Shown here: positions 1 through 64,000 of the stretch, piece by piece
How positions within the stretch are numbered: the stretch's first letter is position 1
Layout: the number at the start of each line of letters is the position of its first letter
Origin: Bacteroidota bacterium
GTDB taxonomy: Bacteria > Bacteroidota > Bacteroidia > 2-12-FULL-35-15
DNA length: 64,000 bases
Assembly: GCA_017303895.1 (NCBI GenBank)
Contig: JAFLBF010000006.1
Span: forward strand, 1 to 64,000
Reading direction: 5' to 3'
Program-made: the position numbers and the translations under genes
The notes under the pieces: model-generated
Seen by the model: only the letters and a program-made list of their open reading frames with translations
What the model was told of the DNA's origin: nothing
Databases searched by the model: none

Positions 1-1481
1 GTACTCCAGGTATTTCCAGTTGCCGATGAAGAGGTTAGCGTAACGCTACCTCCTGTACAGAAAGTTGTTGGTCCACTGGTTGCAATAAGTGGTGCCGAAG
101 GCAAAGGGTTTACTGTAACGGTACTTGATCCATTGGCAGAAACACATCCATTTCCGTTGGTAACATTCACTGTATATGTTCCCGGTGAATTAACGGTGAT
201 GGATTGTGTGGTAGCTCCTGTGCTCCAGGTATTCCCCGTTGCTGATGATGATGTGAGTGTGACACTTCCTCCTGCACAAAATGTGGTTGGTCCGCTTGCT
301 GAAACAGTTGGAGTACTTGGTAAAGGATTCACCGTGACTGTAGCAGAGGCATTTGGTGAGTTACAACCTCCGCTTGCATAATTTACTGTATATGTTCCGG
401 CAGCACTCACTGTAATAGATTGTGTGGTGGCTCCTGTGCTCCAAGTGTTGCCCGTTGCACTGGAAGAGGTTAATGTTACACTTCCTCCCACGCAAAATGT
501 TGTTGGTCCGCTGGTTGTAATAGCAGGTGCCGCTGGTAAAGGATTGACTGTAACTGTAGTTGAAACACACGAGGATGCCGGACTGCATGCTGATCCAGAA
601 TTTCTCACATAATAAGTAGTTGTACTTCCCGGTGAAACAGTAATTGTTGCTCCTGTTCCCACTAATGTGCCTCCACATGAACCGGTGTACCATTGGGATG
701 ATGCGTTTCCACCTACTGCAGTTAATGTAGTGCTTTGTCCTGCACAAATAGTTGTTGTTCCTGTAATAGATGTTGGTGCAGCAGCAGCAGCAGGAATAGT
801 GGCTTTAATATTCGATATTACAATGTATTGTTTTGGATTGTTATATGTTGTGTTTGCAGATTTGTATTGAATGGTTACAGTAGATATACAATCTGATGTA
901 GTTCCAACATTTATTTCGTTATTTCCCCAGCAAGTACATGCGGTTGAAGTTCCTGAATTGAATGTAAGTGTATTTGTTCCCGAACCGGTAACGCTACCTC
1001 CTGTTTGAACACAGGCTGTTCCTACTTTGAACACATTAACTGGAGCAGCAACTGAATTTGTTCCGGTAATAATGATACGATCCACCCAGGACCCAAAGCC
1101 ATCATCATTGATATCATAAAGAAAGAAATTAACGGGTCCTTGAACAGGAGTGCTGAATGTAATGGTAGTGGTAATTGTTTTTGTTGCATTGCTTGTCCAA
1201 TCGGTACTTAAAAGCATTCCCTGATTTGTAGCAGTAATACCACTACAGCCTCCCCCGGCAACCGTTGATCCTGTTGGAAACCAAACAGGTGATCCATCTT
1301 GCCAAACGTTTTCCGAATTTACCATGGTAGCAGACATGGTTACACCCGATACAGTAGTAGTATAGGTTCTGTTTGTTCCGGCTCCGCCATATGTTCCACT
1401 CCATGGGAAAGTAGTTTGAGCAAGAGCAGTAACTGAAAAAGCTAGAAAACTAATACTGAGTAATAAATATCTTTTAAACAT
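1..1481 (-). CDS. T9SS-type secreted surface protein with Ig-like repeats (partial, C-terminus beyond left edge)
   Basis: An open minus-strand frame runs from an ATG at 1481 to the window edge (493 codons, no stop), so the C-terminus is missing. Residues 1-22 form a signal peptide (MFKRYLLLSISFLAFSVTALA, cleaved near AQ). Residues of about 25-220 are a beta-rich, cysteine-containing N-terminal domain. From about residue 270 onward there are Ig-like modules; the last three are near-identical units of 72-73 residues sharing the motif GPTTFCxGGSVTLTSSSATG followed by NTWSTGATTQSITV. Proteins of this kind in Bacteroidota are exported by Sec and then by T9SS, but the sorting domain itself is outside the window. 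It is divergent from the sensor kinase gene. Function is unknown; adhesion or surface display is inference. Confidence 0.85.
   Translation of the reverse strand, partial: MFKRYLLLSISFLAFSVTALAQTTFPWSGTYGGAGTNRTYTTTVSGVTMSATMVNSENVWQDGSPVWFPTGSTVAGGGCSGITATNQGMLLSTDWTSNATKTITTTITFSTPVQGPVNFFLYDINDDGFGSWVDRIIITGTNSVAAPVNVFKVGTACVQTGGSVTGSGTNTLTFNSGTSTACTCWGNNEINVGTTSDCISTVTIQYKSANTTYNNPKQYIVISNIKATIPAAAAAPTSITGTTTICAGQSTTLTAVGGNASSQWYTGSCGGTLVGTGATITVSPGSTTTYYVRNSGSACSPASSCVSTTVTVNPLPAAPAITTSGPTTFCVGGSVTLTSSSATGNTWSTGATTQSITVSAAGTYTVNYASGGCNSPNASATVTVNPLPSTPTVSASGPTTFCAGGSVTLTSSSATGNTWSTGATTQSITVNSPGTYTVNVTNGNGCVSANGSSTVTVNPLPSAPLIATSGPTTFCTGGSVTLTSSSATGNTWS
270..515 (-). repeat. Tandem Ig-like coding repeats, 72-73 codon period
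   Basis: The sequence ggtcc preceded by an acaaaatgttgt-like block recurs at 70-74, 289-293 and 505-509, giving periods of 219 and 216 bp, i.e. 73 and 72 codons in the minus-strand gene. The entry spans one clear period; the array continues past the left edge. Each unit encodes one Ig-like module. Confidence 0.7.
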
Positions 1482-1503
1482 GTTGAGGACTTATAGGTTA
1501 ATT

Positions 1504-1511
1504 CAAAATTA
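1504..1511 (-). promoter_or_regulatory. -7 promoter element (TAATTTTG) of the Ig-repeat protein gene
   Basis: The minus strand reads TAATTTTG, a full match to the Bacteroidota -7 consensus TAnnTTTG, 22 bp upstream of the ATG at 1481. No clear TTG -33 box is seen; the palindrome GGGCTAGCCC at 1537-1546 lies just upstream of where it would be. Confidence 0.5.
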
Positions 1512-1628
1512 GACTAAGCCTGTTTCATTAAATAGGGGGCTAGCCCTCTAATTGATAAATACCCATTAAATGACTGGTTGATTCTGAAAGCTTTATGTAA
1601 ATTAGTGCAGTAAAAACACCCACATATA

Positions 1629-3614
1629 GTGTTAACAAGATATTGCCTTTTATTTTTTTGTAGCATCTGTTTGCTGTCGAACAGCTTTGTATGGGCTCAA
1701 TCTGCCGATATTGAAGCAATGCTGGTAAAGGTAAAAGAGGCTTCTTATTATGATTCTACACGGGTTTTTTCGATTGGAGAAAAAGTGATCTCCCTGGCTG
1801 AGCAAAAGAACGACCTTTCGGCTGTTGCTAAAGTGTATGTGTACTATGGAAGCTATTTTTTCTATGTTCGAAATCTCGAAAAAGCGGATCATTATTTTAA
1901 TCAGTCCATTTTAAAGGCCAACGAAGCGGGTGATGAGTCAACAGCTCTTCTGGCAAGCATTCGATTGGCGTATCTCAACTTTGAAAAAGGACAGCGGGAA
2001 CGATCCATCGATCAGTTGAGTAATTACCTTTCTATTGCCAGAAAAAAAGAAGATCATAAAAATGCTGCAGAGGCACTCAATCTGATCGGGATTATCAAAG
2101 AGTATGAGGGAAATGCCAAGGAGGCCATTACACTTTACTATGAAGGATTAGCCTTTTCCGAAAAGCATAATTTAAAATATTATCCTGCTGTGTTCCGCAA
2201 TAATTTGGGGATCATAAAAATGAACAGAGGAAATGATTCTGCAGCTTTCGAAGATTTTGTTCGTGGTTTAGAGATCGCTCAGCGCGATAAGGACAAACGT
2301 TTGGCAAGTCATATTCAAATGAATATGTGTATCCTCGATGTGCGTAGAAATAAAATGCAAGAGGCATCCGATCTTTTTGCACAAGTTCTCCAATATTCAA
2401 AAGATAACAATTTGCCGATCGAATTGTCGAGTAATTACATCAACATGGCAACTGCCTTTTTAAATAAAAACGATGGAAAAACAGCGCTGTCATATTACGA
2501 TTCAGCCATTGTTATTTTGGAGAAACACCAATTGATCCAAGAATTGAATCAGGCCTATTTAGGCAAGGCAAATGTTCTATTTCAATTGAATGAGATCGAT
2601 AAAGCATATACATTGTTAAGTTCACTCAAAGGCTATTTTGAAGAAAATCAGGAGGGAGCAAATTCACCTTATTACTACTATCAGTTGTATCAAATTTTTG
2701 ATGCCAGACATGACCATAAAAATGCACTGGAGAATTATATAAAATATAATGATCTGCGGACTACACTTGACAATAAGCTGAATACAAAAGTGATCGAGGA
2801 GTTGCAGCAGAATTATAAAGTACAGCAAAAAGAGATCGAGTTAGAGAAAGAACGAACCAAAACATTGGAGCTTGAGAAAAAAAATCAGGAACAACAATAC
2901 ATTAAATGGTTCATTATTTCATTTGCTTCTGCTGTTATCATTTTGATCATGGTATTCTCCTATGTGCGTTATTCAAGAAGATTAAAAAAAGAACAGCAAT
3001 TGTTCAGTCAGCAATTGATCAAAAACATTGAAGAGGAGCGCAAACGGATTGCCCGCGATCTGCACGATGATATCGGACAATCACTTTCTATGATCAAATC
3101 CAAAATTGTGAATGAACGGACAAAAGCGCCTGTTTTATCAGAAACATTGGAGAAAGAGTTGGGAAATGTGATCGAGCAAACCCGGGAGATCTCCCGTAAT
3201 TTATATCCTTCCAATATCGAAAAGATAGGTTTGGCACGATCCATTGCAGCGCTGATGGAAGCTGTACAAGCCAATACACGTCTGGAATGCAGCTCGGATA
3301 TATCGGAAGCGGTAGAGGTGTTGTCCATAGCTGTAAAAACGCAAATTTTCAGGATCCTTCAGGAAAGTGTCAATAACACTATTAAACACTCTAATGCCGG
3401 TGGATTAAAGATCTCTATTCACGAAGATCGTAGTCAATATACCCTGGTATATCAAGACAATGGCAAGGGATTCAAAGTGAAAAAAGGCTATCAGGGTATC
3501 GGCTTACTATCGATCCAGGAAAGAGCCAATATCATTGGGGCGAGTATCGACTTTGATGATAAACAGGAAAAAGGTTTTAAGTTTACATTGAAATTCAGAA
3601 TTAATACGAATTGA
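1629..3614 (+). CDS. TPR-containing sensor histidine kinase (NarX-like, HisKA_3)
   Basis: A 661-residue two-component sensor kinase. A signal peptide (1-23, ending VWAQ) is followed by a periplasmic block of TPR-like helical repeats (about 40-390), a charged coiled coil (about 390-425), one membrane segment (about 427-449), then the cytoplasmic HisKA_3 dimerisation domain with the phosphoacceptor His479 in RIARDLHDDIGQSL. The ATPase domain has its N box near residue 583 (NNTIKHS) and a G box DNGKGF near 611. The start is GTG; no in-frame ATG precedes the signal peptide. The stop overlaps the TTG-initiated version of the response-regulator frame, so the two genes form an operon. The ligand sensed by the TPR domain is unknown. 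Confidence 0.93.
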   Translation: MLTRYCLLFFCSICLLSNSFVWAQSADIEAMLVKVKEASYYDSTRVFSIGEKVISLAEQKNDLSAVAKVYVYYGSYFFYVRNLEKADHYFNQSILKANEAGDESTALLASIRLAYLNFEKGQRERSIDQLSNYLSIARKKEDHKNAAEALNLIGIIKEYEGNAKEAITLYYEGLAFSEKHNLKYYPAVFRNNLGIIKMNRGNDSAAFEDFVRGLEIAQRDKDKRLASHIQMNMCILDVRRNKMQEASDLFAQVLQYSKDNNLPIELSSNYINMATAFLNKNDGKTALSYYDSAIVILEKHQLIQELNQAYLGKANVLFQLNEIDKAYTLLSSLKGYFEENQEGANSPYYYYQLYQIFDARHDHKNALENYIKYNDLRTTLDNKLNTKVIEELQQNYKVQQKEIELEKERTKTLELEKKNQEQQYIKWFIISFASAVIILIMVFSYVRYSRRLKKEQQLFSQQLIKNIEEERKRIARDLHDDIGQSLSMIKSKIVNERTKAPVLSETLEKELGNVIEQTREISRNLYPSNIEKIGLARSIAALMEAVQANTRLECSSDISEAVEVLSIAVKTQIFRILQESVNNTIKHSNAGGLKISIHEDRSQYTLVYQDNGKGFKVKKGYQGIGLLSIQERANIIGASIDFDDKQEKGFKFTLKFRINTN

Positions 3615-3616
3615 GT

Positions 3617-4278
3617 ATGCGACTTTTAATAGCAGATGATCATCCTATATTCAGAGCAGGTTTAAAAGAAATTCTTTTAAGTTCTTTTGATAAATTGCAG
3701 CTCACCGAATGTAAAAACGGTGCAGAAGCGATCGATGCCATCCGCTCCGGCAAGCCTTCTATTGCTATTCTTGATATCAATATGCCTGAACTGAATGGTT
3801 TGGAAGTGGCTAAATTGGTGATGAAAGAAAAATTGGCAACAAGGGTCATTATTCTTACCATGTATCGCGATACGGAAATGATCAAAAAAGCTATGAACTC
3901 GGGAGCATACGGTTATATTTTAAAAGATTTTGCTGCCAATGAGATCATTGATTGTATTGAAGAAGTAAAGCAAAATAAAAAATACATCGGACCTGAGTTG
4001 CAGCGCATCTATAAGGAAATTGAACATCAAGACAATAAAAAAGATGAGCTTTCACAACTGCTGAAAAGTTTAAGCCAGGCCGAGATCAAAACGTTGAATT
4101 GGTCAGTCAAAACAAGTCGACTCGCGAAATTGCGGAGTTGCTTTTTTTATCAGAAAAGACCATTGAGAATTACCGCTCCAAGATCTGTCAGAAATTGAAC
4201 CTGCCACCACGTAACAATAGCTTGTTATTGTGGACTTCCGAGAACAAAGACCTCCTGAGTTCCATCAACGAATTTTAG
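3617..4278 (+). pseudogene. LuxR/NarL-family response regulator, frameshifted before the HTH domain
   Basis: The partner of the upstream kinase. The receiver domain (residues 1-120) is intact, with phosphoacceptor Asp53 in ILDINMPELNG and the conserved Lys in YILKDF. The start is taken as ATG 3617 (MRLLIADDHP) rather than the TTG at 3611. In this frame the protein stops at 4198 after a meaningless tail. From about 4096 the GerE-type HTH continues one frame over (REIAELLFLSEKTIENYRSK) and ends at the TAG at 4276-4278. Restoring one G after the TTG at 4094-4096 gives a family-typical junction, LSQAEIKTLELVSQNKS. This is either a real loss of the DNA-binding domain or a sequencing error; no standard slippery heptamer argues for programmed frameshifting. 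Confidence 0.85.
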
Positions 4279-4312
4279 AAGGGAGCTCTTCTTCTATACC
4301 TGCATTTTTCTA

Positions 4313-4343
4313 TTGTTTATCTGCCTTCGGAATGGTATATTTG
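4313..4343 (+). promoter_or_regulatory. Promoter of the ridA-like gene (TTG-N20-TATATTTG)
   Basis: TTG at 4313-4315 and TATATTTG at 4336-4343 are separated by 20 bp, a full match to the Bacteroidota sigma-A pattern (TTG, 19-21 bp, TAnnTTTG). The ATG at 4369 lies 25 bp downstream. It may also drive ileS and the dksA-like gene, since no better promoter is seen in front of ileS. Confidence 0.65.
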
Positions 4344-4368
4344 CACTCTTTTTTAGCAAAAAATTAAA

Positions 4369-4806
4369 ATGGCAGAAGACAGAATAAATTCAAGTTCCGA
4401 AGGAATCCATTCGGGCAAAGCACCTGAGCCTGTAGGATCGTATCCGCATGCCAGAAGAGTGGGTAATTTATTATTCCTTTCAGGAGTGGGTCCACGTGAA
4501 CGCGGTACCAAAAAAATTCCGGGAGTAGAGTTGGATGAGAAAGGAAACATTATCTCTTACGATATTGAAACACAGTGTAAGAGTGTTTTTCAAAATATTA
4601 AATATATTTTGGAAGATGCCGGAAGCAGCTGGGATAATATTGTGGATGTGCAGGTATTTCTTACCAATATGAAAGATGATTTTGCGACCTATAACCGTGT
4701 GTATGCAGAATGGTTCAAAGATAATCAGCCTTGTCGTACAACCATTGAGATCAATTGTTTGCCAACACCTATTGCGATCGAATTAAAAGTGATTGCAACA
4801 ATTTAA
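4369..4806 (+). CDS. RidA family protein, 2-aminomuconate deaminase-like
   Basis: A 145-residue YjgF/YER057c/UK114 fold protein. It has the N-terminal extension and motifs SYPHARRVGN, LSGVGPRERG and PCRTTIEINCLPTPIAIE that I associate with the 2-aminomuconate deaminase branch (NbaF/AmnD-like) of the 2-nitrobenzoate and kynurenine pathways rather than with ordinary 2-iminopropanoate deaminase RidA (about 125 residues). The Arg of the CRTT motif, which binds the substrate carboxylate in the family, is present. A 2-aminomuconic semialdehyde dehydrogenase-like ALDH lies at 16460-17905, which supports this reading. Probably cytosolic. A general imine deaminase role cannot be excluded. Confidence 0.8.
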   Translation: MAEDRINSSSEGIHSGKAPEPVGSYPHARRVGNLLFLSGVGPRERGTKKIPGVELDEKGNIISYDIETQCKSVFQNIKYILEDAGSSWDNIVDVQVFLTNMKDDFATYNRVYAEWFKDNQPCRTTIEINCLPTPIAIELKVIATI

Positions 4807-4868
4807 TGTGATAATGATCTAATTTGATAATGCCATTTTCAAATTTTCAAATCAACAAATTTTCAAAT
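4807..4868. repeat. AT-rich intergenic repeat with TTTTCAAAT units
   Basis: Between the ridA-like gene and ileS the sequence consists of gataatg/atttgataatg units followed by three TTTTCAAAT copies (starting near 4837, 4844 and 4860). I recognise this type of low-complexity string from many Bacteroidota intergenic regions. It ends directly at the ileS ATG. Its role, if any, is unknown. Confidence 0.45.
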
Positions 4869-4869
4869 T

Positions 4870-7800
4870 ATGACAGCTTACAAAACATACAACAATCTCA
4901 ATCTTTCGCAAACAGCTAAGGATGTGCAAAAGACCTGGGATGAAAATAAAACATTTGAAAAGTCGATCACTTCTCGTGAAGGGAAAACACCTTTTGTGTT
5001 TTATGAAGGACCGCCAAGTGCAAATGGTTTGCCTGGGATTCACCACGTAATGGCACGTTCTATCAAAGATATTTTTTGTCGCTACAAAACACAAAAAGGA
5101 TTTCAGGTAAAACGTAAAGCCGGATGGGATACACATGGATTACCTGTGGAATTGGGGGTTGAGAAAGCATTGGGCATCACCAAAGAAGATATTGGCAAAA
5201 AAATTACGGTAGAACAATACAATGTAGAATGCCGTAAAGATGTAATGAAATATACCGATGTATGGGAAGATGTAACCCGCAAAATGGGTTACTGGGTAGA
5301 TATGAAAGATCCATACATCACTTACGATAACAAATACATTGAATCGGTTTGGTGGTTGTTGAATAACCTATACAGCAAAGGAATGTTGTACAAAGGTTAT
5401 ACGATCCAGCCGTATTCACCTGCTGCAGGAACAGGTTTATCATCACACGAATTGAACCAGCCGGGTTGTTATAGAGATGTGAAGGATAGAACAGCGGTAG
5501 CTATGTTTAATGTTAATTGGATTGAAGAATCTTTTGAAAAAAAGAAAAAAGAAAACTTAATAGAACTTTACCAAGATGGCGATACTCTCATGCTTTGGGA
5601 TGGATTCAAACTCCAAGATTTTGAAAATATACCTGTAAAGCTTTTAGCATGGACAACAACTCCTTGGACATTGCCTTCAAATACAGCTTTAGCAGTTGGC
5701 AAAAACATTGAGTATATAGAGGTTATAACTCCGCTTTACGGCAAACTAGTCAAAGTTATATTAGCAAAAGATTTATTTAAAAATTTCTTCCATGTTCCTG
5801 AAGAGGTTAGTATAGAAATAGGTTCTTGGACATTGTCTTCTCAAAATAATTCTTTAGAAATAATATTAAATGAAAAGCCTGAGAAAAAAATAAGAACTTG
5901 GATAGTTTCAGGATTCTACAAAGGCAGCGATTTAGCAGGAATAAAATATGATCAGCTTTTAGATTTCGGAATCAAACCTACTGATGGTGATGCCTTCCGT
6001 GTGATCATTGGTGATTTTGTGACTACTGAAGATGGTACAGGTATCGTTCACATTGCGCCAAGTTTTGGTGCAGACGATTTTCGTGTTGCCAAACAAAACG
6101 GAATTGGCTCATTAACTTTGGTGGATAAGCGTGGTAAATTCTTACCTGAAATAAAAGATGGTGTTTTCTTGTATGGTGAAGAGTATGTGAAAGAAGCTTA
6201 TTTAACAGATGCTGAAAAGCAAGCTGAATTCGCACATCAAAAACAAGTGCTGGAAGCAGCAGGTAAGATCAAAGAATTAAAAGTGTATTTAAGTGTGGAC
6301 GAACGTATCGTACTTAAATTACAGGAAGAAGGAAAACTTTTCAAAAAGGAAACATACGAACACAGCTATCCGCATTGCTGGAGAACTGATAAACCTGTAT
6401 TGTATTATCCGTTGGATTCATGGTTCATCAAAACCACCGATTACAAAGATCGTATGATCGAATTAAACAAAACGATCAACTGGAAGCCGGAATCAACGGG
6501 TACCGGACGTTTTGGTAACTGGTTGGAAAATTTGAACGACTGGAATCTTTCCCGTTCACGTTTCTGGGGTATTCCAATTCCAATCTGGACAAGTGAAGAT
6601 AAAACAGAACAAATTTGTATTGAATCAGCAGAGCACTTAAAGAAAGAGATCGATAATGCTGTTGCTAAAGGTGCTATGACAAGCAATCCGCTTGCATCAT
6701 TCAAGCCGGGCAACATGACTGCTGAAAATTACAATACATTCGATTTGCATAAACCTTATGCAGATTCGATCGTGTTAGAAAAGAACGGAAAAAAATTATT
6801 CCGTGAGCCTGACCTGATAGATGTATGGTTCGATTCAGGTGCTATGCCATATGCACAATTGCATTATCCATTTGAGAACAAAGAACTGATCGATAATAAA
6901 AAATATTATCCGGCTGATTTTATTGCAGAAGGTGTGGATCAAACACGTGGATGGTTCTTTACATTACATGCTATTGCAACCATGTGTTTTGATTCGGTTG
7001 CATTTAAAAATGTTGTATCGAACGGATTGGTGTTAGATAAGAATGGAAGCAAAATGAGTAAGCGTTTGGGCAATGCCATCGATCCATTTGAGACCATCGA
7101 AAAATACGGTCCGGATGCTACCCGTTGGTACATGATCACCAATGCTGCTCCTTGGGACAATCTGAAATTTGATATTGAAGGAATTGCAGAAGTGCAACGT
7201 AAATTTTTCGGAACACTTCATAATACCTATTCATTCTTTGCATTGTATGCCAATGTGGATGGATTCAATTACAAAGAAGCTGAAGTTCCATTGAATGAGC
7301 GTCCGGAGATCGATCGTTGGATCTTATCAGAATTAAATACATTGATAAAAAAGGTGGACGAAGCCTATAACGATTATGAGCCACACCGTGCAGGCCGTTT
7401 GATCGAGGATTTTGTGGATGAGCACTTGAGTAACTGGTACGTTCGCCTTTGCCGCAGACGTTTCTGGAAAGGAGAATATTCTACAGATAAGATCGCTGCG
7501 TATCAAACATTATATCGTTGCCTTGAAGTGATCGCACAATTATCGGCACCAATTGCTCCATTCTTTATGGATCGTTTGTACACCGATTTGAATGCGGTTA
7601 CTAAGCGTGATGCTTCGGAATCGATCCACTTGAGCAATTTCCCTGTAGTGGATGAAAAACAGATCGACAAAGATCTGGAAGAACGTATGGAATTGGCGCA
7701 AAAGATCTCTTCCATGATCCTATCTATCCGTAAAAAAGAGAATATCCGTGTTCGTCAGCCATTAACGACTATTCAAATTCCTGTTTTAGAGGATAGCATC

Positions 7801-8427
7801 AAGGCAAAAATTGAAGCCGTGAAAGATCTGATCTTATCGGAAGTGAATGTGAAGAATATTGAATTTGTCAGTGAGGCGGATACGCAGATCGTGAAAAATC
7901 TGAAGTTGAATTTCAAAACATTGGGTAAAAAATGTGGTAAGCACATGAAAGCGGTTCAGGCTTTTGCCAATGAAAATGCAAATGCTATTATTTCCGGAAT
8001 TGAGAAAGAAGGAAAATTTGAGATTAAGATCGAGTCGGATTCGATCATTCTGGAGAACGAAGATGTGGAGATCATTCCGGTAGATATCCCGGGTTGGAAG
8101 GTGGCAAATTCAGGACAACTTACTGTTGCTCTGGATGTTACGATCACGGAGGCCCTAAAAGAAGAAGGCTTGGCCAGAGAGTTGGTAAACAGGATCCAGA
8201 ACCTGCGTAAGGATAATAATTTGGACTTAACCGACCGTATTGATGTGAAAATTCAGAGAAATTCTGCTATAAATTCTGCCATAAACAATAATTTGGACTA
8301 TATTTGCGCGGAAATTTTAGCATCTTCGTTAGAACTTGTTGATAACGTGGACACTACAAAGGGTTCGGAAGTGGAGTTGGAAGAAGATGTTAAAACAATA
8401 ATTACAATAACTAAACTACTAAATTAA
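4870..8427 (+). CDS. ileS: Isoleucyl-tRNA synthetase
   Basis: A 1185-residue class I aminoacyl-tRNA synthetase that charges tRNA-Ile. The HIGH-type motif is GIHH at residues 56-59 and the KMSKR loop starts at residue 728. The CP1 editing domain starts at WTTTPWTLPSNTA. The C-terminal anticodon-binding region follows LSNWYVRLCRRRFW, and no cysteine-rich zinc tail is visible, fitting the longer eukaryote-like (type 2) IleS common in this phylum. The stretch encoded at about 5510-5960 has markedly different codon use (many ATA, AGA and TTA codons), unlike the ATC/CGT-rich flanks. It lies upstream of the dksA-like gene with a 6-bp gap. Confidence 0.97.
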   Translation: MTAYKTYNNLNLSQTAKDVQKTWDENKTFEKSITSREGKTPFVFYEGPPSANGLPGIHHVMARSIKDIFCRYKTQKGFQVKRKAGWDTHGLPVELGVEKALGITKEDIGKKITVEQYNVECRKDVMKYTDVWEDVTRKMGYWVDMKDPYITYDNKYIESVWWLLNNLYSKGMLYKGYTIQPYSPAAGTGLSSHELNQPGCYRDVKDRTAVAMFNVNWIEESFEKKKKENLIELYQDGDTLMLWDGFKLQDFENIPVKLLAWTTTPWTLPSNTALAVGKNIEYIEVITPLYGKLVKVILAKDLFKNFFHVPEEVSIEIGSWTLSSQNNSLEIILNEKPEKKIRTWIVSGFYKGSDLAGIKYDQLLDFGIKPTDGDAFRVIIGDFVTTEDGTGIVHIAPSFGADDFRVAKQNGIGSLTLVDKRGKFLPEIKDGVFLYGEEYVKEAYLTDAEKQAEFAHQKQVLEAAGKIKELKVYLSVDERIVLKLQEEGKLFKKETYEHSYPHCWRTDKPVLYYPLDSWFIKTTDYKDRMIELNKTINWKPESTGTGRFGNWLENLNDWNLSRSRFWGIPIPIWTSEDKTEQICIESAEHLKKEIDNAVAKGAMTSNPLASFKPGNMTAENYNTFDLHKPYADSIVLEKNGKKLFREPDLIDVWFDSGAMPYAQLHYPFENKELIDNKKYYPADFIAEGVDQTRGWFFTLHAIATMCFDSVAFKNVVSNGLVLDKNGSKMSKRLGNAIDPFETIEKYGPDATRWYMITNAAPWDNLKFDIEGIAEVQRKFFGTLHNTYSFFALYANVDGFNYKEAEVPLNERPEIDRWILSELNTLIKKVDEAYNDYEPHRAGRLIEDFVDEHLSNWYVRLCRRRFWKGEYSTDKIAAYQTLYRCLEVIAQLSAPIAPFFMDRLYTDLNAVTKRDASESIHLSNFPVVDEKQIDKDLEERMELAQKISSMILSIRKKENIRVRQPLTTIQIPVLEDSIKAKIEAVKDLILSEVNVKNIEFVSEADTQIVKNLKLNFKTLGKKCGKHMKAVQAFANENANAIISGIEKEGKFEIKIESDSIILENEDVEIIPVDIPGWKVANSGQLTVALDVTITEALKEEGLARELVNRIQNLRKDNNLDLTDRIDVKIQRNSAINSAINNNLDYICAEILASSLELVDNVDTTKGSEVELEEDVKTIITITKLLN

Positions 8428-8433
8428 TTTACG

Positions 8434-9486
8434 ATGGCTAAAAAAACGCAAAAAGGAAAACCAGCTAAAAAGGCTGCTAAACCAGTAAAAAAAGCGGTAG
8501 CTAAAAAGCCTGCAAAGAAAGCAGCTCCTAAAAAGGCAGCAAAACCTGTAAAAAAAGCAGCTCCTAAAAAAGCAGCAAAACCTGCCCGTCCGGCAGGCGG
8601 GAAAGTAGCTCCTAAAAAAGCTGCTAAACCGGTTAAAAAAGCAGTAGCTAAAAAACCTGTAAAAAAGGTTGTAAAGAAAGTTGTTGCTAAGAAAGTTGTA
8701 AAAAAAGCAGTAGCTAAAAAGCCTGTAAAAAAAGTAGTTAAAAAAGTTGTTGCTAAGAAAGTAGCAAAGAAAGCAGCAAAACCGGTAAAAAAGGTAGCTC
8801 CTAAAAAAGCAGTTGCAAAAAAGGTTGTTGCTAAAAAAGTAGCTAAGCCTGCAAAAGCAGTTAAACCTGCAAAAGTAGTGAAACCGGTTGCAAAACCAGT
8901 TCCTGCAAAACCAGTGGTAGCTGCAAAACCTGTAGTAGCAAAACCAGCTCCTGCACCGGTTGTAAAGAAAAAAGCTGAACGTTCAGTTGATTTGGACGAT
9001 GATGGAAAAAGAAGAGCTTCTTACGATGATGCTCCAATGGTAGTGGAATACAAAACTCCTTCTATCCGTAAACCATTAGGTCCAACTCCTAAGCCACATG
9101 TGAATACAGATACTCGTACACGTTATTCAGATGCTGAATTAAAAGAGTTCAAGCAATTGATCCTAAAAAAATTGGAAGATGCTCAAAAAGATTACGAATT
9201 ATTAAAGAGCACGCTTTCTCATAAAGATGACCATGGTACAGATGATACTTCTCCAACCTTCAAATTGTTGGAAGATGGATCTGATGTATTATCAAAAGAG
9301 GAAACTGCACATTTAGCAGCCCGTCAGGAGAAATTCATCCAAAACTTGCAAAATGCTTTGATCCGTATCGAGAACAAAACATACGGTATTTGCCGTGCAA
9401 CTGGAAAATTGATCTCTAAAGAGCGTTTGCGTTCTGTTCCTCATGCTACTTTAGCTATTGAAGCGAAATTAGAGCAAAGCAATTAA
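8434..9486 (+). CDS. DksA/TraR-like protein with long Lys/Ala/Pro-rich (histone H1-like) N-terminal tail
   Basis: 350 residues. Residues 1 to about 185 are almost entirely Lys, Ala, Pro and Val in repeats such as KKAAKPVKK and KKVVAKK, resembling bacterial H1-like or AlgP tails, which bind DNA. Residues of about 222-350 align with the DksA/TraR family: a helical hairpin then YGICRATGKLISKERLRSVP, where canonical DksA has YGICxxCGxxIxxxRLxAxP. Three of the four zinc cysteines are absent, so the C4 zinc finger is lost. A short DksA-like protein between ileS and lspA is common in this phylum; the long tail here is unusual. A GC-rich palindrome at 8581-8601 is inserted in frame in the tail. A strong terminator follows the stop. 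Confidence 0.85.
   Translation: MAKKTQKGKPAKKAAKPVKKAVAKKPAKKAAPKKAAKPVKKAAPKKAAKPARPAGGKVAPKKAAKPVKKAVAKKPVKKVVKKVVAKKVVKKAVAKKPVKKVVKKVVAKKVAKKAAKPVKKVAPKKAVAKKVVAKKVAKPAKAVKPAKVVKPVAKPVPAKPVVAAKPVVAKPAPAPVVKKKAERSVDLDDDGKRRASYDDAPMVVEYKTPSIRKPLGPTPKPHVNTDTRTRYSDAELKEFKQLILKKLEDAQKDYELLKSTLSHKDDHGTDDTSPTFKLLEDGSDVLSKEETAHLAARQEKFIQNLQNALIRIENKTYGICRATGKLISKERLRSVPHATLAIEAKLEQSN
8581..8601. repeat. GC-rich 21-bp palindromic element inserted in frame
   Basis: CCTGCCCGTC-CGGCAGGCGGG is an imperfect palindrome (CTGCC/GGCAG core) and much GC-richer than its surroundings. It encodes PARPAGG inside a Lys-rich repeat otherwise lacking Arg and Gly. I recall similar short palindromes dispersed in Bacteroidota genomes, both intergenic and in genes; only one copy is seen here. 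Confidence 0.55.
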
Positions 9487-9510
9487 TACAAATTTTTGTA
9501 AATATTTCTT

Positions 9511-9540
9511 AAGAAAGGTTACCATTGTGTAACCTTTCTT
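9511..9540 (+). terminator. Intrinsic terminator after the dksA-like gene
   Basis: A perfect 12-bp inverted repeat (AAGAAAGGTTAC, loop CATTGT, GTAACCTTTCTT) followed by TATTTTTG. It starts 25 bp after the dksA-like stop. The T-tract is also the -7 box of the lspA promoter. Confidence 0.85.
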
Positions 9541-9548
9541 TATTTTTG
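9541..9548 (+). promoter_or_regulatory. -7 promoter element (TATTTTTG) of lspA
   Basis: TATTTTTG matches TAnnTTTG exactly and begins on the base after the terminator stem. It overlaps the first possible GTG start of lspA (9548), so translation most likely begins at the in-frame GTG at 9575. No well-spaced TTG -33 box is seen. Confidence 0.6.
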
Positions 9549-9574
9549 TGCACCTGATTAAAAATATACAGCTC

Positions 9575-10243
9575 GTGAAAAAGCCATTGATACTTATCTT
9601 CTCTATTTTGCTCATTGATCAATTAATAAAGATCTATGTCAAAACACATTTCTTTTTAGGAGAAGAAATTCATGTGGCCGGGAACTGGTTCATTTTACAT
9701 TTTACCGAAAATAATGGAATGGCTTATGGAATGGAATTCGGAGGTGATTTCGGGAAGTTGTTTTTGAGTGTTTTCAGAATGATCGCTATTGCCGGTATTG
9801 GCTGGTACATGTGGACACTTACCAAAAAGAATGAAGACAAATTTTTTATCATTTGTATTGCACTCATTTTTGCAGGTGCGGTAGGTAACTTGATCGACAG
9901 CGCATTCTATGGAATGATCTTTAGCGATAGTGGGTATGAAGTAGCCCGTTTTATGCCCGAAGAAGGCGGCTATTCTTCTTTCTTGCATGGAAAAGTGGTT
10001 GATATGTTCTACTTCCCTGTAATTGAAGGACATTTTCCTAGCTGGTTTCCGCTTTGGGGTGGAGAGGAATTTATTTTCTTCCGTCCGGTATTCAACTTTG
10101 CTGATGCTGCCATCAGTCTGGGTGTTATCTTGATCATCCTAAACCAAAAACGATTTTTTGCAAAAAAAGAAGAGCTGACTGAAACTTCTTTAGCTGCTGA
10201 TGCGAATAAGGAGACGGTTGTTACCGATACTCCAAATCCTTAA
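9575..10243 (+). CDS. lspA: Lipoprotein signal peptidase (signal peptidase II)
   Basis: An inner-membrane aspartyl protease that cleaves prolipoprotein signal peptides after lipidation. Four hydrophobic segments are visible. The two catalytic Asp motifs are NLID (in GAVGNLIDSAF) and FNFADAAISLG. The loop between them is longer than in E. coli LspA (about 165 residues in total), as is usual in Bacteroidota. The frame is open from a GTG at 9548, but that codon overlaps the promoter -7 box, so the GTG at 9575 (MKKPLILIFSILL, 222 residues) is preferred. The stop TAATG overlaps the start of the downstream lipoprotein gene, implying translational coupling. Confidence 0.93.
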   Translation: MKKPLILIFSILLIDQLIKIYVKTHFFLGEEIHVAGNWFILHFTENNGMAYGMEFGGDFGKLFLSVFRMIAIAGIGWYMWTLTKKNEDKFFIICIALIFAGAVGNLIDSAFYGMIFSDSGYEVARFMPEEGGYSSFLHGKVVDMFYFPVIEGHFPSWFPLWGGEEFIFFRPVFNFADAAISLGVILIILNQKRFFAKKEELTETSLAADANKETVVTDTPNP

Positions 10244-10557
10244 TGCAAAAAGAATATCCTCATTTTATTTTTTTGATCGCCTGCATTTTTATGCTTTTCT
10301 CTTCCTGCATTGTGGTGAATTACACAGGGCGGGACTATGATAATACCTGCGAAGTACATCATATAAAAATGAAGAGAACTGTGGTAGGAACCAGTTTTGG
10401 TTTATCGGCTTACGGACCGGATCAGCGTTGTCCGAATGTTAAACAGCGCCAGAATATGGGTTGTGTTGTGGAGCCTTGGCCAATCGAACGATTAGCGATC
10501 ATATACCATTGTGCTGCCTGCGACAGCACAATGGCATACAATGATAAATTAAATTAA
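10243..10557 (+). CDS. Small predicted lipoprotein of unknown function
   Basis: 104 residues. A hydrophobic signal ends in the lipobox LFSSC (Cys22), predicting a lipidated mature form of about 83 residues. The mature part has a CEVHHIKM motif, an ACD motif and several further cysteines. I do not recognise the family. Its ATG overlaps the lspA stop (TAATG), so it is co-translated with the peptidase that would mature it. Its 3' end overlaps the end of asd on the other strand by 9 bp and contains a perfect 11-bp inverted repeat (10506-10534). Confidence 0.8.
   Translation: MQKEYPHFIFLIACIFMLFSSCIVVNYTGRDYDNTCEVHHIKMKRTVVGTSFGLSAYGPDQRCPNVKQRQNMGCVVEPWPIERLAIIYHCAACDSTMAYNDKLN
10506..10534. repeat. 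Perfect 11-bp inverted repeat inside the lipoprotein gene
   Basis: CCATTGTGCTG, a 7-base loop, CAGCACAATGG. It lies in the last codons of the small lipoprotein gene and just downstream of the convergent asd stop. No T-run follows on either strand, so it is not a textbook intrinsic terminator, but it could pause or protect either transcript's 3' end. Confidence 0.5.
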
Positions 10558-11538
10558 TTTTTTTCCTGCTAAATACTCCGCTATTTGAACCGCATTCGTT
10601 GCCGCACCTTTGCGTAAGTTATCCGCCACGATCCACATGTTCAATGTTTTTTCCTGTGTTTCATCTCTGCGCAAACGCCCTACCAATACTTCGTCCTTAT
10701 CATGCGCATCCATTGGCATCGGGTATTTTAAATTCTTCACATCATCCACTAACAATACTCCCGGTGCCGTTTGTAATAATGAGCGCACATCATTCAAGTC
10801 AAATTCCTGATCAAACTCCACATTCACACTTTCGCTGTGTCCACCCATTACCGGAATACGAACCGTTGTGGCGGTTACACGGATAGTATCATCACCCATG
10901 ATTTTCTTGGTCTCATTCACCATTTTCATTTCTTCTTTGGTGTAACCATTGTCGGTGAACACATCAATATGCGGGATCACATTCAAGTCGATCGGATAAG
11001 CATAGGCCATTTCTCCTTTTACACCTTTCCGCTCATTCATTAACTGGTCAACAGCTTTTACACCTGTTCCCGTTACTGATTGATAAGTAGAAACGATTAC
11101 ACGTTTGATCTTGTATTTTTTATGCAATGGATTTAATGCCACCACCATTTGAATAGTAGAACAGTTAGGATTTGCAATGATCTTGTCGTTTGCCGTTAAT
11201 ACATCAGCATTGATCTCCGGCACTACCAGTTTTTTTGTTGGATCCATTCTCCATGCCGAAGAATTATCAATTACAGTGATCCCTGCAGCAGCAAATTTGG
11301 GCGCCCATTCGGTAGAGGTGCTTCCACCTGCCGAGAAAATAGCCACATTGGGTTTCATATCAATAGCAGTTTGCATCCCAACTACTTTGAACTTCTTTCC
11401 CTTAAAAGTAACTTCCTTACCAACCGATCTTTCGGATGCTACCGGAATTAATTCTGTTACAGGAAAATTACGTTCCTCCAATACCTGGATCATTTTTGTA
11501 CCAACCAATCCGGTGGCACCTACTACTGCTACTTTCAT
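10549..11538 (-). CDS. asd: Aspartate-semialdehyde dehydrogenase
   Basis: 329 residues. It catalyses the NADPH-dependent conversion of aspartyl-4-phosphate to aspartate-4-semialdehyde, the branch point for lysine/diaminopimelate, threonine, methionine and isoleucine. The N-terminal Rossmann motif is GATGLVG (7-13). The catalytic Cys126 is in NPNCSTIQ, and the C-terminal region has the substrate-binding RIPVMGGHS segment. No promoter of the TAnnTTTG type is seen between the hairpin at 11568-11592 and the ATG, so expression should depend on read-through of that hairpin from the promoter at 11695-11724. Confidence 0.96.
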   Translation of the reverse strand: MKVAVVGATGLVGTKMIQVLEERNFPVTELIPVASERSVGKEVTFKGKKFKVVGMQTAIDMKPNVAIFSAGGSTSTEWAPKFAAAGITVIDNSSAWRMDPTKKLVVPEINADVLTANDKIIANPNCSTIQMVVALNPLHKKYKIKRVIVSTYQSVTGTGVKAVDQLMNERKGVKGEMAYAYPIDLNVIPHIDVFTDNGYTKEEMKMVNETKKIMGDDTIRVTATTVRIPVMGGHSESVNVEFDQEFDLNDVRSLLQTAPGVLLVDDVKNLKYPMPMDAHDKDEVLVGRLRRDETQEKTLNMWIVADNLRKGAATNAVQIAEYLAGKKLI

Positions 11539-11559
11539 TTTGTTTTAATTTTTAGTTAT

Positions 11560-11592
11560 TAAAAAAAAAGCCTTTCCATTTCGGAAAGGCTT
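11560..11592 (-). terminator. Intrinsic terminator in front of asd (candidate attenuator)
   Basis: On the minus strand AAGCCTTTCC, loop GAAAT, GGAAAGGCTT form a perfect 10-bp stem followed by a run of T (plus strand 11560-11568 is all A). It lies after the 21-codon leader ORF and 22 bp before the asd ATG. The 5' arm CCTTTCC can alternatively pair with GGGAAGG in the last codons of the leader ORF (plus-strand 11628-11634), giving mutually exclusive structures. Confidence 0.8.
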
Positions 11593-11619
11593 GTGAAATT
11601 TATATTGTATAAAAAAACA

Positions 11620-11685
11620 CTATTGACCCTTCCCTTGCTGGAAACGTTTCATGTTGTGCTTTTTATTTTTACAGATCATTTTCAT
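11620..11685 (-). CDS. Candidate asd leader peptide (21 aa)
   Basis: A 21-codon ORF between a consensus promoter and a terminator, immediately upstream of asd. The peptide begins MKMICKNKKH and ends FQQGKGQ. Six of 21 residues are Lys, three Met and one Ile, all end products of the pathway that Asd feeds. The ATG lies only 10 bp past the -7 box, so the mRNA would be nearly leaderless. Codons 17-20 (CAA GGG AAG GGT) contain the sequence able to pair with the terminator's 5' arm. This is the arrangement of a trp-type leader. Alternatives are a functional microprotein or a non-coding small RNA. The ORF is too short for coding statistics. Confidence 0.5.
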   Translation of the reverse strand: MKMICKNKKHNMKRFQQGKGQ

Positions 11686-11694
11686 ATTCGGGTA

Positions 11695-11724
11695 CAAACC
11701 TAATTGATTTTTTTTATCTGACAA
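11695..11724 (-). promoter_or_regulatory. Consensus promoter of the asd leader/asd transcript (TTG-N19-TAGGTTTG)
   Basis: On the minus strand TTG (plus 11722-11724, inside TTTTTG), 19 bp, then TAGGTTTG (plus 11695-11702). Both boxes and the spacing match the Bacteroidota consensus exactly. Confidence 0.75.
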
Positions 11725-11759
11725 AAAGTTTTTTATCAATTTATTCATCTTCCGATAAC

Positions 11760-11788
11760 TTGAGCAAGCACTGTTTTTCTTATATTTA
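11760..11788 (+). promoter_or_regulatory. Probable promoter of the lamin-tail protein gene (TTG-N18-TATATTTA)
   Basis: TTG at 11760-11762 and TATATTTA at 11781-11788 are 18 bp apart; one mismatch to TAnnTTTG. It lies 18 bp before the ATG at 11807 and is divergent from the asd leader promoter. Confidence 0.45.
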
Positions 11789-11806
11789 CTCTACATTTAG
11801 CGAAGG

Positions 11807-14800
11807 ATGAGAGCGTTTTTTATAGCAATGTTATTAATGGTTACTTCTGCTTATGCACAAGTAACTGATAATTTTTCGGACGGAGATTTTACAGCCAATC
11901 AAGCCTGGACAGGTGATGGGGCAGAATTTATCGTGAATGCATCCCAACAGCTTCAATTGAACAATACCCTTGCCGGTGCCAGCTATTTGTCATTCCCCAA
12001 TGCCTTAGCTTCACTCGATAATACGGAATGGCATTTTTATATCTCACAAACCTTTGCGCCTTCCTCTTCTAATTACGGCCGTGTGTATCTTGTTTCCGAT
12101 CAAGCTAATCTGGAAGGTTCATTGAATGGGTATTATCTTCAATTTGGCGAAGCAGGCACCACTGATGCGGTGGAATTATTCCGTCAAACCGGTTTAACAA
12201 GTACCTCTGTTTGCAGAGGAACCAATGCTCAAATTGCGGCTTCATTCGCGATTGGAATAAAAGTAACACGCGATGCATCCGGGAACTGGAGTTTATTTGT
12301 TGATCCTGCCGGTGGTACAGCCTATGTATTGCAAGCCAATGGAACGGATAACACCTACACATCTTCATCCTTTTTTGGTGTGGCTACTGTTTATACAGTA
12401 AGTAATGCAACTAAATTTTTCTTCGATGATTTTTATATCGGGCCGGTGATCGTTGATAATACGGCTCCTTCTATTGTTTCTACTACTGTTATTTCTTCTA
12501 CTCAATTGGATGTATTGTTTGATGAAGCAGTGGATCTTACAACAGCACAAACTGCCGGAAACTATTCTGTGAACAATGGGATTGGAAATCCTGCATCTGC
12601 TGTTCGTGATGCAAGTAATTTTGCTTTGGTACATCTCACCTTTGCCACTGCATTCAGTAATGCTTTGTTGAATACCTTAACCGTTTCCAATGTGCAGGAT
12701 CAAAGTGCAAATGCCATCACAACCGCCACTTCAAACTTTACTTATTTCGCTCCTGTTACAGCGGCTTATAAAGATGTGATCATCACAGAGATCTATGCCG
12801 ATCCTTCTCCGCAAGTAGCATTGCCTGCTACAGAGTTTGTTGAACTATTCAATAGAAGCTCCAATACCTTAAATTTAAATGGTTGGAAATTTACTGATGG
12901 TTCCTCCACAGCTACTTTTGGTAATTACAATCTGGCTCCGAATCAGTACCTGATCATTTGTCCTGTTGCCGATACTGCATCCTACAGTGTGTTTGGAGCT
13001 GTGATGGGTGTGAGTAGTTTCCCTTCTTTGAACAATACAGGCGATAATTTAAAACTAAAAGACAATACATTAGTGGATATCGACTCTGTGAATTATTCCG
13101 ATGCCTGGTATCAGGATGCAATAAAATTGGATGGAGGCTGGACACTGGAATTGATCAACCCGAATATACCGCTTGCATGTGCAGCATCTGCCAATTGGAT
13201 CGCTTCTAACAATGTCAATGGCGGAACTCCCGGAGTGCAGAACAGTGTGTTTACAACAGCAGCAGATGTTACAGCACCAAGTGTTGTGAGTGTTACAGCT
13301 ACTGACCCTTTGCATGTTTCTGTTTGTTTTTCAGAAGCAGTGAGTGCAGCACAATTAGCAACTGTTTCTAATTTCACCATCAATAATTCCATCGGAACAC
13401 CGCAGTCTGCTGTGCCCAATGGCACACTTACCTGTGTTGAATTGACCTTGTCGAATCCTTTAACATCTTCAACAAATTACACACTAACATTTGGTGCTAT
13501 TACGGATTGTGCAGGTAACAACATGAATCCATTAACTGCGAATTTCAGTTATTATGAAGTAAAACATTTGGATGTGGTATTCAATGAGATCATGGCCGAT
13601 CCCGATCCAATATTCAGTTCATTGCCTAATTATGAATATGTAGAATTGTACAATCGCACAGCTTTTCCTATCAATTTGAATAACTGGAAATTTATAGCAG
13701 GAACCAATGTGAAGCTCTTGCCCGATGTAACTATTTTACCCGATAGCTTTATTGTATTTGCTTCTACCACTGCTGCACCAAATTATCCGGCAAGTTACAA
13801 TGTGGTGGGTGTTACCAGTTTCCCGACATTGACCAATTCCGGACAAGCACTTACATTAAAAACAGCCAATGATCTGATCATTTCAACAGTTACGTATTCC
13901 GATGCCTGGTATGGTGACGATACAAAAAAAGATGGCGGTTGGAGCTTAGAACAAATTGATCCGAATAATCCTTGTGCGGGCGCAAGTAATTGGACCGCTT
14001 CTGTGAGCGCTGATGCCGGAACTCCCGGAAGACAAAATTCTGTGTTTGCTGCCAATCCAGATCTTGTATTGCCGGAGATAGAACGCATCTCTGTGATCAG
14101 TGCGGATACCATTCAGGTGTTTTTTACCGAACCGATGGATAGCTTGACATTAATGAGCACAACATTGTTTACCGTTGATAATGGCTTCGGTAATCCTGTG
14201 TATGCGCGTTCCGTTGCTCCCGATTTTAAAAGTGTGATCCTGGCATTTACAAGTCCCTTTCAAATAGGAACGATCTATACACTCAGCGTGGGTGACACTG
14301 TTACAGATTGTGCAGGCAATGCTGTTGGAACAAACAATTCAGCCCGCTTTGCTATTCCGGAGCCGGCTTCGCCAAAAGACATCGTGATCAATGAGATACT
14401 GGTGGATCCTAACTCGGGTGGAGTTGATTTTGTGGAGATCTATAATCGCTCCAACAAAGTGATCGACTTAAAAACACTCAGCATCTCACAATACGATACT
14501 ATTTTGAATGTGCCTATTAATTTAGAAACGATCAGCGCGGATGGGTTTTTATTTTTCCCGAATGAGTATTTAGTATTGAGTGAAAATACGGCTGCTGTTC
14601 TGTCACAATATAGCACCAGTAATCCGAAAGGCTTTCTCGAAATTGTGGACCTGCCTTCAATGAATATTGATGCGGGAACGGTGTGCTTATCTACTACAAG
14701 TGATGTGATCGATCATTTTGTGTATTATTCAGACATGCATTTTGCATTGCTAAACAGTACCAAAGGTGTTTCATTGGAACGTATTGATTTTAATAGAGAA

Positions 14801-15214
14801 ACAAACGACCGCACGAACTGGCATTCTGCTTCAAAGGATGTAGGTTATGCAACACCGGCTTATAAAAATTCACAATACACTGATGCCGGAGAAGCAGAAA
14901 GTGCGATCGAGATCACACCGGAGATCTTTTCACCCGATGAAGATGGATACAATGATGTGGTGAATATCAATTATCATTTTGATCAACCTGGTTTTGTTGC
15001 CAATGTAAGTATCTATGATAGTAAAGGACGAATGATCCGTTATTTGATCCGTAATGAATTGTTAGGCACAAAAGGAACGTTCAGTTGGGATGGTATTACA
15101 GAAGAAAAAGAAAAAGCACGCATTGGTATCTATATTGTATTCTTTGAAGTGTTCCATACCGATGGTGCCGTTAAGAAATATAAAAAGACCTGTGTACTGG
15201 GTGGGAAGTTATAG
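11807..15214 (+). CDS. Secreted lamin-tail-domain (LTD) protein with Big_5-like Ig domains
   Basis: 1135 residues with a signal peptide (1-17, ending AYAQ). After an N-terminal beta-sandwich (about 20-210), three LTD modules are marked by ITEIYADPSP, FNEIMADPDP and VNEILVDPNS, separated by Big_5-type Ig domains containing INNSIG/VDNGFG motifs and DCAGN. The C-terminus (from about 1035, EIFSPDEDGYND onward) resembles the FlgD/CHU_C-like terminal domain of Bacteroidota surface proteins; a standard type A sorting motif is not obvious. Likely exported and surface-attached. It converges on the LRR protein gene with a 4-bp gap. The biological role is unknown. Confidence 0.88.
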   Translation: MRAFFIAMLLMVTSAYAQVTDNFSDGDFTANQAWTGDGAEFIVNASQQLQLNNTLAGASYLSFPNALASLDNTEWHFYISQTFAPSSSNYGRVYLVSDQANLEGSLNGYYLQFGEAGTTDAVELFRQTGLTSTSVCRGTNAQIAASFAIGIKVTRDASGNWSLFVDPAGGTAYVLQANGTDNTYTSSSFFGVATVYTVSNATKFFFDDFYIGPVIVDNTAPSIVSTTVISSTQLDVLFDEAVDLTTAQTAGNYSVNNGIGNPASAVRDASNFALVHLTFATAFSNALLNTLTVSNVQDQSANAITTATSNFTYFAPVTAAYKDVIITEIYADPSPQVALPATEFVELFNRSSNTLNLNGWKFTDGSSTATFGNYNLAPNQYLIICPVADTASYSVFGAVMGVSSFPSLNNTGDNLKLKDNTLVDIDSVNYSDAWYQDAIKLDGGWTLELINPNIPLACAASANWIASNNVNGGTPGVQNSVFTTAADVTAPSVVSVTATDPLHVSVCFSEAVSAAQLATVSNFTINNSIGTPQSAVPNGTLTCVELTLSNPLTSSTNYTLTFGAITDCAGNNMNPLTANFSYYEVKHLDVVFNEIMADPDPIFSSLPNYEYVELYNRTAFPINLNNWKFIAGTNVKLLPDVTILPDSFIVFASTTAAPNYPASYNVVGVTSFPTLTNSGQALTLKTANDLIISTVTYSDAWYGDDTKKDGGWSLEQIDPNNPCAGASNWTASVSADAGTPGRQNSVFAANPDLVLPEIERISVISADTIQVFFTEPMDSLTLMSTTLFTVDNGFGNPVYARSVAPDFKSVILAFTSPFQIGTIYTLSVGDTVTDCAGNAVGTNNSARFAIPEPASPKDIVINEILVDPNSGGVDFVEIYNRSNKVIDLKTLSISQYDTILNVPINLETISADGFLFFPNEYLVLSENTAAVLSQYSTSNPKGFLEIVDLPSMNIDAGTVCLSTTSDVIDHFVYYSDMHFALLNSTKGVSLERIDFNRETNDRTNWHSASKDVGYATPAYKNSQYTDAGEAESAIEITPEIFSPDEDGYNDVVNINYHFDQPGFVANVSIYDSKGRMIRYLIRNELLGTKGTFSWDGITEEKEKARIGIYIVFFEVFHTDGAVKKYKKTCVLGGKL

Positions 15215-15218
15215 ATTT

Positions 15219-16226
15219 CTATTGTTTAATAATTTTCCTGGATCCAATCGTATTATTTCTCTCATCTATTAATTTCACCAGATACATTCCTGCATGAGTA
15301 GAACTAAGATCCAATTTTGTTTTCCCACTAATTTTATTCTCTAATATTTTATTCCCTAACAGATCGAAGAGTTGAACAACAATATGTTCACTATTGGTTT
15401 TAAGATCAATTGTAAATGAGTCATGAAATGGATTCGGATATAGCTCAAATCCATTTGAATTTTTGAGCTGATCAATATTTACTGAACAATTTTCACTGAA
15501 ATAGCTAATGGAATCGATGTTTGTCCAGTAAGATGTACAATAAGCGGTGTCGCTTACTTCTATGCAGTGTAGGTTGGGGTTATTCCTTGTGTCAATATTT
15601 GCAGGTTGAATATGAGCGTTGTTTCCGTTCTTCAAATTTAAACTTGACAAAGAATTGTTATTGCACCATAGTGCTGATAAATCGTGATTATTCGACACAT
15701 CTAAATTTGTTAATAGATTGTTATCGCATTTCAGTACCCACATTTTATTATTAGTGGAAACATCTAGCGTTGTTAAATAGTTTTGATGACAAGAAAATTG
15801 TTCTAGGGAAGTATCACCAATTACATTAATACTTGTTAATAGATTGTTGCCGCAGTATAAATGTGCTAATTCTGTATTCGAAGAAACATCTAAGCTTGTA
15901 AGCTGATTGTTTGAGCAAAAAAGATGTGTTAAATGTACATTTGAAGAAATATCTAAACTCGTTAATTGATTGAAAGAGATTTTTAACATAGTGATATTAG
16001 GAAAAGATTCAATCCCTGTTAAATCGCTTATATTCATGCTAAAACATGCTATTTCTCCAGAATGATTTGTTGCTTCTGTTACCTGTATCTCGTTATCGAA
16101 GTTTGTGTTTATTGTTGAATCAGATAGAAGACATGTTTTGAAATTTTGATCTGGAATAAAAACAACTTGTGCTTCTGTTGAAAGAACAAGTAATGTATAT
16201 GTAAGTATAAAAATGAATTTTTTCAT
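15219..16226 (-). CDS. Secreted leucine-rich-repeat protein with T9SS type A sorting domain
   Basis: The start is taken as ATG 16226 (MKKFIFILTYTLLVLSTEAQ, a clean signal peptide) rather than the upstream ATG at 16244. The middle contains at least five tandem 21-residue LRRs of the form LTSLDVSSNTxLxxLxCxxN. The last 80 residues form a type A sorting domain (ELYPNPFHDSFTIDL, then LDLSSTHAGMYLVKL, ending in a basic strand), which directs export by T9SS and surface attachment. Such LRRs usually mediate protein binding. The gene looks AT-richer than its neighbours, which may indicate separate acquisition. Confidence 0.92.
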   Translation of the reverse strand: MKKFIFILTYTLLVLSTEAQVVFIPDQNFKTCLLSDSTINTNFDNEIQVTEATNHSGEIACFSMNISDLTGIESFPNITMLKISFNQLTSLDISSNVHLTHLFCSNNQLTSLDVSSNTELAHLYCGNNLLTSINVIGDTSLEQFSCHQNYLTTLDVSTNNKMWVLKCDNNLLTNLDVSNNHDLSALWCNNNSLSSLNLKNGNNAHIQPANIDTRNNPNLHCIEVSDTAYCTSYWTNIDSISYFSENCSVNIDQLKNSNGFELYPNPFHDSFTIDLKTNSEHIVVQLFDLLGNKILENKISGKTKLDLSSTHAGMYLVKLIDERNNTIGSRKIIKQ

Positions 16227-16408
16227 GATGTGATTTTTTATCAAAGGAATTGATAATTTATTTCAATCTGAAAAAAATCGACTATTTTTTATTCGAATTT
16301 TATATGTGTCTAATTGTATAAAATGGTGTTTTATTTTGTATATAAAATGCTGAAAATAAGAGCTTTAATGTTTGTTTGGTCGAAATTAAATATACTTGTC
16401 TAAATGAA

Positions 16409-16439
16409 AAAAGAGGCATGATCAACTCATGCCTCTTTT
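16409..16439 (-). terminator. Terminator of the ALDH gene (bidirectional hairpin)
   Basis: AAAAGAGGCATGA, loop TCAAC, TCATGCCTCTTTT: a 13-bp perfect stem with A/T tracts on both sides, 20 bp downstream of the ALDH stop on the minus strand. Confidence 0.85.
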
Positions 16440-16459
16440 ATAATATATATTGATCATTT

Positions 16460-17905
16460 CTATTTCAACTTAATACATACATTCTTCGGTTCGGTAAAGA
16501 AATGCAAGGCTTCAAATCCGCCTTCACGTCCTACACCCGAGCCTTTTACTCCACCAAATGGTGTGCGTAGGTCGCGCAACAACCAGCAATTGATCCAAAC
16601 AATTCCTGCATGTAAATTACCTGCTACACGGTGTGCGCGGGTTAAATTTTCGGTCCATACAATGGATGCTAATCCATATTGTGTGCTATTGGCATAACCC
16701 AATACTTCTTCTTCTGTATCAAATGGCATTATGGTTACAACAGGCCCGAAGATCTCTTCCTGATTGGTTCTGCAATTGAATGATAATCCTTCAATAACAG
16801 TTGGTGCAATGTAATAACCTTCTGCAAATTCGCCTTCCAGTTTTACCTGATGGCCTCCACACAATACTGTTCCTCCTTCTTGCTTGGCAAGTTCTACATA
16901 GGATAATACTTTTTCCATGTGCGGCTTCGAAACAACTGCGCCCAACTTGCTGTCTTTATCAGCAGGGTTGCCCACCTTCATTTCTTTTACACGCTTCACA
17001 AATTCTGTCTTGAATTTTTCATAGATAGGACGTTCTACAAAAATGCGTGATCCACAAAGGCAGATCTGTCCCTGATTTGCAAAAGAAGAATTCAATGTTG
17101 TTTTGATCATCTTCTCAAAATCGCAATCTGCAAAAATGATATTCGGATTCTTTCCACCCAATTCCAGCGATAGTTTTTTAAACATCGGAGCAGCTACTTT
17201 TGCGATTTCTGCACCGGTTTTGGTTCCTCCGGTAAAGGAGATCAATGGAATTTTTGGATGTGATGTGATGGCTGATCCTACTTTATGTCCGTAACCGTGT
17301 ACAATGTTCAATACTCCTTTTGGTAATCCGGCTTCTATACAAAGTTCAGAAAATAAATAAGCAGTCATTGGTGTTACTTCCGATGGCTTTGCCACCACAC
17401 AATTTCCGGAAGCAATAGCAGGTGCAATTTTCCAGGTGAACAAGTATAATGGTAAATTCCAGGGAGAGATACAGCCTGCCACACCAACAGGTGTGCGCAA
17501 AGTATAGTTGATCGCAGTATCTTCCATCGAATGACTTTCGGAAGCATAATGCAAAATAGCAGTCGCATAAAAATGGAAATTAGCTGCTGCACGTGGAATG
17601 TCCACCATTCTTGCTAATGCAACAGGTTTGCCATTATCGGTTGATTCTGCAATGGCAAAACGCTCCATGTTCTTTTCGATTAGTTCCGATATCTTTAGCA
17701 TGATGCGTGAACGTTCATCCTTTGGAGTAACGCTCCAGCCGGGGAATGCTTTTAATGCAGCTTCTGTTGCCAGTTCAACATCACGTTCATCGGAATCAGG
17801 GATATAAGAATATACTTTGCCTGTGGATGGATTGTAATTGTCGATATATTGTTTACCAACAGGTTCGATCAATTCACCGTTGATATAGTTTTTAATGTGT
17901 GTCAT
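16460..17905 (-). CDS. Aldehyde dehydrogenase, 2-aminomuconic 6-semialdehyde dehydrogenase-like
   Basis: 481 residues of the NAD(P)-dependent ALDH superfamily. Catalytic residues are Asn150 (SPWN), Glu248 (LELGGKNP) and Cys282 (GQICLC). The C-terminal signature WINCWLLRDLRTPFGG matches the AMSDH/ALDH8A1 branch, in which an Arg before PFGG binds the substrate carboxylate. This enzyme oxidises 2-aminomuconate semialdehyde to 2-aminomuconate in the kynurenine pathway; the 2-aminomuconate deaminase-like RidA at 4369 would act next. The genes are 12 kb apart, so joint function is inferred. A related hydroxymuconic semialdehyde substrate is possible. It stands alone, with its own promoter element and terminator. 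Confidence 0.88.
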   Translation of the reverse strand: MTHIKNYINGELIEPVGKQYIDNYNPSTGKVYSYIPDSDERDVELATEAALKAFPGWSVTPKDERSRIMLKISELIEKNMERFAIAESTDNGKPVALARMVDIPRAAANFHFYATAILHYASESHSMEDTAINYTLRTPVGVAGCISPWNLPLYLFTWKIAPAIASGNCVVAKPSEVTPMTAYLFSELCIEAGLPKGVLNIVHGYGHKVGSAITSHPKIPLISFTGGTKTGAEIAKVAAPMFKKLSLELGGKNPNIIFADCDFEKMIKTTLNSSFANQGQICLCGSRIFVERPIYEKFKTEFVKRVKEMKVGNPADKDSKLGAVVSKPHMEKVLSYVELAKQEGGTVLCGGHQVKLEGEFAEGYYIAPTVIEGLSFNCRTNQEEIFGPVVTIMPFDTEEEVLGYANSTQYGLASIVWTENLTRAHRVAGNLHAGIVWINCWLLRDLRTPFGGVKGSGVGREGGFEALHFFTEPKNVCIKLK

Positions 17906-17926
17906 TTGAGGATCAATTTAGGCTAA

Positions 17927-17934
17927 CAAAGATA
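17927..17934 (-). promoter_or_regulatory. -7 promoter element (TATCTTTG) of the ALDH gene
   Basis: The minus strand reads TATCTTTG, a full TAnnTTTG match, 21 bp upstream of the ATG. It lies 3 bp from the T-tract of the preceding gene's terminator (17938-17967). Confidence 0.55.
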
Positions 17935-17937
17935 ACA

Positions 17938-17967
17938 AAAAAGAGGCTCAAAATGGCGCCTCTTTTT
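17938..17967 (-). terminator. Terminator of the periplasmic protein gene at 17991
   Basis: AAAAAGAGGC, a 10-base loop, GCCTCTTTTT: a 10-bp perfect stem, T-rich on the minus strand, 23 bp after the stop of the 17991-18680 gene. Confidence 0.8.
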
Positions 17968-17990
17968 ATCACGAACGTGCAGGGGATGTG

Positions 17991-18680
17991 TTATGGGATA
18001 ACGATCTTTTCACTTGTGCTTTGTTTGTTGTGAATGATGTTCAAGAAATAAGTCCCTTTTTTCTCCAACTTAATTTCTTTGGAATAATTGCCACCTTCTT
18101 TCTGACTATCATAATGGATCTGTTTTCCGTTCTCATCCAAAATGCTCACATTGATAGGTTCTTTTGAAGAAGAAGCCATGTCGATCTTTACAGCATTTTT
18201 CTTCACATTGATAGTTACATTGAGATCTTCCTTTTCTGCTTTCCCATCATTGATCACCACGGTCTTTTTTACCACTTTTTTCTCCGATGTTGCTTCTCCT
18301 TCTTTTCCTCCTTCTTTGACGATCACTTTGGTGGTCGTATTTCCGTTTTCATCGGTAGTTACTTCAATGTTTTCATTATTGGAATCATGAATGCTGTAAG
18401 CGAATGCCATTGCATCTTCTGCATTTTTTTCGTCACCGTTAATGATGATCTTCTTTACTATTTTTTTGTCTCCCGCTTTTCCATCTTCAGAGATGACCAT
18501 TGTAATTTGTTTTTCAATTTCAGCGATCTCATCCTTTCCGATCGTTTTCTCGGATATGGTTGTGTCGCCATTCACGATGGTGATCGTTTTTACTTTTGCA
18601 TTTTGTCCACAGGCCACTCCTGTTATTGCTATTGCAACCACTAAGGATGCGGCAATGGTTTTGTTGTATAGGTTTTTCAT
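17991..18680 (-). CDS. Envelope protein of unknown function, divergent from the two-component system
   Basis: 229 residues. An N-terminal hydrophobic segment ends GVACGQ, which could be a weak lipobox (Cys24) or a signal peptidase I site. The body is charged and repetitive (KIVKKIIINGDEKN, KKVVKKTVVINDGK). The last 55 residues (PINVSILDENGK, then KKGTYFLNIIHN, ending KIVIP) resemble a T9SS type A sorting domain but are weaker. No family recognised. It is transcribed away from the RprX-like kinase and shares with it a regulatory region carrying four TGTTAA boxes, so it is a likely target of that system. Confidence 0.8.
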   Translation of the reverse strand: MKNLYNKTIAASLVVAIAITGVACGQNAKVKTITIVNGDTTISEKTIGKDEIAEIEKQITMVISEDGKAGDKKIVKKIIINGDEKNAEDAMAFAYSIHDSNNENIEVTTDENGNTTTKVIVKEGGKEGEATSEKKVVKKTVVINDGKAEKEDLNVTINVKKNAVKIDMASSSKEPINVSILDENGKQIHYDSQKEGGNYSKEIKLEKKGTYFLNIIHNKQSTSEKIVIP

Positions 18681-18740
18681 GGTTTAAGAGATTAAATTGT
18701 TTTTAATAATTGTAAATTTGGTTGCAACAAATTTCTGAGG

Positions 18741-18748
18741 CAAACATA
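18741..18748 (-). promoter_or_regulatory. -7 promoter element (TATGTTTG) of the 17991-18680 gene
   Basis: The minus strand reads TATGTTTG (full TAnnTTTG match), 60 bp upstream of the ATG. No TTG -33 box is present; the first TGTTAA box (18770-18775) occupies that position, 21 bp away. Confidence 0.55.
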
Positions 18749-18769
18749 GAGCATCTATTTACCGGGTGC

Positions 18770-18806
18770 TGTTAAAGCCCTGTTAATGCCTGTTAAATAA
18801 TGTTAA
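18770..18806. promoter_or_regulatory. Candidate response-regulator operator: four TGTTAA boxes at 10-11 bp spacing
   Basis: TGTTAA occurs at 18770, 18781, 18791 and 18801 (TTAACA on the minus strand). One-helical-turn spacing of direct repeats is characteristic of OmpR/PhoB-family operators, and TTAACA-type repeats with an 11-bp period are the known PhoP box of Bacillus. The array lies between the two divergent -7 boxes, neither of which has a TTG -33 element. The probable ligand is the RprY-like regulator encoded at 20478. Confidence 0.6.
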
Positions 18807-18833
18807 TGGTTTTAAGCATCTGTTTGAATGCCT

Positions 18834-18841
18834 TATTTTTG
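18834..18841 (+). promoter_or_regulatory. -7 promoter element (TATTTTTG) of the two-component operon
   Basis: TATTTTTG matches TAnnTTTG fully and lies 8 bp before the ATG at 18850, so the mRNA is nearly leaderless. No TTG -33 box at suitable spacing; the last TGTTAA box ends 27 bp upstream. Confidence 0.6.
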
Positions 18842-18849
18842 CGGTACAA

Positions 18850-20466
18850 ATGAACAAAAGCAATATTAAGATAATTACCATTATGGCGAGTTTGGCGCTG
18901 ATCGGCCTTATTGCTATTCAGGTGTATTGGGTAAATAATGCTATTTCATTGGGGCAGGATAGGTTTGAACAAAGTGTGAATGAAGCCTTGAACAATGTGG
19001 TGTATCGTTTGGAAAAGTTCAAAGCAGCTGCCAAGATCACCCAAAAATTCAATTTCCGTAAACAAGGTATCCGTTATTATTCAACAGTAGATATATCAGG
19101 TGACAAAACAAGTTTGGTCTCCGATTCCTTGGGCGATAAAGTTTCGTATCAACTTCCAAAGAATAAACTAAATGTGAAGATCGTTGAGGAGTTTGTTTCT
19201 GATTCGAATGGTGTGATCGTTAAAAAATCAAGAGAGAAGAATTTTTCGGCCGATACTTCTTCGAAAGAGCTGGATGCTAAATTGAAAGCCGAAGGGCCGC
19301 TCATGCATCCGATGGATTCAGCTGATTACAGCGATCAGTGGTTTGCCAACAAAACAAACATGGTGAACGATATCTTTGATGAATTGGTAAGTATCAACGT
19401 TTATAATGATTATGACAAGCGCATCGATACCTTGTTGATCGATTCAATTTTGAGAGTGGAATTGATGGAGAAGGGAGTGGATGCAGATTATATCTTCGGC
19501 ATTACACCGAGCAAGAATCCTCCCATGGATTCAACAGGTTTGACCGACAAACAAAAAAAGATCTATCAATCACCTTTTAAAGTAAACTTATCACCTGATA
19601 ATATATTTATCAAGCCGCAATTCCTTTCTGTTTCTTTCCCGAATCAGAAAAGATATATTCTAAGCTCCATGTGGTTTTTGTTACTCATTTCTATTGCCTT
19701 CATGCTTGCTTTGATCTTCTCCTTCTACTACACGATCTCTACGATCTTAAAACAGAAAAAACTTTCAGAGATCAAGAATGACTTTATTAGCAACATGACA
19801 CATGAGTTCAAAACACCCATTTCTACCATCTCTCTTGCTTGTGAAGTGCTAGGTGATCAGTCGGTGGAAAAATCACCGGAACGTGTAAGCAATTATGTAC
19901 GCATGATCGGTGATGAGAACAAACGGTTGAGTTTGCTGGTGGAGAATATTTTGCAAACGGCTATTTTAGATAAAGGGCAGTTTAAGTTGAAATTGCAGCA
20001 GATCGATGTACACAACTTAATAGAGCAAACCATTACTAATATTAAGTTACAGGTAGAAAACAAAGAAGGAGAAATTGAAAAATATTTGAATGCAAGTAAG
20101 TTTGTTATTGAGGCCGATCGAGTTCATGTTACAAATATTGTATTTAACTTGATCGATAATGCACTTAAGTATTCTTCCGATAAACCAAAGATCAAGATCT
20201 CCACAAAGAACGATATGGAAGGAGTGTTCATCTCTGTACAAGATAATGGTATCGGGATCAGCAAGGAAAATCAAAAGCGTATCTTTGATACGATGTACCG
20301 TGTTCCTACCGGAAATATTCACAATGTAAAAGGATTTGGCTTAGGATTGAGTTATGTGAAAGTGGTGGTGGAGAAGCATGGTGGTTCGATCAGTGTAGAA
20401 AGTGAATTGGGGAAAGGTTCTACATTCACAGTTTATTTACCTTTCAATATAGATAACAATCATTAA
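18850..20466 (+). CDS. Sensor histidine kinase, RprX-like
   Basis: 538 residues. Two membrane segments (about 8-30 and 275-300) flank a periplasmic sensor region of about 240 residues. The cytoplasmic part has a HisKA domain with His318 in NMTHEFKTPIS, then a HATPase_c domain: N box FNLIDNALKYS, G1 box DNGIGIS, and the F/G2 segment MYRVPTGNIHNVKGFGLGLS. The latter is characteristic of the RprX family of Bacteroidota. It is followed 11 bp later by its response regulator. The signal is unknown. The four TGTTAA boxes upstream suggest autoregulation. Confidence 0.92.
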   Translation: MNKSNIKIITIMASLALIGLIAIQVYWVNNAISLGQDRFEQSVNEALNNVVYRLEKFKAAAKITQKFNFRKQGIRYYSTVDISGDKTSLVSDSLGDKVSYQLPKNKLNVKIVEEFVSDSNGVIVKKSREKNFSADTSSKELDAKLKAEGPLMHPMDSADYSDQWFANKTNMVNDIFDELVSINVYNDYDKRIDTLLIDSILRVELMEKGVDADYIFGITPSKNPPMDSTGLTDKQKKIYQSPFKVNLSPDNIFIKPQFLSVSFPNQKRYILSSMWFLLLISIAFMLALIFSFYYTISTILKQKKLSEIKNDFISNMTHEFKTPISTISLACEVLGDQSVEKSPERVSNYVRMIGDENKRLSLLVENILQTAILDKGQFKLKLQQIDVHNLIEQTITNIKLQVENKEGEIEKYLNASKFVIEADRVHVTNIVFNLIDNALKYSSDKPKIKISTKNDMEGVFISVQDNGIGISKENQKRIFDTMYRVPTGNIHNVKGFGLGLSYVKVVVEKHGGSISVESELGKGSTFTVYLPFNIDNNH

Positions 20467-20477
20467 ACAGAATAGCT

Positions 20478-21173
20478 ATGGAAAAAACAAAAGTATTATT
20501 GGTAGAGGATGATCCTAATTTAGGAAACCTTCTAAAAGAATATCTGGAAGCAAAAGGTTATACAACCACACTTGCAACGAATGGTAAATTGGGATACGAT
20601 GTTTTTTCGAAGGACAAGTTCAATATCTGCATCCTTGATGTAATGATGCCTGTAAAGGACGGGATTACATTAGCAAAGGAGATCCGTGCTATTGATACAA
20701 CAATTCCAATTGTATTTCTTACAGCTAAATCCATGAAGGAAGATGCGATTGAAGGGTTTAAAGTTGGTGCGGATGATTATATCACGAAGCCATTCAGCAT
20801 GGAAGAACTGTTGTTACGCTTGCAAGCTATTTTGAGACGTACCGATAATAAGGCAGTGAAAAATAATGATCAAACCGAATTCAAGATCGGGAAATATAAA
20901 TTCGATTACCAGCATCAAACACTTGATCTGAAAGGATCACAACACAAGCTTACTACCAAAGAAGCAGAGTTGTTGAAACTGTTGTGTCTTCACGCAAATG
21001 ATGTGTTGGATAGAAACTTCGCATTAAAATCCATTTGGAATGATGATAATTATTTCAACGGAAGAAGTATGGATGTGTACATCGCCAAGCTTCGTAAATA
21101 CCTAAAAGAAGATCCGAATGTGGAATTGATCAATGTACATGGTAAGGGCTTTAAATTGCTGGTAGGGAAGTAG
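20478..21173 (+). CDS. OmpR-family response regulator, RprY-like
   Basis: 231 residues. Receiver domain (1-120) with acidic pair Glu9/Asp10-Asp11 in LLVEDDPN, phosphoacceptor Asp54 in ILDVMMP, and the conserved Lys in YITKPFS. The C-terminal winged helix (about 135-231) contains LTTKEAELLKLL and a recognition segment RSMDVYIAKLRKYL. It is the partner of the kinase encoded 11 bp upstream and the likely binder of the TGTTAA array at 18770-18806. It converges on a T9SS cargo gene with a 4-bp gap. Confidence 0.94.
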   Translation: MEKTKVLLVEDDPNLGNLLKEYLEAKGYTTTLATNGKLGYDVFSKDKFNICILDVMMPVKDGITLAKEIRAIDTTIPIVFLTAKSMKEDAIEGFKVGADDYITKPFSMEELLLRLQAILRRTDNKAVKNNDQTEFKIGKYKFDYQHQTLDLKGSQHKLTTKEAELLKLLCLHANDVLDRNFALKSIWNDDNYFNGRSMDVYIAKLRKYLKEDPNVELINVHGKGFKLLVGK

Positions 21174-21177
21174 AACA

Positions 21178-23373
21178 CTATCGAACAAGTGTTACTCTGC
21201 CAATGTATTGATGATCCATTTGTTGTACATCGTCTCTGAATACGATCTTATATACATAAACATCGTCAGTACATAATTTTCCTTTGTAATAACCATTCCA
21301 GCCTTCATACATATCGTTGGTCTTAAATATTTGTTCTCCCCAACGGTCGAAGATCAAAAATTCATAATTGTGCACTCCTAATATCACCGGTTTGAATACA
21401 TCATTTAAACCATTGTTGTTGGGTGTAAATGCATTCGGGATCCAGAATAAAAATTCAGGACGGATGATGACTTCGGAATATGCAGTGTCTTTGCAACCAT
21501 TAGTGTTGACTACTACTTGCATCACTGTGTATGTTCCCGGTGCGGTGAAGGTATGTGTGGTATCACAATTGGAGCTGTAATAACCATCGCCCCAATACAT
21601 ATCACAATCAATGGCTCCAATGCTTTGATCGACCGTACTTACATTCGGGAAAAAGATAGAGGTGTCTTTGGGCGATACCGTGAAACCTGCTACAGGAGAT
21701 GGATATACGTCTAATAAAGAAGGTAAGGCAAATGTATCTTTACAACCGTTTGCATCAGTAATGATTAAATTAGTTGAGTAACTTCCGATCGCTGTATATT
21801 GATAAGAAGGATTTTGTTCGGAAGCTGTTCCACCATCACCAAACGACCATTGGTAGGTTAAGGCCGTTGTTGCGATGGAGCTGTCAACAAAATGAACAGG
21901 TTGCAGGTCGCAAGCAAGTGAAGATGCTAATCCATAATTGGCAATAGGCTTAGGAAAAACCTCTACTGTTCCGGTATAGGTTTCTGTACAACCGTTTTCA
22001 GAAACGGTAAGTGTAATAGGGAAAACACCAACAGTATCAAAAACAATATTGTTAGGATTTTGCTGATTGCTGGTGCTTGGATTTGCATGTGATCCGAAAT
22101 CCCAGCTAAATGTTCCATTGCCTTGAAATGCTCCTGCTGCTGTTAGATTAAAACTATTCTCATAGATACATTCTCCGGGTGGTGATGCAAAGTTCGGATC
22201 TAATAATGGTTGAATATCAAATGTATTCACTGCTGTATCCGCACAAAGTGTTCCCGGATTGATGATCAACGTAACATTATAATTGCCCGGTGCAGGATAC
22301 GTGTATGTCGGTGCCAGGATGGAAGAAACATCGGATGTGGTAGTCGGATCACCAAAATCCCATTGATAACTGAACGCATTCAAACTGGTTTGTGAAAAGT
22401 TAACGGTATAGCCAAAGCAAAAGGTTTGTTGCTGTGGAATAGAAGCAACCGGTAATCCCGGACAGTTGACAACGTTGAATTGAAAATCTCTTTTATTGGT
22501 ATTGATCAAAACACCATTTCTATATTCTCTCGCACATACACCCACTACCCATTGCCCGATCATGTTGGGTGTTCCGGTCATTAAACCACTCAAAGGATTC
22601 ACGGCCATGGCAGGGAATGAACTCATTGGATAACTTGCGTTATAAGGTGCTAACCACGGAACAAATGCGTATGGAGGAGAGTTGGCATCGAATGGACAAG
22701 TAGCAGGACAGCTAACACCAGTACCTGGCGCAGCTTGTGGTCCCAGGATCGGGCAGCAAGGGTCCAAGCCTGTAAATGGATCACAGAATTCATAATAGAT
22801 AGAATCTCCATCAGGATCGGTAGCCGAGTGATCGAAGATCAATGGAACTTCTGCACATAAAAAAATAGGAGGGAAGTTATTGTAGCGTGAACTGTTATTA
22901 CAAATTGCCAATGCAGGATCAGGAATGTGTGTCATGTAGGTGGAGCCAACATCACCCGGGTTGATCAAATTAAGGATCGTTTGATTTCTGCAACATCTTT
23001 GATAAACCAGATTGTATCCGCCTGCCAAGGGTGGAAGATTGACCACTGTTTGATAAACCGCTTCTTCTACACAAATATTGGTAGGAGGAGTAAAACAAGG
23101 ATTGTTGATGGTAACAGGTAATACGGTAGAGCCCGGAAAAGGAATTTGCACATTGTTGAGCAAATTACCGGCAGCATCAAAAATGAAAATGGTAGCCGGA
23201 TCATCATACGGAGCAAGTCCATTGATACAATCTCTATACAACTTAAGAGTGATGCGGTAGTCGTTGTTACCTAAACAGTCATAATAAATTTCGCCACCCA
23301 CAATATGAGTAGCGAAATTTTTAAAACTGACCAGAGTTAAAAATAGTAGTATGAGATATTTTTTGGTCCTCAT
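21178..23373 (-). CDS. Secreted PKD-domain protein with T9SS type B sorting domain
   Basis: 731 residues with a signal peptide (1-21, ending NFAT). The N-terminal half (HIVGGEIYYDCLGNNDYR onward) is a cysteine-rich domain frequent in Bacteroidota surface proteins. PKD modules follow, with YQWDFGDP, FSWDFGSH and YQWSFGDG motifs. The last 85 residues form the gliding-motility-associated type B sorting domain (IPNAFTPNNNGLNDVF, then FDRWGEQIF and WNGYYKG). It is the last gene of a three-gene run of type B cargos (24-bp gap to the next). The function of the exported protein is unknown; adhesion or matrix contact is inference. Confidence 0.92.
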   Translation of the reverse strand: MRTKKYLILLFLTLVSFKNFATHIVGGEIYYDCLGNNDYRITLKLYRDCINGLAPYDDPATIFIFDAAGNLLNNVQIPFPGSTVLPVTINNPCFTPPTNICVEEAVYQTVVNLPPLAGGYNLVYQRCCRNQTILNLINPGDVGSTYMTHIPDPALAICNNSSRYNNFPPIFLCAEVPLIFDHSATDPDGDSIYYEFCDPFTGLDPCCPILGPQAAPGTGVSCPATCPFDANSPPYAFVPWLAPYNASYPMSSFPAMAVNPLSGLMTGTPNMIGQWVVGVCAREYRNGVLINTNKRDFQFNVVNCPGLPVASIPQQQTFCFGYTVNFSQTSLNAFSYQWDFGDPTTTSDVSSILAPTYTYPAPGNYNVTLIINPGTLCADTAVNTFDIQPLLDPNFASPPGECIYENSFNLTAAGAFQGNGTFSWDFGSHANPSTSNQQNPNNIVFDTVGVFPITLTVSENGCTETYTGTVEVFPKPIANYGLASSLACDLQPVHFVDSSIATTALTYQWSFGDGGTASEQNPSYQYTAIGSYSTNLIITDANGCKDTFALPSLLDVYPSPVAGFTVSPKDTSIFFPNVSTVDQSIGAIDCDMYWGDGYYSSNCDTTHTFTAPGTYTVMQVVVNTNGCKDTAYSEVIIRPEFLFWIPNAFTPNNNGLNDVFKPVILGVHNYEFLIFDRWGEQIFKTNDMYEGWNGYYKGKLCTDDVYVYKIVFRDDVQQMDHQYIGRVTLVR

Positions 23374-23398
23374 TTTTTAACCCTTAAAAATACGTTTA

Positions 23399-25387
23399 TT
23401 ATTTCAAACGCACGATCTGGAAGAATCCGGCAAATACTTTATTGGTGTCGGATTTACTTTCTTTAAAACTTCCTGTTGCAGGTAATGGATTTACTTTTGC
23501 ATCTACTAGTCCAGCAGGTGGAACAGTTAACACATAATAATACGTACCATCTGCATGTCCGCCTCCATTCCAATTGTTTTTGTAATCTGTGCTTTCATAG
23601 ATCTTGTTTCCCCAACGGTTGTATATAGCCAAAGATACATTGGTGTATTTATCCAGGTTGGCGATGTAGAAATTTTCATTTTCAGCAGGACCATTTCCAT
23701 CAGGAGTGATCACATTTGGAATATTCAATGCACAACTTCCTTCTACACTTACATTCACTTGATCTGTTGTGGTATTACCACAAACATCGGTGATCAATAA
23801 TTGATAGGTTCCCGAAACATTCGCGATCATATTCACAGGATTTCCATTGCTAGGAGTTAATGTGTCTGTTCCGCTGATGGTTGTCCATGCGTATGTGTAT
23901 GGTGGACCACCACCGTTTACCAATGCTAAAAAGTTAACCAGGTCGCCAGGGCAAACTTGTGCATCATCACCAATAAAGGCAGTTAATGGAATAAATGTAG
24001 CTACTGTTACAGTTGAACTGTCAACAACAGCCGGTGTTGGATCCGGTGTTCCTGTACATGCATCTCCAACAGTAACAGTAAATGTTGTTGTTGAACTCAC
24101 AGTTACACTTGGATCGGCAACTGAAGCAGCTCCACCCGACCAGGCATAAGTATAAGGCTCCACGCCTCCGGTTACTGTAGTGTTCAAGGTAACCGTTCCA
24201 CCACTGTTACAAAGTGTAGTGTCGCTTGTAGTTACCACAATTGGTGTATATTCAGATAAATAGATGGTTGCTGATGTTGGTGGAGGAACACAAAATGCAC
24301 TACCTGTTGGTTGTATCAATAATGTGATCGATTCTAAGGATTCTGCAACTGCATCCGAAACGGCATTGATACAAAACGAAATAGAATCTTGTCCGGGAGC
24401 AAAGATCAATTGGGATGGAAGAAGAGCACCCGGTCCAACATTATTATCATAATAGTCGGTTCCATTTATGGCCGTTCCACCTATTGTTAAATTGATCGTA
24501 TCCTGAACAGAAATATTCGATGTTCTTACAAAATAGATACAGGCATTTCCACAGCCTTCGTATAAAGTGGAGTCATTGGCACCACCATAACTGATCTCCG
24601 GAATGATCTGAACACCAACAGAAGTAAAACTTCCTGCTTCCAAAAACACTCCTGAATCCCAGCTTCCATCACCTGCATCGGCTATAGCAATTTTAATATG
24701 ATAGGTTGCGCCACATGCTACAGGTGCAATAGCTGTTAAGGGAACTGTAAATCCATCATATTGAACACTAGCCCCTGCCGGATTCTCATTGTCGAAATAA
24801 TATGTCGCATTTGTTCCGCCATTCACATTGTTAATAGTAACTGGAGTAGATGTTCCAGGGATCAAAGCAATGTTTTGGTTGGTGTAACTTCCACCGGATG
24901 GATTCGGACCGCTGATAAAAAATCCAAACACATCATTAAAGCTGGAGTTCGCAAACTCCATATACTCTTCTGATCCGAATACATAACGGAACTTTAATGT
25001 ATCAGCCAAAGGCACAAAGTCAAATTCTAAAATAGCGGCATCATATAAGGTGTTGGTTGCAATACCGGTTAATTGAGGATCAGTTGAAATAGTTCCTGTT
25101 CCTCCATTACTTAAACTACCACTGTTATTCGGACCAACTGCTACACTGATATCACCTGTTGCTAAAATTACTCCTCCCGGAAATCCAATATTGGAAGCTG
25201 TACCATTAAATTCACCGCGTGCAGCATTGGGCCCTGAAAAGGTGATATTGGAGGCTGTTACACCACTTCCCAATAATACGTTTTGAACCAATTGTGTTGG
25301 TGTCATTGCTGAATTAACCGTTAGCTGTGCTTTTGCAGTAAATGCAGTGCAAAGAATAAGTCCGGCTTTGAAAATATTTTTTATCAT
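23399..25387 (-). CDS. Choice-of-anchor L domain protein with T9SS type B sorting domain (paralogue 1)
   Basis: 662 residues with a signal peptide (1-20, ending TAKAQ). The N-terminal choice-of-anchor L domain (about 21-235) includes MTPTQLVQNVLLGSG, EFDFVPLADTLKFRYVFGSE and YDGFTVPLTA. It is followed by a Calx-beta-like segment, two Ig/PKD-like modules, and a C-terminal type B sorting domain (IPNVITPDGNGPAENENF, YNRWGNKIYES, WNGGGHADGTYYYVL). It is a tandem paralogue of the next gene, 10 bp away; the N-terminal domains are closely similar. Confidence 0.92.
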   Translation of the reverse strand: MIKNIFKAGLILCTAFTAKAQLTVNSAMTPTQLVQNVLLGSGVTASNITFSGPNAARGEFNGTASNIGFPGGVILATGDISVAVGPNNSGSLSNGGTGTISTDPQLTGIATNTLYDAAILEFDFVPLADTLKFRYVFGSEEYMEFANSSFNDVFGFFISGPNPSGGSYTNQNIALIPGTSTPVTINNVNGGTNATYYFDNENPAGASVQYDGFTVPLTAIAPVACGATYHIKIAIADAGDGSWDSGVFLEAGSFTSVGVQIIPEISYGGANDSTLYEGCGNACIYFVRTSNISVQDTINLTIGGTAINGTDYYDNNVGPGALLPSQLIFAPGQDSISFCINAVSDAVAESLESITLLIQPTGSAFCVPPPTSATIYLSEYTPIVVTTSDTTLCNSGGTVTLNTTVTGGVEPYTYAWSGGAASVADPSVTVSSTTTFTVTVGDACTGTPDPTPAVVDSSTVTVATFIPLTAFIGDDAQVCPGDLVNFLALVNGGGPPYTYAWTTISGTDTLTPSNGNPVNMIANVSGTYQLLITDVCGNTTTDQVNVSVEGSCALNIPNVITPDGNGPAENENFYIANLDKYTNVSLAIYNRWGNKIYESTDYKNNWNGGGHADGTYYYVLTVPPAGLVDAKVNPLPATGSFKESKSDTNKVFAGFFQIVRLK

Positions 25388-25397
25388 AGTAAATAAT

Positions 25398-27554
25398 TTA
25401 GCGTATTAATGTTACATGTCCATACTTTTGCATAGGATTGGCCAAATATCCCTCCAGGTCAAATACAACGGGATAAACTCCTCCCGGTAATTTATTGCCT
25501 TTGTATGTTCCATCCCAGCCTGTGTACAGGTCTGTTGTTTCAAATATCAATTCTCCCCAGCGATCAAAAATGCGCATGCGGTATGATTTAATTCCTACAC
25601 CATACCCCATATAAACATCATTTTTACCATTATTGTTCGGTGTAAAAGCATTCGGGAAATAGAAATAGAAATCAGGTAATACTACTAAGGTTTGTTGTGT
25701 GGTATCTGAACAGCCTTCCTGATTGGTAGAGATCAGCGTTACAGTATATGTTCCGTCTGTTGGATAGTAATGTTGTGGACTAATACTTGTAGAAACAGAG
25801 TCAAATGACCCATCTCCAAAGTTCCAGAAATAAGTAACTCCTCCAGTTGATAGGTTTGTAAAATCAACAGTCTGGTTCGTTGTGAAGTTGTACACAAAAT
25901 CAGCATTGATCGGATAAACTGTAACGGTTACCTGATCCGTTACGGATAAGCCGCAAGCATCTGTCACCGTTAATGTGTAAGTGATATCAGATCCCGGAGT
26001 AACCGTAATACTGTCTACGTTAGTGATGTTGGGCGACCAATTATACACATAGTCGGGGCGACCTTGAGTAACATTGGCATCTAACAAAACCTCATTGCCA
26101 CCACAAATCGTTGTATCGTTGTTAAATGATAATTGTAAAGGAAGATATGGAATAACATTTACGATCATACTATCGCTGGCAGTATTACCACAGCTATCGC
26201 TAACAGTAACATAATAAGTAGTTGTAACCGTAGGATTCACATTGGCTGTACTGCTCGTGCTGGTCGCATTGGTCCAGGTGTAGGTGTAATTTCCTACAGC
26301 TACTCCGCCAGTAGCATTGGCAGTTAATGGAACGTTTAGTGATGGACAGAATAATGTTGTATCGTTATTGAGCGTGACGGAGATCGGAGGAGAGTCAACG
26401 ATATAAACGGTAACGGTGGAGGTATCATTTACTGTTCCGCATGGGGATGTATTGAAGACTTTTAAAATTACGGTTTCAGTTCCTTCCGTTAATAGATCGG
26501 ATAGTGAATTGATCACAACAGTTGCAGTTTGTTGTCCAACCGCAAAAATAACTTCTGTGGTGATCATGGAGTAATCAATACCATTTCCTGCTGTTCCATC
26601 AATAATATAATTCATGGTATCCGCAAATGCTAAATGGGTTGTTCCTCTGTCGAAGGTGATCGTTGCAGCACCACAGCCTTCATAGAACATGGTGTCGTTT
26701 GTTCCGGGATTGCCTCCAAAGTCAGTGTTGGTTGTGATAAATACGTTTCCTGTACTTGAAAAACTACCCTCTTCTAAGAATACACCTGAATCAATAATTC
26801 CATCACCACCGTCTGCTATTGCAATTTTAATATGGTATGTGGATCCGCATTGAACATTTGTTATCGCAGTTAGTGGAACTGTAAATCCATCGTATTGAAT
26901 AGTTGCACCAGCAGGATTTTCATTGTCAAAGTAGTATTGACCGTTGTTGTTTAAGTTTAAGTTGAACATGGTCACGGGAAGAGATGTTCCGGGAACCAAT
27001 GCAATGTTTTTAGCATTGTTGCTGAATGGTCCCGTAATGCCCGGACCACTGATAAAAAAGCCAAATCCATCATTAATACCACCTGGGAAGGTGCTTACAA
27101 ACTCCATGTATTCATCTGATCCGAAAACATATCTGAATTTAACGGTATCGGAAGTCGGAATAAAATCAAATTCTAAAATAGCTGCTTCGTAACTCAAGGT
27201 TGGACTCATGATCTGATCCAGATCAGGATCACCCACTAAACCATTGGAAGTGGTTACACCGGTTTGGTTGTTTGGACCAACGGCATTTGAAATATCTCCC
27301 GATGATAGAATTACTCCCGAAGCTAAGCCAACATTCGAGGCCGCACCGTTAAAAGTCCCTCTGGCTTGAATATCGCCTGTATAGGTAATATTTGTCGCCA
27401 CGATCCCACTTCCAAGAAGTACATTTTGTACTAATTGAGCTGGTGTCATGGCCGTACTAGTGGTTAGCTGTGCTTTAGAGAAAAAAGGCAATAGTCCTAA
27501 AGCAATGCCTAATATACTGTAAACCGGTTTATGTATGAGACGATTGAGATACAT
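25398..27554 (-). CDS. Choice-of-anchor L domain protein with T9SS type B sorting domain (paralogue 2)
   Basis: The first gene of a three-cargo operon. The frame is open to 27581, but that codon overlaps a -7 box, so ATG 27554 (MYLNRLIHKPVYS, signal ending FSKAQ, 718 residues) is preferred. It has the same N-terminal domain as its neighbour (MTPAQLVQNVLLGSG, EFDFIPTSDTVKFRYVFGSD), then a Calx-beta-like segment, Ig-like modules, a PKD module (YFWNFGDGSFD) and a type B sorting domain (FPNAFTPNNNGKNDVYMG, FDRWGELIFETTD, WDGTYKGNKLPGGVY). The exported function is unknown. Confidence 0.92.
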   Translation of the reverse strand: MYLNRLIHKPVYSILGIALGLLPFFSKAQLTTSTAMTPAQLVQNVLLGSGIVATNITYTGDIQARGTFNGAASNVGLASGVILSSGDISNAVGPNNQTGVTTSNGLVGDPDLDQIMSPTLSYEAAILEFDFIPTSDTVKFRYVFGSDEYMEFVSTFPGGINDGFGFFISGPGITGPFSNNAKNIALVPGTSLPVTMFNLNLNNNGQYYFDNENPAGATIQYDGFTVPLTAITNVQCGSTYHIKIAIADGGDGIIDSGVFLEEGSFSSTGNVFITTNTDFGGNPGTNDTMFYEGCGAATITFDRGTTHLAFADTMNYIIDGTAGNGIDYSMITTEVIFAVGQQTATVVINSLSDLLTEGTETVILKVFNTSPCGTVNDTSTVTVYIVDSPPISVTLNNDTTLFCPSLNVPLTANATGGVAVGNYTYTWTNATSTSSTANVNPTVTTTYYVTVSDSCGNTASDSMIVNVIPYLPLQLSFNNDTTICGGNEVLLDANVTQGRPDYVYNWSPNITNVDSITVTPGSDITYTLTVTDACGLSVTDQVTVTVYPINADFVYNFTTNQTVDFTNLSTGGVTYFWNFGDGSFDSVSTSISPQHYYPTDGTYTVTLISTNQEGCSDTTQQTLVVLPDFYFYFPNAFTPNNNGKNDVYMGYGVGIKSYRMRIFDRWGELIFETTDLYTGWDGTYKGNKLPGGVYPVVFDLEGYLANPMQKYGHVTLIR

Positions 27555-27578
27555 GTAATTTATTAGCTGATTAACAGG

Positions 27579-27586
27579 CAAATATA
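27579..27586 (-). promoter_or_regulatory. -7 promoter element (TATATTTG) of the three-cargo T9SS operon
   Basis: The minus strand reads TATATTTG, a full match to TAnnTTTG, 24 bp upstream of the preferred ATG at 27554. A -33 box is not clear. Confidence 0.55.
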
Positions 27587-27845
27587 AGAAAAATGCTCTT
27601 TCGGAAGCCGTTCATCCGTAAAATTCGGGCTTTCATCGAAATTAATCGTCATTTTGTCCGAATTCCTTTGCTGTCGTCCTATTCAAGATGTTTTTAATTC
27701 CAAAAAGGTTGCTTGAAAGCTAAATATTACTAAAAATTGTTCAATGGATCTGTTCCTTCACTTTGCTTAAATAATCGCTAAAGATTTAGAATATTAATTG
27801 CAAATTTGTGGCTCAGAAAAAATACTCACTCATAAATATCTTATC

Positions 27846-29243
27846 ATGAATTCAAATTCAAACATTAATGCTTACATCGAAACGCATAAAGACCGTTTTT
27901 TGAACGAACTATTCGACATTTTACGCATCCCATCAGTAAGTGCCGATCCGAAATATAAAAATGATGTGATCAAAACAGCTGATGCTATCAAAGAAAAATT
28001 GATCGCTGCGGGTGCCGACAAGGTAGAGGTTTGTCCTACGGCCGGTTATCCGATCGTTTATGGTGAAAAGATCATTGACCCAAAATTACCTACGGTATTG
28101 GTGTATGGACATTATGATGTTCAGCCTGCTGACCCATTGGAATTATGGACCTCAGGACCGTTTGAGCCCGTTATCAAAAAAACGGATCTACATCCTCAAG
28201 GTGCTATTTTTGCCCGTGGTGCTTGCGATGATAAAGGACAGATGTACATGCACGTGAAGGCATTTGAGTTAATGATGCAAACCGGAACGCTTGCTTGTAA
28301 TGTGAAATTTATGATCGAAGGGGAAGAAGAAGTGGGTTCTACTAATCTGGCCATTTTTGTGAAGCAAAACAAAGAGCGTTTGAGAGCAGATGTGATCCTT
28401 ATATCAGATACAGGAATTATTGCCAATGATACACCTTCTATTTGTGTTGGTTTAAGAGGTTTGAGTTATGTAGAAGTAGAGGTGACCGGACCAAACCGCG
28501 ACCTTCACTCCGGATTGTACGGTGGTGCTGTTGCAAACCCGATCAATATCCTTTGCGAGATGATCGCTAAAATGAAAGACGATAAGAATCACATTACTAT
28601 TCCGGGTTTTTACGATGATGTTGAAGTATTGAGTGCTGAAGAGCGTGCTGAAATGGCAAAAGCTCCTTTCAGTTTGGATGCTTATAAAAAAGCATTGGAT
28701 CTTTCTGATATTCATGGTGAGGAAGGTTTTACTACCAATGAACGTAACTCCATCCGTCCAACATTAGATGTAAACGGTATTTGGGGTGGATACACCGGTG
28801 AAGGAGCAAAAACTGTGATCGCATCAAAAGCGTATGCGAAGATCTCCATGCGTTTAGTGCCTCATCAAAACAGTGATAAGATCACTGAATTATTCAAAAA
28901 TTATTTTGAAAGCATTGCACCTAAATCAGTAAAAGTAAAAGTGACACCACATCATGGTGGTGAGCCTGTGGTTACTCCAAGTACATCGCCCGCTTATAAA
29001 GCAGCTAGTATGGCAATGGAAACGACTTACGGTAAAAAACCTGTTCCTGTTCGTAGTGGTGGAAGTATTCCTATTGTGGCGATGTTTAAATCCGAATTAG
29101 GTTTGGATTCTGTATTAATGGGTTTTGGTTTGGATTCCGATGCGATCCACTCACCAAACGAGCATTATGGTGTATTCAACTACTTCAAAGGAATTGAAAC
29201 GATCCCTTACTTCTATAAATATTTTGCGGATCTGAAAAAATAA
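27846..29243 (+). CDS. M20 family metallopeptidase (dipeptidase)
   Basis: 465 residues from ATG 27846 (MNSNSNINAYIETHKDRF); the frame is open from a TTG at 27798, but the TTG-started stretch overlaps a CAAATTTG -7-like box. Zinc-site motifs of the M20 family are visible: LVYGHYDVQPAD (His and bridging Asp neighbourhood), ARGACDDKGQ, the catalytic EGEEEVGS, and a C-terminal His in DAIHSPNEH. The inserted dimerisation (lid) domain starts near ITIPGFYDDV. It resembles CNDP-type cytosolic non-specific dipeptidases. Cytosolic; probably releases amino acids from dipeptides. A terminator follows. Confidence 0.93.
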   Translation: MNSNSNINAYIETHKDRFLNELFDILRIPSVSADPKYKNDVIKTADAIKEKLIAAGADKVEVCPTAGYPIVYGEKIIDPKLPTVLVYGHYDVQPADPLELWTSGPFEPVIKKTDLHPQGAIFARGACDDKGQMYMHVKAFELMMQTGTLACNVKFMIEGEEEVGSTNLAIFVKQNKERLRADVILISDTGIIANDTPSICVGLRGLSYVEVEVTGPNRDLHSGLYGGAVANPINILCEMIAKMKDDKNHITIPGFYDDVEVLSAEERAEMAKAPFSLDAYKKALDLSDIHGEEGFTTNERNSIRPTLDVNGIWGGYTGEGAKTVIASKAYAKISMRLVPHQNSDKITELFKNYFESIAPKSVKVKVTPHHGGEPVVTPSTSPAYKAASMAMETTYGKKPVPVRSGGSIPIVAMFKSELGLDSVLMGFGLDSDAIHSPNEHYGVFNYFKGIETIPYFYKYFADLKK

Positions 29244-29257
29244 GATCATCTGATTAC

Positions 29258-29300
29258 GGAAGAACACAGGAATACTATTCTTTGCGTTCTTCCATTTTTT
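29258..29300 (+). terminator. Terminator of the M20 dipeptidase gene
   Basis: GGAAGAAC (29258-29265) pairs with GTTCTTCC (29286-29293), with an inner GAATA/TATTC stem, followed by ATTTTTTAT. Confidence 0.65.
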
Positions 29301-29316
29301 ATAAAAAATAAAATCT

Positions 29317-29784
29317 ATGAAAAAGCTTTTTTTTATTCCTGTTCTTATTGTTCTTTTTATTTTCTCTTCTTGTGGCGACTTTCAAGATGTGACATTCGAA
29401 GGGATTGAAAATGTGAAGGTCAATAAACTCTCTCAACAAGGCTTGGACGTGGATATAACAGCTAAGATCAAAAATCCGAACAAAGTTGCTTTCACTATTT
29501 ACAAGTCCGATCTGGATGCCACCTTTAGTAATATGAATGTGGGTAAAGCAACCCTTACAAACAATGTGAAAATAAAAGCAAATTCCACTCAATCCTATAC
29601 ATTTAATATCAAGTCGGATTTTTCTAAACTTAGTTTAGGAGAGCTTCCGAATTTGTTATCTATAGCAAGTAGTAGAAGTATTAAAGTAGGATTAAAAGGG
29701 AATTTAAGAGTAGGAAAACTATTTGTGAAGAAAAATTATCCTGTTGATATGACCAAAAGTGTTCCTTTGAATTTTGGTAAATAG
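29317..29784 (+). CDS. LEA type 2 family lipoprotein
   Basis: 155 residues. The signal peptide ends in the lipobox FSSC (Cys19). The mature domain (about 25-150) has the LEA14/WHy fold pattern: VKVNKLSQQGLDVDITAKIKNPNKVAFTIYKSD and later NSTQSYTFNIKSDF. Members of this family in Bacteroidota are small envelope lipoproteins of unknown function, sometimes stress-associated. It abuts the convergent GNAT gene with no gap (TAG directly followed by the opposite stop). Confidence 0.85.
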   Translation: MKKLFFIPVLIVLFIFSSCGDFQDVTFEGIENVKVNKLSQQGLDVDITAKIKNPNKVAFTIYKSDLDATFSNMNVGKATLTNNVKIKANSTQSYTFNIKSDFSKLSLGELPNLLSIASSRSIKVGLKGNLRVGKLFVKKNYPVDMTKSVPLNFGK

Positions 29785-30201
29785 TTAAGAAGCGTATTTC
29801 ATCGCTACATATTTTTCAGGCACAACGAGTTCGGCTGTACAATAATCTATTTTTTCTTGTATTGATAAAGGGTAGTTGGATGTTTCTTTAAAACCAAATG
29901 GTGCAAAAAAATCGGGAATAATGCAGACAAGAAAAAGCTCTCCTTTTGCCCTTTTGATCAATTCTTTTACCAGTGCTTTTCCTATTCCTTTTCTCCGATG
30001 TGGTGTAACAACACCCAGCGAACACAGTTCAGTGCAATCGCCACGTTCCCTGAGCCGGCCAAATCCAACCAACTCATTATTCCGGTAAGCTGCTACAAAT
30101 TGTTCCTGCCTTAATTCACGATCATCCAATTCAAATTCACGGATGTATTCGCAAATTTGTTTGAACTTCTTTTCATCAGGTGTTTTTAGTAAAAGATCCA
30201 T
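29785..30201 (-). CDS. GNAT family N-acetyltransferase
   Basis: 138 residues with a GNAT fold. The acetyl-CoA pyrophosphate loop is visible as LGVVTPHRRKGIGKALV (Q/RxxGxG/A type), and a C-terminal FFAPFGFKET matches the usual beta-bulge segment. The substrate cannot be told from the sequence. It is convergent with and abuts the LEA lipoprotein gene. Confidence 0.9.
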   Translation of the reverse strand: MDLLLKTPDEKKFKQICEYIREFELDDRELRQEQFVAAYRNNELVGFGRLRERGDCTELCSLGVVTPHRRKGIGKALVKELIKRAKGELFLVCIIPDFFAPFGFKETSNYPLSIQEKIDYCTAELVVPEKYVAMKYAS

Positions 30202-30216
30202 TCAGGGATAAAAATA

Positions 30217-30250
30217 AAAAAAGCAGTTGAAATGCTCCAACTGCTTTTTT
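30217..30250 (-). terminator. Terminator of slyD (bidirectional hairpin)
   Basis: AAAAAAGCAGTTG, an 8-base loop, CAACTGCTTTTTT: a 13-bp perfect stem, 15 bp downstream of the slyD stop on the minus strand. Confidence 0.85.
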
Positions 30251-30265
30251 TTAGATCAAATTTGA

Positions 30266-30772
30266 TTAGTGGTGGTGACCATGTGGACCATGTGCATGTC
30301 CGTGTGCTAATTCTTCTTCAGTAGCTTCGCGGATCTCCAATACTTCACCTTTGAAGTGTAGATCTTTTCCTGCTAAAGGATGATTGAAGTCCATCTTCAC
30401 ATATTCTGCAGTGATCTCCATTACATTTCCGTATAAACGGTTTCCTTCATTGTCAACCATTGGTAAAGTAACACCCACTTTTACATTCTCTTCATCTAAT
30501 TTTCCATCTTCACCTAAAAATGCATCGATAGGGATCATTACTACATGTTGTTCATCACGCATTCCGTATCCATTGGCAGCTGTTATGAAAAAATCAAATG
30601 TGTCGCCAACTTTTTTACCACTTAAATTGCTTTCGAAATCAGGTAATAATCCACCTGCACCAAAAAGAAATAAGAACGGATTTTCTTTGCTTGTTTGTTC
30701 AACATGCTCTTCGGTTCCTTTGATTGTTAAGTGATAGTTAACAGAAACCACTTTGTTTAGATCAATTGTCAT
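30266..30772 (-). CDS. slyD: FKBP-type peptidyl-prolyl isomerase, SlyD-like
   Basis: 168 residues. An FKBP domain interrupted by an insert-in-flap chaperone domain as in SlyD. Motifs: FLFGAGGLLPDFESNLSGKKVGD at the FKBP entrance and FNHPLAGKDLHFKGEV at its end. The C-terminal 14 residues are His-rich (HGHAHGPHGHHH), a metal-binding tail typical of SlyD. It catalyses proline isomerisation and acts as a cytosolic folding helper, with possible Ni/Zn binding. It has its own TACTTTTG -7 box and terminator. Confidence 0.94.
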   Translation of the reverse strand: MTIDLNKVVSVNYHLTIKGTEEHVEQTSKENPFLFLFGAGGLLPDFESNLSGKKVGDTFDFFITAANGYGMRDEQHVVMIPIDAFLGEDGKLDEENVKVGVTLPMVDNEGNRLYGNVMEITAEYVKMDFNHPLAGKDLHFKGEVLEIREATEEELAHGHAHGPHGHHH

Positions 30773-30806
30773 TTGTATAAATTTTATATTGTAAAATAAT
30801 TTCGCG

Positions 30807-30814
30807 CAAAAGTA
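30807..30814 (-). promoter_or_regulatory. -7 promoter element (TACTTTTG) of slyD
   Basis: A full match to TAnnTTTG on the minus strand, 34 bp before the slyD ATG. No TTG at suitable spacing. Confidence 0.5.
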
Positions 30815-30877
30815 AGTTAATCAATTAATTAAACCGAATAATAATTGTCTTATTTTATGAAAATCAAAGAAAAATGA

Positions 30878-30885
30878 TACTTTTG
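30878..30885 (+). promoter_or_regulatory. -7 promoter element (TACTTTTG) of the aminotransferase/omega-amidase operon
   Basis: A full TAnnTTTG match, 41 bp before the ATG at 30927. The -33 box is not clear. Confidence 0.5.
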
Positions 30886-30926
30886 GTAAAACCTATGCAT
30901 TATTAACACGCGAACAAACTGCCCAC

Positions 30927-32081
30927 ATGAATTATCCGAATTTGATCAATAGTAAATTGCCGAATGTTGGCACCACTATTTTTACAGTTATGAGTAAATT
31001 GGCTGCCGATCATCAGGCGATCAATCTTTCACAAGGCTTTCCCGATTTTTCCTGTAATCCTGATCTGGTAGATCTGGTTGCTAAATACATGAAAGCAGGG
31101 AACAATCAATATGCTCCTATGGCCGGCTTATTGCCTTTGCGCGAAATGTTGTCTCAAAAAACAGAAGCATTGTATGGTGCAAAGTATGATCCCGAAACAG
31201 AGATAACGATCACAGCCGGTGCTACACAAGCCATCTATACTGCTATTACAGCTGTGATAAGAGAAGGCGATGAAGTGATTGTTTTTGAACCTGCTTATGA
31301 TTGTTACCAGCCTGCTATAGAGTTAAATGGTGGTAAGACCGTTTATTTACAATTGAAAGCTCCCAATTATTCGATTGATTGGGAAGAGGTGAAAAAAGTG
31401 ATGAATCACCGCACTAAAATGATCATTGTAAATACACCGCATAATCCAACCGGAAGTATAATGACTGCAGCAGATATGACCATGTTGCAAAAGTTGACAA
31501 AGGATACAGATATCGTGATCATTAGTGATGAGGTGTATGAACATATTATTTTTGATGGACATCAACATCAAAGTGCTGCACGCTATCCTCATTTAGCGGA
31601 AAGAAGTTTTATCATCTCTTCTTTCGGAAAAACGTATCATACTACAGGCTGGAAAATCGGTTATTGTGTGGCACCCCAAAATTTAATGAATGAATTTAGA
31701 AAAGTGCATCAATTTTTAGTGTTCTCCACAAACACTCCTGTTCAGTGGGCTTTAGCTGAATTTTTAAAACAAAAGGAACAATATCTTGATCTAGGGAAAT
31801 TCTATCAGAATAAACGTGACCTTTTTATTTCCCTGATAAAAAATTCACGATTTGAATTGACACCTGCTGCCGGAACGTATTTCCAATTGCTCAATTTTAA
31901 GAACATGAGTAATGAAAAAGATACTGATTTCGCTATCCGCTTAACAAAAGAATTTAAGATCGCTTCTATTCCTATCTCCGTGTTCTATCACGAAGGAGTA
32001 GATGAACATGTATTGCGTTTTTGTTTTGCCAAAAAAGAAGAAACTTTAGAAGCGGCTGCTGCTATTATCAATAAAATATAA
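30927..32081 (+). CDS. Pyridoxal-phosphate aminotransferase, methionine/glutamine (YbdL/KAT-like)
   Basis: 384 residues, fold type I class I/II aminotransferase. The PLP lysine is Lys235 in SSFGKTYHTTGWK. NTPHNPTG and the Asp of IISDEVYEH are the other cofactor-binding motifs. N-terminal INLSQGFPDF and NQYAPMAGLLPLRE are typical of the YbdL / kynurenine-glutamine transaminase K group. The stop overlaps the start of an omega-amidase gene (TAATGATG), which points to the glutamine transaminase-omega-amidase route: amino-group transfer to methylthio-oxobutanoate or phenylpyruvate, with the alpha-ketoglutaramate product cleared by the downstream enzyme. Confidence 0.93.
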   Translation: MNYPNLINSKLPNVGTTIFTVMSKLAADHQAINLSQGFPDFSCNPDLVDLVAKYMKAGNNQYAPMAGLLPLREMLSQKTEALYGAKYDPETEITITAGATQAIYTAITAVIREGDEVIVFEPAYDCYQPAIELNGGKTVYLQLKAPNYSIDWEEVKKVMNHRTKMIIVNTPHNPTGSIMTAADMTMLQKLTKDTDIVIISDEVYEHIIFDGHQHQSAARYPHLAERSFIISSFGKTYHTTGWKIGYCVAPQNLMNEFRKVHQFLVFSTNTPVQWALAEFLKQKEQYLDLGKFYQNKRDLFISLIKNSRFELTPAAGTYFQLLNFKNMSNEKDTDFAIRLTKEFKIASIPISVFYHEGVDEHVLRFCFAKKEETLEAAAAIINKI

Positions 32082-32869
32082 TGATGAACGACCTAAAAAT
32101 AACCATCATCCAGTCGGCTTTGTATTGGGAAAATATTGATTGGAACCTGGAACTGTTTGCAAAGAAAATAGATTCTATAAAGGAGCAAACGGATCTGATC
32201 ATCCTTCCTGAAATGTTTACTACCGGCTTTACCATGCAGCCTGAATTGTTGGCGGAAGGGATGAACGGAAAAGCGGTTGAATGGATGAAAGCGCAAGCTC
32301 AGAAAAAGCAATGCGTTATTACAGGAAGTTTTGTGTGTGAAGAAAATGGGAATTATTATAATCGTTTGGTATGGGTGAAAGCGGATGGCTCTTATTCCAC
32401 TTATGATAAACGCCATTTATTTACCATGGCGAATGAAGATAAACATTATACAGCTGGATCTAAAAAGATCATGGAAGAGATCAAGGGTTGGAAAATTTGT
32501 CCCTTGATCTGTTATGATCTACGCTTTCCGGTATGGGCAAGAAATATAAAAGAGAATAGATATGACCTGTTGATCTATGTTGCGAATTGGCCGGAACGCA
32601 GAAATCATCCATGGAAAACATTGTTATTGGCACGTTCCATAGAAAATCAGTGCTATGTTGCCGGAGTGAATAGAGTGGGGGACGATGGAAATGAAATTTA
32701 TCATTCGGGCGATTCTGCTGTGATCAACTTTAAAGGAGAGGTCCTCTCAAAAACACCTGCACACGATGAATGCATCGAAACAATATCATTATCATATGCC
32801 GATCTGGAAGAGTTCAGAAAACAGTTTCCGGTGTTGAATGATGCGGATGAGTTTTACCTCTCCTCTTGA
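32081..32869 (+). CDS. Omega-amidase (nitrilase family, YafV-like)
   Basis: 262 residues of the carbon-nitrogen hydrolase family. The catalytic triad is visible: Glu44 (LPEMFTTGF), Lys110 (YDKRHLF) and Cys144 (LICYDLRFP). It hydrolyses alpha-ketoglutaramate or alpha-ketosuccinamate to the keto-acid plus ammonia. It overlaps the aminotransferase stop by one base; ATG 32084 is an equally possible start. The last codons (YLSS, stop) lie at the edge of a CTCCTCTCC palindromic repeat, so the C-terminus may have been reshaped by that element. Confidence 0.93.
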   Translation: MMNDLKITIIQSALYWENIDWNLELFAKKIDSIKEQTDLIILPEMFTTGFTMQPELLAEGMNGKAVEWMKAQAQKKQCVITGSFVCEENGNYYNRLVWVKADGSYSTYDKRHLFTMANEDKHYTAGSKKIMEEIKGWKICPLICYDLRFPVWARNIKENRYDLLIYVANWPERRNHPWKTLLLARSIENQCYVAGVNRVGDDGNEIYHSGDSAVINFKGEVLSKTPAHDECIETISLSYADLEEFRKQFPVLNDADEFYLSS

Positions 32870-32958
32870 TCTCCTCTCCGGAGGAGAGGAGGAGTTACCT
32901 TAATAAAATGCGATTGAAATTTGTTCCCTCTCCTTTGGAGAGGGTTAGGGAGAGGTCT
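32866..32958. repeat. Palindromic CT-rich repeat elements at the convergent gene ends
   Basis: Two hairpins: CTCCTCTCC/GGAGAGGAG at 32871-32891 and CCCTCTCC-TTT-GGAGAGGG at 32926-32944, the latter followed by TTAGGGAGAGG. I recognise the second as a repeat found in many Bacteroidota genomes. The repeat reaches into the last codons of both flanking genes. The second hairpin may also serve as a terminator. Confidence 0.6.
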
Positions 32959-34618
32959 TCCAATCTAATTCCAAGTCCCAGTTCGATCGTACGTTGATCA
33001 ACTCAGTGTTATAGATCACTTTTTCTGCTTGGGTATGCTGTAAATAGTTTCCGCTATCCCATTTCCCATTATTGTTTTCATCTACAATGATCTTGAGTTT
33101 GTATTTTTTAGGATGCAAGAATTCATATAGTAACTCTTCTGATTTTTTAATGTTTTGTTCGCGTTGAATGAGTCCTTGTTCGTCAATCAGCTGAATGATG
33201 TAATTGCTATTTTTTTCAGGGATGTTCAGCTTTAATTTCAAGCTGCCATAATATTTTGCTTCACGAGTTTTAAGATCGATCTTGATCGTATCGTTTGTTA
33301 AATTGAAAATGTCGGTAAACGTTCCGGGAGGAATAAATAAACTGTAGTTGGTGCTTTCTTTTATGATGTAATTTTTAGTGGATTCACTTTTTAAAAGCAG
33401 TTGTATGATCGCTCGTTCAGATTGAGCACTAATTAGATCAAACTGCTTGTTTGGAATAAGTGTTGTATCCTCCTTTAAAATGATCTTATCCGAAGCTGCT
33501 ATGTTTTTGACAGGATTCGACAGAATTAGAACCAGGTTTTTATTTAGATCAAAACTTTGATTGCCATCAGGGCTATTTACAACAGATAATTTTAAAGGAT
33601 TACGTTTTGCTTTTAAGGCTTCTTCTTTATTAATGAACTTGAATTCAAGCGTGTCGATGATCTTATTGCCATTGCTTATTTGCAGAACAATAGAGTCTTT
33701 TTGATAGTTGGTGATCCAATAACGTAATGAATCTTTGTTTTTTGAAAATTCAAAATATTCTTGAACTCCTTTGAGGTCGTTGCTTAAATTGTTGATGCGA
33801 ATACTGTCGGAGCCTTGACTAAAAACAAAGTCAAATCTTCCATACGAAGGATGTGTCGCTTTTTTTAAGAAAACTTTTTTTGATGGCTCTTGAAAAAGTT
33901 CCAATTCAATGTCTTTTTTAACGGAAGCATCAACCAATGAATCATAGAATGCAATGCTTTCACTTTCTCCATCATATTTATAATTGGCATTTGCATCTTT
34001 AATAGCAACCATTTTATACTTGCCACTTTTAACATTATTGATCTCGAATGTGCCGTCTGCCTTTGTTTTTCCAAAATAATCGGGTTGTGATTTATAAACA
34101 ACGCTGTCGCTTGAATCGGAATACAACATGACAAGGATCCCTTTTTCGGTTCTGTGATCAAAAGCTGTTTGTACTTTCCCCTTTACTTTCAATGAATCAA
34201 TAAATGTTCCAGTAGAGAAGATATATTTGAAATTTTCAACTGGATTCCCTTCATTAACATCTGTTACAGCATTCCCGAAGCTGATGCAATAGGTGGTGTT
34301 GGATTTAAGAACTTCATTTTTATCGAACTCAATGTTCAATGTTTTGTTTTTTACATCAATGTCGGGCGTTTTGTTCAATGGAGGAGAAATGATCAATTGA
34401 TTATTCAGATCCTTCAATTGAATGTATTCATCAAAATTGATCTCGATGAGTTTGGAATTAAATCCGAGTTGTGCGCTATCCGGATTGTATTTTAAGACGG
34501 TGGGTGCTGTTGTGTCTTTTGCTCCACCACCCGGAGCAACGATCTGCGCGCAAGATGCTAATAGCAGTAATGCTAAAGCAAAGAAAAATGGATTTGTATT
34601 AACCTTAAAGTTGTTCAA
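32945..34618 (-). CDS. Lipoprotein with Big_5 Ig-like domain
   Basis: 557 residues. Signal peptide with lipobox LLASC (Cys23). Directly after it comes a Big_5 (SbsA-type) Ig-like domain: TTAPTVLKYNPDSAQLGFNS, INFDEYIQL, and YCISFGNAVTDVNEGN. A carboxypeptidase-regulatory-like beta-sandwich follows (FEINNVKSGKYKMVAIKDAN). The protein type is widespread in Bacteroidota, probably in the envelope; its function is not known to me. The final residues KTSP and the stop are encoded by the repeat at 32926-32958. It overlaps the 3' end of the fRMsr gene by 14 bp. Confidence 0.87.
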   Translation of the reverse strand: MNNFKVNTNPFFFALALLLLASCAQIVAPGGGAKDTTAPTVLKYNPDSAQLGFNSKLIEINFDEYIQLKDLNNQLIISPPLNKTPDIDVKNKTLNIEFDKNEVLKSNTTYCISFGNAVTDVNEGNPVENFKYIFSTGTFIDSLKVKGKVQTAFDHRTEKGILVMLYSDSSDSVVYKSQPDYFGKTKADGTFEINNVKSGKYKMVAIKDANANYKYDGESESIAFYDSLVDASVKKDIELELFQEPSKKVFLKKATHPSYGRFDFVFSQGSDSIRINNLSNDLKGVQEYFEFSKNKDSLRYWITNYQKDSIVLQISNGNKIIDTLEFKFINKEEALKAKRNPLKLSVVNSPDGNQSFDLNKNLVLILSNPVKNIAASDKIILKEDTTLIPNKQFDLISAQSERAIIQLLLKSESTKNYIIKESTNYSLFIPPGTFTDIFNLTNDTIKIDLKTREAKYYGSLKLKLNIPEKNSNYIIQLIDEQGLIQREQNIKKSEELLYEFLHPKKYKLKIIVDENNNGKWDSGNYLQHTQAEKVIYNTELINVRSNWDLELDWKTSP

Positions 34619-35084
34619 TGATGCGTACGATTTTTTCTAAATAATGCTTATCAGTTTCATCGTATGTTGCCAAATGTTCGCTGTCAACATCCAACACCAA
34701 TGTAACATTCCCGTTTTTATCAAATGCTGGAACTACGATCTCTGATTTTGATAAACTGCTGCAGGCAATATGTCCTGGAAATAGTTCTACATCTTCCACA
34801 ATGATCGTTTTCTTTTCTTTCCAGCTGCTGCCACAAACCCCTTTGCCAAAAGCAATGCGGGTGCAGGCGATCGGTCCTTGAAATGGGCCCAAAACAAGTT
34901 GATCGTCTTTTACAAAATATACGCCCACCCAAAACCAGTTCATGCCGAATTTTAAAGCCGACATAATATTGGAAATGTTCGCAATGTAATCGGATTCCCC
35001 CTTCACCAATGCTTTTATTTGAGGAAGTAAGGATTCATACTTTTCCTGTTTGCTGGTTCCGGTAATTATGAGTGATTCTGCCAT
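34605..35084 (-). CDS. msrC: Free methionine-(R)-sulfoxide reductase (GAF domain)
   Basis: The frame is open to 35126, but ATG 35084 (MAESLIITG, 159 residues) fits the family and sits 5 bp after a TACCTTTG -7 box. It is a single GAF domain with Cys74, Cys84 and Cys108. The spacings (10 and 24) are the same as those of the three redox cysteines of E. coli fRMsr (84, 94, 118). GPFQGPIACTRI and GVCGSSW are family signatures. It reduces free methionine-R-sulfoxide using thioredoxin; cytosolic. Confidence 0.93.
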   Translation of the reverse strand: MAESLIITGTSKQEKYESLLPQIKALVKGESDYIANISNIMSALKFGMNWFWVGVYFVKDDQLVLGPFQGPIACTRIAFGKGVCGSSWKEKKTIIVEDVELFPGHIACSSLSKSEIVVPAFDKNGNVTLVLDVDSEHLATYDETDKHYLEKIVRIIEQL

Positions 35085-35088
35085 GGTG

Positions 35089-35096
35089 CAAAGGTA
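35089..35096 (-). promoter_or_regulatory. -7 promoter element (TACCTTTG) of the fRMsr gene
   Basis: A full TAnnTTTG match on the minus strand between the comF stop and the fRMsr ATG; it decides the internal start at 35084. Confidence 0.5.
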
Positions 35097-35122
35097 ACAA
35101 AAAATAGAGAGTGGAATAGGGC

Positions 35123-35806
35123 TCAATTATTCGCAAAAGCAATGGTTGCAATGCTCACTTTTACATCCGGAATTTTTAATAAGGTCAGTGCACATGCCTC
35201 TAGTGTGGAGCCTGTCGTAACAACATCATCCACTAAAAGAATATGTTTTTTGGTTAGTTTCTCCGGTTCGGCTATATGAAAGATCGATTCTACATTTTGC
35301 CAACGACTAAACCTTGATTTTTTGGTTTGTGTTTCCGATTCATTGGCTCTAATTAGCGTTGAAGTATCCGTACTCACGTGTAAACTTTTTGATAATCCTT
35401 CAGCAAAATATTCACTCTGATTGTAGCCTCTTTTTTTCTTTTTCCGTTCGTGTAATGGAACAGGAATGATCATGTCTATTGATTCATATTTTCCGGATTG
35501 TTTCAGTTCGAGTCCATATAGTTTCCCAACTGTCAATCCAATTTCTTTTTTGCCATTGTATTTGAGTTGGTGGATCAGATGTTGCACTTTCCCGCCTTTA
35601 CCAAAAGCATAATAGGCAGCAGCAGAAACAATATCCGCTCTTCCCCAAAAGAGTTTTTCTACCGGATTTCCATTTTGAAGATGAAAATTTGTTTTGGGAA
35701 GATGATATCTGCAAAATGTACACAAACACTCTTCATGCTTAAATAGACCATTGCCGCAAGAAGCACAGTTTTTAGGGTAAATAAGCGAAATGAAGTCGTT
35801 TAACAT
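35123..35806 (-). CDS. comF: ComF family phosphoribosyltransferase-like protein
   Basis: 227 residues. An N-terminal zinc-ribbon (CASCGNG and CLCTFC) is followed by a PRTase-fold domain with the PRPP-binding motif ILLVDDVVTTGST near residue 190 and the ComF signature PVPLHERKKKKRGYNQSE. In naturally competent bacteria ComF acts in DNA uptake/ssDNA handling; in other bacteria its role is unclear. No other competence gene lies nearby. The start is the ATG at 35806. Confidence 0.93.
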   Translation of the reverse strand: MLNDFISLIYPKNCASCGNGLFKHEECLCTFCRYHLPKTNFHLQNGNPVEKLFWGRADIVSAAAYYAFGKGGKVQHLIHQLKYNGKKEIGLTVGKLYGLELKQSGKYESIDMIIPVPLHERKKKKRGYNQSEYFAEGLSKSLHVSTDTSTLIRANESETQTKKSRFSRWQNVESIFHIAEPEKLTKKHILLVDDVVTTGSTLEACALTLLKIPDVKVSIATIAFANN

Positions 35807-35811
35807 TCTTT

Positions 35812-35844
35812 TTGTTACGTTAAATCATAAAATGTATAACTTTG
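35812..35844 (+). promoter_or_regulatory. Probable promoter of the coiled-coil protein gene (TTG-N22-TAACTTTG)
   Basis: TTG at 35812-35814 and TAACTTTG at 35837-35844 (full TAnnTTTG match); the 22-bp spacer is at the long end. The ATG at 35874 is 29 bp downstream. It lies between the divergent comF and this gene. Confidence 0.5.
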
Positions 35845-35873
35845 CGTTACGAAAATAAACATTCATTTATACT

Positions 35874-36791
35874 ATGGAAAACAATCAAGAAGAAAAAAAA
35901 TCCAATAATAAGTTATTGTTGATTTTATTATTTCTTTTAATAGGTGGAAATTTAACATTTGCTTGGCTTTGGTGGCAGGAAAAAAACAGAGCGAATACAG
36001 TTGTTGTGGAGAAAGAGCAAGTGATCGTGGAGCGTGATAATGTTAAGTCTGATCTGTTGGAGCTTCAGCAGGAATATGCAACTCTTCAAACGAACGATGT
36101 TAATCTACAAAAAGAGCTGGAAGAAAAACGTGCTCAAATTGCAGAGTTGATCGAACAAGCTGAAAAGCATAAGAATGATTCTTATATCATTTCTAAACTA
36201 CGCAAGGAGACTGAAACGCTTCGTAGCATTATGAAACATTATATTGTGGAGATCGATTCTTTGAATACTTTGAACAAAACAATTTTGGCAGAGAAAGCAA
36301 AAGTATCGGAAGATCTTACTGCTGAGAAGGATAAAACAGCTCAATTGTCAAAGGATAAAGAAAAATTGCAAAGCACAGTTAACTTAGGTTCTATCTTAAA
36401 AGCGGAGAATCCAACAGTTAAGGGTGTTAAATTTAAATCGGGCGGAACAAAGGAAGTGGAAACAACAAAAGCATCACGTGTAGAAAAGATCAAAGTTTCT
36501 TTTGTTGTAGGTGAGAATAAGATCGCTAAGCAGGGAGTAAAACCGGTTTATGTTCGTATTGTATCACCTGATGGGAAAGAGATCTGCAAATCTCCGGATG
36601 ATATGAATATGGTGAAATTCAATGGATCTAGAGGTTACTATGCCGGCAAGCAAGACATCAACTATAAAAATGAAGAGGTAGCGGTGGATGTATTCTGCGG
36701 AAATCCTAACCCGTTTGTCCCTGGGAAATATCTTATCGAGATCATTGCTGATGATGTGGTGATCGGGGAGTCGTCCATCACCTTAAAATAA
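35874..36791 (+). CDS. Membrane-anchored coiled-coil protein of unknown function
   Basis: 305 residues. One N-terminal membrane segment (about 13-33), then a long coiled coil (about 45-165, rich in Glu, Lys, Leu and Gln), and a C-terminal beta-rich domain (about 185-305, with FVVGENKIAKQG, YVRIVSPDGKEIC and PGKYLIEIIAD). No signal-cleavage site is evident, so it is probably a type II inner-membrane protein with its beta domain in the periplasm. I do not recognise a characterised family. It has its own promoter and terminator. Confidence 0.85.
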   Translation: MENNQEEKKSNNKLLLILLFLLIGGNLTFAWLWWQEKNRANTVVVEKEQVIVERDNVKSDLLELQQEYATLQTNDVNLQKELEEKRAQIAELIEQAEKHKNDSYIISKLRKETETLRSIMKHYIVEIDSLNTLNKTILAEKAKVSEDLTAEKDKTAQLSKDKEKLQSTVNLGSILKAENPTVKGVKFKSGGTKEVETTKASRVEKIKVSFVVGENKIAKQGVKPVYVRIVSPDGKEICKSPDDMNMVKFNGSRGYYAGKQDINYKNEEVAVDVFCGNPNPFVPGKYLIEIIADDVVIGESSITLK

Positions 36792-36808
36792 GCTGTATAA
36801 GAATTTGA

Positions 36809-36838
36809 GAAAAGCATTCCGAAATCGGGATGCTTTTC
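36809..36838 (+). terminator. Terminator of the coiled-coil protein gene
   Basis: GAAAAGCATTCCGA and TCGGGATGCTTTTC pair over about 13 bp (one G-T wobble), followed by TTATTTTTG. The T-tract merges with the -7 box of ruvB. Confidence 0.8.
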
Positions 36839-36839
36839 T

Positions 36840-36847
36840 TATTTTTG
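36840..36847 (+). promoter_or_regulatory. -7 promoter element (TATTTTTG) of ruvB
   Basis: A full TAnnTTTG match beginning two bases after the upstream terminator stem and 18 bp before the ruvB ATG. Confidence 0.6.
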
Positions 36848-36865
36848 TTACACCAATAGCATTAC

Positions 36866-37903
36866 ATGAATCCTAATATTAATCCCGATAGCGAAAATTT
36901 AAGTTCAGCAGAGAAAGAGTTTGAAAAAGTCTTACGTCCTGCCGACTTCTCCGACTTCACCGGTCAGAATGAAGTGGTAGAGAACTTAAAAATATTTGTG
37001 AAGGCTGCAAAACAGCGTGGTGAAGCATTGGATCATATATTATTACATGGCCCTCCGGGTTTGGGAAAAACTACATTGGCGAATATTGTTGCTTCTGAGT
37101 TAGGAGTAAATATTAAAATTACATCCGGACCTGTGTTAGACAAGCCGGGTGATCTGGCGGGTTTATTGACAAATCTCGAAGAATATGATGTTTTGTTCAT
37201 TGATGAGATCCATCGTTTAAGTCCTATTGTAGAAGAATATTTGTATTCTGCCATGGAAGATTACAAGATCGACATCATGATCGATAGTGGACCAAATGCC
37301 CGCAGCGTTCAGATCAAATTAAATCCGTTTACATTAGTAGGCGCTACCACACGAAGCGGTTTGCTCACAGCACCATTGCGTGCCCGTTTTGGCATAAACT
37401 CACGTTTGAATTATTATGATGCAAAATTATTGCAGCAGATCATTACCCGCGCGGCAAGCATTTTAAATGTTCCCATATCCGATGATGCAGCGCATGAAAT
37501 AGCACGAAGAAGTCGTGGTACCCCGCGTATAGCGAACGCTTTGTTGAGACGAATCCGCGATTTTGCGCAGATCAAAGGTGATGGAACCATTGATATGGAG
37601 ATCGCTCACTTCGGTCTTTTAGCTTTGAATGTCGATAAAAATGGCTTGGATGAAATGGATATCCGTATCCTTTCTACACTCATCGATAAATTTAAGGGTG
37701 GTCCTGTTGGTATCACTACCATTTCCACTGCTGTTGGTGAAGAGGCCGGTACTATTGAAGAGGTATATGAACCATTTTTGATACAGGAAGGTTATTTGGT
37801 GCGTACACCGCGTGGACGCGAGGCGACCGATCTTGCCTACAAACATTTAGGAAAAATTCCCCGCACTTTCAAAGGCAGTTTGTTTGATAATGACAAATTC
37901 TAA
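36866..37903 (+). CDS. ruvB: Holliday junction branch migration helicase RuvB
   Basis: 345 residues, AAA+ ATPase that drives branch migration together with RuvA (encoded here at 52821). Walker [16 protein letters not shown] (about residue 61), Walker [10 protein letters not shown], sensor 1 region [10 protein letters not shown], and the C-terminal winged helix [24 protein letters not shown]. The queG start overlaps its 3' end, so the two genes are co-transcribed. Confidence 0.97.
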
Positions 37904-38813
37904 TTATACTCAACTGATCAAATCGGAAGCTGCTCGTTTAGGATTTGATTATTGCGGTATTTCTAAAGCCGATTTTTTAGAGGAAGAAGCACCCCGTTTA
38001 GAGAACTGGTTAAATAATAATATGCATGGACAAATGAGTTACATGCAAAATCATTTTGATAAACGTCTTGATCCACGATTGTTGGTACCCGGTGCTAAAT
38101 CGGTGGTGTCATTGTTACTCAATTATTTCCCATCAGAAAAACAAACTGATGCCTCATCTCCAAAGATCAGTAAATATGCTTATGGTACCGATTATCATTT
38201 TGTGATCAAAGAGAAATTGAATCAATTGCTGGAATTTATAAATCAAGAAATTGGAGAGGTGGATGGACGCGTATTTGTTGATTCAGCACCTGTATTGGAT
38301 AAAGTATGGGCTAAAAAAAGCGGTTTGGGTTGGATCGGAAAGAATTCAAATTTGATCACTAAAAAGAATGGCTCCTTTTTCTTTATTGCCGAATTGATCA
38401 TCGATCTTGAATTACAATACGATGGGCCTATAAAGGATTATTGCGGTACTTGTACCAAATGTATGGATGCATGTCCTACAGAAGCGATTGTTTCACCTTA
38501 TGTGGTAGATGGAAGTAAGTGCATTAGTTATTTTACAATTGAATTAAAAGATGCGCTTCCTACTGAGATGAAAGGAAAATTTGATAACTGGATGTTTGGT
38601 TGTGATGTTTGCCAGGATGTTTGTCCCTGGAATCGTTTTTCAAGTCCACACCGTGAGGATCAGTTTGAAGCCAATAAAGAATTACTTTCCATGTCAAAAA
38701 ATGATTGGATAGATCTGACTGAAGAAACCTTCAGAAGAGTGTTTAAAAATTCGGCTGTAAAAAGGACTAAATACGCTGGACTAAAGCGTAATATTGAGTT
38801 CATTACGACTTAG
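37890..38813 (+). CDS. queG: Epoxyqueuosine reductase
   Basis: 307 residues from ATG 37890, which overlaps the ruvB stop; a TTG at 37884 is less likely. It catalyses the last step of queuosine synthesis, reducing epoxyqueuosine in tRNA with a cobalamin and two [4Fe-4S] clusters. Cluster motifs [12 protein letters not shown] and, further on, [11 protein letters not shown] are intact. The catalytic Asp region [23 protein letters not shown] is present. Its 3' end overlaps the convergent small gene by 11 bp. Confidence 0.96.
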
Positions 38814-38997
38814 TGACATTACGATATACTTCAACGATCACGTCTTTGTACATGTGTCCGAATGTGGTAAGTGCCCACACTTTTAATAATGTTTTTTCGT
38901 CCGGCTTAAGCCACTTCATGGCTTTCGTTAGTTCCTTGCGAAAAAGAGCTTTGTCAAAACTTACTTTTTCTAAAATATTCTTACTTAATTCAAACAT
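38803..38997 (-). CDS. Small conserved protein of unknown function (64 aa)
   Basis: 64 residues, mostly helical and basic: [19 protein letters not shown] then [20 protein letters not shown]. The composition and the sensible start argue for a real gene. I believe similar short proteins occur in other Bacteroidota but cannot check. It overlaps the queG end by 11 bp on the opposite strand. An opposite-strand frame over the same region was rejected. Confidence 0.65.
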
Positions 38998-39137
38998 ATT
39001 AGGGATGTTGTATTAAGGGTTAATGATCAGTTTGTTTAAGAACGCTCTATCTTGAACGTAATTTATGGCACAAAGTTACTTTCAGAAAAAGCTTTTTAGT
39101 CACATTTTACTGTTAAAAAACTTTAAAATGTTTGTAA

Positions 39138-39716
39138 CTACTTTTTTTCGCCCCAACGATAGGTGTTTTGTTCCAATCCGATGAGATCGACTACTCTATC
39201 AACAACTGTTGTCGCTAATTGTTCAATTGTTTTTGGATTGCTGTAAAAAGATGGGCTGGCAGGACAAATAATACCTCCTGCTTCCGTTACTGTTTTCATA
39301 TTGTTGATGTGGATCAAACTTAGGGGTGTATCGCGTGTTACCAGGATCAATTTTCTTCTTTCTTTTAAGATCACATCAGCAGCGCGTGTTGTAAGATCAT
39401 TGCTAATACCTGTTGCGATACGTGCCAATGTTCCCATTGAGCAAGGACAAATGATCATGGTGTCGTATTTGGCTGATCCGGAGGCAAAAGGAGCAAAGAA
39501 ATCACTTTTTTGATAGATAGTATATGGGAATTTTTCAAAATCAGAATTGTTTAGCTCGCATTTCCATACATCTTTTGCATTGTCGCTCATAACAACACCA
39601 ACCGTCTCAATTTGATCACTGAGTGCTTGAAATTTATCTAACAGTAATTTAGCGTAAATAGATCCGCTGGCACCGGTGATCGCGAGTATGATCTTATGTT
39701 TATTCTGTTTTTGCAC
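39138..39716 (-). CDS. ubiX: UbiX family flavin prenyltransferase
   Basis: 192 residues. It transfers a dimethylallyl group to FMN to make the prenylated flavin used by UbiD-type decarboxylases. Motifs: ITGASGSIYAKLL (FMN loop, about 12-24), MIICPCSMGTLARIATGISNDL, ERRKLILVTRDTPLSLIHI, and AGGIICPASPSFY. A UbiD partner is not in the window. Its start overlaps the 3' end of the upstream barrel gene by 17 bp, so they are co-transcribed. Confidence 0.95.
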   Translation of the reverse strand: MQKQNKHKIILAITGASGSIYAKLLLDKFQALSDQIETVGVVMSDNAKDVWKCELNNSDFEKFPYTIYQKSDFFAPFASGSAKYDTMIICPCSMGTLARIATGISNDLTTRAADVILKERRKLILVTRDTPLSLIHINNMKTVTEAGGIICPASPSFYSNPKTIEQLATTVVDRVVDLIGLEQNTYRWGEKK

Positions 39717-40326
39717 GATTGAATTGATAGGTTAATGTGAATGATAGCTGGTTATTCTTTTGTCCGGGATTGAACCAGAAACTCGCTCCTGTGTTGTATG
39801 CTCTAATGGTGTTGAGCGAGTATGAAAACCGCCAACTGATTCCCAAATTATTGAATATATTATAGTTGAGTCCAATATTTCCATTCACTTCTAATGGGTT
39901 AAAGGGATTGTTGCCGAATATTTCGCCATAAAAATTATACTCTTTTGATTTAAATAAATACGCAAATCCCGGTCCCAGGTCAAATGTAAATTTCTTTTGG
40001 TGATATTGAAATAACAAAGGAACTTCAATATAGTTTAACTGCATTAAATAATAACTAAAATCTCCTTCATCCGGATTTCCATTATGTCTTGATCCTTTTT
40101 GAACATAGAATACTTCAAATTGTCCACTCCATTTTTCACTAAGTTTGGCCGTTAATGATGCTCCAGCTATAGGGCCAGCTTTGTGATATCCCTGATAGGT
40201 ATCACCATCCACTTGGGTAGCGGTCATGCCTAATTTTACACCTGGAATAAAACGTTTTTGAGCCTTCAGTTGTGAGACAAAAAAGAGAAGGAAAATTAAA
40301 ACGTAAATATGATAGTTTGATTTCAT
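39700..40326 (-). CDS. PorT family outer-membrane beta-barrel protein
   Basis: Start taken at ATG 40326 (MKSNYHIYVLIFLLFFVSQLKAQ, a clear signal peptide, 208 residues); the frame is open to 40386, but a TATCTTTG -7 box lies at 40332-40339. The mature protein has alternating amphipathic strands typical of the PorT/OMP_b-brl family: FIPGVKLGMTATQ, GASLTAKLSEKWSGQFEVFYVQKG, LNYIEVPLLFQYH, and a final Phe-rich strand SFTLTYQFN. Outer membrane; function unknown. It is not necessarily the T9SS PorT itself. Confidence 0.85.
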   Translation of the reverse strand: MKSNYHIYVLIFLLFFVSQLKAQKRFIPGVKLGMTATQVDGDTYQGYHKAGPIAGASLTAKLSEKWSGQFEVFYVQKGSRHNGNPDEGDFSYYLMQLNYIEVPLLFQYHQKKFTFDLGPGFAYLFKSKEYNFYGEIFGNNPFNPLEVNGNIGLNYNIFNNLGISWRFSYSLNTIRAYNTGASFWFNPGQKNNQLSFTLTYQFNRAKTE

Positions 40327-40331
40327 TTTTA

Positions 40332-40339
40332 CAAAGATA
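40332..40339 (-). promoter_or_regulatory. -7 promoter element (TATCTTTG) of the barrel-ubiX operon
   Basis: A full TAnnTTTG match on the minus strand, 5 bp before the ATG and about 14 bp after the upstream terminator. Confidence 0.55.
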
Positions 40340-40353
40340 GGTATAAAAGCAAA

Positions 40354-40383
40354 AAAGCACATCCGAATTATCAGATGTGCTTT
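40354..40383 (-). terminator. Terminator of the Omp28-like gene
   Basis: AAAGCACATC, a 10-base loop, GATGTGCTTT: a 10-bp perfect stem with a T-run on the minus strand, 19 bp after the stop of the 40403-41341 gene. Confidence 0.8.
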
Positions 40384-40402
40384 CAATTTTAAAGAAAAGG
40401 TT

Positions 40403-41341
40403 TTAAGGCATTACTTTCGCTTCTTCTGCCTGTAATACTTCGTAGGTTGCCGCATCATAGATATATGCTACAATGTGCATGTGTTCAGTATGTGTAGGAA
40501 TGCCTTTAAAATCGGCAGGAATATTATATGCATATTTTTTGATCACGCTTTGTCCGTTTGTAACTGCACCATTCGCAACGTCATCACCCCAGGCAGAGTT
40601 AACAGCGTCTCTTAGAACGTGTCGGTGTACATAATTTTGCACAATATCAGCAGGAGGGGATAATCTGTAATCCACCTGCCAAGCTGTTATGCTATCCTGG
40701 GTTAATAATACAACCAATTTATAGTTGCCATTCATGTTCGTAAGGAATTCTGTTTTTATAGAAGTACAAACGGTATTGGTAGATGCATTGAAATCATTCA
40801 CAATGTGAATATCTGCAACCGGTGGATCGTTGATGAATGTGCTCACAAAGTTTGTCCATCCATGTGAAGGATAATTTACAAAGTGCGTGTAATTAGTCGC
40901 ATCAAAGTTTTTGCGGTTGATCATTCCTTGTGGAAGTCCCAGCAAGCCTGCTTGAAATGTGGCATTATAATCATCACCAACAGTTGTTCTGAAATCAGCC
41001 GGGAAAGATCCAGCAGGAGCTCCGGCAGGCAGTGCATGCGGTGGACAAGGTTCAGCAAAATAACCAACATGTATCGCAAGTGGAATGATCTGTCCTGAAT
41101 AAACTGAATCACAATATTTTAATTCAGCAGCAGCTTTAGGGCAATTACCACAAGTATGTCCGGTAAAGTCTTCAACTAATACCTTTCGAATATGTGTTGT
41201 TACATTTGGAAAAACAGCAGTATCGCATGCGCTTGTATCACCGGCATTGGGATTAACTGGAGGATATGGATTTTCTACTCTGTCACACGATATGATCGTG
41301 ATCGTTAATAGCAGAAGAAATGAACTAATTAGATGTTTCAT
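40403..41341 (-). CDS. Omp28-related lipoprotein with thioredoxin-like CGNC motif
   Basis: 312 residues. Signal peptide with lipobox TIISC (Cys19). The core (about 50-160) begins VLVEDFTGHTCGNCPKAA, a thioredoxin-fold entry with a CxxC pair, followed by PLAIHVGYF and the cis-Pro-like GLPQGMINRK. A C-terminal beta-sandwich (about 180-312) is typical of Omp28-like proteins. Probably in the outer membrane facing the periplasm or surface. It is the third gene of a tlpA-DUF6029-Omp28 run (12-bp gap) that ends in a terminator. The redox role is inferred from the motif only. Confidence 0.87.
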   Translation of the reverse strand: MKHLISSFLLLLTITIISCDRVENPYPPVNPNAGDTSACDTAVFPNVTTHIRKVLVEDFTGHTCGNCPKAAAELKYCDSVYSGQIIPLAIHVGYFAEPCPPHALPAGAPAGSFPADFRTTVGDDYNATFQAGLLGLPQGMINRKNFDATNYTHFVNYPSHGWTNFVSTFINDPPVADIHIVNDFNASTNTVCTSIKTEFLTNMNGNYKLVVLLTQDSITAWQVDYRLSPPADIVQNYVHRHVLRDAVNSAWGDDVANGAVTNGQSVIKKYAYNIPADFKGIPTHTEHMHIVAYIYDAATYEVLQAEEAKVMP

Positions 41342-41352
41342 GTTCTATATTT

Positions 41353-43065
41353 TTAGAAGCTGGTAGTAATAGATAAAGATAAACCATTTGATGCAGGAAC
41401 CTGACGGCAAATACCACCTACACAAAATACACCATCGCGTTGGCGACCATATCCCAATGTGATACGAGTTGCATTTTTGATGTATCCCATATTAACACCG
41501 TAATAGTGTAATTGTTTTTTGGTGTCATCGTTTCCGTAGTTCCATTGATCCTGAATAGCAACAAACCATTGTGAGCTGATGGTGTATTCAATGATCCCGG
41601 ATGCCCAATTTCCTCTTTGTTTTCCGATCACCTGATCGGTATATAAATGTTGTAACTCAACACGTAAGCTGCTTTCTGACTTTAAACGCATGGTTGCATC
41701 TAATATTACTGTGTGTGCATAAACAAAATCATCACCCGAAATACCGTTATTAATAACATTGTAGTTGTATTCCTGGTAGTCGTAGATTAAAGTAGCTTTG
41801 AATTTCTTTGAGAATTTTTTGCTGATCTCCACATAAAGATCTCTGAAAAATTTCTCATGCCCCATTCCATATGAATTAACACGATAGCCTTGTAAAGTAC
41901 TATCCACATTAAAATTATCAGCTAAAGAATCTGTGGTGTTAAAGTGTGTTGTATCCAATGCATTTGCTCCAGAAAAATTAATAGAAATATCAACACCATA
42001 TTTGCCGCCTAATAAACTTTCTTTTTTGAACTTGTAATCCACTTGTGATGTAAATTCGATCTCTCCATTTGGTTGTGAGGCATATGGCCTGATCGTTAGT
42101 AGCGCATACGTTTGTTGTTTACATAATGGTGGAATAAAATTAATGAAAAGGTCGTTTAATTTTGCACCTCTGTCTGAGCGGAAATTCATATTCTCAATTC
42201 TGTTCAAGCCCAAGTTTACTGCAAATCCTTTTTGAGCATAACTTGCATTTAAAATGATAGCTTCTCCAGGTTTGTAAACAGGTTTGTCATTAATTTGATA
42301 AGAGTCAAGCGGATCGTTGATCTTATAAGCGTATTCACCACCAAAATTGAAGTTGCCAAAATTGACACGTATTCTACCGGCAGAGTTCCCCACGTTTTCA
42401 GGTAGAACAAGATTAGGGTCTTCATCTTTTTGAAATTTGCTGACAAAGCTACCTCCAACGATCACGTGTACTTTTGCTTCGTTTAATTTCTTAATAGCTT
42501 GATTGATGTCTAATTCACCATCGAATCCTCTTACCAACCCCACACCTCCGGGAGTAAAGTATAGTCTTTGTTTTCCGATCAAGGCTTTTAAATACAGACC
42601 TTTAATCGGTTCGTATTTTACTCTGAATCCATCCAGCATATTATCATATCCCAGATTTCTTTCTTCGTATGTTCTGAGTGTAATGCCACAACCGAATTGT
42701 TCATAGAAATTTCCGATCGTAACATCCAAAGCATCGTTTTTATATTGTGCAAAACGGTAGGTTAATCCATTGCCATTATAGCGGCTATCGAATCCCTGTA
42801 GTTTTGCTAAATAGCTTTCATATCGAATTCCTGCAGTGAAATTGCCTTTTGTATAGATCACATTTGCAAATCCATTGAATCCCATTTTTTCGGGTACTGC
42901 AAGCGCTCCAATCAGTGAATCTTCTTGGTAATATTGTGCATCCATTTGTACATTTCCATGTACTTCGCCAAATTTAGATAGATCCAGCTGTTGAGCATTT
43001 GTTTTGTTAAGTAGCAGAAATGCTGCAATACAAAATGCTCTTGATAAATATTTAATTGTGTTCAC
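41353..43065 (-). CDS. DUF6029-type outer-membrane protein
   Basis: 570 residues. Signal peptide (1-24, ending TNAQ). The rest is made of alternating strands with aromatic girdles, e.g. GNFTAGIRYESYLAK, DVTIGNFYEQFGCGITLRTY, YLKALIGKQRLYF, and a C-terminal LSITTSF strand, indicating a large beta-barrel (DUF6029 as I recognise it). Located between a TlpA-like thioredoxin (20-bp gap) and an Omp28-like lipoprotein (12-bp gap). Function unknown; a transport or assembly role for the redox cluster is speculation. Confidence 0.85.
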   Translation of the reverse strand: MNTIKYLSRAFCIAAFLLLNKTNAQQLDLSKFGEVHGNVQMDAQYYQEDSLIGALAVPEKMGFNGFANVIYTKGNFTAGIRYESYLAKLQGFDSRYNGNGLTYRFAQYKNDALDVTIGNFYEQFGCGITLRTYEERNLGYDNMLDGFRVKYEPIKGLYLKALIGKQRLYFTPGGVGLVRGFDGELDINQAIKKLNEAKVHVIVGGSFVSKFQKDEDPNLVLPENVGNSAGRIRVNFGNFNFGGEYAYKINDPLDSYQINDKPVYKPGEAIILNASYAQKGFAVNLGLNRIENMNFRSDRGAKLNDLFINFIPPLCKQQTYALLTIRPYASQPNGEIEFTSQVDYKFKKESLLGGKYGVDISINFSGANALDTTHFNTTDSLADNFNVDSTLQGYRVNSYGMGHEKFFRDLYVEISKKFSKKFKATLIYDYQEYNYNVINNGISGDDFVYAHTVILDATMRLKSESSLRVELQHLYTDQVIGKQRGNWASGIIEYTISSQWFVAIQDQWNYGNDDTKKQLHYYGVNMGYIKNATRITLGYGRQRDGVFCVGGICRQVPASNGLSLSITTSF

Positions 43066-43085
43066 AAATTTTTTCTCAATAATGA

Positions 43086-43607
43086 TTAATCAACTTTTTC
43101 TCCTTTTGCCACTTTTTTAACAACTTCAAACAGGTGTTCTTCATCGCCTTCTGCATAAGCATTGTGTTGCCAAACTATTTCTCCTTTGCCATTTACAACA
43201 AATGTGTGCGGGACATTATTAACGTTCATAGCACGTTTAAAGTCTTGATTCTCGTCAATATAAACATCATATTCCCATCCTTTACTTTTTACATCAGTAG
43301 CTACCTTTGATGAGCTTCTTGCATCGTCAATTGAAATGGCTATCAATTTAACACCGGTTTCTTTTTGCCATTCACCGTACTCTTCAGCTATCGCATCTAA
43401 TTCTTTTTTGCATGGTTTGCACCAAGTTGCCCAAAAGCTAATAATGATAGGTTTGCCATCATTACTAATTTTAGAAGTATTAAAAACTTTTCCATCTACT
43501 GTTTTTACATCAACGGAGGGGATAGGTCTTCCGGAATTTTGAATGAAGCTAACAGAAAGCAACAATAACGCTATTGATGCGAATGAGATTAGGATCTTTT
43601 TTTTCAT
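43086..43607 (-). CDS. TlpA/ResA-like thioredoxin family protein
   Basis: 173 residues. An N-terminal signal/anchor segment (1-22) precedes a TlpA-type thioredoxin fold with the active site FWATWCKPCKKELD (WCKPC) and the cis-Pro segment VNNVPHTFVVNGKG. Such proteins reduce periplasmic disulfides or act in cytochrome maturation. It is the first gene of the tlpA-DUF6029-Omp28 run and lies downstream of another Omp28-like gene, from which it is separated by a terminator. Confidence 0.93.
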   Translation of the reverse strand: MKKKILISFASIALLLLSVSFIQNSGRPIPSVDVKTVDGKVFNTSKISNDGKPIIISFWATWCKPCKKELDAIAEEYGEWQKETGVKLIAISIDDARSSSKVATDVKSKGWEYDVYIDENQDFKRAMNVNNVPHTFVVNGKGEIVWQHNAYAEGDEEHLFEVVKKVAKGEKVD

Positions 43608-43632
43608 AGAATAAAATATTTAATAAAAACAA

Positions 43633-43674
43633 ATCAGCAGTAGGGTATGTCAAATAACAAGCCAAACTGCTGAT
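43633..43674 (-). terminator. Terminator of the frameshifted Omp28-like T9SS gene
   Basis: ATCAGCAGT (43633-43641) and ACTGCTGAT (43666-43674) form a 9-bp stem with a 24-base loop, followed on the minus strand by TTGTTTTTATTA. It starts 18 bp after the stop at 43692. Confidence 0.65.
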
Positions 43675-43691
43675 CTGTAATATTGAAACTA

Positions 43692-45616
43692 CTATTTGTT
43701 TACAGAAACACGTTTAGTGATTCGTCCTTTTTCAGTAGTAAGTGTAATGAAATACATACCGGCAGGTAGTTCTTCTGCATTTAATGCAATTTTATGCTCT
43801 CCTGTTGATAATGTTCCTTTGTTAACAGAGAATACATTTTGACCTACAACATTGTAAACATCCACCTTTACGTTTTGATTTTCAGTTAAATTAACCTCAA
43901 TAGTAGTGTTAGATGTAAATGGATTTGGATACACGTCCATTGATGCAACGTTGTTGATCTCTTCTACACCAACCATTGTTGTATTGATGTTGATGTTATC
44001 AACAAATAAGTTGTTACCGTAGTTACTTGTACCTCTAAAACGGAATAATACGTTAGAGTTGTTTAAGTAAGAAGTAATACTTACAGTATCTTTTCTCCAT
44101 TGAGATGCTGATGGGGTAAAATTTGAAGTTGTAGCAGGTGCTGTTTTTAAAGTAGAACCTTGTTTGTTATACAACTGTGTCCAAGTGCTTCCACAGTTTG
44201 TAGATACATGCACCTGTAATCTGTCATTTTCTGTTTGGTATTGAGCATAAGCAACATCAAAATACAAATAACCTGCATTGTTTGCTGTTGTTAGATCCAT
44301 AGCAGGTAAATAGAAGTCATCAATTTGTCCTGAAGGGCTATTAAAGAAATTAATTCTTAATGCTTGTCCAGATGAAGAGAATCCTCCTGCATTTGTAACT
44401 CTCTCCCATGCATACGCATTGTCCGGATTGTCTAATGCCCAACCATTGTAAGGCCATCCAGTTGCTGAGAATCCTTCAGCTAAAGGAGCGGTACCTGGAG
44501 TTCCGAAAATAGAGAATTTTTTAGATTTTCTGCTGTTGTTTAAGAACCAATCATCATCGCCATTTGGCTCGCTTGTCCATGATACGATCGTATGAGTTCC
44601 AACAGTTGTAGTTGTTGCAGGGAAGGTGAAGGTTGCAGTAGCATTTGTTGCTAAGCTTCCACTCCATGGCATTGTTACCACAGCTCCTCCGTCAATTTGA
44701 TAATTAACATTGCAAGAAGTTAAGGTATTAGCAGAGAAGTTTTTAATCGTTACAACTGGTGTAATGCTTAAATTACATTGTACGGCAGCTGGTGCTGTAA
44801 TTACTGTAACACCTGCATCTTCAGTTGATGTAGGAAGTGTGATAGGGTCGCTGATAGCAGCTTGCTTCACATTCTTAGTGGTATTGTCTTGAATAAATGC
44901 AACAACTCCTAATTCATTTAGATTATAGATATAACCCGGAACAGGAAGTCCGTACTCAGATGGAATAGGAACCGCAAAGTTTAATGTTTGCGTTTGTCCA
45001 ACGGTCCATGATGTTGCAAGTGTTGTTCCATTTGCATCAGGTAACATTTTTCTCATAACGCTGTAAAAATCTTTCTCTCCATTTGATCCAGGAGCAGTAG
45101 CGAAGTTGATCTCTCTTTCAACTAATGCAACGTGTGCTTTTAATGGACCGGATACTGCTTGCGAGCAAGTGATCACCATTGTTACAAATACTGAATCGTA
45201 GTCTGCAGATAAAGTATGAGATAAGTTAATTGTAAATGGAGATGCTACCGCATACTCATTATTGATCACAGTTTGTGTTAATTGTCCAGGTGAACCACCG
45301 GAGATAACAGTTCCGTCAAATTCGATATCAGGAACTCCGTTTACTCCATAATAAGATACACGAGTAGCTACATCTGTAGGGTTTTGTGCATTCATAGGGT
45401 CAACACCCGGCCAGCTTGTTTGATACTTGATAGATACTGCTTTTACGGTATTAGGAGCCGCATTGCCGATAATAAAGTGTTTAACGCAGGATTTGCAGCA
45501 GCACATGGTCCGCAAGAAGCCTGAGTAAACTCTTCTAGCAACGGCATGCGTTGTGATTGAGCAAAACTTGCACCGGTGATGCTAAGCATTGCAGCTAAAA
45601 AAGTAATTTTTTTCAT
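43692..45616 (-). pseudogene. Omp28-like secreted protein with T9SS type A sorting domain, frameshifted near the N-terminus
   Basis: The long frame is open only from about 45515 (607 residues) and lacks a signal peptide. The missing start lies in the next frame: ATG 45616 gives MKKITFLAAMLSITGASFAQ, then LLEEFTQASCGPCAAANPAL, a thioredoxin-like CxxC segment matching the Omp28-like gene at 40403. That frame hits a stop soon after. Adding one base around 45463-45470 joins the two (LLSANAAPNTVKAVSIKYQ). The body has MAM/jelly-roll-like beta domains, and the last 75 residues are a type A sorting domain (DVYPNPFTSNTTIEVNL, ending KRVSVNK). A real mutation or an assembly error in an AA/TT pair are both possible. 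Confidence 0.85.
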
Positions 45617-45777
45617 TGGGTTGGGTTTTAATTAATTTAATTTAGAGATTATTTTCTGATTTTTAAAACACAATGGAATATTTAATTTTCCCATTAGCGT
45701 TATTCAAATGTATCTTACCTGTAAATTTAATTCAAATTTAATTAAATCAATAATTAGTATTCGGAATGAGTGTTTTT

Positions 45778-45807
45778 TTGCCATTACTAATAAAATAAGT
45801 ATATTTG
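45778..45807 (+). promoter_or_regulatory. Consensus promoter (TTG-N19-TATATTTG)
   Basis: TTG at 45778-45780 (within TTTTTTTG) and TATATTTG at 45800-45807 are 19 bp apart, a full consensus match, 39 bp before the ATG at 45847. Confidence 0.75.
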
Positions 45808-45846
45808 AGGCGTTTTTCTTTTAGAACTCGATAAACTTTTATTTCA

Positions 45847-47385
45847 ATGAAAACAACTGACCATCTGTTTAAATTGGTTAAATCTCTTAGTAAATCCGAG
45901 AAGGGGTATTTTAAGAAATTTGCCAATTTTCATGTGAGAAACGAGCAGAACAATTATACTAAAATTTTCGATGCGATCGATCTTCAGGAGGAGTACAACG
46001 AGAAAAAGTTGTTACATAAATTCAGGAATGAAAAGTTTGTTAGGCAATTCGCAGTAGCAAAGAATTATTTGTACGAAATGGTCTTGGAGAGTTTGGAAGC
46101 ATATCATAAAAATTCTACTACTGAAATCCGAAGCATGTTAAATCGCATCGAAATTTTGGTGGACAAAGGATTGCATTCACAAGCAAAGAAATTGTTGCGA
46201 AAGGCAAAAGATATGGCTATTGAATACGAGAAATTAACCTATATTCCTGAGATCAATCTGATGGAGCAGAGTATATACAGGATGCAATATAGTGTAGGTA
46301 TCTTGAAAGACAACTCTGGTACGCTGATCGAGGAGATAGAGCAGTGTGCCATGAAGATCAAAAATTTGGCAGAATATGAGAGTTTGAAAAACAGATTGTA
46401 TGTGCAGCGAATAGAAATGGGGGTGTTGAGAAATGAAAAAGAGTTTAAGTCATATGACTGGTTTTTAAAGTCACCATTGGTTAAGAATGAAAAACAAGCC
46501 TTGTCCATTAATGCAAGAATATTGTTTTATGAATTGTATGCAAGTTATTATAACTATATAGATGATTCGGAAAAATGTTATGAGTATTCATTAAAATTGA
46601 TCAAGTTAATTGAAGCGTATCCAAAGGTGATTGAAACGAATGTCAATTTCCCAACTCAATTTTTATACCGACACAGTATTCAGTGTTATAATACCGGAAG
46701 GTACCATGAATCACTCGAATATATCTCCAGAATGGAGTTGTTGAAACCGAAGAGTGAAGCCCAAAAATTGAATATTTTACTTAAAGCTTATAATACAAAA
46801 TTGAATGTGTATTTTAGGATGGGCAATCTAAAGAAGTGTCTCCAGTTGATTCCAGAAATAGAGAAATTGCTTGATAAGCATAGAGATTCCGATAAACTAC
46901 TTACAGAGATCATTTATTGGCAAATAACATCATTGCTGATGATCTCAGAAGAATATAAGCAAGCATTAAAATGGTTAGTGAAAGCAAATATTGCTCAAGA
47001 TTCTAATATTCGTCAGGATCTTGAGTGTATAGGACGAATCATGGAAATTGTGTTGCATTATGAGTTAGGAAAATTTGATATCATGGAATATCGCATTAAA
47101 TCTACTTATAGATTTTTAGCGACAAAGCAAAAGCTTTATCAATTAGAAAAGATCATTCTTACTTCCATCAGAAAATTGATTAACGTAAACTCAAAAGAAG
47201 AGTCAGTTCAATTTTTTAAACAATTAAAAAAATCCTTGGACCCTGTTGTAATGGATCCATTGGAGCAAAAGTTTTTAATGTATTTTGATATTATGAGTTG
47301 GTTAGAGAGCAAGATCACCAAACAATCGTTTCAAAGTGTTGTTATAAAGAATTTACCTAAAGTGAAAGTGCAACCGCTGAAATAA
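45847..47385 (+). CDS. Large helical-repeat protein of unknown function
   Basis: 512 residues without signal peptide or membrane segment, so probably cytosolic. It is almost entirely alpha-helical with TPR-like spacing, e.g. LVKSLSKSEKGYFKKFANF, AKKLLRKAKDMAIEYEKL, FYELYASYYNYIDDSEKCYEYSLKLIK, LYRHSIQCYNTGRYHESLEYI. No catalytic motif recognised. It has one of the best promoters in the window, so it is likely well expressed. Protein-protein scaffolding is the most that can be inferred. Confidence 0.82.
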   Translation: MKTTDHLFKLVKSLSKSEKGYFKKFANFHVRNEQNNYTKIFDAIDLQEEYNEKKLLHKFRNEKFVRQFAVAKNYLYEMVLESLEAYHKNSTTEIRSMLNRIEILVDKGLHSQAKKLLRKAKDMAIEYEKLTYIPEINLMEQSIYRMQYSVGILKDNSGTLIEEIEQCAMKIKNLAEYESLKNRLYVQRIEMGVLRNEKEFKSYDWFLKSPLVKNEKQALSINARILFYELYASYYNYIDDSEKCYEYSLKLIKLIEAYPKVIETNVNFPTQFLYRHSIQCYNTGRYHESLEYISRMELLKPKSEAQKLNILLKAYNTKLNVYFRMGNLKKCLQLIPEIEKLLDKHRDSDKLLTEIIYWQITSLLMISEEYKQALKWLVKANIAQDSNIRQDLECIGRIMEIVLHYELGKFDIMEYRIKSTYRFLATKQKLYQLEKIILTSIRKLINVNSKEESVQFFKQLKKSLDPVVMDPLEQKFLMYFDIMSWLESKITKQSFQSVVIKNLPKVKVQPLK

Positions 47386-47455
47386 GCACATATAATTAAA
47401 ACGATTGCTAAATACTAATTATGGAATATTTTTTAATTTAACTCAAATTCGCTCT

Positions 47456-48889
47456 GTGAAAGTATTCTACTCCTTTGGCTTTATTATTGTATATACTTTG
47501 ATCGGGTTCTCGCTCAAAGCTCAAAATTTGTATTTCGAAACAGCATTTGGGACATCCATGCAGGACATAGCACGTTCTATCGTCCAACTCAATTCAGGTA
47601 GCCTTTTTTTGACGGGAAGTTCAGCCTCAGGAAATTTAGGGAATACAGACATCTCTCTTATAAAGTTAGATCGTTATGGCAACGAAGAATGGACCTCTTA
47701 TTTTGGCGATGCAAACGCTAACAATGGTTATAGTTTGGCAAAATGTTCGGATGGAAATTTGATCCTTCTTGGCGATGCATTGGTTTCTCCCGGAGATAGT
47801 GATATTCTGATCTATAAGGTAGATACGCTTGGTGGAATTATATGGCAATATGAATATGCTACCAGTTTGAATGAGTCAGTAAAATGCATTGAACAAACAT
47901 CAGATGGCGGCTTTATTACAGCCGGTTTCCAAACAGACTCCTCCGGTTTGAACAATGCTTTTGTGCTTAAAATAGATGGTTCCGGAAATTATCAGTGGTC
48001 AAGATCTATCGGAGGAAGTGATAATGATTATGCATCGATGATCAAGCAAATGCCCGGAGGCAATTATATCCTTACTTCAGACACACGCAGTCACGGTGCC
48101 GGTGGTTATGATGTGGAGTTAACCAAGTTAGATTCCTCCGGAAACATAATTTGGCAGAATGCTTATGGCGATTCACTCAATAATGGTTGTCAGGGAATTT
48201 ACCTTTCTAATGATGGATATTTCATTTCTTACGGAGAAACAGAAATAGCACCCGGATCATACTTTGATATGTTTCTTGAAAAAATTGACACCAATGGAGT
48301 AAGTGTTTGGAAAAAATATTATGGAGATAGTAATCGTGCCGATGCTTGTTTTTCTATAATTCAAAACAACTCAGGTGATTATTTTTTGACGGGTTATTCC
48401 AATACATTTAATGGAGGACAGGCAATGGATCTGGCTTTAATAAAAACGGATGTCAATGGGAATCTGATCTGGGGAAGAGGATTTGGTGCGCAAGGAGTAG
48501 ATATTGGATATGCGATCATTCCTTCTTTGGACAATGGTTATTATATAGCAGGGAAGTATTTTGATATGGAGTTTTCGGACGACCAATATTACTTGATCCA
48601 TGTAGAGGGGGTTTATGGTGGGACCTCGAACCTGAATGAATTAAAGGATGATGATCATTGGACATTATGGCCTAATCCTTCGGATGGTAACTTTTCGGTA
48701 CAAATTGACGTACAAAGACCGGATCTGCAGATCAATATTTACTCTATTGAAGGCAAATTATTGTTAAGTAAACAATGTGCGGAAGGTTTACTTGAGTTTA
48801 ATCTCAAAGGGCTTTTAAATAAAGGGTTTTATGTCGTTGAGTTGGTTTCTGAGTCGGGAGTTGGGCGTAAAAAGATAGTGATCGATTGA
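47456..48889 (+). CDS. Secreted propeller-like protein with T9SS type A sorting domain
   Basis: Start chosen at GTG 47456 (MKVFYSFGFIIVYTLIGFSLKAQ, a proper signal peptide, 477 residues); the frame is open from a TTG at 47405. The body consists of six or seven roughly 50-residue repeats of the type DGGFITAGFQTD-SSGLNNAFVLKID-GSGNYQWSRSIGGS, likely a beta-propeller. The C-terminus is a type A sorting domain (WTLWPNPSDGNFSVQI, then LLNKGFYVVELV and a basic end). Exported by T9SS; function unknown. Confidence 0.88.
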   Translation: MKVFYSFGFIIVYTLIGFSLKAQNLYFETAFGTSMQDIARSIVQLNSGSLFLTGSSASGNLGNTDISLIKLDRYGNEEWTSYFGDANANNGYSLAKCSDGNLILLGDALVSPGDSDILIYKVDTLGGIIWQYEYATSLNESVKCIEQTSDGGFITAGFQTDSSGLNNAFVLKIDGSGNYQWSRSIGGSDNDYASMIKQMPGGNYILTSDTRSHGAGGYDVELTKLDSSGNIIWQNAYGDSLNNGCQGIYLSNDGYFISYGETEIAPGSYFDMFLEKIDTNGVSVWKKYYGDSNRADACFSIIQNNSGDYFLTGYSNTFNGGQAMDLALIKTDVNGNLIWGRGFGAQGVDIGYAIIPSLDNGYYIAGKYFDMEFSDDQYYLIHVEGVYGGTSNLNELKDDDHWTLWPNPSDGNFSVQIDVQRPDLQINIYSIEGKLLLSKQCAEGLLEFNLKGLLNKGFYVVELVSESGVGRKKIVID

Positions 48890-48910
48890 TAAGAATAGTC
48901 GTAAGGATAC

Positions 48911-48941
48911 TTGCTAAAAACAAGAAATAGAGTTAAAATTG
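48911..48941 (+). promoter_or_regulatory. Probable promoter of the 48970 gene (TTG-N20-TAAAATTG)
   Basis: TTG at 48911-48913, 20 bp, TAAAATTG at 48934-48941 (one mismatch to TAnnTTTG), 28 bp before the ATG at 48970. Confidence 0.45.
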
Positions 48942-48969
48942 TATAGTTAATTACCTTAAATAAGAAAAT

Positions 48970-49701
48970 ATGAGAAAAATTTTACTTTCCTTTTCAATAG
49001 TAGCTTTAGGTTTAGTAACCGCAAAAGCACAGTCTTTAATGCTTCACGATAGTGGTGGCACCAATATTGGTGGAACAACAGTAAATGTGAATACTGCCGA
49101 TGTGAATAACCAAGTAGCTTATCATGCCGAAGTGCACAACATGGCAAGTACAGCTAAGAACGTAAAAGTAAAAAGATATCGCTTATCTGTTCAACCCTTA
49201 GCCTATGGCGATTTTTGCTGGACATCTTGTTATGATCCAAGCGTAGATCTTTCCCCTTTAGGTATATCGTTGGCTGCAGGAACAACTAATGATACTTCAT
49301 TTATTGCTCACTACACACCTAATGGAGAGGTTGGAACTTCTACCTATAAGTTTACATTCTTTGATGCTAGCAATCCTAACGATTCAGTTTCATTTACATT
49401 GAACTTCAACATTGCTGTTGGAATTGATGAAAATCAAGCATCAGCAGTTGTTTCAAATATGTATCCTAACCCGGCAAGTTCATTTGTTTCTATGAAATAT
49501 GATGTGAATGAATATGCGAAGTCTGCAAAGATCGTTTTGTTTGACATGTTAGGAAAAGAAGTGAAACAATTGGTAATTGACGACAAGCAAGGGGTAGCAA
49601 AGATCAATGTAAGCGACCTTTCTTCAGGGGTGTATTTCTACTCTTTCTTAGTTGACGAAAAAGCTGTTGTGACCAAGAAATTGGTGATCAGTACTAAATA
49701 A
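48970..49701 (+). CDS. Secreted protein with T9SS type A sorting domain
   Basis: 243 residues. Signal peptide (1-20, ending TAKAQ). The middle domain (about 25-150) is beta-rich with VAYHAEVHNMAS and a cysteine pair in DFCWTSCYDP. The type A sorting domain starts at MYPNPASSFVSMKYD and ends VTKKLVIS. No enzymatic motif seen. The transcript terminator lies inside the convergent sirtuin gene (49725-49757). Confidence 0.88.
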   Translation: MRKILLSFSIVALGLVTAKAQSLMLHDSGGTNIGGTTVNVNTADVNNQVAYHAEVHNMASTAKNVKVKRYRLSVQPLAYGDFCWTSCYDPSVDLSPLGISLAAGTTNDTSFIAHYTPNGEVGTSTYKFTFFDASNPNDSVSFTLNFNIAVGIDENQASAVVSNMYPNPASSFVSMKYDVNEYAKSAKIVLFDMLGKEVKQLVIDDKQGVAKINVSDLSSGVYFYSFLVDEKAVVTKKLVISTK

Positions 49702-49703
49702 TA

Positions 49704-50393
49704 TTAAGTAGATAATAATTCTTTAGCCAGCATTGGGACACCGATGCTGGCTTTTTCTTTGATCACTCTTAAGTTTTGGATCCCATTCACTTTTACATCG
49801 CTTGGGTCGATCAAATATTTTGGAATAGAAGGCTGTGTGTATTCAATTAGTCCCGCAGCAGGATAAACGACCATTGATGTTCCGATGACAGCAAAAATAT
49901 CAGCTTTTTCAGCCAGGAAACAAGCCTGATCCATCATGGGAACCATTTCACCAAACCATACAATGTGCGGCCGGAGTTGAGAGCCCTTTTCGCATTTTTC
50001 ACCGAGTTTTATGTCGGCTCCTTTGATAAGATAAATCAGCGAAGGGTCAATGCTACTGCGACTTTTGGTAATTTCTCCATGTAAATGAAGTACTTTTTTC
50101 GATCCTGCGCGTTCATGCAGGTCATCAATGTTTTGAGTGATGATCTGAACATCAAAATGTTTTTCCAGTTCAACTAATGCTTTATGAGCATCATTGGGCT
50201 GAGCGTCAATGATCTGCTTGCGTCTTTTGTTATAAAATTCCAATACAAGAGCTTTGTTCTTCTCCCATGCCTGTGGTGTTGCAACCTCGCTAATATTGTA
50301 TTCTTCCCACAATCCGTTACTGTCACGGAAGGTTCTGATGCCACTTTCAGCACTTATTCCTGCACCTGTAAAAACAACTAACTTTTGTTTCAT
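49704..50393 (-). CDS. cobB: Sir2 family NAD-dependent protein deacylase
   Basis: 229 residues. NAD-binding GAGISAESGIRTFRD, NID in ITQNIDDLHERAG, and the catalytic His105 in LHLHGE are present. Tyr54 and Arg57 (FYNKRR) match the acidic-acyl-binding pair of class III sirtuins (CobB/SIRT5), suggesting desuccinylase activity as well as deacetylation. In the zinc module only one Cys (GEKCEKGSQLRP) remains of the usual four, so the zinc site is probably missing. It is convergent with the upstream T9SS gene with a 2-bp gap. Confidence 0.92.
   Translation of the reverse strand: MKQKLVVFTGAGISAESGIRTFRDSNGLWEEYNISEVATPQAWEKNKALVLEFYNKRRKQIIDAQPNDAHKALVELEKHFDVQIITQNIDDLHERAGSKKVLHLHGEITKSRSSIDPSLIYLIKGADIKLGEKCEKGSQLRPHIVWFGEMVPMMDQACFLAEKADIFAVIGTSMVVYPAAGLIEYTQPSIPKYLIDPSDVKVNGIQNLRVIKEKASIGVPMLAKELLST
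49725..49757 (+). terminator. Terminator of the 48970 gene, embedded in the cobB coding sequence
   Basis: AGCCAGCAT, loop TGGGACACCG, ATGCTGGCT, then TTTTTC: a 9-bp perfect stem with T-run on the plus strand, 23 bp past the stop at 49701 and inside the last codons of cobB, where it encodes ASIGVPMLA. Confidence 0.75.
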
Positions 50394-50458
50394 TAGAGGC
50401 TAATATAAAAATTAAAAATTACATCACAATTTATAAGCATTAAAATATATCCAATAGC

Positions 50459-50487
50459 TTGCAGTTATTGAGAATTTGTTATATTCG
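50459..50487 (+). promoter_or_regulatory. Probable promoter of the malic enzyme gene (TTG-N18-TATATTCG)
   Basis: TTG at 50459-50461, 18 bp, TATATTCG at 50480-50487 (one mismatch to TAnnTTTG), 23 bp before the ATG at 50511. Confidence 0.5.
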
Positions 50488-50510
50488 CAATTCAAAAAAA
50501 ATAGAAATAA

Positions 50511-52781
50511 ATGGCTAAGTTTAGAAAGCAAGATGCGTTAGATTACCATTCTCAAGGAAGACCGGGTAAAATTGAAGTAATACCAACAAAACCACATAGC
50601 TCACAGCGCGATTTGTCATTGGCATACTCACCTGGGGTTGCAGAGCCTTGTTTGGAAATTGAAAAGCATCCGGAAGATGCTTACAGATATACAGCAAAAG
50701 GGAATTTAGTAGCGGTAATATCAAACGGAACCGCTGTATTAGGTTTGGGGAATATTGGTGCTTTGGCATCAAAGCCGGTAATGGAAGGGAAGGGATTGTT
50801 GTTTAAGATCTTTGCCGATATCGATGTGTTCGATATTGAGGTGGATGCAACCGATGTGGATGCCTTTGTAAATACAGTAAAAGCTATATCTCCCACCTTT
50901 GGAGGGATCAATTTAGAGGATATAAAAGCACCGGAGTGTTTTGAGATCGAAAGAAGGCTAAAGGAAGAATTGAAAATTCCATTGATGCATGATGATCAGC
51001 ATGGTACTGCGATCATATCTGCAGCAGCTTTATTAAATGCTTGTGAGATCGCAAAGAAAAAAATTGAAAAGGTAAAGATCGTTGTGAATGGAGCAGGAGC
51101 TTCTGCTATTTCATGTGCAAAGCTATACATTGCTGTTGGAGCAAAGAAGGAAAATATTACGATGTTGGATAGTAAAGGTGTTTTGAGCGTAGATAGAGAT
51201 GATCTGGATGAACAAAAGAAATTTTTTGCTACTACAAATAAAAAGGCAAAAACGCTGGAAGATGCCATAAAAGATGCAGATGTGTTTGTTGGTTTATCGA
51301 AAGGAAATGTGGTAAATCAGAAAATGATCCAGTCGATGGCTAAACGCCCGATCGTTTTCGCTCTTGCTAATCCGGATCCTGAGATCCCATACAAAGATGC
51401 GATAGATGCCCGCCCGGATATCATCATGGCAACAGGTAGAAGTGACCATCCTAATCAAGTGAATAACGTATTAGGATTTCCGTTCATTTTCCGTGGTGCG
51501 CTGGATGTTAGAGCAACACAGATCAATGAAGCAATGAAGTTGGCAGCTGTATATGCGATCGCTAACTTGGCGAAAGAACCAGTTCCTGAAACGGTTAATT
51601 TGGCCTATGATTCAAAGAATATTGTTTTTGGTCCGGAGTACATTATTCCAAAACCGATCGACCCGCGTTTGATCTATACAGTGGCGCCTGCCGTTGCAAA
51701 AGCGGCAATTGAATCGGGTGTTGCTCAATACAAGATCACCAACTGGGAAGCCTACACGCAAGAGTTGATCAATCGTTTAGGGTTAGACAACAAGCTGATT
51801 AGAAATATTACCAACAAAGCAAAACAGAATCCGAAACGTGTTGTGTTTGCTGAGGCGGATCATTATAAAATTTTGAAAGCAGCTCAACAAGTTGCTGATG
51901 AAGGAATCGCGAAACCTATTTTGTTGGGTGATGTGGAGAAGATCAAAAAATTAATTGCCGATAACAATCTTGATCTAGGGGATATTCCTATCATTGATCC
52001 AAGAAGTAAATCGGAAGAGGACAGACGTTATGCTTTTGGTGATCTGTTCTTTAAAAAGCGTCAACGAAGAGGATTTACCCTTTATGAAGCCAGAAAGATC
52101 ATGAAGGAAAGAAATCATTTTGGTGCCATGATGGTTGAAACAGGGGCTGCAGACGCATTGATCTCTGGTTTAACCAGAAAATATTCTGATCCGATTAAAC
52201 CTGCATTGCAGATCATTGGTGTTCAAGAAGGTGTAAGTAGAGTGGCCGGTATGTACATCATGAACACGAAACAAGGACCTTACTTTTTTGCAGATACAAC
52301 TATGAACGTTAACCCAACAGTTCAAGAGTTGGTTGATATTACTGTTTTAACGGCTAACAGTGTTAAGAAACTAAATATTACTCCACGGATCGCATTGCTT
52401 TCTTATTCCAACTTTGGCTCTTCTGAAGGAGAGATCCCGAATAAAGTTCGTGAGGCAGTAGAGATCTTGCACAAGAATTATCCAGGAATGATTGTAGATG
52501 GTGAAATGCAAGCCAATTTTGCTTTGAATAATGAACTGTTGAAGGAGCAGTTTCCTTTCTCTGATCTAGTAGATAAAAAAGTAAATACCCTTATTTTTCC
52601 AAATTTGGCAGCAGGGAACATTGCCTATAAGCTTATTCAGGAGATGGGTGGTGCAGAGGCGATCGGACCGGTATTGATCGGAATGAAAAAGCCGGTCCAT
52701 ATTCTTCAGCTGGGAAGCTCTGTTCGTGAGATCGTGAACATGGTTACTATTGCCGTTGTTGATGCTCAATCCAAAAAGTAA
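50511..52781 (+). CDS. maeB: NADP-dependent malic enzyme with C-terminal phosphotransacetylase-like domain
   Basis: 756 residues. The N-terminal malic enzyme part (about 1-430) oxidatively decarboxylates malate to pyruvate: SPGVAEPCLEI, DIEVDATDVDAF, MHDDQHGTAI, and the NAD(P) loop VVNGAGASAIS. The C-terminal part (about 435-756) is related to phosphotransacetylase (FAEADHYKILKAAQQVADEG, GLTRKYSDPIKPALQIIG, FPNLAAGNIAYKL) and is thought to have a regulatory role in MaeB. The length and two-domain layout are those of E. coli MaeB. ruvA follows 39 bp later. Confidence 0.96.
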   Translation: MAKFRKQDALDYHSQGRPGKIEVIPTKPHSSQRDLSLAYSPGVAEPCLEIEKHPEDAYRYTAKGNLVAVISNGTAVLGLGNIGALASKPVMEGKGLLFKIFADIDVFDIEVDATDVDAFVNTVKAISPTFGGINLEDIKAPECFEIERRLKEELKIPLMHDDQHGTAIISAAALLNACEIAKKKIEKVKIVVNGAGASAISCAKLYIAVGAKKENITMLDSKGVLSVDRDDLDEQKKFFATTNKKAKTLEDAIKDADVFVGLSKGNVVNQKMIQSMAKRPIVFALANPDPEIPYKDAIDARPDIIMATGRSDHPNQVNNVLGFPFIFRGALDVRATQINEAMKLAAVYAIANLAKEPVPETVNLAYDSKNIVFGPEYIIPKPIDPRLIYTVAPAVAKAAIESGVAQYKITNWEAYTQELINRLGLDNKLIRNITNKAKQNPKRVVFAEADHYKILKAAQQVADEGIAKPILLGDVEKIKKLIADNNLDLGDIPIIDPRSKSEEDRRYAFGDLFFKKRQRRGFTLYEARKIMKERNHFGAMMVETGAADALISGLTRKYSDPIKPALQIIGVQEGVSRVAGMYIMNTKQGPYFFADTTMNVNPTVQELVDITVLTANSVKKLNITPRIALLSYSNFGSSEGEIPNKVREAVEILHKNYPGMIVDGEMQANFALNNELLKEQFPFSDLVDKKVNTLIFPNLAAGNIAYKLIQEMGGAEAIGPVLIGMKKPVHILQLGSSVREIVNMVTIAVVDAQSKK

Positions 52782-52820
52782 GCAACCAAATTTGAAAAAC
52801 ACGTCTTTAAATCACAAAAC

Positions 52821-53408
52821 ATGATTCACCACATTGAAGGGAGATTAGTAGAGAAAACACCCACCTATGCTGTTATTGATGCAGGAGGTGTAGGCTATAT
52901 CATGCAAATATCGTTGAATACTTTTTCGAAAATTGGGGAGTCAGAAAAATGTAAATTATACACCGAGCAGTTGTATGTTCGTGATGATATGCCCCGTTTT
53001 TTTGGCTTTGCTGATGTAGCTGAGCGAAACTTGTTTCGTCTTTTGGTATCTGTTTCAGGTGTTGGGGGCACAAGCGCTTTGTTGATGTTATCATCTCTAT
53101 CAGCAGCTGAAATACAAACGGCTATTGCTACAGGGAATGTGGCCCTGATCAAGAGTGTTAAGGGGATTGGCGAAAAAACTGCTCAACGGATCATTGTTGA
53201 CCTGAAAGGGAAAATGGGCAAAGAAGAACTTTCTTCCGATTTTTTTGTGTCCACAAACAATACTTTGAAAGAAGAAGCGTTATCAGCTCTTGTGGCTTTA
53301 GGCTTCAATAAGTCGGCAGCTGATAAGGTGCTGGATAAGATTGTAAGAACAGAAGGAGCAGGGTTAAGTGTAGAACAATTGATCAAGTCGGCTTTAAAAA
53401 ATTTATAG
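52821..53408 (+). CDS. ruvA: Holliday junction DNA helicase subunit RuvA
   Basis: 195 residues. N-terminal OB domain (MIHHIEGRLVEKTPTYAVIDAGGVGY), helix-hairpin-helix domain II (LLVSVSGVGGTSALLML and KSVKGIGEKTAQRIIVDLKGK), and a C-terminal domain III (ALVALGFNKSAADKVLDKI) that contacts RuvB. Tetramers hold the four-way junction while RuvB pumps DNA. Located 15 bp before sprA, an order I know from other Bacteroidota. Confidence 0.96.
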   Translation: MIHHIEGRLVEKTPTYAVIDAGGVGYIMQISLNTFSKIGESEKCKLYTEQLYVRDDMPRFFGFADVAERNLFRLLVSVSGVGGTSALLMLSSLSAAEIQTAIATGNVALIKSVKGIGEKTAQRIIVDLKGKMGKEELSSDFFVSTNNTLKEEALSALVALGFNKSAADKVLDKIVRTEGAGLSVEQLIKSALKNL

Positions 53409-53423
53409 GATCTAATCAAGAGA

Positions 53424-56400
53424 GTGAGTAAGTCAATAATAAAATATACAGCAATTGCGGGTGTTTCCATTTCTTTGCTATCAGTTATTGTTTCAACTGA
53501 TGCAAAATTGAGCACCTACAATCATGCTCAACGTGTTATTGATTTTAACACTTCCATGGCAGTTGACACTCCGGAAACTCCTCCTATTAATCTTCCTTAT
53601 GGTTTTCAGGATCAATCAACCGGTGACCCATTGAACTATCCGAATGGTGGTGGTTTGATGTTAAATAATCCATCGAATATCTCTACCAACGTAGAGTATG
53701 ATCCTACAACCGGAAATTACAATATCAATCAAACGATGGGAGGGATGAATTATCGTCCGCCTACCTATATGGAGAGTGAGGAATATCAGGATTATCAGTT
53801 TAAAAAACAGGTAAAGAAATACTGGAACTCACGTTCTCATGCCGAAACACAAAACAATCAGAGCAGTACGACCATCCCCAAATTAGTTGTTGGTGGTGAG
53901 ATCTTCGACAGGATCTTCGGTGGCAATACCGTTGATATCCGGCCAAACGGTTCTGCGGAATTGATCTTTGCTTACAAGGGAACGAAAACAGATAATCCTG
54001 CTTTGCCTGAACGTCAACGCAAGATCAATACATTCGATTTCGATATGAAGATCCAGTTGAATGTGATCGGGAAGATCGGAGATAAATTAAAATTAACTAC
54101 CAGTTACAATACCGAAGCGACATTCGATTTTGAAAATCAAATGAAGTTGGAATACACGGGTTATGAAGATGAGATCATTAAAAAGATCGAAGCGGGTAAC
54201 GTGAGTATGCCTTTAACAGGATCTTTGATCACGGGTAGTCAAACATTATTCGGGGTGAAGACTCAATTGCAATTCGGCCGTTTAACAGTAACCGGAATTG
54301 TTTCTCAACAAAAGGGTAAAAAATCGGAGGTGGAAGTAACGGGTGGTGCACAGGTGAGTCGCTATGAAGTAAATGGCGATGCCTATGAAGCCAATAAACA
54401 CTATTTTCTTGCTCAATATTTTCGCGATCAATACAACACTGCGTTGGCTGGTTTGCCTTTTATTAATTCCGGGATCAGCATTACTCGTTTGGAGGTATGG
54501 GTTTCTAATACGAACAATTCCACAACTGATGTGAGGGATGTAGTAGCTTTTTCTGAATTAGCGGAAGATGTAGGCGCTGCTCCGAATTATCATATTCCTC
54601 CAAATCAGCAATCCTTTGTATTGGATCAACAGCCGGATGTTTACCCTTACAATGCTCAGAATAATCTTTATGGGAACATGGTGGCGCTTTCAGGTGTACG
54701 TGATATTACCACTTCTGTTCCAACTATTTTAGGTAATCCTGGAAACACGTTGCAGCAAACGGTAAACTTTGAAAAGTATAATGCACGTAAATTACAACCT
54801 TCAGAATATACATTTAATAGTCGCTTAGGCTTTATCTCTTTGAACCAACAATTGAATCCGGATCAGATACTTTCTGTTGCTTATGAATATACATTAAACG
54901 GACAGCTATATAAAGTTGGTGAGTTGTCAACCGATGGTATCAATGCTCCGCAAGCATTGTATTTGAAGTTATTGAAAACCTCGGTTCCTGTACCTGCTTA
55001 TTATGATGCGGTAGCTGGACAACGTTTGCAATCTCCATTGTGGGATTTGATGATGAAAAACGTTTACTCTATCGGATCGTATCAGATCAATCCTAAAGAC
55101 TTTAAGTTTGATGTGTTTTATACCAATGCTCAAACAGGAACGGATATTAATTATTTACCGGTTACTGATTGTCAAACGGGAATCAAAGGAAAAACCTTGA
55201 TTCAAGTGTTATCATTGGATCGGTTGAATCAGCAAAATGACCAATCTCCCGATGGAGTATTCGATTTTATTGATGGTGTTACGATCAATGCGAATAACGG
55301 ACGTGTGATCTTTCCCGTTGTAGAACCTTTTGGTAGTTATTTGGAATCGAAATTTTCTTCATGTAATCCAACAGAGTACAACACATATGTGTTCTCTCAA
55401 TTGTACGACTCTACTAAAACGAATGCACAGCAGTTTCCGAATCTAAATCGTTTTAAGATCAAAGGACAGTATCAATCTTCTTCCAGTTCTGAGATATCTT
55501 TAGGAGCACCGAATGTTCCTCAGGGATCGGTAACGGTTACAGCAGGAGGACAACCTTTGATAGAGAATCAGGATTATACGGTTGATTATACCTTAGGTCG
55601 TGTGCGTATCATTAACGAAGGGATCTTGAATTCAGGAACTCCGATCAAGATCTCATTAGAGAGTAATGCATTGTTTGCTATTCAGGCAAAAACATTGATG
55701 GGAGCACATTTGGATTATCGCATCAATAAAGATTTCAATATCGGTGGAACAGTGATCAATTTAACGGAACGTCCGGTCACTAAAAAAGTAAATCAGGGAG
55801 ATGAACCTGTATCGAATACGATTTGGGGATTGGATGGAAATTATAAAACAGAGGCTCCATTCTTAACACGTTTGATCGATAAATTGCCATTGCTCGAAAC
55901 AAAGGAAATGAGTTCTATTACTGCTGCCGGTGAGTTTGCCTATTTAGTTCCCGGTCACAGTAAGGCCGTAGGTAAAAACGGAAATTCGTATGTGGATGAT
56001 TTTGAGGGAAGTCAATCGGCCATCGATATCCGTTCGCCATTTGCATGGACAATCGCAAGTACACCTCAAGGACAAGCTATTTTCCCTGAAGCGAGTTTAG
56101 ATAGTTTGCAACCCGGATTTAATCGCGCGAAATTAGCGTGGTACAATATCGATCCGTTGTTCTTACGTCAAACAAACGGATTAACTCCCGGTGGTATTAC
56201 GAATGCTGATATGTCCAATCACTTTACCCGTGAGGTATTGGAGACAGAGGTATTTCCAAATAAGCAACCACCAACCGGACAAGCTACCAATATTGCTACA
56301 TTCGATCTGGCTTATTATCCTTCAGAACGTGGTCAATATAACTATGATGCGCAAGGTGTTCCGGGAGTATCTGCCGGTTTAGCGTCAGATGGAAGTTTGA

Positions 56401-59400
56401 ACAACCCTGCAAGTCGCTGGGGTGGTATCATGCGTTCTATTTCTACAAACGACTTTGAAGCAGCAAACATTGAGTATATCCAATTTTGGATGATGGATCC
56501 GTTCAACTCTGATAATCCTAGTTCTAGTTGGAATTCAAGTGGTGATCTTTATTTTAATATTGGAAATATTTCCGAAGATATTTTAACGGATGGATATAAG
56601 AGTGCAGAAAATGGTTTGTCCACTCCTCAACATCCATCCACGACAGTAGATACAGAGTGGGGAACTGTGCCGGTTTACCAACCATTAGTCAATGCTTTCA
56701 ATAATGAGAATTCAGAACGCCCTTTACAAGATATTGGTTTAGATGGAAAAAATAGTTCAAGTGAAGCCACCTTTTTCAGTCAGTACTTAACTAATGTTCA
56801 AGCCATACCGGGGATCACAGCTGCAGCTATTTCTGCTATCGGATCGGATCCATCAGCAGATGATTTTCATTATTTCAGAGGTTCTGATTATGATAATCTA
56901 GGTTTAAAAACATTAGAGCGCTACAAAAAATACAATGGCATGGAGAATAACTCCAGAACAACGGAGCAGTCGCCCGAAAGTTATCCTACTTCAGCCACTA
57001 CACTGCCGAATGTTGAGGATATCAATCGCGATAATAACTTGAGTACTGTTGAAAGTTATTATCAATATCACATCAGTTTAAAGCCAAGTGATTTTGCTGC
57101 CGGTGTTGGGAATAATTATATCACGGATATTTATGCAACCAATGCTCAGAATGTAAAAGATGGAACAACAAAACCCATTAAATGGTATCAGTTTAAAATT
57201 CCAATTCGTTCCAATCAAGTTGAACGCATTGGAGGGATTGAAAACTTCCAGTCGATCCGATTTATCCGTATGTTCTTCAAGAATGTTGACAAACCAATTG
57301 TTTTACGCTTTGCCAGATTAGAGTTAATACGTGGTGAGTGGAGAAAATATGGTTTTGATCTATTGCAGCCAGGATTATATGTGCCAAATGATGATGCCAA
57401 TACTCAATTTGATATTGCTGCTGTAAATATTGAAGAGAATGGAAGTCGACAGCCGATCAATTATGTATTACCTCCGGGGATCGATCGTGAGATCAATGCA
57501 GGAACAGCGAATTTGGTTCAATTGAATGAGCAAGCATTATCACTTACTGTTTGTAATTTGGAAGATGGGAAATCACGCGCGGCATTTAAAAATACCAACT
57601 TAGATGTTCGTTCCTACAAGAAATTGAAAATGTATATTCATGCTGAATCATCTCCTACCGGAAATGATCCACTAAGTAATGGCGATCTGCATGCATTCAT
57701 TCGTTTAGGAACTGATTATACTGATAATTATTATGAGTATGAGATCCCATTGAATATTACACCACCGGGTTTTTATAATGGAACAAGTACGGATGATCAA
57801 TACATTGTTTGGCCGGAAGCGAATGAAATGGTATTAGAGTTTGAAAAACTTCAGGCTGCTAAACAAAAGAGAAATAACGCCATTTTTGCCGGACAAACAA
57901 CACTCACAACAGAGTATAATGTTCCGGATGGAACAAGGATTATCACTATTAAAGGAAATCCAAATTTAAGTGCAGTGAAGACCTTGATGATCGGTATTCG
58001 GAATCCGAAGAAAACAGGTCCGACAGCTGAGGATGATGGATTGCCTAAATGTGGTATTGTGTGGGTGAATGAATTGCGTTTGACTGATTTTGATGAAAAA
58101 GGAGGTTGGGCCGCAACAGCTCGTGTTACAGCTAAATTGGCCGACCTAGGAACTTTATCATTATCAGGGAATATGTACACTCCCGGATTTGGTACAATTG
58201 AGAATAAAGTAAGTGAACGTAAACGTGAAACACTAAAACAATATGATATTGCGTCCAGTTTAGAATTAGGAAAGTTCATTCCTGAAGAAGCGAATATTCA
58301 TATTCCTACTTATATTGGTTATTCAGAAACATTCATTACACCACAATACAATCCGCTTGATCCGGACATTTTGTTGGCTCCAGCATTAAAGGATCAGTCG
58401 GTTTCTAAATCTGTTCGCGATTCATTGAAATATGTTACGCAAGATTATACGAAGCGTCAGAGTATCAATTTTACGAATGTGAAAAAGGATAAAGGGAAAA
58501 ACTCTAAGAAGAATCATATCTATGATATTGAGAACTGGTCAGCTTCATACTCATTTAATGAGATCTACAGAAGGAATGTGAATATTGAATACAATTCTCA
58601 GATCAATCATCGTGGAGGTTTGATGTATAATTATGCTCCGCAGCCTAAGAATATTAAACCTTTTGCTAAGATGAAAATATTCCAGTCAAAGTATTTAGGT
58701 TTGATTAAGGACTTTAACTTTTATCCATATCCTAATAAATTAGGCTTTAATACGGACGTTCAACGCGAATACAGTGCTGCCAAATCGAGAAACACGACAG
58801 GTGGAGATATCATCATATTGCCAACCTTCAACAAGCGCTTCAATATGACCCGTAATTACGATCTAAAGTTCGACCTTTCTAAGAATTTGAAATTAGATTT
58901 TACGGCAAGTAATTTAGAACGGATCCTTGAGCCTGATGGCGCTGTTACAGATGAAACACGTGATACATTAAAAAGAGAATTCTTCGATCGTGTGAAGACG
59001 ACTCAGTACAATCAGCAAGTAAACATCAATTACAATGTTCCTATCAATAAAATTCCATTGTTGGATTTTACAACGGCTTCTGTTCGATATGCAGGAACGT
59101 ATTCATGGATGCGTTCTCCAATTTTGAACACGCTTACACGCGATGCGGAAGGGAATTTAATTTCTGCTCCGGATACACTTGGAAATACCATTCAGAACTC
59201 TAGAAATTTACAGTTTACCGGACAAGCGAATATGGTTACTTTGTATAATAAGATACCCTATTTCAAGAAGATCAATAATAAGAACAATAAAAACAGTTCT
59301 AATAAAGGGAAAGCTGCTTCAGCCATTAAGAATGCGAATAATGGGAAAACTACTCCTGCAGATAGTACAAAGAAAAAAAATGGACAATATGATATTTTGG

Positions 59401-60788
59401 AATATGTTGCCCGCTTGATCATGTCATTGAAAACGGTGAATGTTACTTATTCGCAAACAGAAGGGACTCTTCTTCCCGGATATGCCCGCAATACGCAAAT
59501 GTTGGGGATGGATGAACATTTTTCCGGTCCAACACCAGGATTCGTATTTGGTAGTCAGGCCGATATTCGCCAACAAGCCATTGCTTCTACATTGGATAAT
59601 GATCCGAATAATGATTGGCTCGTTAGAACCGCTTCTTTGAATAATCAGTACACGAAAAATTACAGTACGAATTTGAATATTAAAGCAAATCTGGAGCCGT
59701 TCCCTGATGTAAAAATTGAGTTGTCGGCTCTAAGAACAAAATCAAGGAACAATACAGAGTTCTTTAGATGGAATAATGTTACCAATAAATTTGAGACACA
59801 ATCTCCTATGGAGACAGGGAATTTTAGTATGTCATTCTTGAGTTATAAGACATCTTTTTATAAAGATGATAAAGCATTCATTGCCTTCTTAAATGCACGT
59901 TCAACCATTTCTACGAGAACCGCAGTCGAAAATCCAAATTGGAATCAATCTGTGATCAATGGTTATGCTCAAGGTTATAATGAAACATCACAAGAAGTGT
60001 TGATTCCGGCCTTTATTGCTGCTTATTCAGGTAAGAATCCAAGTAATGTCAGTTTAGATCCATTCCCTAAGATGCCTAAACCAAACTGGCGTTTAACCTA
60101 TGATGGTTTGTCTAAGATCGAGAAGCTGAAGAAGCTGTTCAAATCGGTTACATTGAGTCATGCTTACCGTTCTTCTTACAATGTTGGTGGCTACACTTCC
60201 AATATGTTATTTGTTGATCCTGATGCAGATGGATATACTGCTGTTACGGAAGCGGTATCGAGTATTGCTAATAATCCCAACTTTATATCTAAGTATCAGA
60301 TCAATACGGTTACTATTTCAGAGCAATGGAGTCCGTTCATCAAATTAGATTTTGTATTGAATAATAGCTTGTTGTTGAATTTTGAATATAAAAAGGATCG
60401 TAATATTTCCTTAGGATTAACGAGCAAAACCTTGACTGAAATCATAGGGAATGAGTTAATCGGTGGAGTAGGCTACCGCATCAGAGAGGTGCCAATGGGT
60501 AAATTAAAGATCAAAGGAAAGCCTGTGAAGAGTGATGTGAATTTGAAAGCCGATATTTCTTTCCGTAAGAACGAAACGGTGATCAGACGTATTGTGGAGG
60601 AAACCAGCCAGTCAACGGGTGGTACAAACATTATATCATTAAAGGTTTCAGCCGATTACGTGATCAATGAGCGTATCAATATCCGCTTTTTCTACGACAG
60701 AATCATGAACAGACCGGTTATCTCTACTTCATTCCCTACAACCAATACAAATGCAGGTTTGAGCTTGCGTTTGATGTTATCTAATTAA
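53424..60788 (+). CDS. sprA: Type IX secretion translocon outer-membrane protein SprA
   Basis: 2454 residues from a GTG start (MSKSIIKYTAIAGVS, signal-like N-terminus). SprA forms the 36-strand outer-membrane barrel through which T9SS cargos cross. Family landmarks: an early FDFDMKIQLNVIGKIGDKL / NTEATFDFENQMKLEY block near residues 205-250, repeated PSEYTFNSRLGFISLN and ENQDYTVDYTLGRVRI segments, RFIRMFFKNVDKPIVLRFA in the middle, and many amphipathic strands to a C-terminal LRLMLSN. The length is close to that of Flavobacterium SprA (about 2400). It is likely co-transcribed with ruvA. It serves the several T9SS cargos elsewhere in this window. Confidence 0.97.
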   Translation: MSKSIIKYTAIAGVSISLLSVIVSTDAKLSTYNHAQRVIDFNTSMAVDTPETPPINLPYGFQDQSTGDPLNYPNGGGLMLNNPSNISTNVEYDPTTGNYNINQTMGGMNYRPPTYMESEEYQDYQFKKQVKKYWNSRSHAETQNNQSSTTIPKLVVGGEIFDRIFGGNTVDIRPNGSAELIFAYKGTKTDNPALPERQRKINTFDFDMKIQLNVIGKIGDKLKLTTSYNTEATFDFENQMKLEYTGYEDEIIKKIEAGNVSMPLTGSLITGSQTLFGVKTQLQFGRLTVTGIVSQQKGKKSEVEVTGGAQVSRYEVNGDAYEANKHYFLAQYFRDQYNTALAGLPFINSGISITRLEVWVSNTNNSTTDVRDVVAFSELAEDVGAAPNYHIPPNQQSFVLDQQPDVYPYNAQNNLYGNMVALSGVRDITTSVPTILGNPGNTLQQTVNFEKYNARKLQPSEYTFNSRLGFISLNQQLNPDQILSVAYEYTLNGQLYKVGELSTDGINAPQALYLKLLKTSVPVPAYYDAVAGQRLQSPLWDLMMKNVYSIGSYQINPKDFKFDVFYTNAQTGTDINYLPVTDCQTGIKGKTLIQVLSLDRLNQQNDQSPDGVFDFIDGVTINANNGRVIFPVVEPFGSYLESKFSSCNPTEYNTYVFSQLYDSTKTNAQQFPNLNRFKIKGQYQSSSSSEISLGAPNVPQGSVTVTAGGQPLIENQDYTVDYTLGRVRIINEGILNSGTPIKISLESNALFAIQAKTLMGAHLDYRINKDFNIGGTVINLTERPVTKKVNQGDEPVSNTIWGLDGNYKTEAPFLTRLIDKLPLLETKEMSSITAAGEFAYLVPGHSKAVGKNGNSYVDDFEGSQSAIDIRSPFAWTIASTPQGQAIFPEASLDSLQPGFNRAKLAWYNIDPLFLRQTNGLTPGGITNADMSNHFTREVLETEVFPNKQPPTGQATNIATFDLAYYPSERGQYNYDAQGVPGVSAGLASDGSLNNPASRWGGIMRSISTNDFEAANIEYIQFWMMDPFNSDNPSSSWNSSGDLYFNIGNISEDILTDGYKSAENGLSTPQHPSTTVDTEWGTVPVYQPLVNAFNNENSERPLQDIGLDGKNSSSEATFFSQYLTNVQAIPGITAAAISAIGSDPSADDFHYFRGSDYDNLGLKTLERYKKYNGMENNSRTTEQSPESYPTSATTLPNVEDINRDNNLSTVESYYQYHISLKPSDFAAGVGNNYITDIYATNAQNVKDGTTKPIKWYQFKIPIRSNQVERIGGIENFQSIRFIRMFFKNVDKPIVLRFARLELIRGEWRKYGFDLLQPGLYVPNDDANTQFDIAAVNIEENGSRQPINYVLPPGIDREINAGTANLVQLNEQALSLTVCNLEDGKSRAAFKNTNLDVRSYKKLKMYIHAESSPTGNDPLSNGDLHAFIRLGTDYTDNYYEYEIPLNITPPGFYNGTSTDDQYIVWPEANEMVLEFEKLQAAKQKRNNAIFAGQTTLTTEYNVPDGTRIITIKGNPNLSAVKTLMIGIRNPKKTGPTAEDDGLPKCGIVWVNELRLTDFDEKGGWAATARVTAKLADLGTLSLSGNMYTPGFGTIENKVSERKRETLKQYDIASSLELGKFIPEEANIHIPTYIGYSETFITPQYNPLDPDILLAPALKDQSVSKSVRDSLKYVTQDYTKRQSINFTNVKKDKGKNSKKNHIYDIENWSASYSFNEIYRRNVNIEYNSQINHRGGLMYNYAPQPKNIKPFAKMKIFQSKYLGLIKDFNFYPYPNKLGFNTDVQREYSAAKSRNTTGGDIIILPTFNKRFNMTRNYDLKFDLSKNLKLDFTASNLERILEPDGAVTDETRDTLKREFFDRVKTTQYNQQVNINYNVPINKIPLLDFTTASVRYAGTYSWMRSPILNTLTRDAEGNLISAPDTLGNTIQNSRNLQFTGQANMVTLYNKIPYFKKINNKNNKNSSNKGKAASAIKNANNGKTTPADSTKKKNGQYDILEYVARLIMSLKTVNVTYSQTEGTLLPGYARNTQMLGMDEHFSGPTPGFVFGSQADIRQQAIASTLDNDPNNDWLVRTASLNNQYTKNYSTNLNIKANLEPFPDVKIELSALRTKSRNNTEFFRWNNVTNKFETQSPMETGNFSMSFLSYKTSFYKDDKAFIAFLNARSTISTRTAVENPNWNQSVINGYAQGYNETSQEVLIPAFIAAYSGKNPSNVSLDPFPKMPKPNWRLTYDGLSKIEKLKKLFKSVTLSHAYRSSYNVGGYTSNMLFVDPDADGYTAVTEAVSSIANNPNFISKYQINTVTISEQWSPFIKLDFVLNNSLLLNFEYKKDRNISLGLTSKTLTEIIGNELIGGVGYRIREVPMGKLKIKGKPVKSDVNLKADISFRKNETVIRRIVEETSQSTGGTNIISLKVSADYVINERINIRFFYDRIMNRPVISTSFPTTNTNAGLSLRLMLSN

Positions 60789-60827
60789 AAAAAAAGGACC
60801 AAGGCTTTTTTATAAGCTAATAAACTA

Positions 60828-60835
60828 TAAATTTG
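60828..60835 (+). promoter_or_regulatory. -7 promoter element (TAAATTTG) of gcvH
   Basis: A full TAnnTTTG match, 26 bp before the gcvH ATG; -33 box not clear. Confidence 0.5.
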
Positions 60836-60861
60836 TGTTGCAAAATTAAAAATCAATAAAA

Positions 60862-61242
60862 ATGAATTTCCCTGACAATTTAAAGTACACAAAAGATCAC
60901 GAATGGGTTCGTGTAGAAGGTAATGAAGCTTATATCGGTATTACCGACTTCGCTCAAGGCGAATTAGGAGATATTGTTTATGTAGATATTAATACAGTGG
61001 GTGAAGAATTAGCTCACGAAGAAATATTTGGAACAGTAGAAGCTGTAAAGACAGTATCAGACTTATTTATGCCTGTTTCAGGAAAAGTATTAGAAGTAAA
61101 TCCAGGATTAGATGCTGCTCCAGATGCTGTTAATAAAGATCCTTATGGAAACGGTTGGATGATCAAAGTATCTATTAAAGATGCTGCTGAGCTTAGCAAT
61201 TTATTAAGTGCTGCTGATTACAAAGCATTGATCGGTCACTAA
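60862..61242 (+). CDS. gcvH: Glycine cleavage system H protein
   Basis: 126 residues, the usual length. It carries the lipoyl arm that shuttles the aminomethyl group between the P, T and L proteins. Lipoylation site Lys63 in [12 protein letters not shown]; the N-terminal [13 protein letters not shown] and C-terminal [11 protein letters not shown] are standard. Other gcv genes are not in the window. It is followed 16 bp later by a VanZ-like gene. Confidence 0.97.
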
Positions 61243-61258
61243 GTATCTCACTTAGGAC

Positions 61259-61654
61259 ATGTTTTTCAAACACATAAAATGGGCAATGCTTTGGGCATTG
61301 TTTATATTGGTTCTGTGCGGAATTCCCGGAAGGGATATTCCGCACATTTCATTTTTAGAGCTGCTCAGTTTTGATAAATTTGTTCATGCAGGTGTCTTTT
61401 TTGTGTTGATTTTGCTGCTGATCCGTGGAGCAGTTTTACAAACGCAATTCACCTTTCTTTCTCAATATTCTTTTTTACTTTCCGGATCATTGTGTGTTTT
61501 ATATGGTGGAGTATTGGAGTTAATGCAGGAAGCTGTATTTGAAGAACGAAGTGCAGATCTGTATGATTTTATTGCAAACTCGTTTGGTGTATTGGTGGGC
61601 ATGGTCTGCTATAAAAAGATTGAACAAAAAATATTGATCAAATTTATAAAATGA
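61259..61654 (+). CDS. VanZ-like family membrane protein
   Basis: 131 residues with about four membrane segments. VanZ-family signatures are DKFVHAGVFFVLILLL near residues 40-55 and the late segment LQEAVFEERSADLYDFIANSFGVLVG. Inner membrane; function unclear. Its stop overlaps the ElaA start by 4 bp (ATGA), so they are co-translated. Confidence 0.88.
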   Translation: MFFKHIKWAMLWALFILVLCGIPGRDIPHISFLELLSFDKFVHAGVFFVLILLLIRGAVLQTQFTFLSQYSFLLSGSLCVLYGGVLELMQEAVFEERSADLYDFIANSFGVLVGMVCYKKIEQKILIKFIK

Positions 61655-62109
61655 CAATTCATTGGAAATATAAAGCGTTTCAGGAACTAACCTTAGAAGA
61701 ACTATATAGTATTATCAAACTACGATTAGAGATCTTTGTGGTGGAGCAAAATTGTCCTTATCAAGATGCTGACGATAAAGATATGAAGGCCCATCATTTA
61801 ATGGGCTATACCCAAAGTGGTGTTCTTGTTTGTTATTGCAGAATTTTACCACAAGGAGTATCTTATGCTGAAGTTTCAATTGGTAGAGTCGTTAGTTCTT
61901 CACTGGTGCGTGGAAGTGGGGTAGGGAAATTGTTGATGACTGAAGCATTAAAGATGATCGAAAAACAATTTGGTATAACTACTTCTGTACGAATTTCTGC
62001 ACAATCTTATCTGATCAAATTTTATGAATCATTTGGATTCAAGACGACAGGAAAAGAATATCTCGAAGATGATATTCCACATACGGAAATGCTTTTATCT
62101 AAAAATTAA
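61651..62109 (+). CDS. GNAT family N-acetyltransferase, ElaA-like
   Basis: 152 residues. ElaA signatures: LYSIIKLRLEIFVVEQNCPYQDAD near the start, RILPQGVSYAEVSIGRVV, the acetyl-CoA loop RGSGVGKLLM, and the C-terminal FYESFGFKTTGKEYLEDDIPHTEM. Substrate unknown. Overlaps the VanZ gene by 4 bp and is convergent with the next gene with a 4-bp overlap. Confidence 0.93.
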   Translation: MTIHWKYKAFQELTLEELYSIIKLRLEIFVVEQNCPYQDADDKDMKAHHLMGYTQSGVLVCYCRILPQGVSYAEVSIGRVVSSSLVRGSGVGKLLMTEALKMIEKQFGITTSVRISAQSYLIKFYESFGFKTTGKEYLEDDIPHTEMLLSKN

Positions 62110-63695
62110 ATATCCGTATAGATATTACTAAGATCGGTACGCAAACCAATAAAGAAATAAAGTGTTTGTTTGGTTGAATGCGTTCTTTCTTCCACTCTGT
62201 ATGCTCCACCCAGTTCAATTTTCAGGTTCATCCTGGTATCTAAAATATAAGCTGCTCTTAAAGATGCAGTGATCAGATTTGTTTGAAATCCTTGTGTAGT
62301 AAAATTGCCATAATCGGACGGGCGATTTTTGTAGGAAATAAATATATTTTTTCCGTAATCAGTTCCTGCGCTATCTCCTCCATATACTGCATATTGTAAC
62401 TTGCCTTCAATAAATAATCGTTTGTATCTGTAATTCATAAAGCTGATAGACTCCCAGAAGTTTGCTCCCAATGGATGCGCAAGTGCTTGATTCATGTGCC
62501 CATAGCTTTGTTGTACACTGCCGTGAGCGTAGGTGTAAGGGCGGACATAATTAAATTCGGTTTGAAAATTAAAATGTTTTATTTTAAACAGATCAAAGCT
62601 CTTGAAACCGATCTGAAATGCTTGTTTATTTGCCCACCAGCCTTTATTGGCGGTTACTTCTTTTAAAAGAAATTCATCCAGAAGTAACTGGCCGTATACT
62701 TGTTGTTTTTTGAATAGTTTGATCTTGAAATTGAAGCCAACAAACGCATTGTCACTTGATCCTAAAGAATATTCTGTTGGCCGGAAGAACATGATCGGGT
62801 TTAAATAATTAACATCATATCCCCGGTATCTTGTACTATCGCTGCCTTGCCAAACAACTGATTCAAATACGCCAATGTTAATTCGCTTGGTTGCATTCCA
62901 ACCTAAATGATGCAAAGTAGCATATTTGAATAGCCAATCTTTTTTCATGCCGGATGGATTGGTGGCATCACGCATAATAGTAAACAAGTTGGTGTATGTA
63001 AACCTCCAAACGTTGGTACTTATCTTCATATAAGGGTATGGACTTGCATTATCCGATAAGAATAATGAGCGATAACCATCTCCCCAAAAGTGTTTGTCCT
63101 GCCCTAGCTGTATGTTAAATATTTTATTCGGAGCATACGTGATATATCCTGAAAAATATTGGTAGGCATATTGTTGATTTAATGAATCATTATTGGATCT
63201 ATAGACATAACCGATCCCGGGATTAACACTTGTTTCTGAAACGATCGAATCAGTAAACGAATTAAATACTGCTTTCCCACCAAGTGCCTTGAAGTTAAAT
63301 GCGAATTTATTCCCAATATATCCAAGCAAATGAGCGCCAATGGCCAGGTCGTTACTAAACCTGTTTGTTGTGCCGGATTCATATCCAGCACTTGCATTCA
63401 GTAAAGGGTAAATTTCAATTTGTGATTTCGCTTTTTTGTCGCGCTCTTCTGCTTTTGTTCCGGCCAGTAATCGTGGAAAAACTGCTGCAGAATCATTCAA
63501 GTTCTTTACAGTTTCATAGGTATATGGTTTTATAAAAGTCTGAGTGTTTTGTTCTTTAGAATTTAAAGTAGCATCTATGCCCCATAAAAAATCACGACTG
63601 AGTGTGTAGTTAAGTTGCTGGGATAAAACATCTTGCTGCCAAAGCAGAAGAAGTAATGTTAATCCAATGAAAACAGATAGTTTCTTATTTATCAT
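62106..63695 (-). CDS. Wzi-like capsule assembly / RemB-like outer-membrane protein
   Basis: 529 residues. Signal peptide (1-25, ending VLSQQ). A large beta-barrel with the capsule-assembly Wzi-type motifs YFSGYITYAPNKIFNIQLGQDKHFWGDGYRSLFLSD and YPYMKISTNVWRFTYTNLFT, and a C-terminal FFIGLRTDLS strand. Related Bacteroidota proteins include the gliding protein RemB; which role applies is unclear. Its start overlaps the end of the upstream WecA/MraY-type transferase gene by 11 bp, which supports a link to surface polysaccharide. Confidence 0.82.
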   Translation of the reverse strand: MINKKLSVFIGLTLLLLLWQQDVLSQQLNYTLSRDFLWGIDATLNSKEQNTQTFIKPYTYETVKNLNDSAAVFPRLLAGTKAEERDKKAKSQIEIYPLLNASAGYESGTTNRFSNDLAIGAHLLGYIGNKFAFNFKALGGKAVFNSFTDSIVSETSVNPGIGYVYRSNNDSLNQQYAYQYFSGYITYAPNKIFNIQLGQDKHFWGDGYRSLFLSDNASPYPYMKISTNVWRFTYTNLFTIMRDATNPSGMKKDWLFKYATLHHLGWNATKRINIGVFESVVWQGSDSTRYRGYDVNYLNPIMFFRPTEYSLGSSDNAFVGFNFKIKLFKKQQVYGQLLLDEFLLKEVTANKGWWANKQAFQIGFKSFDLFKIKHFNFQTEFNYVRPYTYAHGSVQQSYGHMNQALAHPLGANFWESISFMNYRYKRLFIEGKLQYAVYGGDSAGTDYGKNIFISYKNRPSDYGNFTTQGFQTNLITASLRAAYILDTRMNLKIELGGAYRVEERTHSTKQTLYFFIGLRTDLSNIYTDI

Positions 63696-64000
63696 TCGCT
63701 GATCTGTTTTTTACTTTTTTGATAAAAAAAGGAATTTGTGCGATCAACAATGCAGTCCCCCCTACAATAAAGAACGTGTAATTTGCATCAAGAAATGAAA
63801 ATGACAAGGTTAGTCCAATGATCAATAAATTTACCGTATAAATAAGAAGCACAGTCTTTTTATGACTACAACCAATGTCAATCAATCGATGGTGGAGGTG
63901 ATTTCTATCAGCAGAAAAAGGTGAGACACCTCTAACGGCTCTATAAATGAAAATTCTTAATGTATCAACGAGTGGATATACCAAAACAGCCATTGCAAAT
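63685..64000 (-). CDS. Undecaprenyl-phosphate sugar-1-phosphate transferase, WecA/MraY family (partial, C-terminal part)
   Basis: The minus-strand frame is open through the right edge, so only the last 105 residues or so are here; an apparent ATG at 63993 is internal. The fragment holds VYPLVDTLRIFIYRAVRG (the Asp-containing DTLR motif), the substrate-binding FSADRNHLHHRLID (HHR motif) and two membrane segments, ending KKVKNRSANDK. The enzyme starts O-antigen or capsule repeat synthesis by moving a sugar-phosphate onto undecaprenyl phosphate. It overlaps the next gene by 11 bp. Confidence 0.92.
   Translation of the reverse strand, partial: FAMAVLVYPLVDTLRIFIYRAVRGVSPFSADRNHLHHRLIDIGCSHKKTVLLIYTVNLLIIGLTLSFSFLDANYTFFIVGGTALLIAQIPFFIKKVKNRSANDK

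Follow-up and report, generated by a model that had tools for sequence, protein, structure and literature searches.

Ribosome-mediated attenuation is a classic mechanism type. The best-documented cases of leader-peptide attenuation come from Proteobacteria and Actinobacteria; for Bacteroidota there are mostly passing mentions. In other bacteria, lysine-pathway genes are also controlled at the RNA level by the lysine riboswitch (L-box), which binds lysine directly. Among forms of RNA-level regulation, PMC1262725 assigns the L-box to lysine genes and lists attenuators for histidine, threonine, and phenylalanine. In Flavobacterium psychrophilum, strong clues for leader-peptide attenuation were reported upstream of amino-acid biosynthesis operons, and the main-text passages found in that report name no lysine or asd leader (PMC9723704). 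Bacteroid-trp RNA (RF01692), which takes its name from trp genes, is a candidate cis-regulatory RNA of Bacteroidetes, and the asd RNA motif (RF01732) is a motif of Lactobacillales (PMC2864571). The former concerns another gene; the latter is named after asd, the putatively controlled gene here. Neither Rfam model matches the leader reported here, and no Rfam family covers it in the analyzed DNA or at six leader loci. No lysine or asd/dapA leader peptide was found in the open-licence literature searched.

Herein, a 64,000-nucleotide stretch of a Bacteroidota genome (the window) was analyzed, and the minus-strand region in front of asd is interpreted as a trp/his-type ribosome-mediated transcription attenuator that would control asd with lysine as the main signal. 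The probability of this reading is estimated at about 0.87. The leader resembles the enterobacterial trpL, hisL, and thrL leaders in its short control-codon ORF, the mutually exclusive helices 1:2, 2:3, and 3:4, the intrinsic terminator, and a stop codon placed to mask region 2. It differs from them in the control codons (Lys), the gene (asd or dapA), the phylum (Bacteroidota), and the position of the ORF, which begins about 2-5 nt past the expected transcription start and leaves no space for a Shine-Dalgarno site.

At positions 11724-11538 of the window (minus strand), a promoter is followed by a 21-codon ORF and a terminator, after which asd begins. The promoter (11724-11695) is of the Bacteroidota sigma-A type, with TTG at 11724-11722, a spacer of 19 nt (N19), and TAGGTTTG at 11702-11695; the +1 position is expected near 11690. 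The leader ORF (11685-11620) encodes MKMICKNKKHNMKRFQQGKGQ, ends with a TAG stop, and contains 6 Lys, 3 Met (start counted), and 1 Ile codons. The terminator hairpin (11592-11568) reads AAGCCTTTCC-GAAAT-GGAAAGGCTT and runs into a T-run. Its 5' arm AAGCCTTTCC (region 3) lies at 11592-11583, and its 3' arm GGAAAGGCTT with the T-run (region 4) lies at 11577-11561. Region 2, GGGAAGGG (11634-11627, codons 18-20), is the 5' arm of the putative antiterminator, for which region 3 competes: GGGAAGG(G) pairs with CCTTTCC with a duplex energy of -12.8 kcal/mol. The gene asd (11538-10549, ATG at 11538) encodes aspartate-semialdehyde dehydrogenase of 329 aa, as identified by TIGR01296 (444 bits against a cut-off of 324), NF011456 (454 bits against 223), and Pfam PF01118/PF02774.

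Within 11900-11530 of the minus strand, the named promoter box is the sole TAnnTTTG. The closest promoter look-alike, TAAATTTC at 11602, lies 5' of the hairpin, and any transcript begun there would also run into the terminator. The upstream gene (11807 onward, plus strand) is divergent from the leader and asd, and the terminator is therefore not the end of an upstream gene. The original prediction had named the consensus promoter, the 21-codon ORF with its 6 Lys, 3 Met, and 1 Ile codons, the terminator stem with its T-run, and an asd without a promoter of its own, and all of these were recovered at the positions given above. Its pairing of GGGAAGG with CCTTTCC was also found, at codons 18-20 and not at codons 17-20 as proposed.

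The set of asd upstream regions comprised 150 loci: 70 from a search of 148 related whole genomes, plus 80 named loci. The order box, short ORF, purine arm, pyrimidine-arm terminator, and asd was recognized at about 40 of them; the carriers include Niabella, Niastella, Limnovirga, Sediminibacterium, and Flavihumibacter. No matching element was found before asd in Sphingobacteriaceae (Pedobacter, Mucilaginibacter, Sphingobacterium), Dyadobacter, Hymenobacter, and others. An independent search used a covariance model, R1, trained on 18 leaders taken only from genera other than that of the window. When searched against the genome of the window, R1 found the window leader as its sole match at E<=0.01 (81.2 bits, E 4.3e-12), a resemblance far beyond chance. 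Matches of R1 were present in 192 of 296 genomes and 68 of 94 genera of a related family (f35), in 22 of 396 genomes sampled across the class, one of them (G691) a false positive, and in 12 of the 36 genomes that represent the window's own genus, 30 of which have a detectable asd. The presence of the leader in only 12 of these 36 genomes indicates that it is dispensable. Nearly all strong matches that were opened lie directly 5' of asd, with second copies 5' of dapA, and other matches at E 1e-3 lie away from asd. Weak matches were rejected as asd leaders in two cases: the one in G691 proved to be the ordinary terminator of the gene upstream and lies before an S4/Hsp15-like gene, and the one at L165/L236 is a His leader before hisG.

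Other arrangements were also observed within the genus of the window. At L005 and other loci of this genus, no leader is present and a TAGGTTTG box lies directly before asd. Such leaderless asd loci allow attenuator loss or gain to be compared within one genus. Repeat units like CCTCACCCCGGCCCTCTCC lie between the terminator and asd at three loci (L007, L011, and L012), and at a fourth (L002) they occupy the place of the leader upstream of asd.

Comparison of the sequences indicates that the leader can form three mutually exclusive helices, each of which is kept by covariation: P0, the antiterminator (2:3), and the terminator (3:4). P0, which is missing from the account of the original prediction, pairs the mid-ORF stretch ATAAAAAGCAC (region 1; 11666-11656, codons 7-10) with GTGTTTTTTTAT (11620-11609), as supported by covariation, folding, and reading of the sequence. 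Covariation was measured in 40 leaders by comparing duplex energies within and between sequences with 1000 permutations, and the compared windows were set by alignment columns, not by complementarity. For P0 (CATACAAACG-type mid-ORF arm with CGTTTGTATG-type post-ORF arm), the energy was -9.96 kcal/mol within and -6.56 kcal/mol between sequences (z -9.2). For region 2 with the terminator 5' arm, the values were -13.8 and -11.6 kcal/mol (z -7.1), and z was -5.0 in 29 representatives. The terminator arms gave z -11.3. The observed values of all three helices were reached in 0 of 1000 permutations, the 29 representatives included. Control window pairs remained near zero (z between -1.9 and +1.4), which indicates that relatedness alone does not produce the covariation signal.

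On an alignment of 18 sequences, P0 showed 15 doubly changed cells versus 5.9 in shuffles, with a steep drop when the arms were slid. In one leader (L097), all three arms are altered together (GGGGCT / AGGCCCC / GGGGCTT). In relatives, ORF, alternative pairing, and terminator are retained jointly and show compensatory changes, contrary to the pattern named in the original prediction as refuting it, a terminator conserved without the ORF or the alternative pairing. RNAalifold returned no pairs on the 40-sequence MAFFT alignment because differences in loop length shift the arms. A 1:2 helix drawn first between region 1 and region 2 (TTTCC with GGGAA) gave a covariation z of -0.6 in the representatives and was replaced by P0. 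P0 is a 1:2-type helix that overlaps the control-codon region; it would sequester the antiterminator arm and is the counterpart of the trp 1:2 helix.

The ribosome geometry was calculated with the assumption that 9 nt are covered beyond the A-site codon. The leader stop codon sits just 5' or just 3' of region 2. With a ribosome stalled at the anchor Lys codon, at least 70% of region 2 is free in 83 of 83 leaders; with a ribosome at the stop, at least 50% of region 2 is masked in 82 of 83. When the RNA behind a stalled ribosome was folded up to region 3, the antiterminator had P >0.5 in 82 of 83 leaders, compared with 0 of 83 for a ribosome at the stop. The terminator was predicted to form in 80 of 83 leaders without ribosomes and in all 83 with a ribosome at the stop. 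In the full-length stalled RNA at equilibrium, the terminator was still favored in 69 of 83, which means that the switching must be kinetic. The E. coli trp leader likewise favored the terminator under the same equilibrium calculation (P 0.85).

A working scheme can be proposed from these elements. Transcription would begin about 5 nt 5' of the leader AUG, with a ribosome translating the short ORF behind the polymerase. When charged tRNA-Lys is plentiful, the ribosome would reach the stop and cover GGGAAGGG (region 2), the 3:4 terminator would form, and an RNA of about 130 nt would be released with asd off. When charged tRNA-Lys is short, the ribosome would stall at the Lys codon or codons 7-14 nt 5' of region 2 and mask the 5' arm of P0, region 2 would pair with the terminator 5' arm, and read-through would turn asd on. 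If no ribosome translates the ORF, P0 would form and hold region 2 away, and the terminator would again form. We infer from this layout that termination is conditional, together with the direction and size of the response, the transcription start, and the charging of lysine, not of several aspartate-family amino acids, as the cue.

The leader ORF appears to start almost without a 5' UTR. In 71 of the 75 relatives with a recognized box, this TAnnTTTG-like element lies 6-9 nt 5' of the ATG that opens the leader ORF, and PMC9723704 places the promoter box at -12 to -5. The leader 5' UTR would then be about 2-5 nt across relatives and about 5 nt in the window, and the ORF would be nearly leaderless. 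According to the same paper, only 5.5% of mRNAs in F. psychrophilum are leaderless (PMC9723704), and such an arrangement of the leader ORF is therefore unusual. This bears on the question of how ribosomes that rarely use Shine-Dalgarno sites start near-leaderless ORFs in time to steer RNA polymerase.

In many Chitinophagaceae the leader peptide has the form M..MKHTKRTKKxx, and in the window's genus it is MKMILKNKKHGKKRF-like. The anchor residue was picked as Lys, and its presence in 83 of 83 peptides is by construction; the Lys-Lys pair and the spacing are not. Of the 83 peptides, 77 have Lys-Lys at the anchor. The distance from the anchor Lys codon to the start of region 2 is 7-14 nt in 76 of 83 leaders, and an AARAAR motif is in frame with the leader ATG in 73 of 79 relatives. 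In the window, this site is ATG-AAA (11652-11647), which reads Met-Lys (Met12-Lys13) where relatives have Lys-Lys. Lys makes up 30.5% of leader residues versus 16% in shuffles, with Lys codon counts inflated by the A-rich nucleotide composition. Met, Ile, Thr, and Lys together account for 55% of leader residues; their share is 36% for shuffled sequences and 28-32% when other frames are read. A third-position excess was sought in close-pair substitutions, and no clear excess was found (364/321/137 at positions 3/2/1). This indicates that the peptide outside the Lys codons is without typical coding constraint, as expected if only the control codons and the RNA pairing matter.

Second copies of the leader were found about 30-70 nt before dapA at ten loci in five genera. 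The identity of dapA (4-hydroxy-tetrahydrodipicolinate synthase) was checked for one copy by TIGR00674. Lys-Lys is kept in all ten dapA leaders; Met and Thr are scarcer in their peptides than in those of the asd leaders from the same genomes. The gene dapA supplies only the lysine/diaminopimelate branch, which makes lysine the signal common to asd and dapA. In the genome of the window, the upstream regions of dapA and two aspartate kinases were read and no such leader was found.

A leader of the same architecture with a swapped control codon was observed before hisG. In the window's own genome, hisG (contig C12, about 140861, minus strand; L241) is preceded by MKNSTHIHHHHTYPKG*, which includes HIHHHH. 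A TATATTTG box lies 7 nt 5' of the ATG of this ORF, and both a P0-like hairpin and a terminator are present. In a relative (L236), MKQFTHIHHHHTFP* precedes hisG and further his genes. The promoter-ORF-helix-terminator layout with His codons, as read from these sequences, supports an attenuation mechanism in this phylum.

The same attenuator might instead sense several aspartate-family amino acids (Lys, Met, Thr, and Ile) at asd, a version that we consider unlikely. Met, Thr, and Ile stand around the Lys codons of asd leaders (MMTMKHTKRTKK), and internal Met amounts to 5.8% of residues versus 1.3% in shuffles. Where a genome has both leaders, the asd leader (MQKMMKHTKRTKK) is also richer in Met and Thr than the dapA leader (MQLIKKHTKQVKK, MNSIKKYSSKK). 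However, Thr and Ile show no excess over the shuffled expectation, the window leader is without Thr, and no codons other than those for Lys are shared by every leader at a fixed distance from region 2. A stall further 5' would leave the 5' arm of P0 partly uncovered. The original prediction had left Lys or Met as the stall codons. Lys is borne out by the Lys-Lys pair in 77 of 83 leaders and by the dapA copies; Met is not constant but is enriched, and it may contribute at asd. The early stall that frees the antiterminator arm and the ribosome at the stop that covers it, both also foreseen, agree with the geometry in 83 of 83 and 82 of 83 leaders. The overall attenuator reading is supported with refinements, namely P0, Lys as the constant control codon, and the near-leaderless ORF.

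Two further explanations would dispense with attenuation by a ribosome. The complete set of promoter, short ORF, and terminator within about 130 nt, and the repeats between leader and asd in some genomes (L007, L011), would suit an autonomous sRNA or small gene, terminator included, whose place before asd is accidental. Against this, no further promoter box follows the terminator in front of the window asd, linkage to asd (or to dapA for the second copies) holds across families, and conservation extends to the alternative 2:3 pairing, for which a terminator acting on its own would have no use; an independent unit is thus very improbable. A lysine-binding riboswitch that happens to contain an ORF would explain a conserved structured leader before lysine-pathway genes, and L-box riboswitches control the same genes elsewhere. 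This explanation is judged the least probable, since the lysine-riboswitch Rfam model has no match in the window (gathering cut-off) or at six leader loci (E up to 5), where Rfam as a whole gave only sub-threshold chance matches. The conservation tracks the reading frame (73 of 79), the control codons, and the stop position, the leader is mostly single-stranded or in simple helices, and the hisG leader of the same design has His codons instead.

Under the preferred reading of a lysine-responsive attenuator, the mechanism type is known and the lysine specificity is probably the new point. It is somewhat likely that this is the first described attenuator that senses lysine codons, with a regulon in Chitinophagaceae and neighbors that covers asd broadly and dapA in five or more genera, a near-leaderless ORF, and a stall-based equivalent of the lysine riboswitch. 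The asd leader represents a well-supported and broadly conserved example of an attenuator in Bacteroidota. Lysine probably joins the amino acids that are read by leader-peptide attenuation, and the leader suggests a stand-in for the lysine riboswitch in this group. The same element was apparently re-used before a second gene, dapA.

Elsewhere in the window, a protein of 350 aa is encoded at 8434-9486 (plus strand). A weak DksA/TraR zinc-finger match, just below the Pfam cut-off, follows a long N-terminal stretch that is rich in Lys, Ala, and Pro, of the AKPVKKA type, and histone-H1-like.
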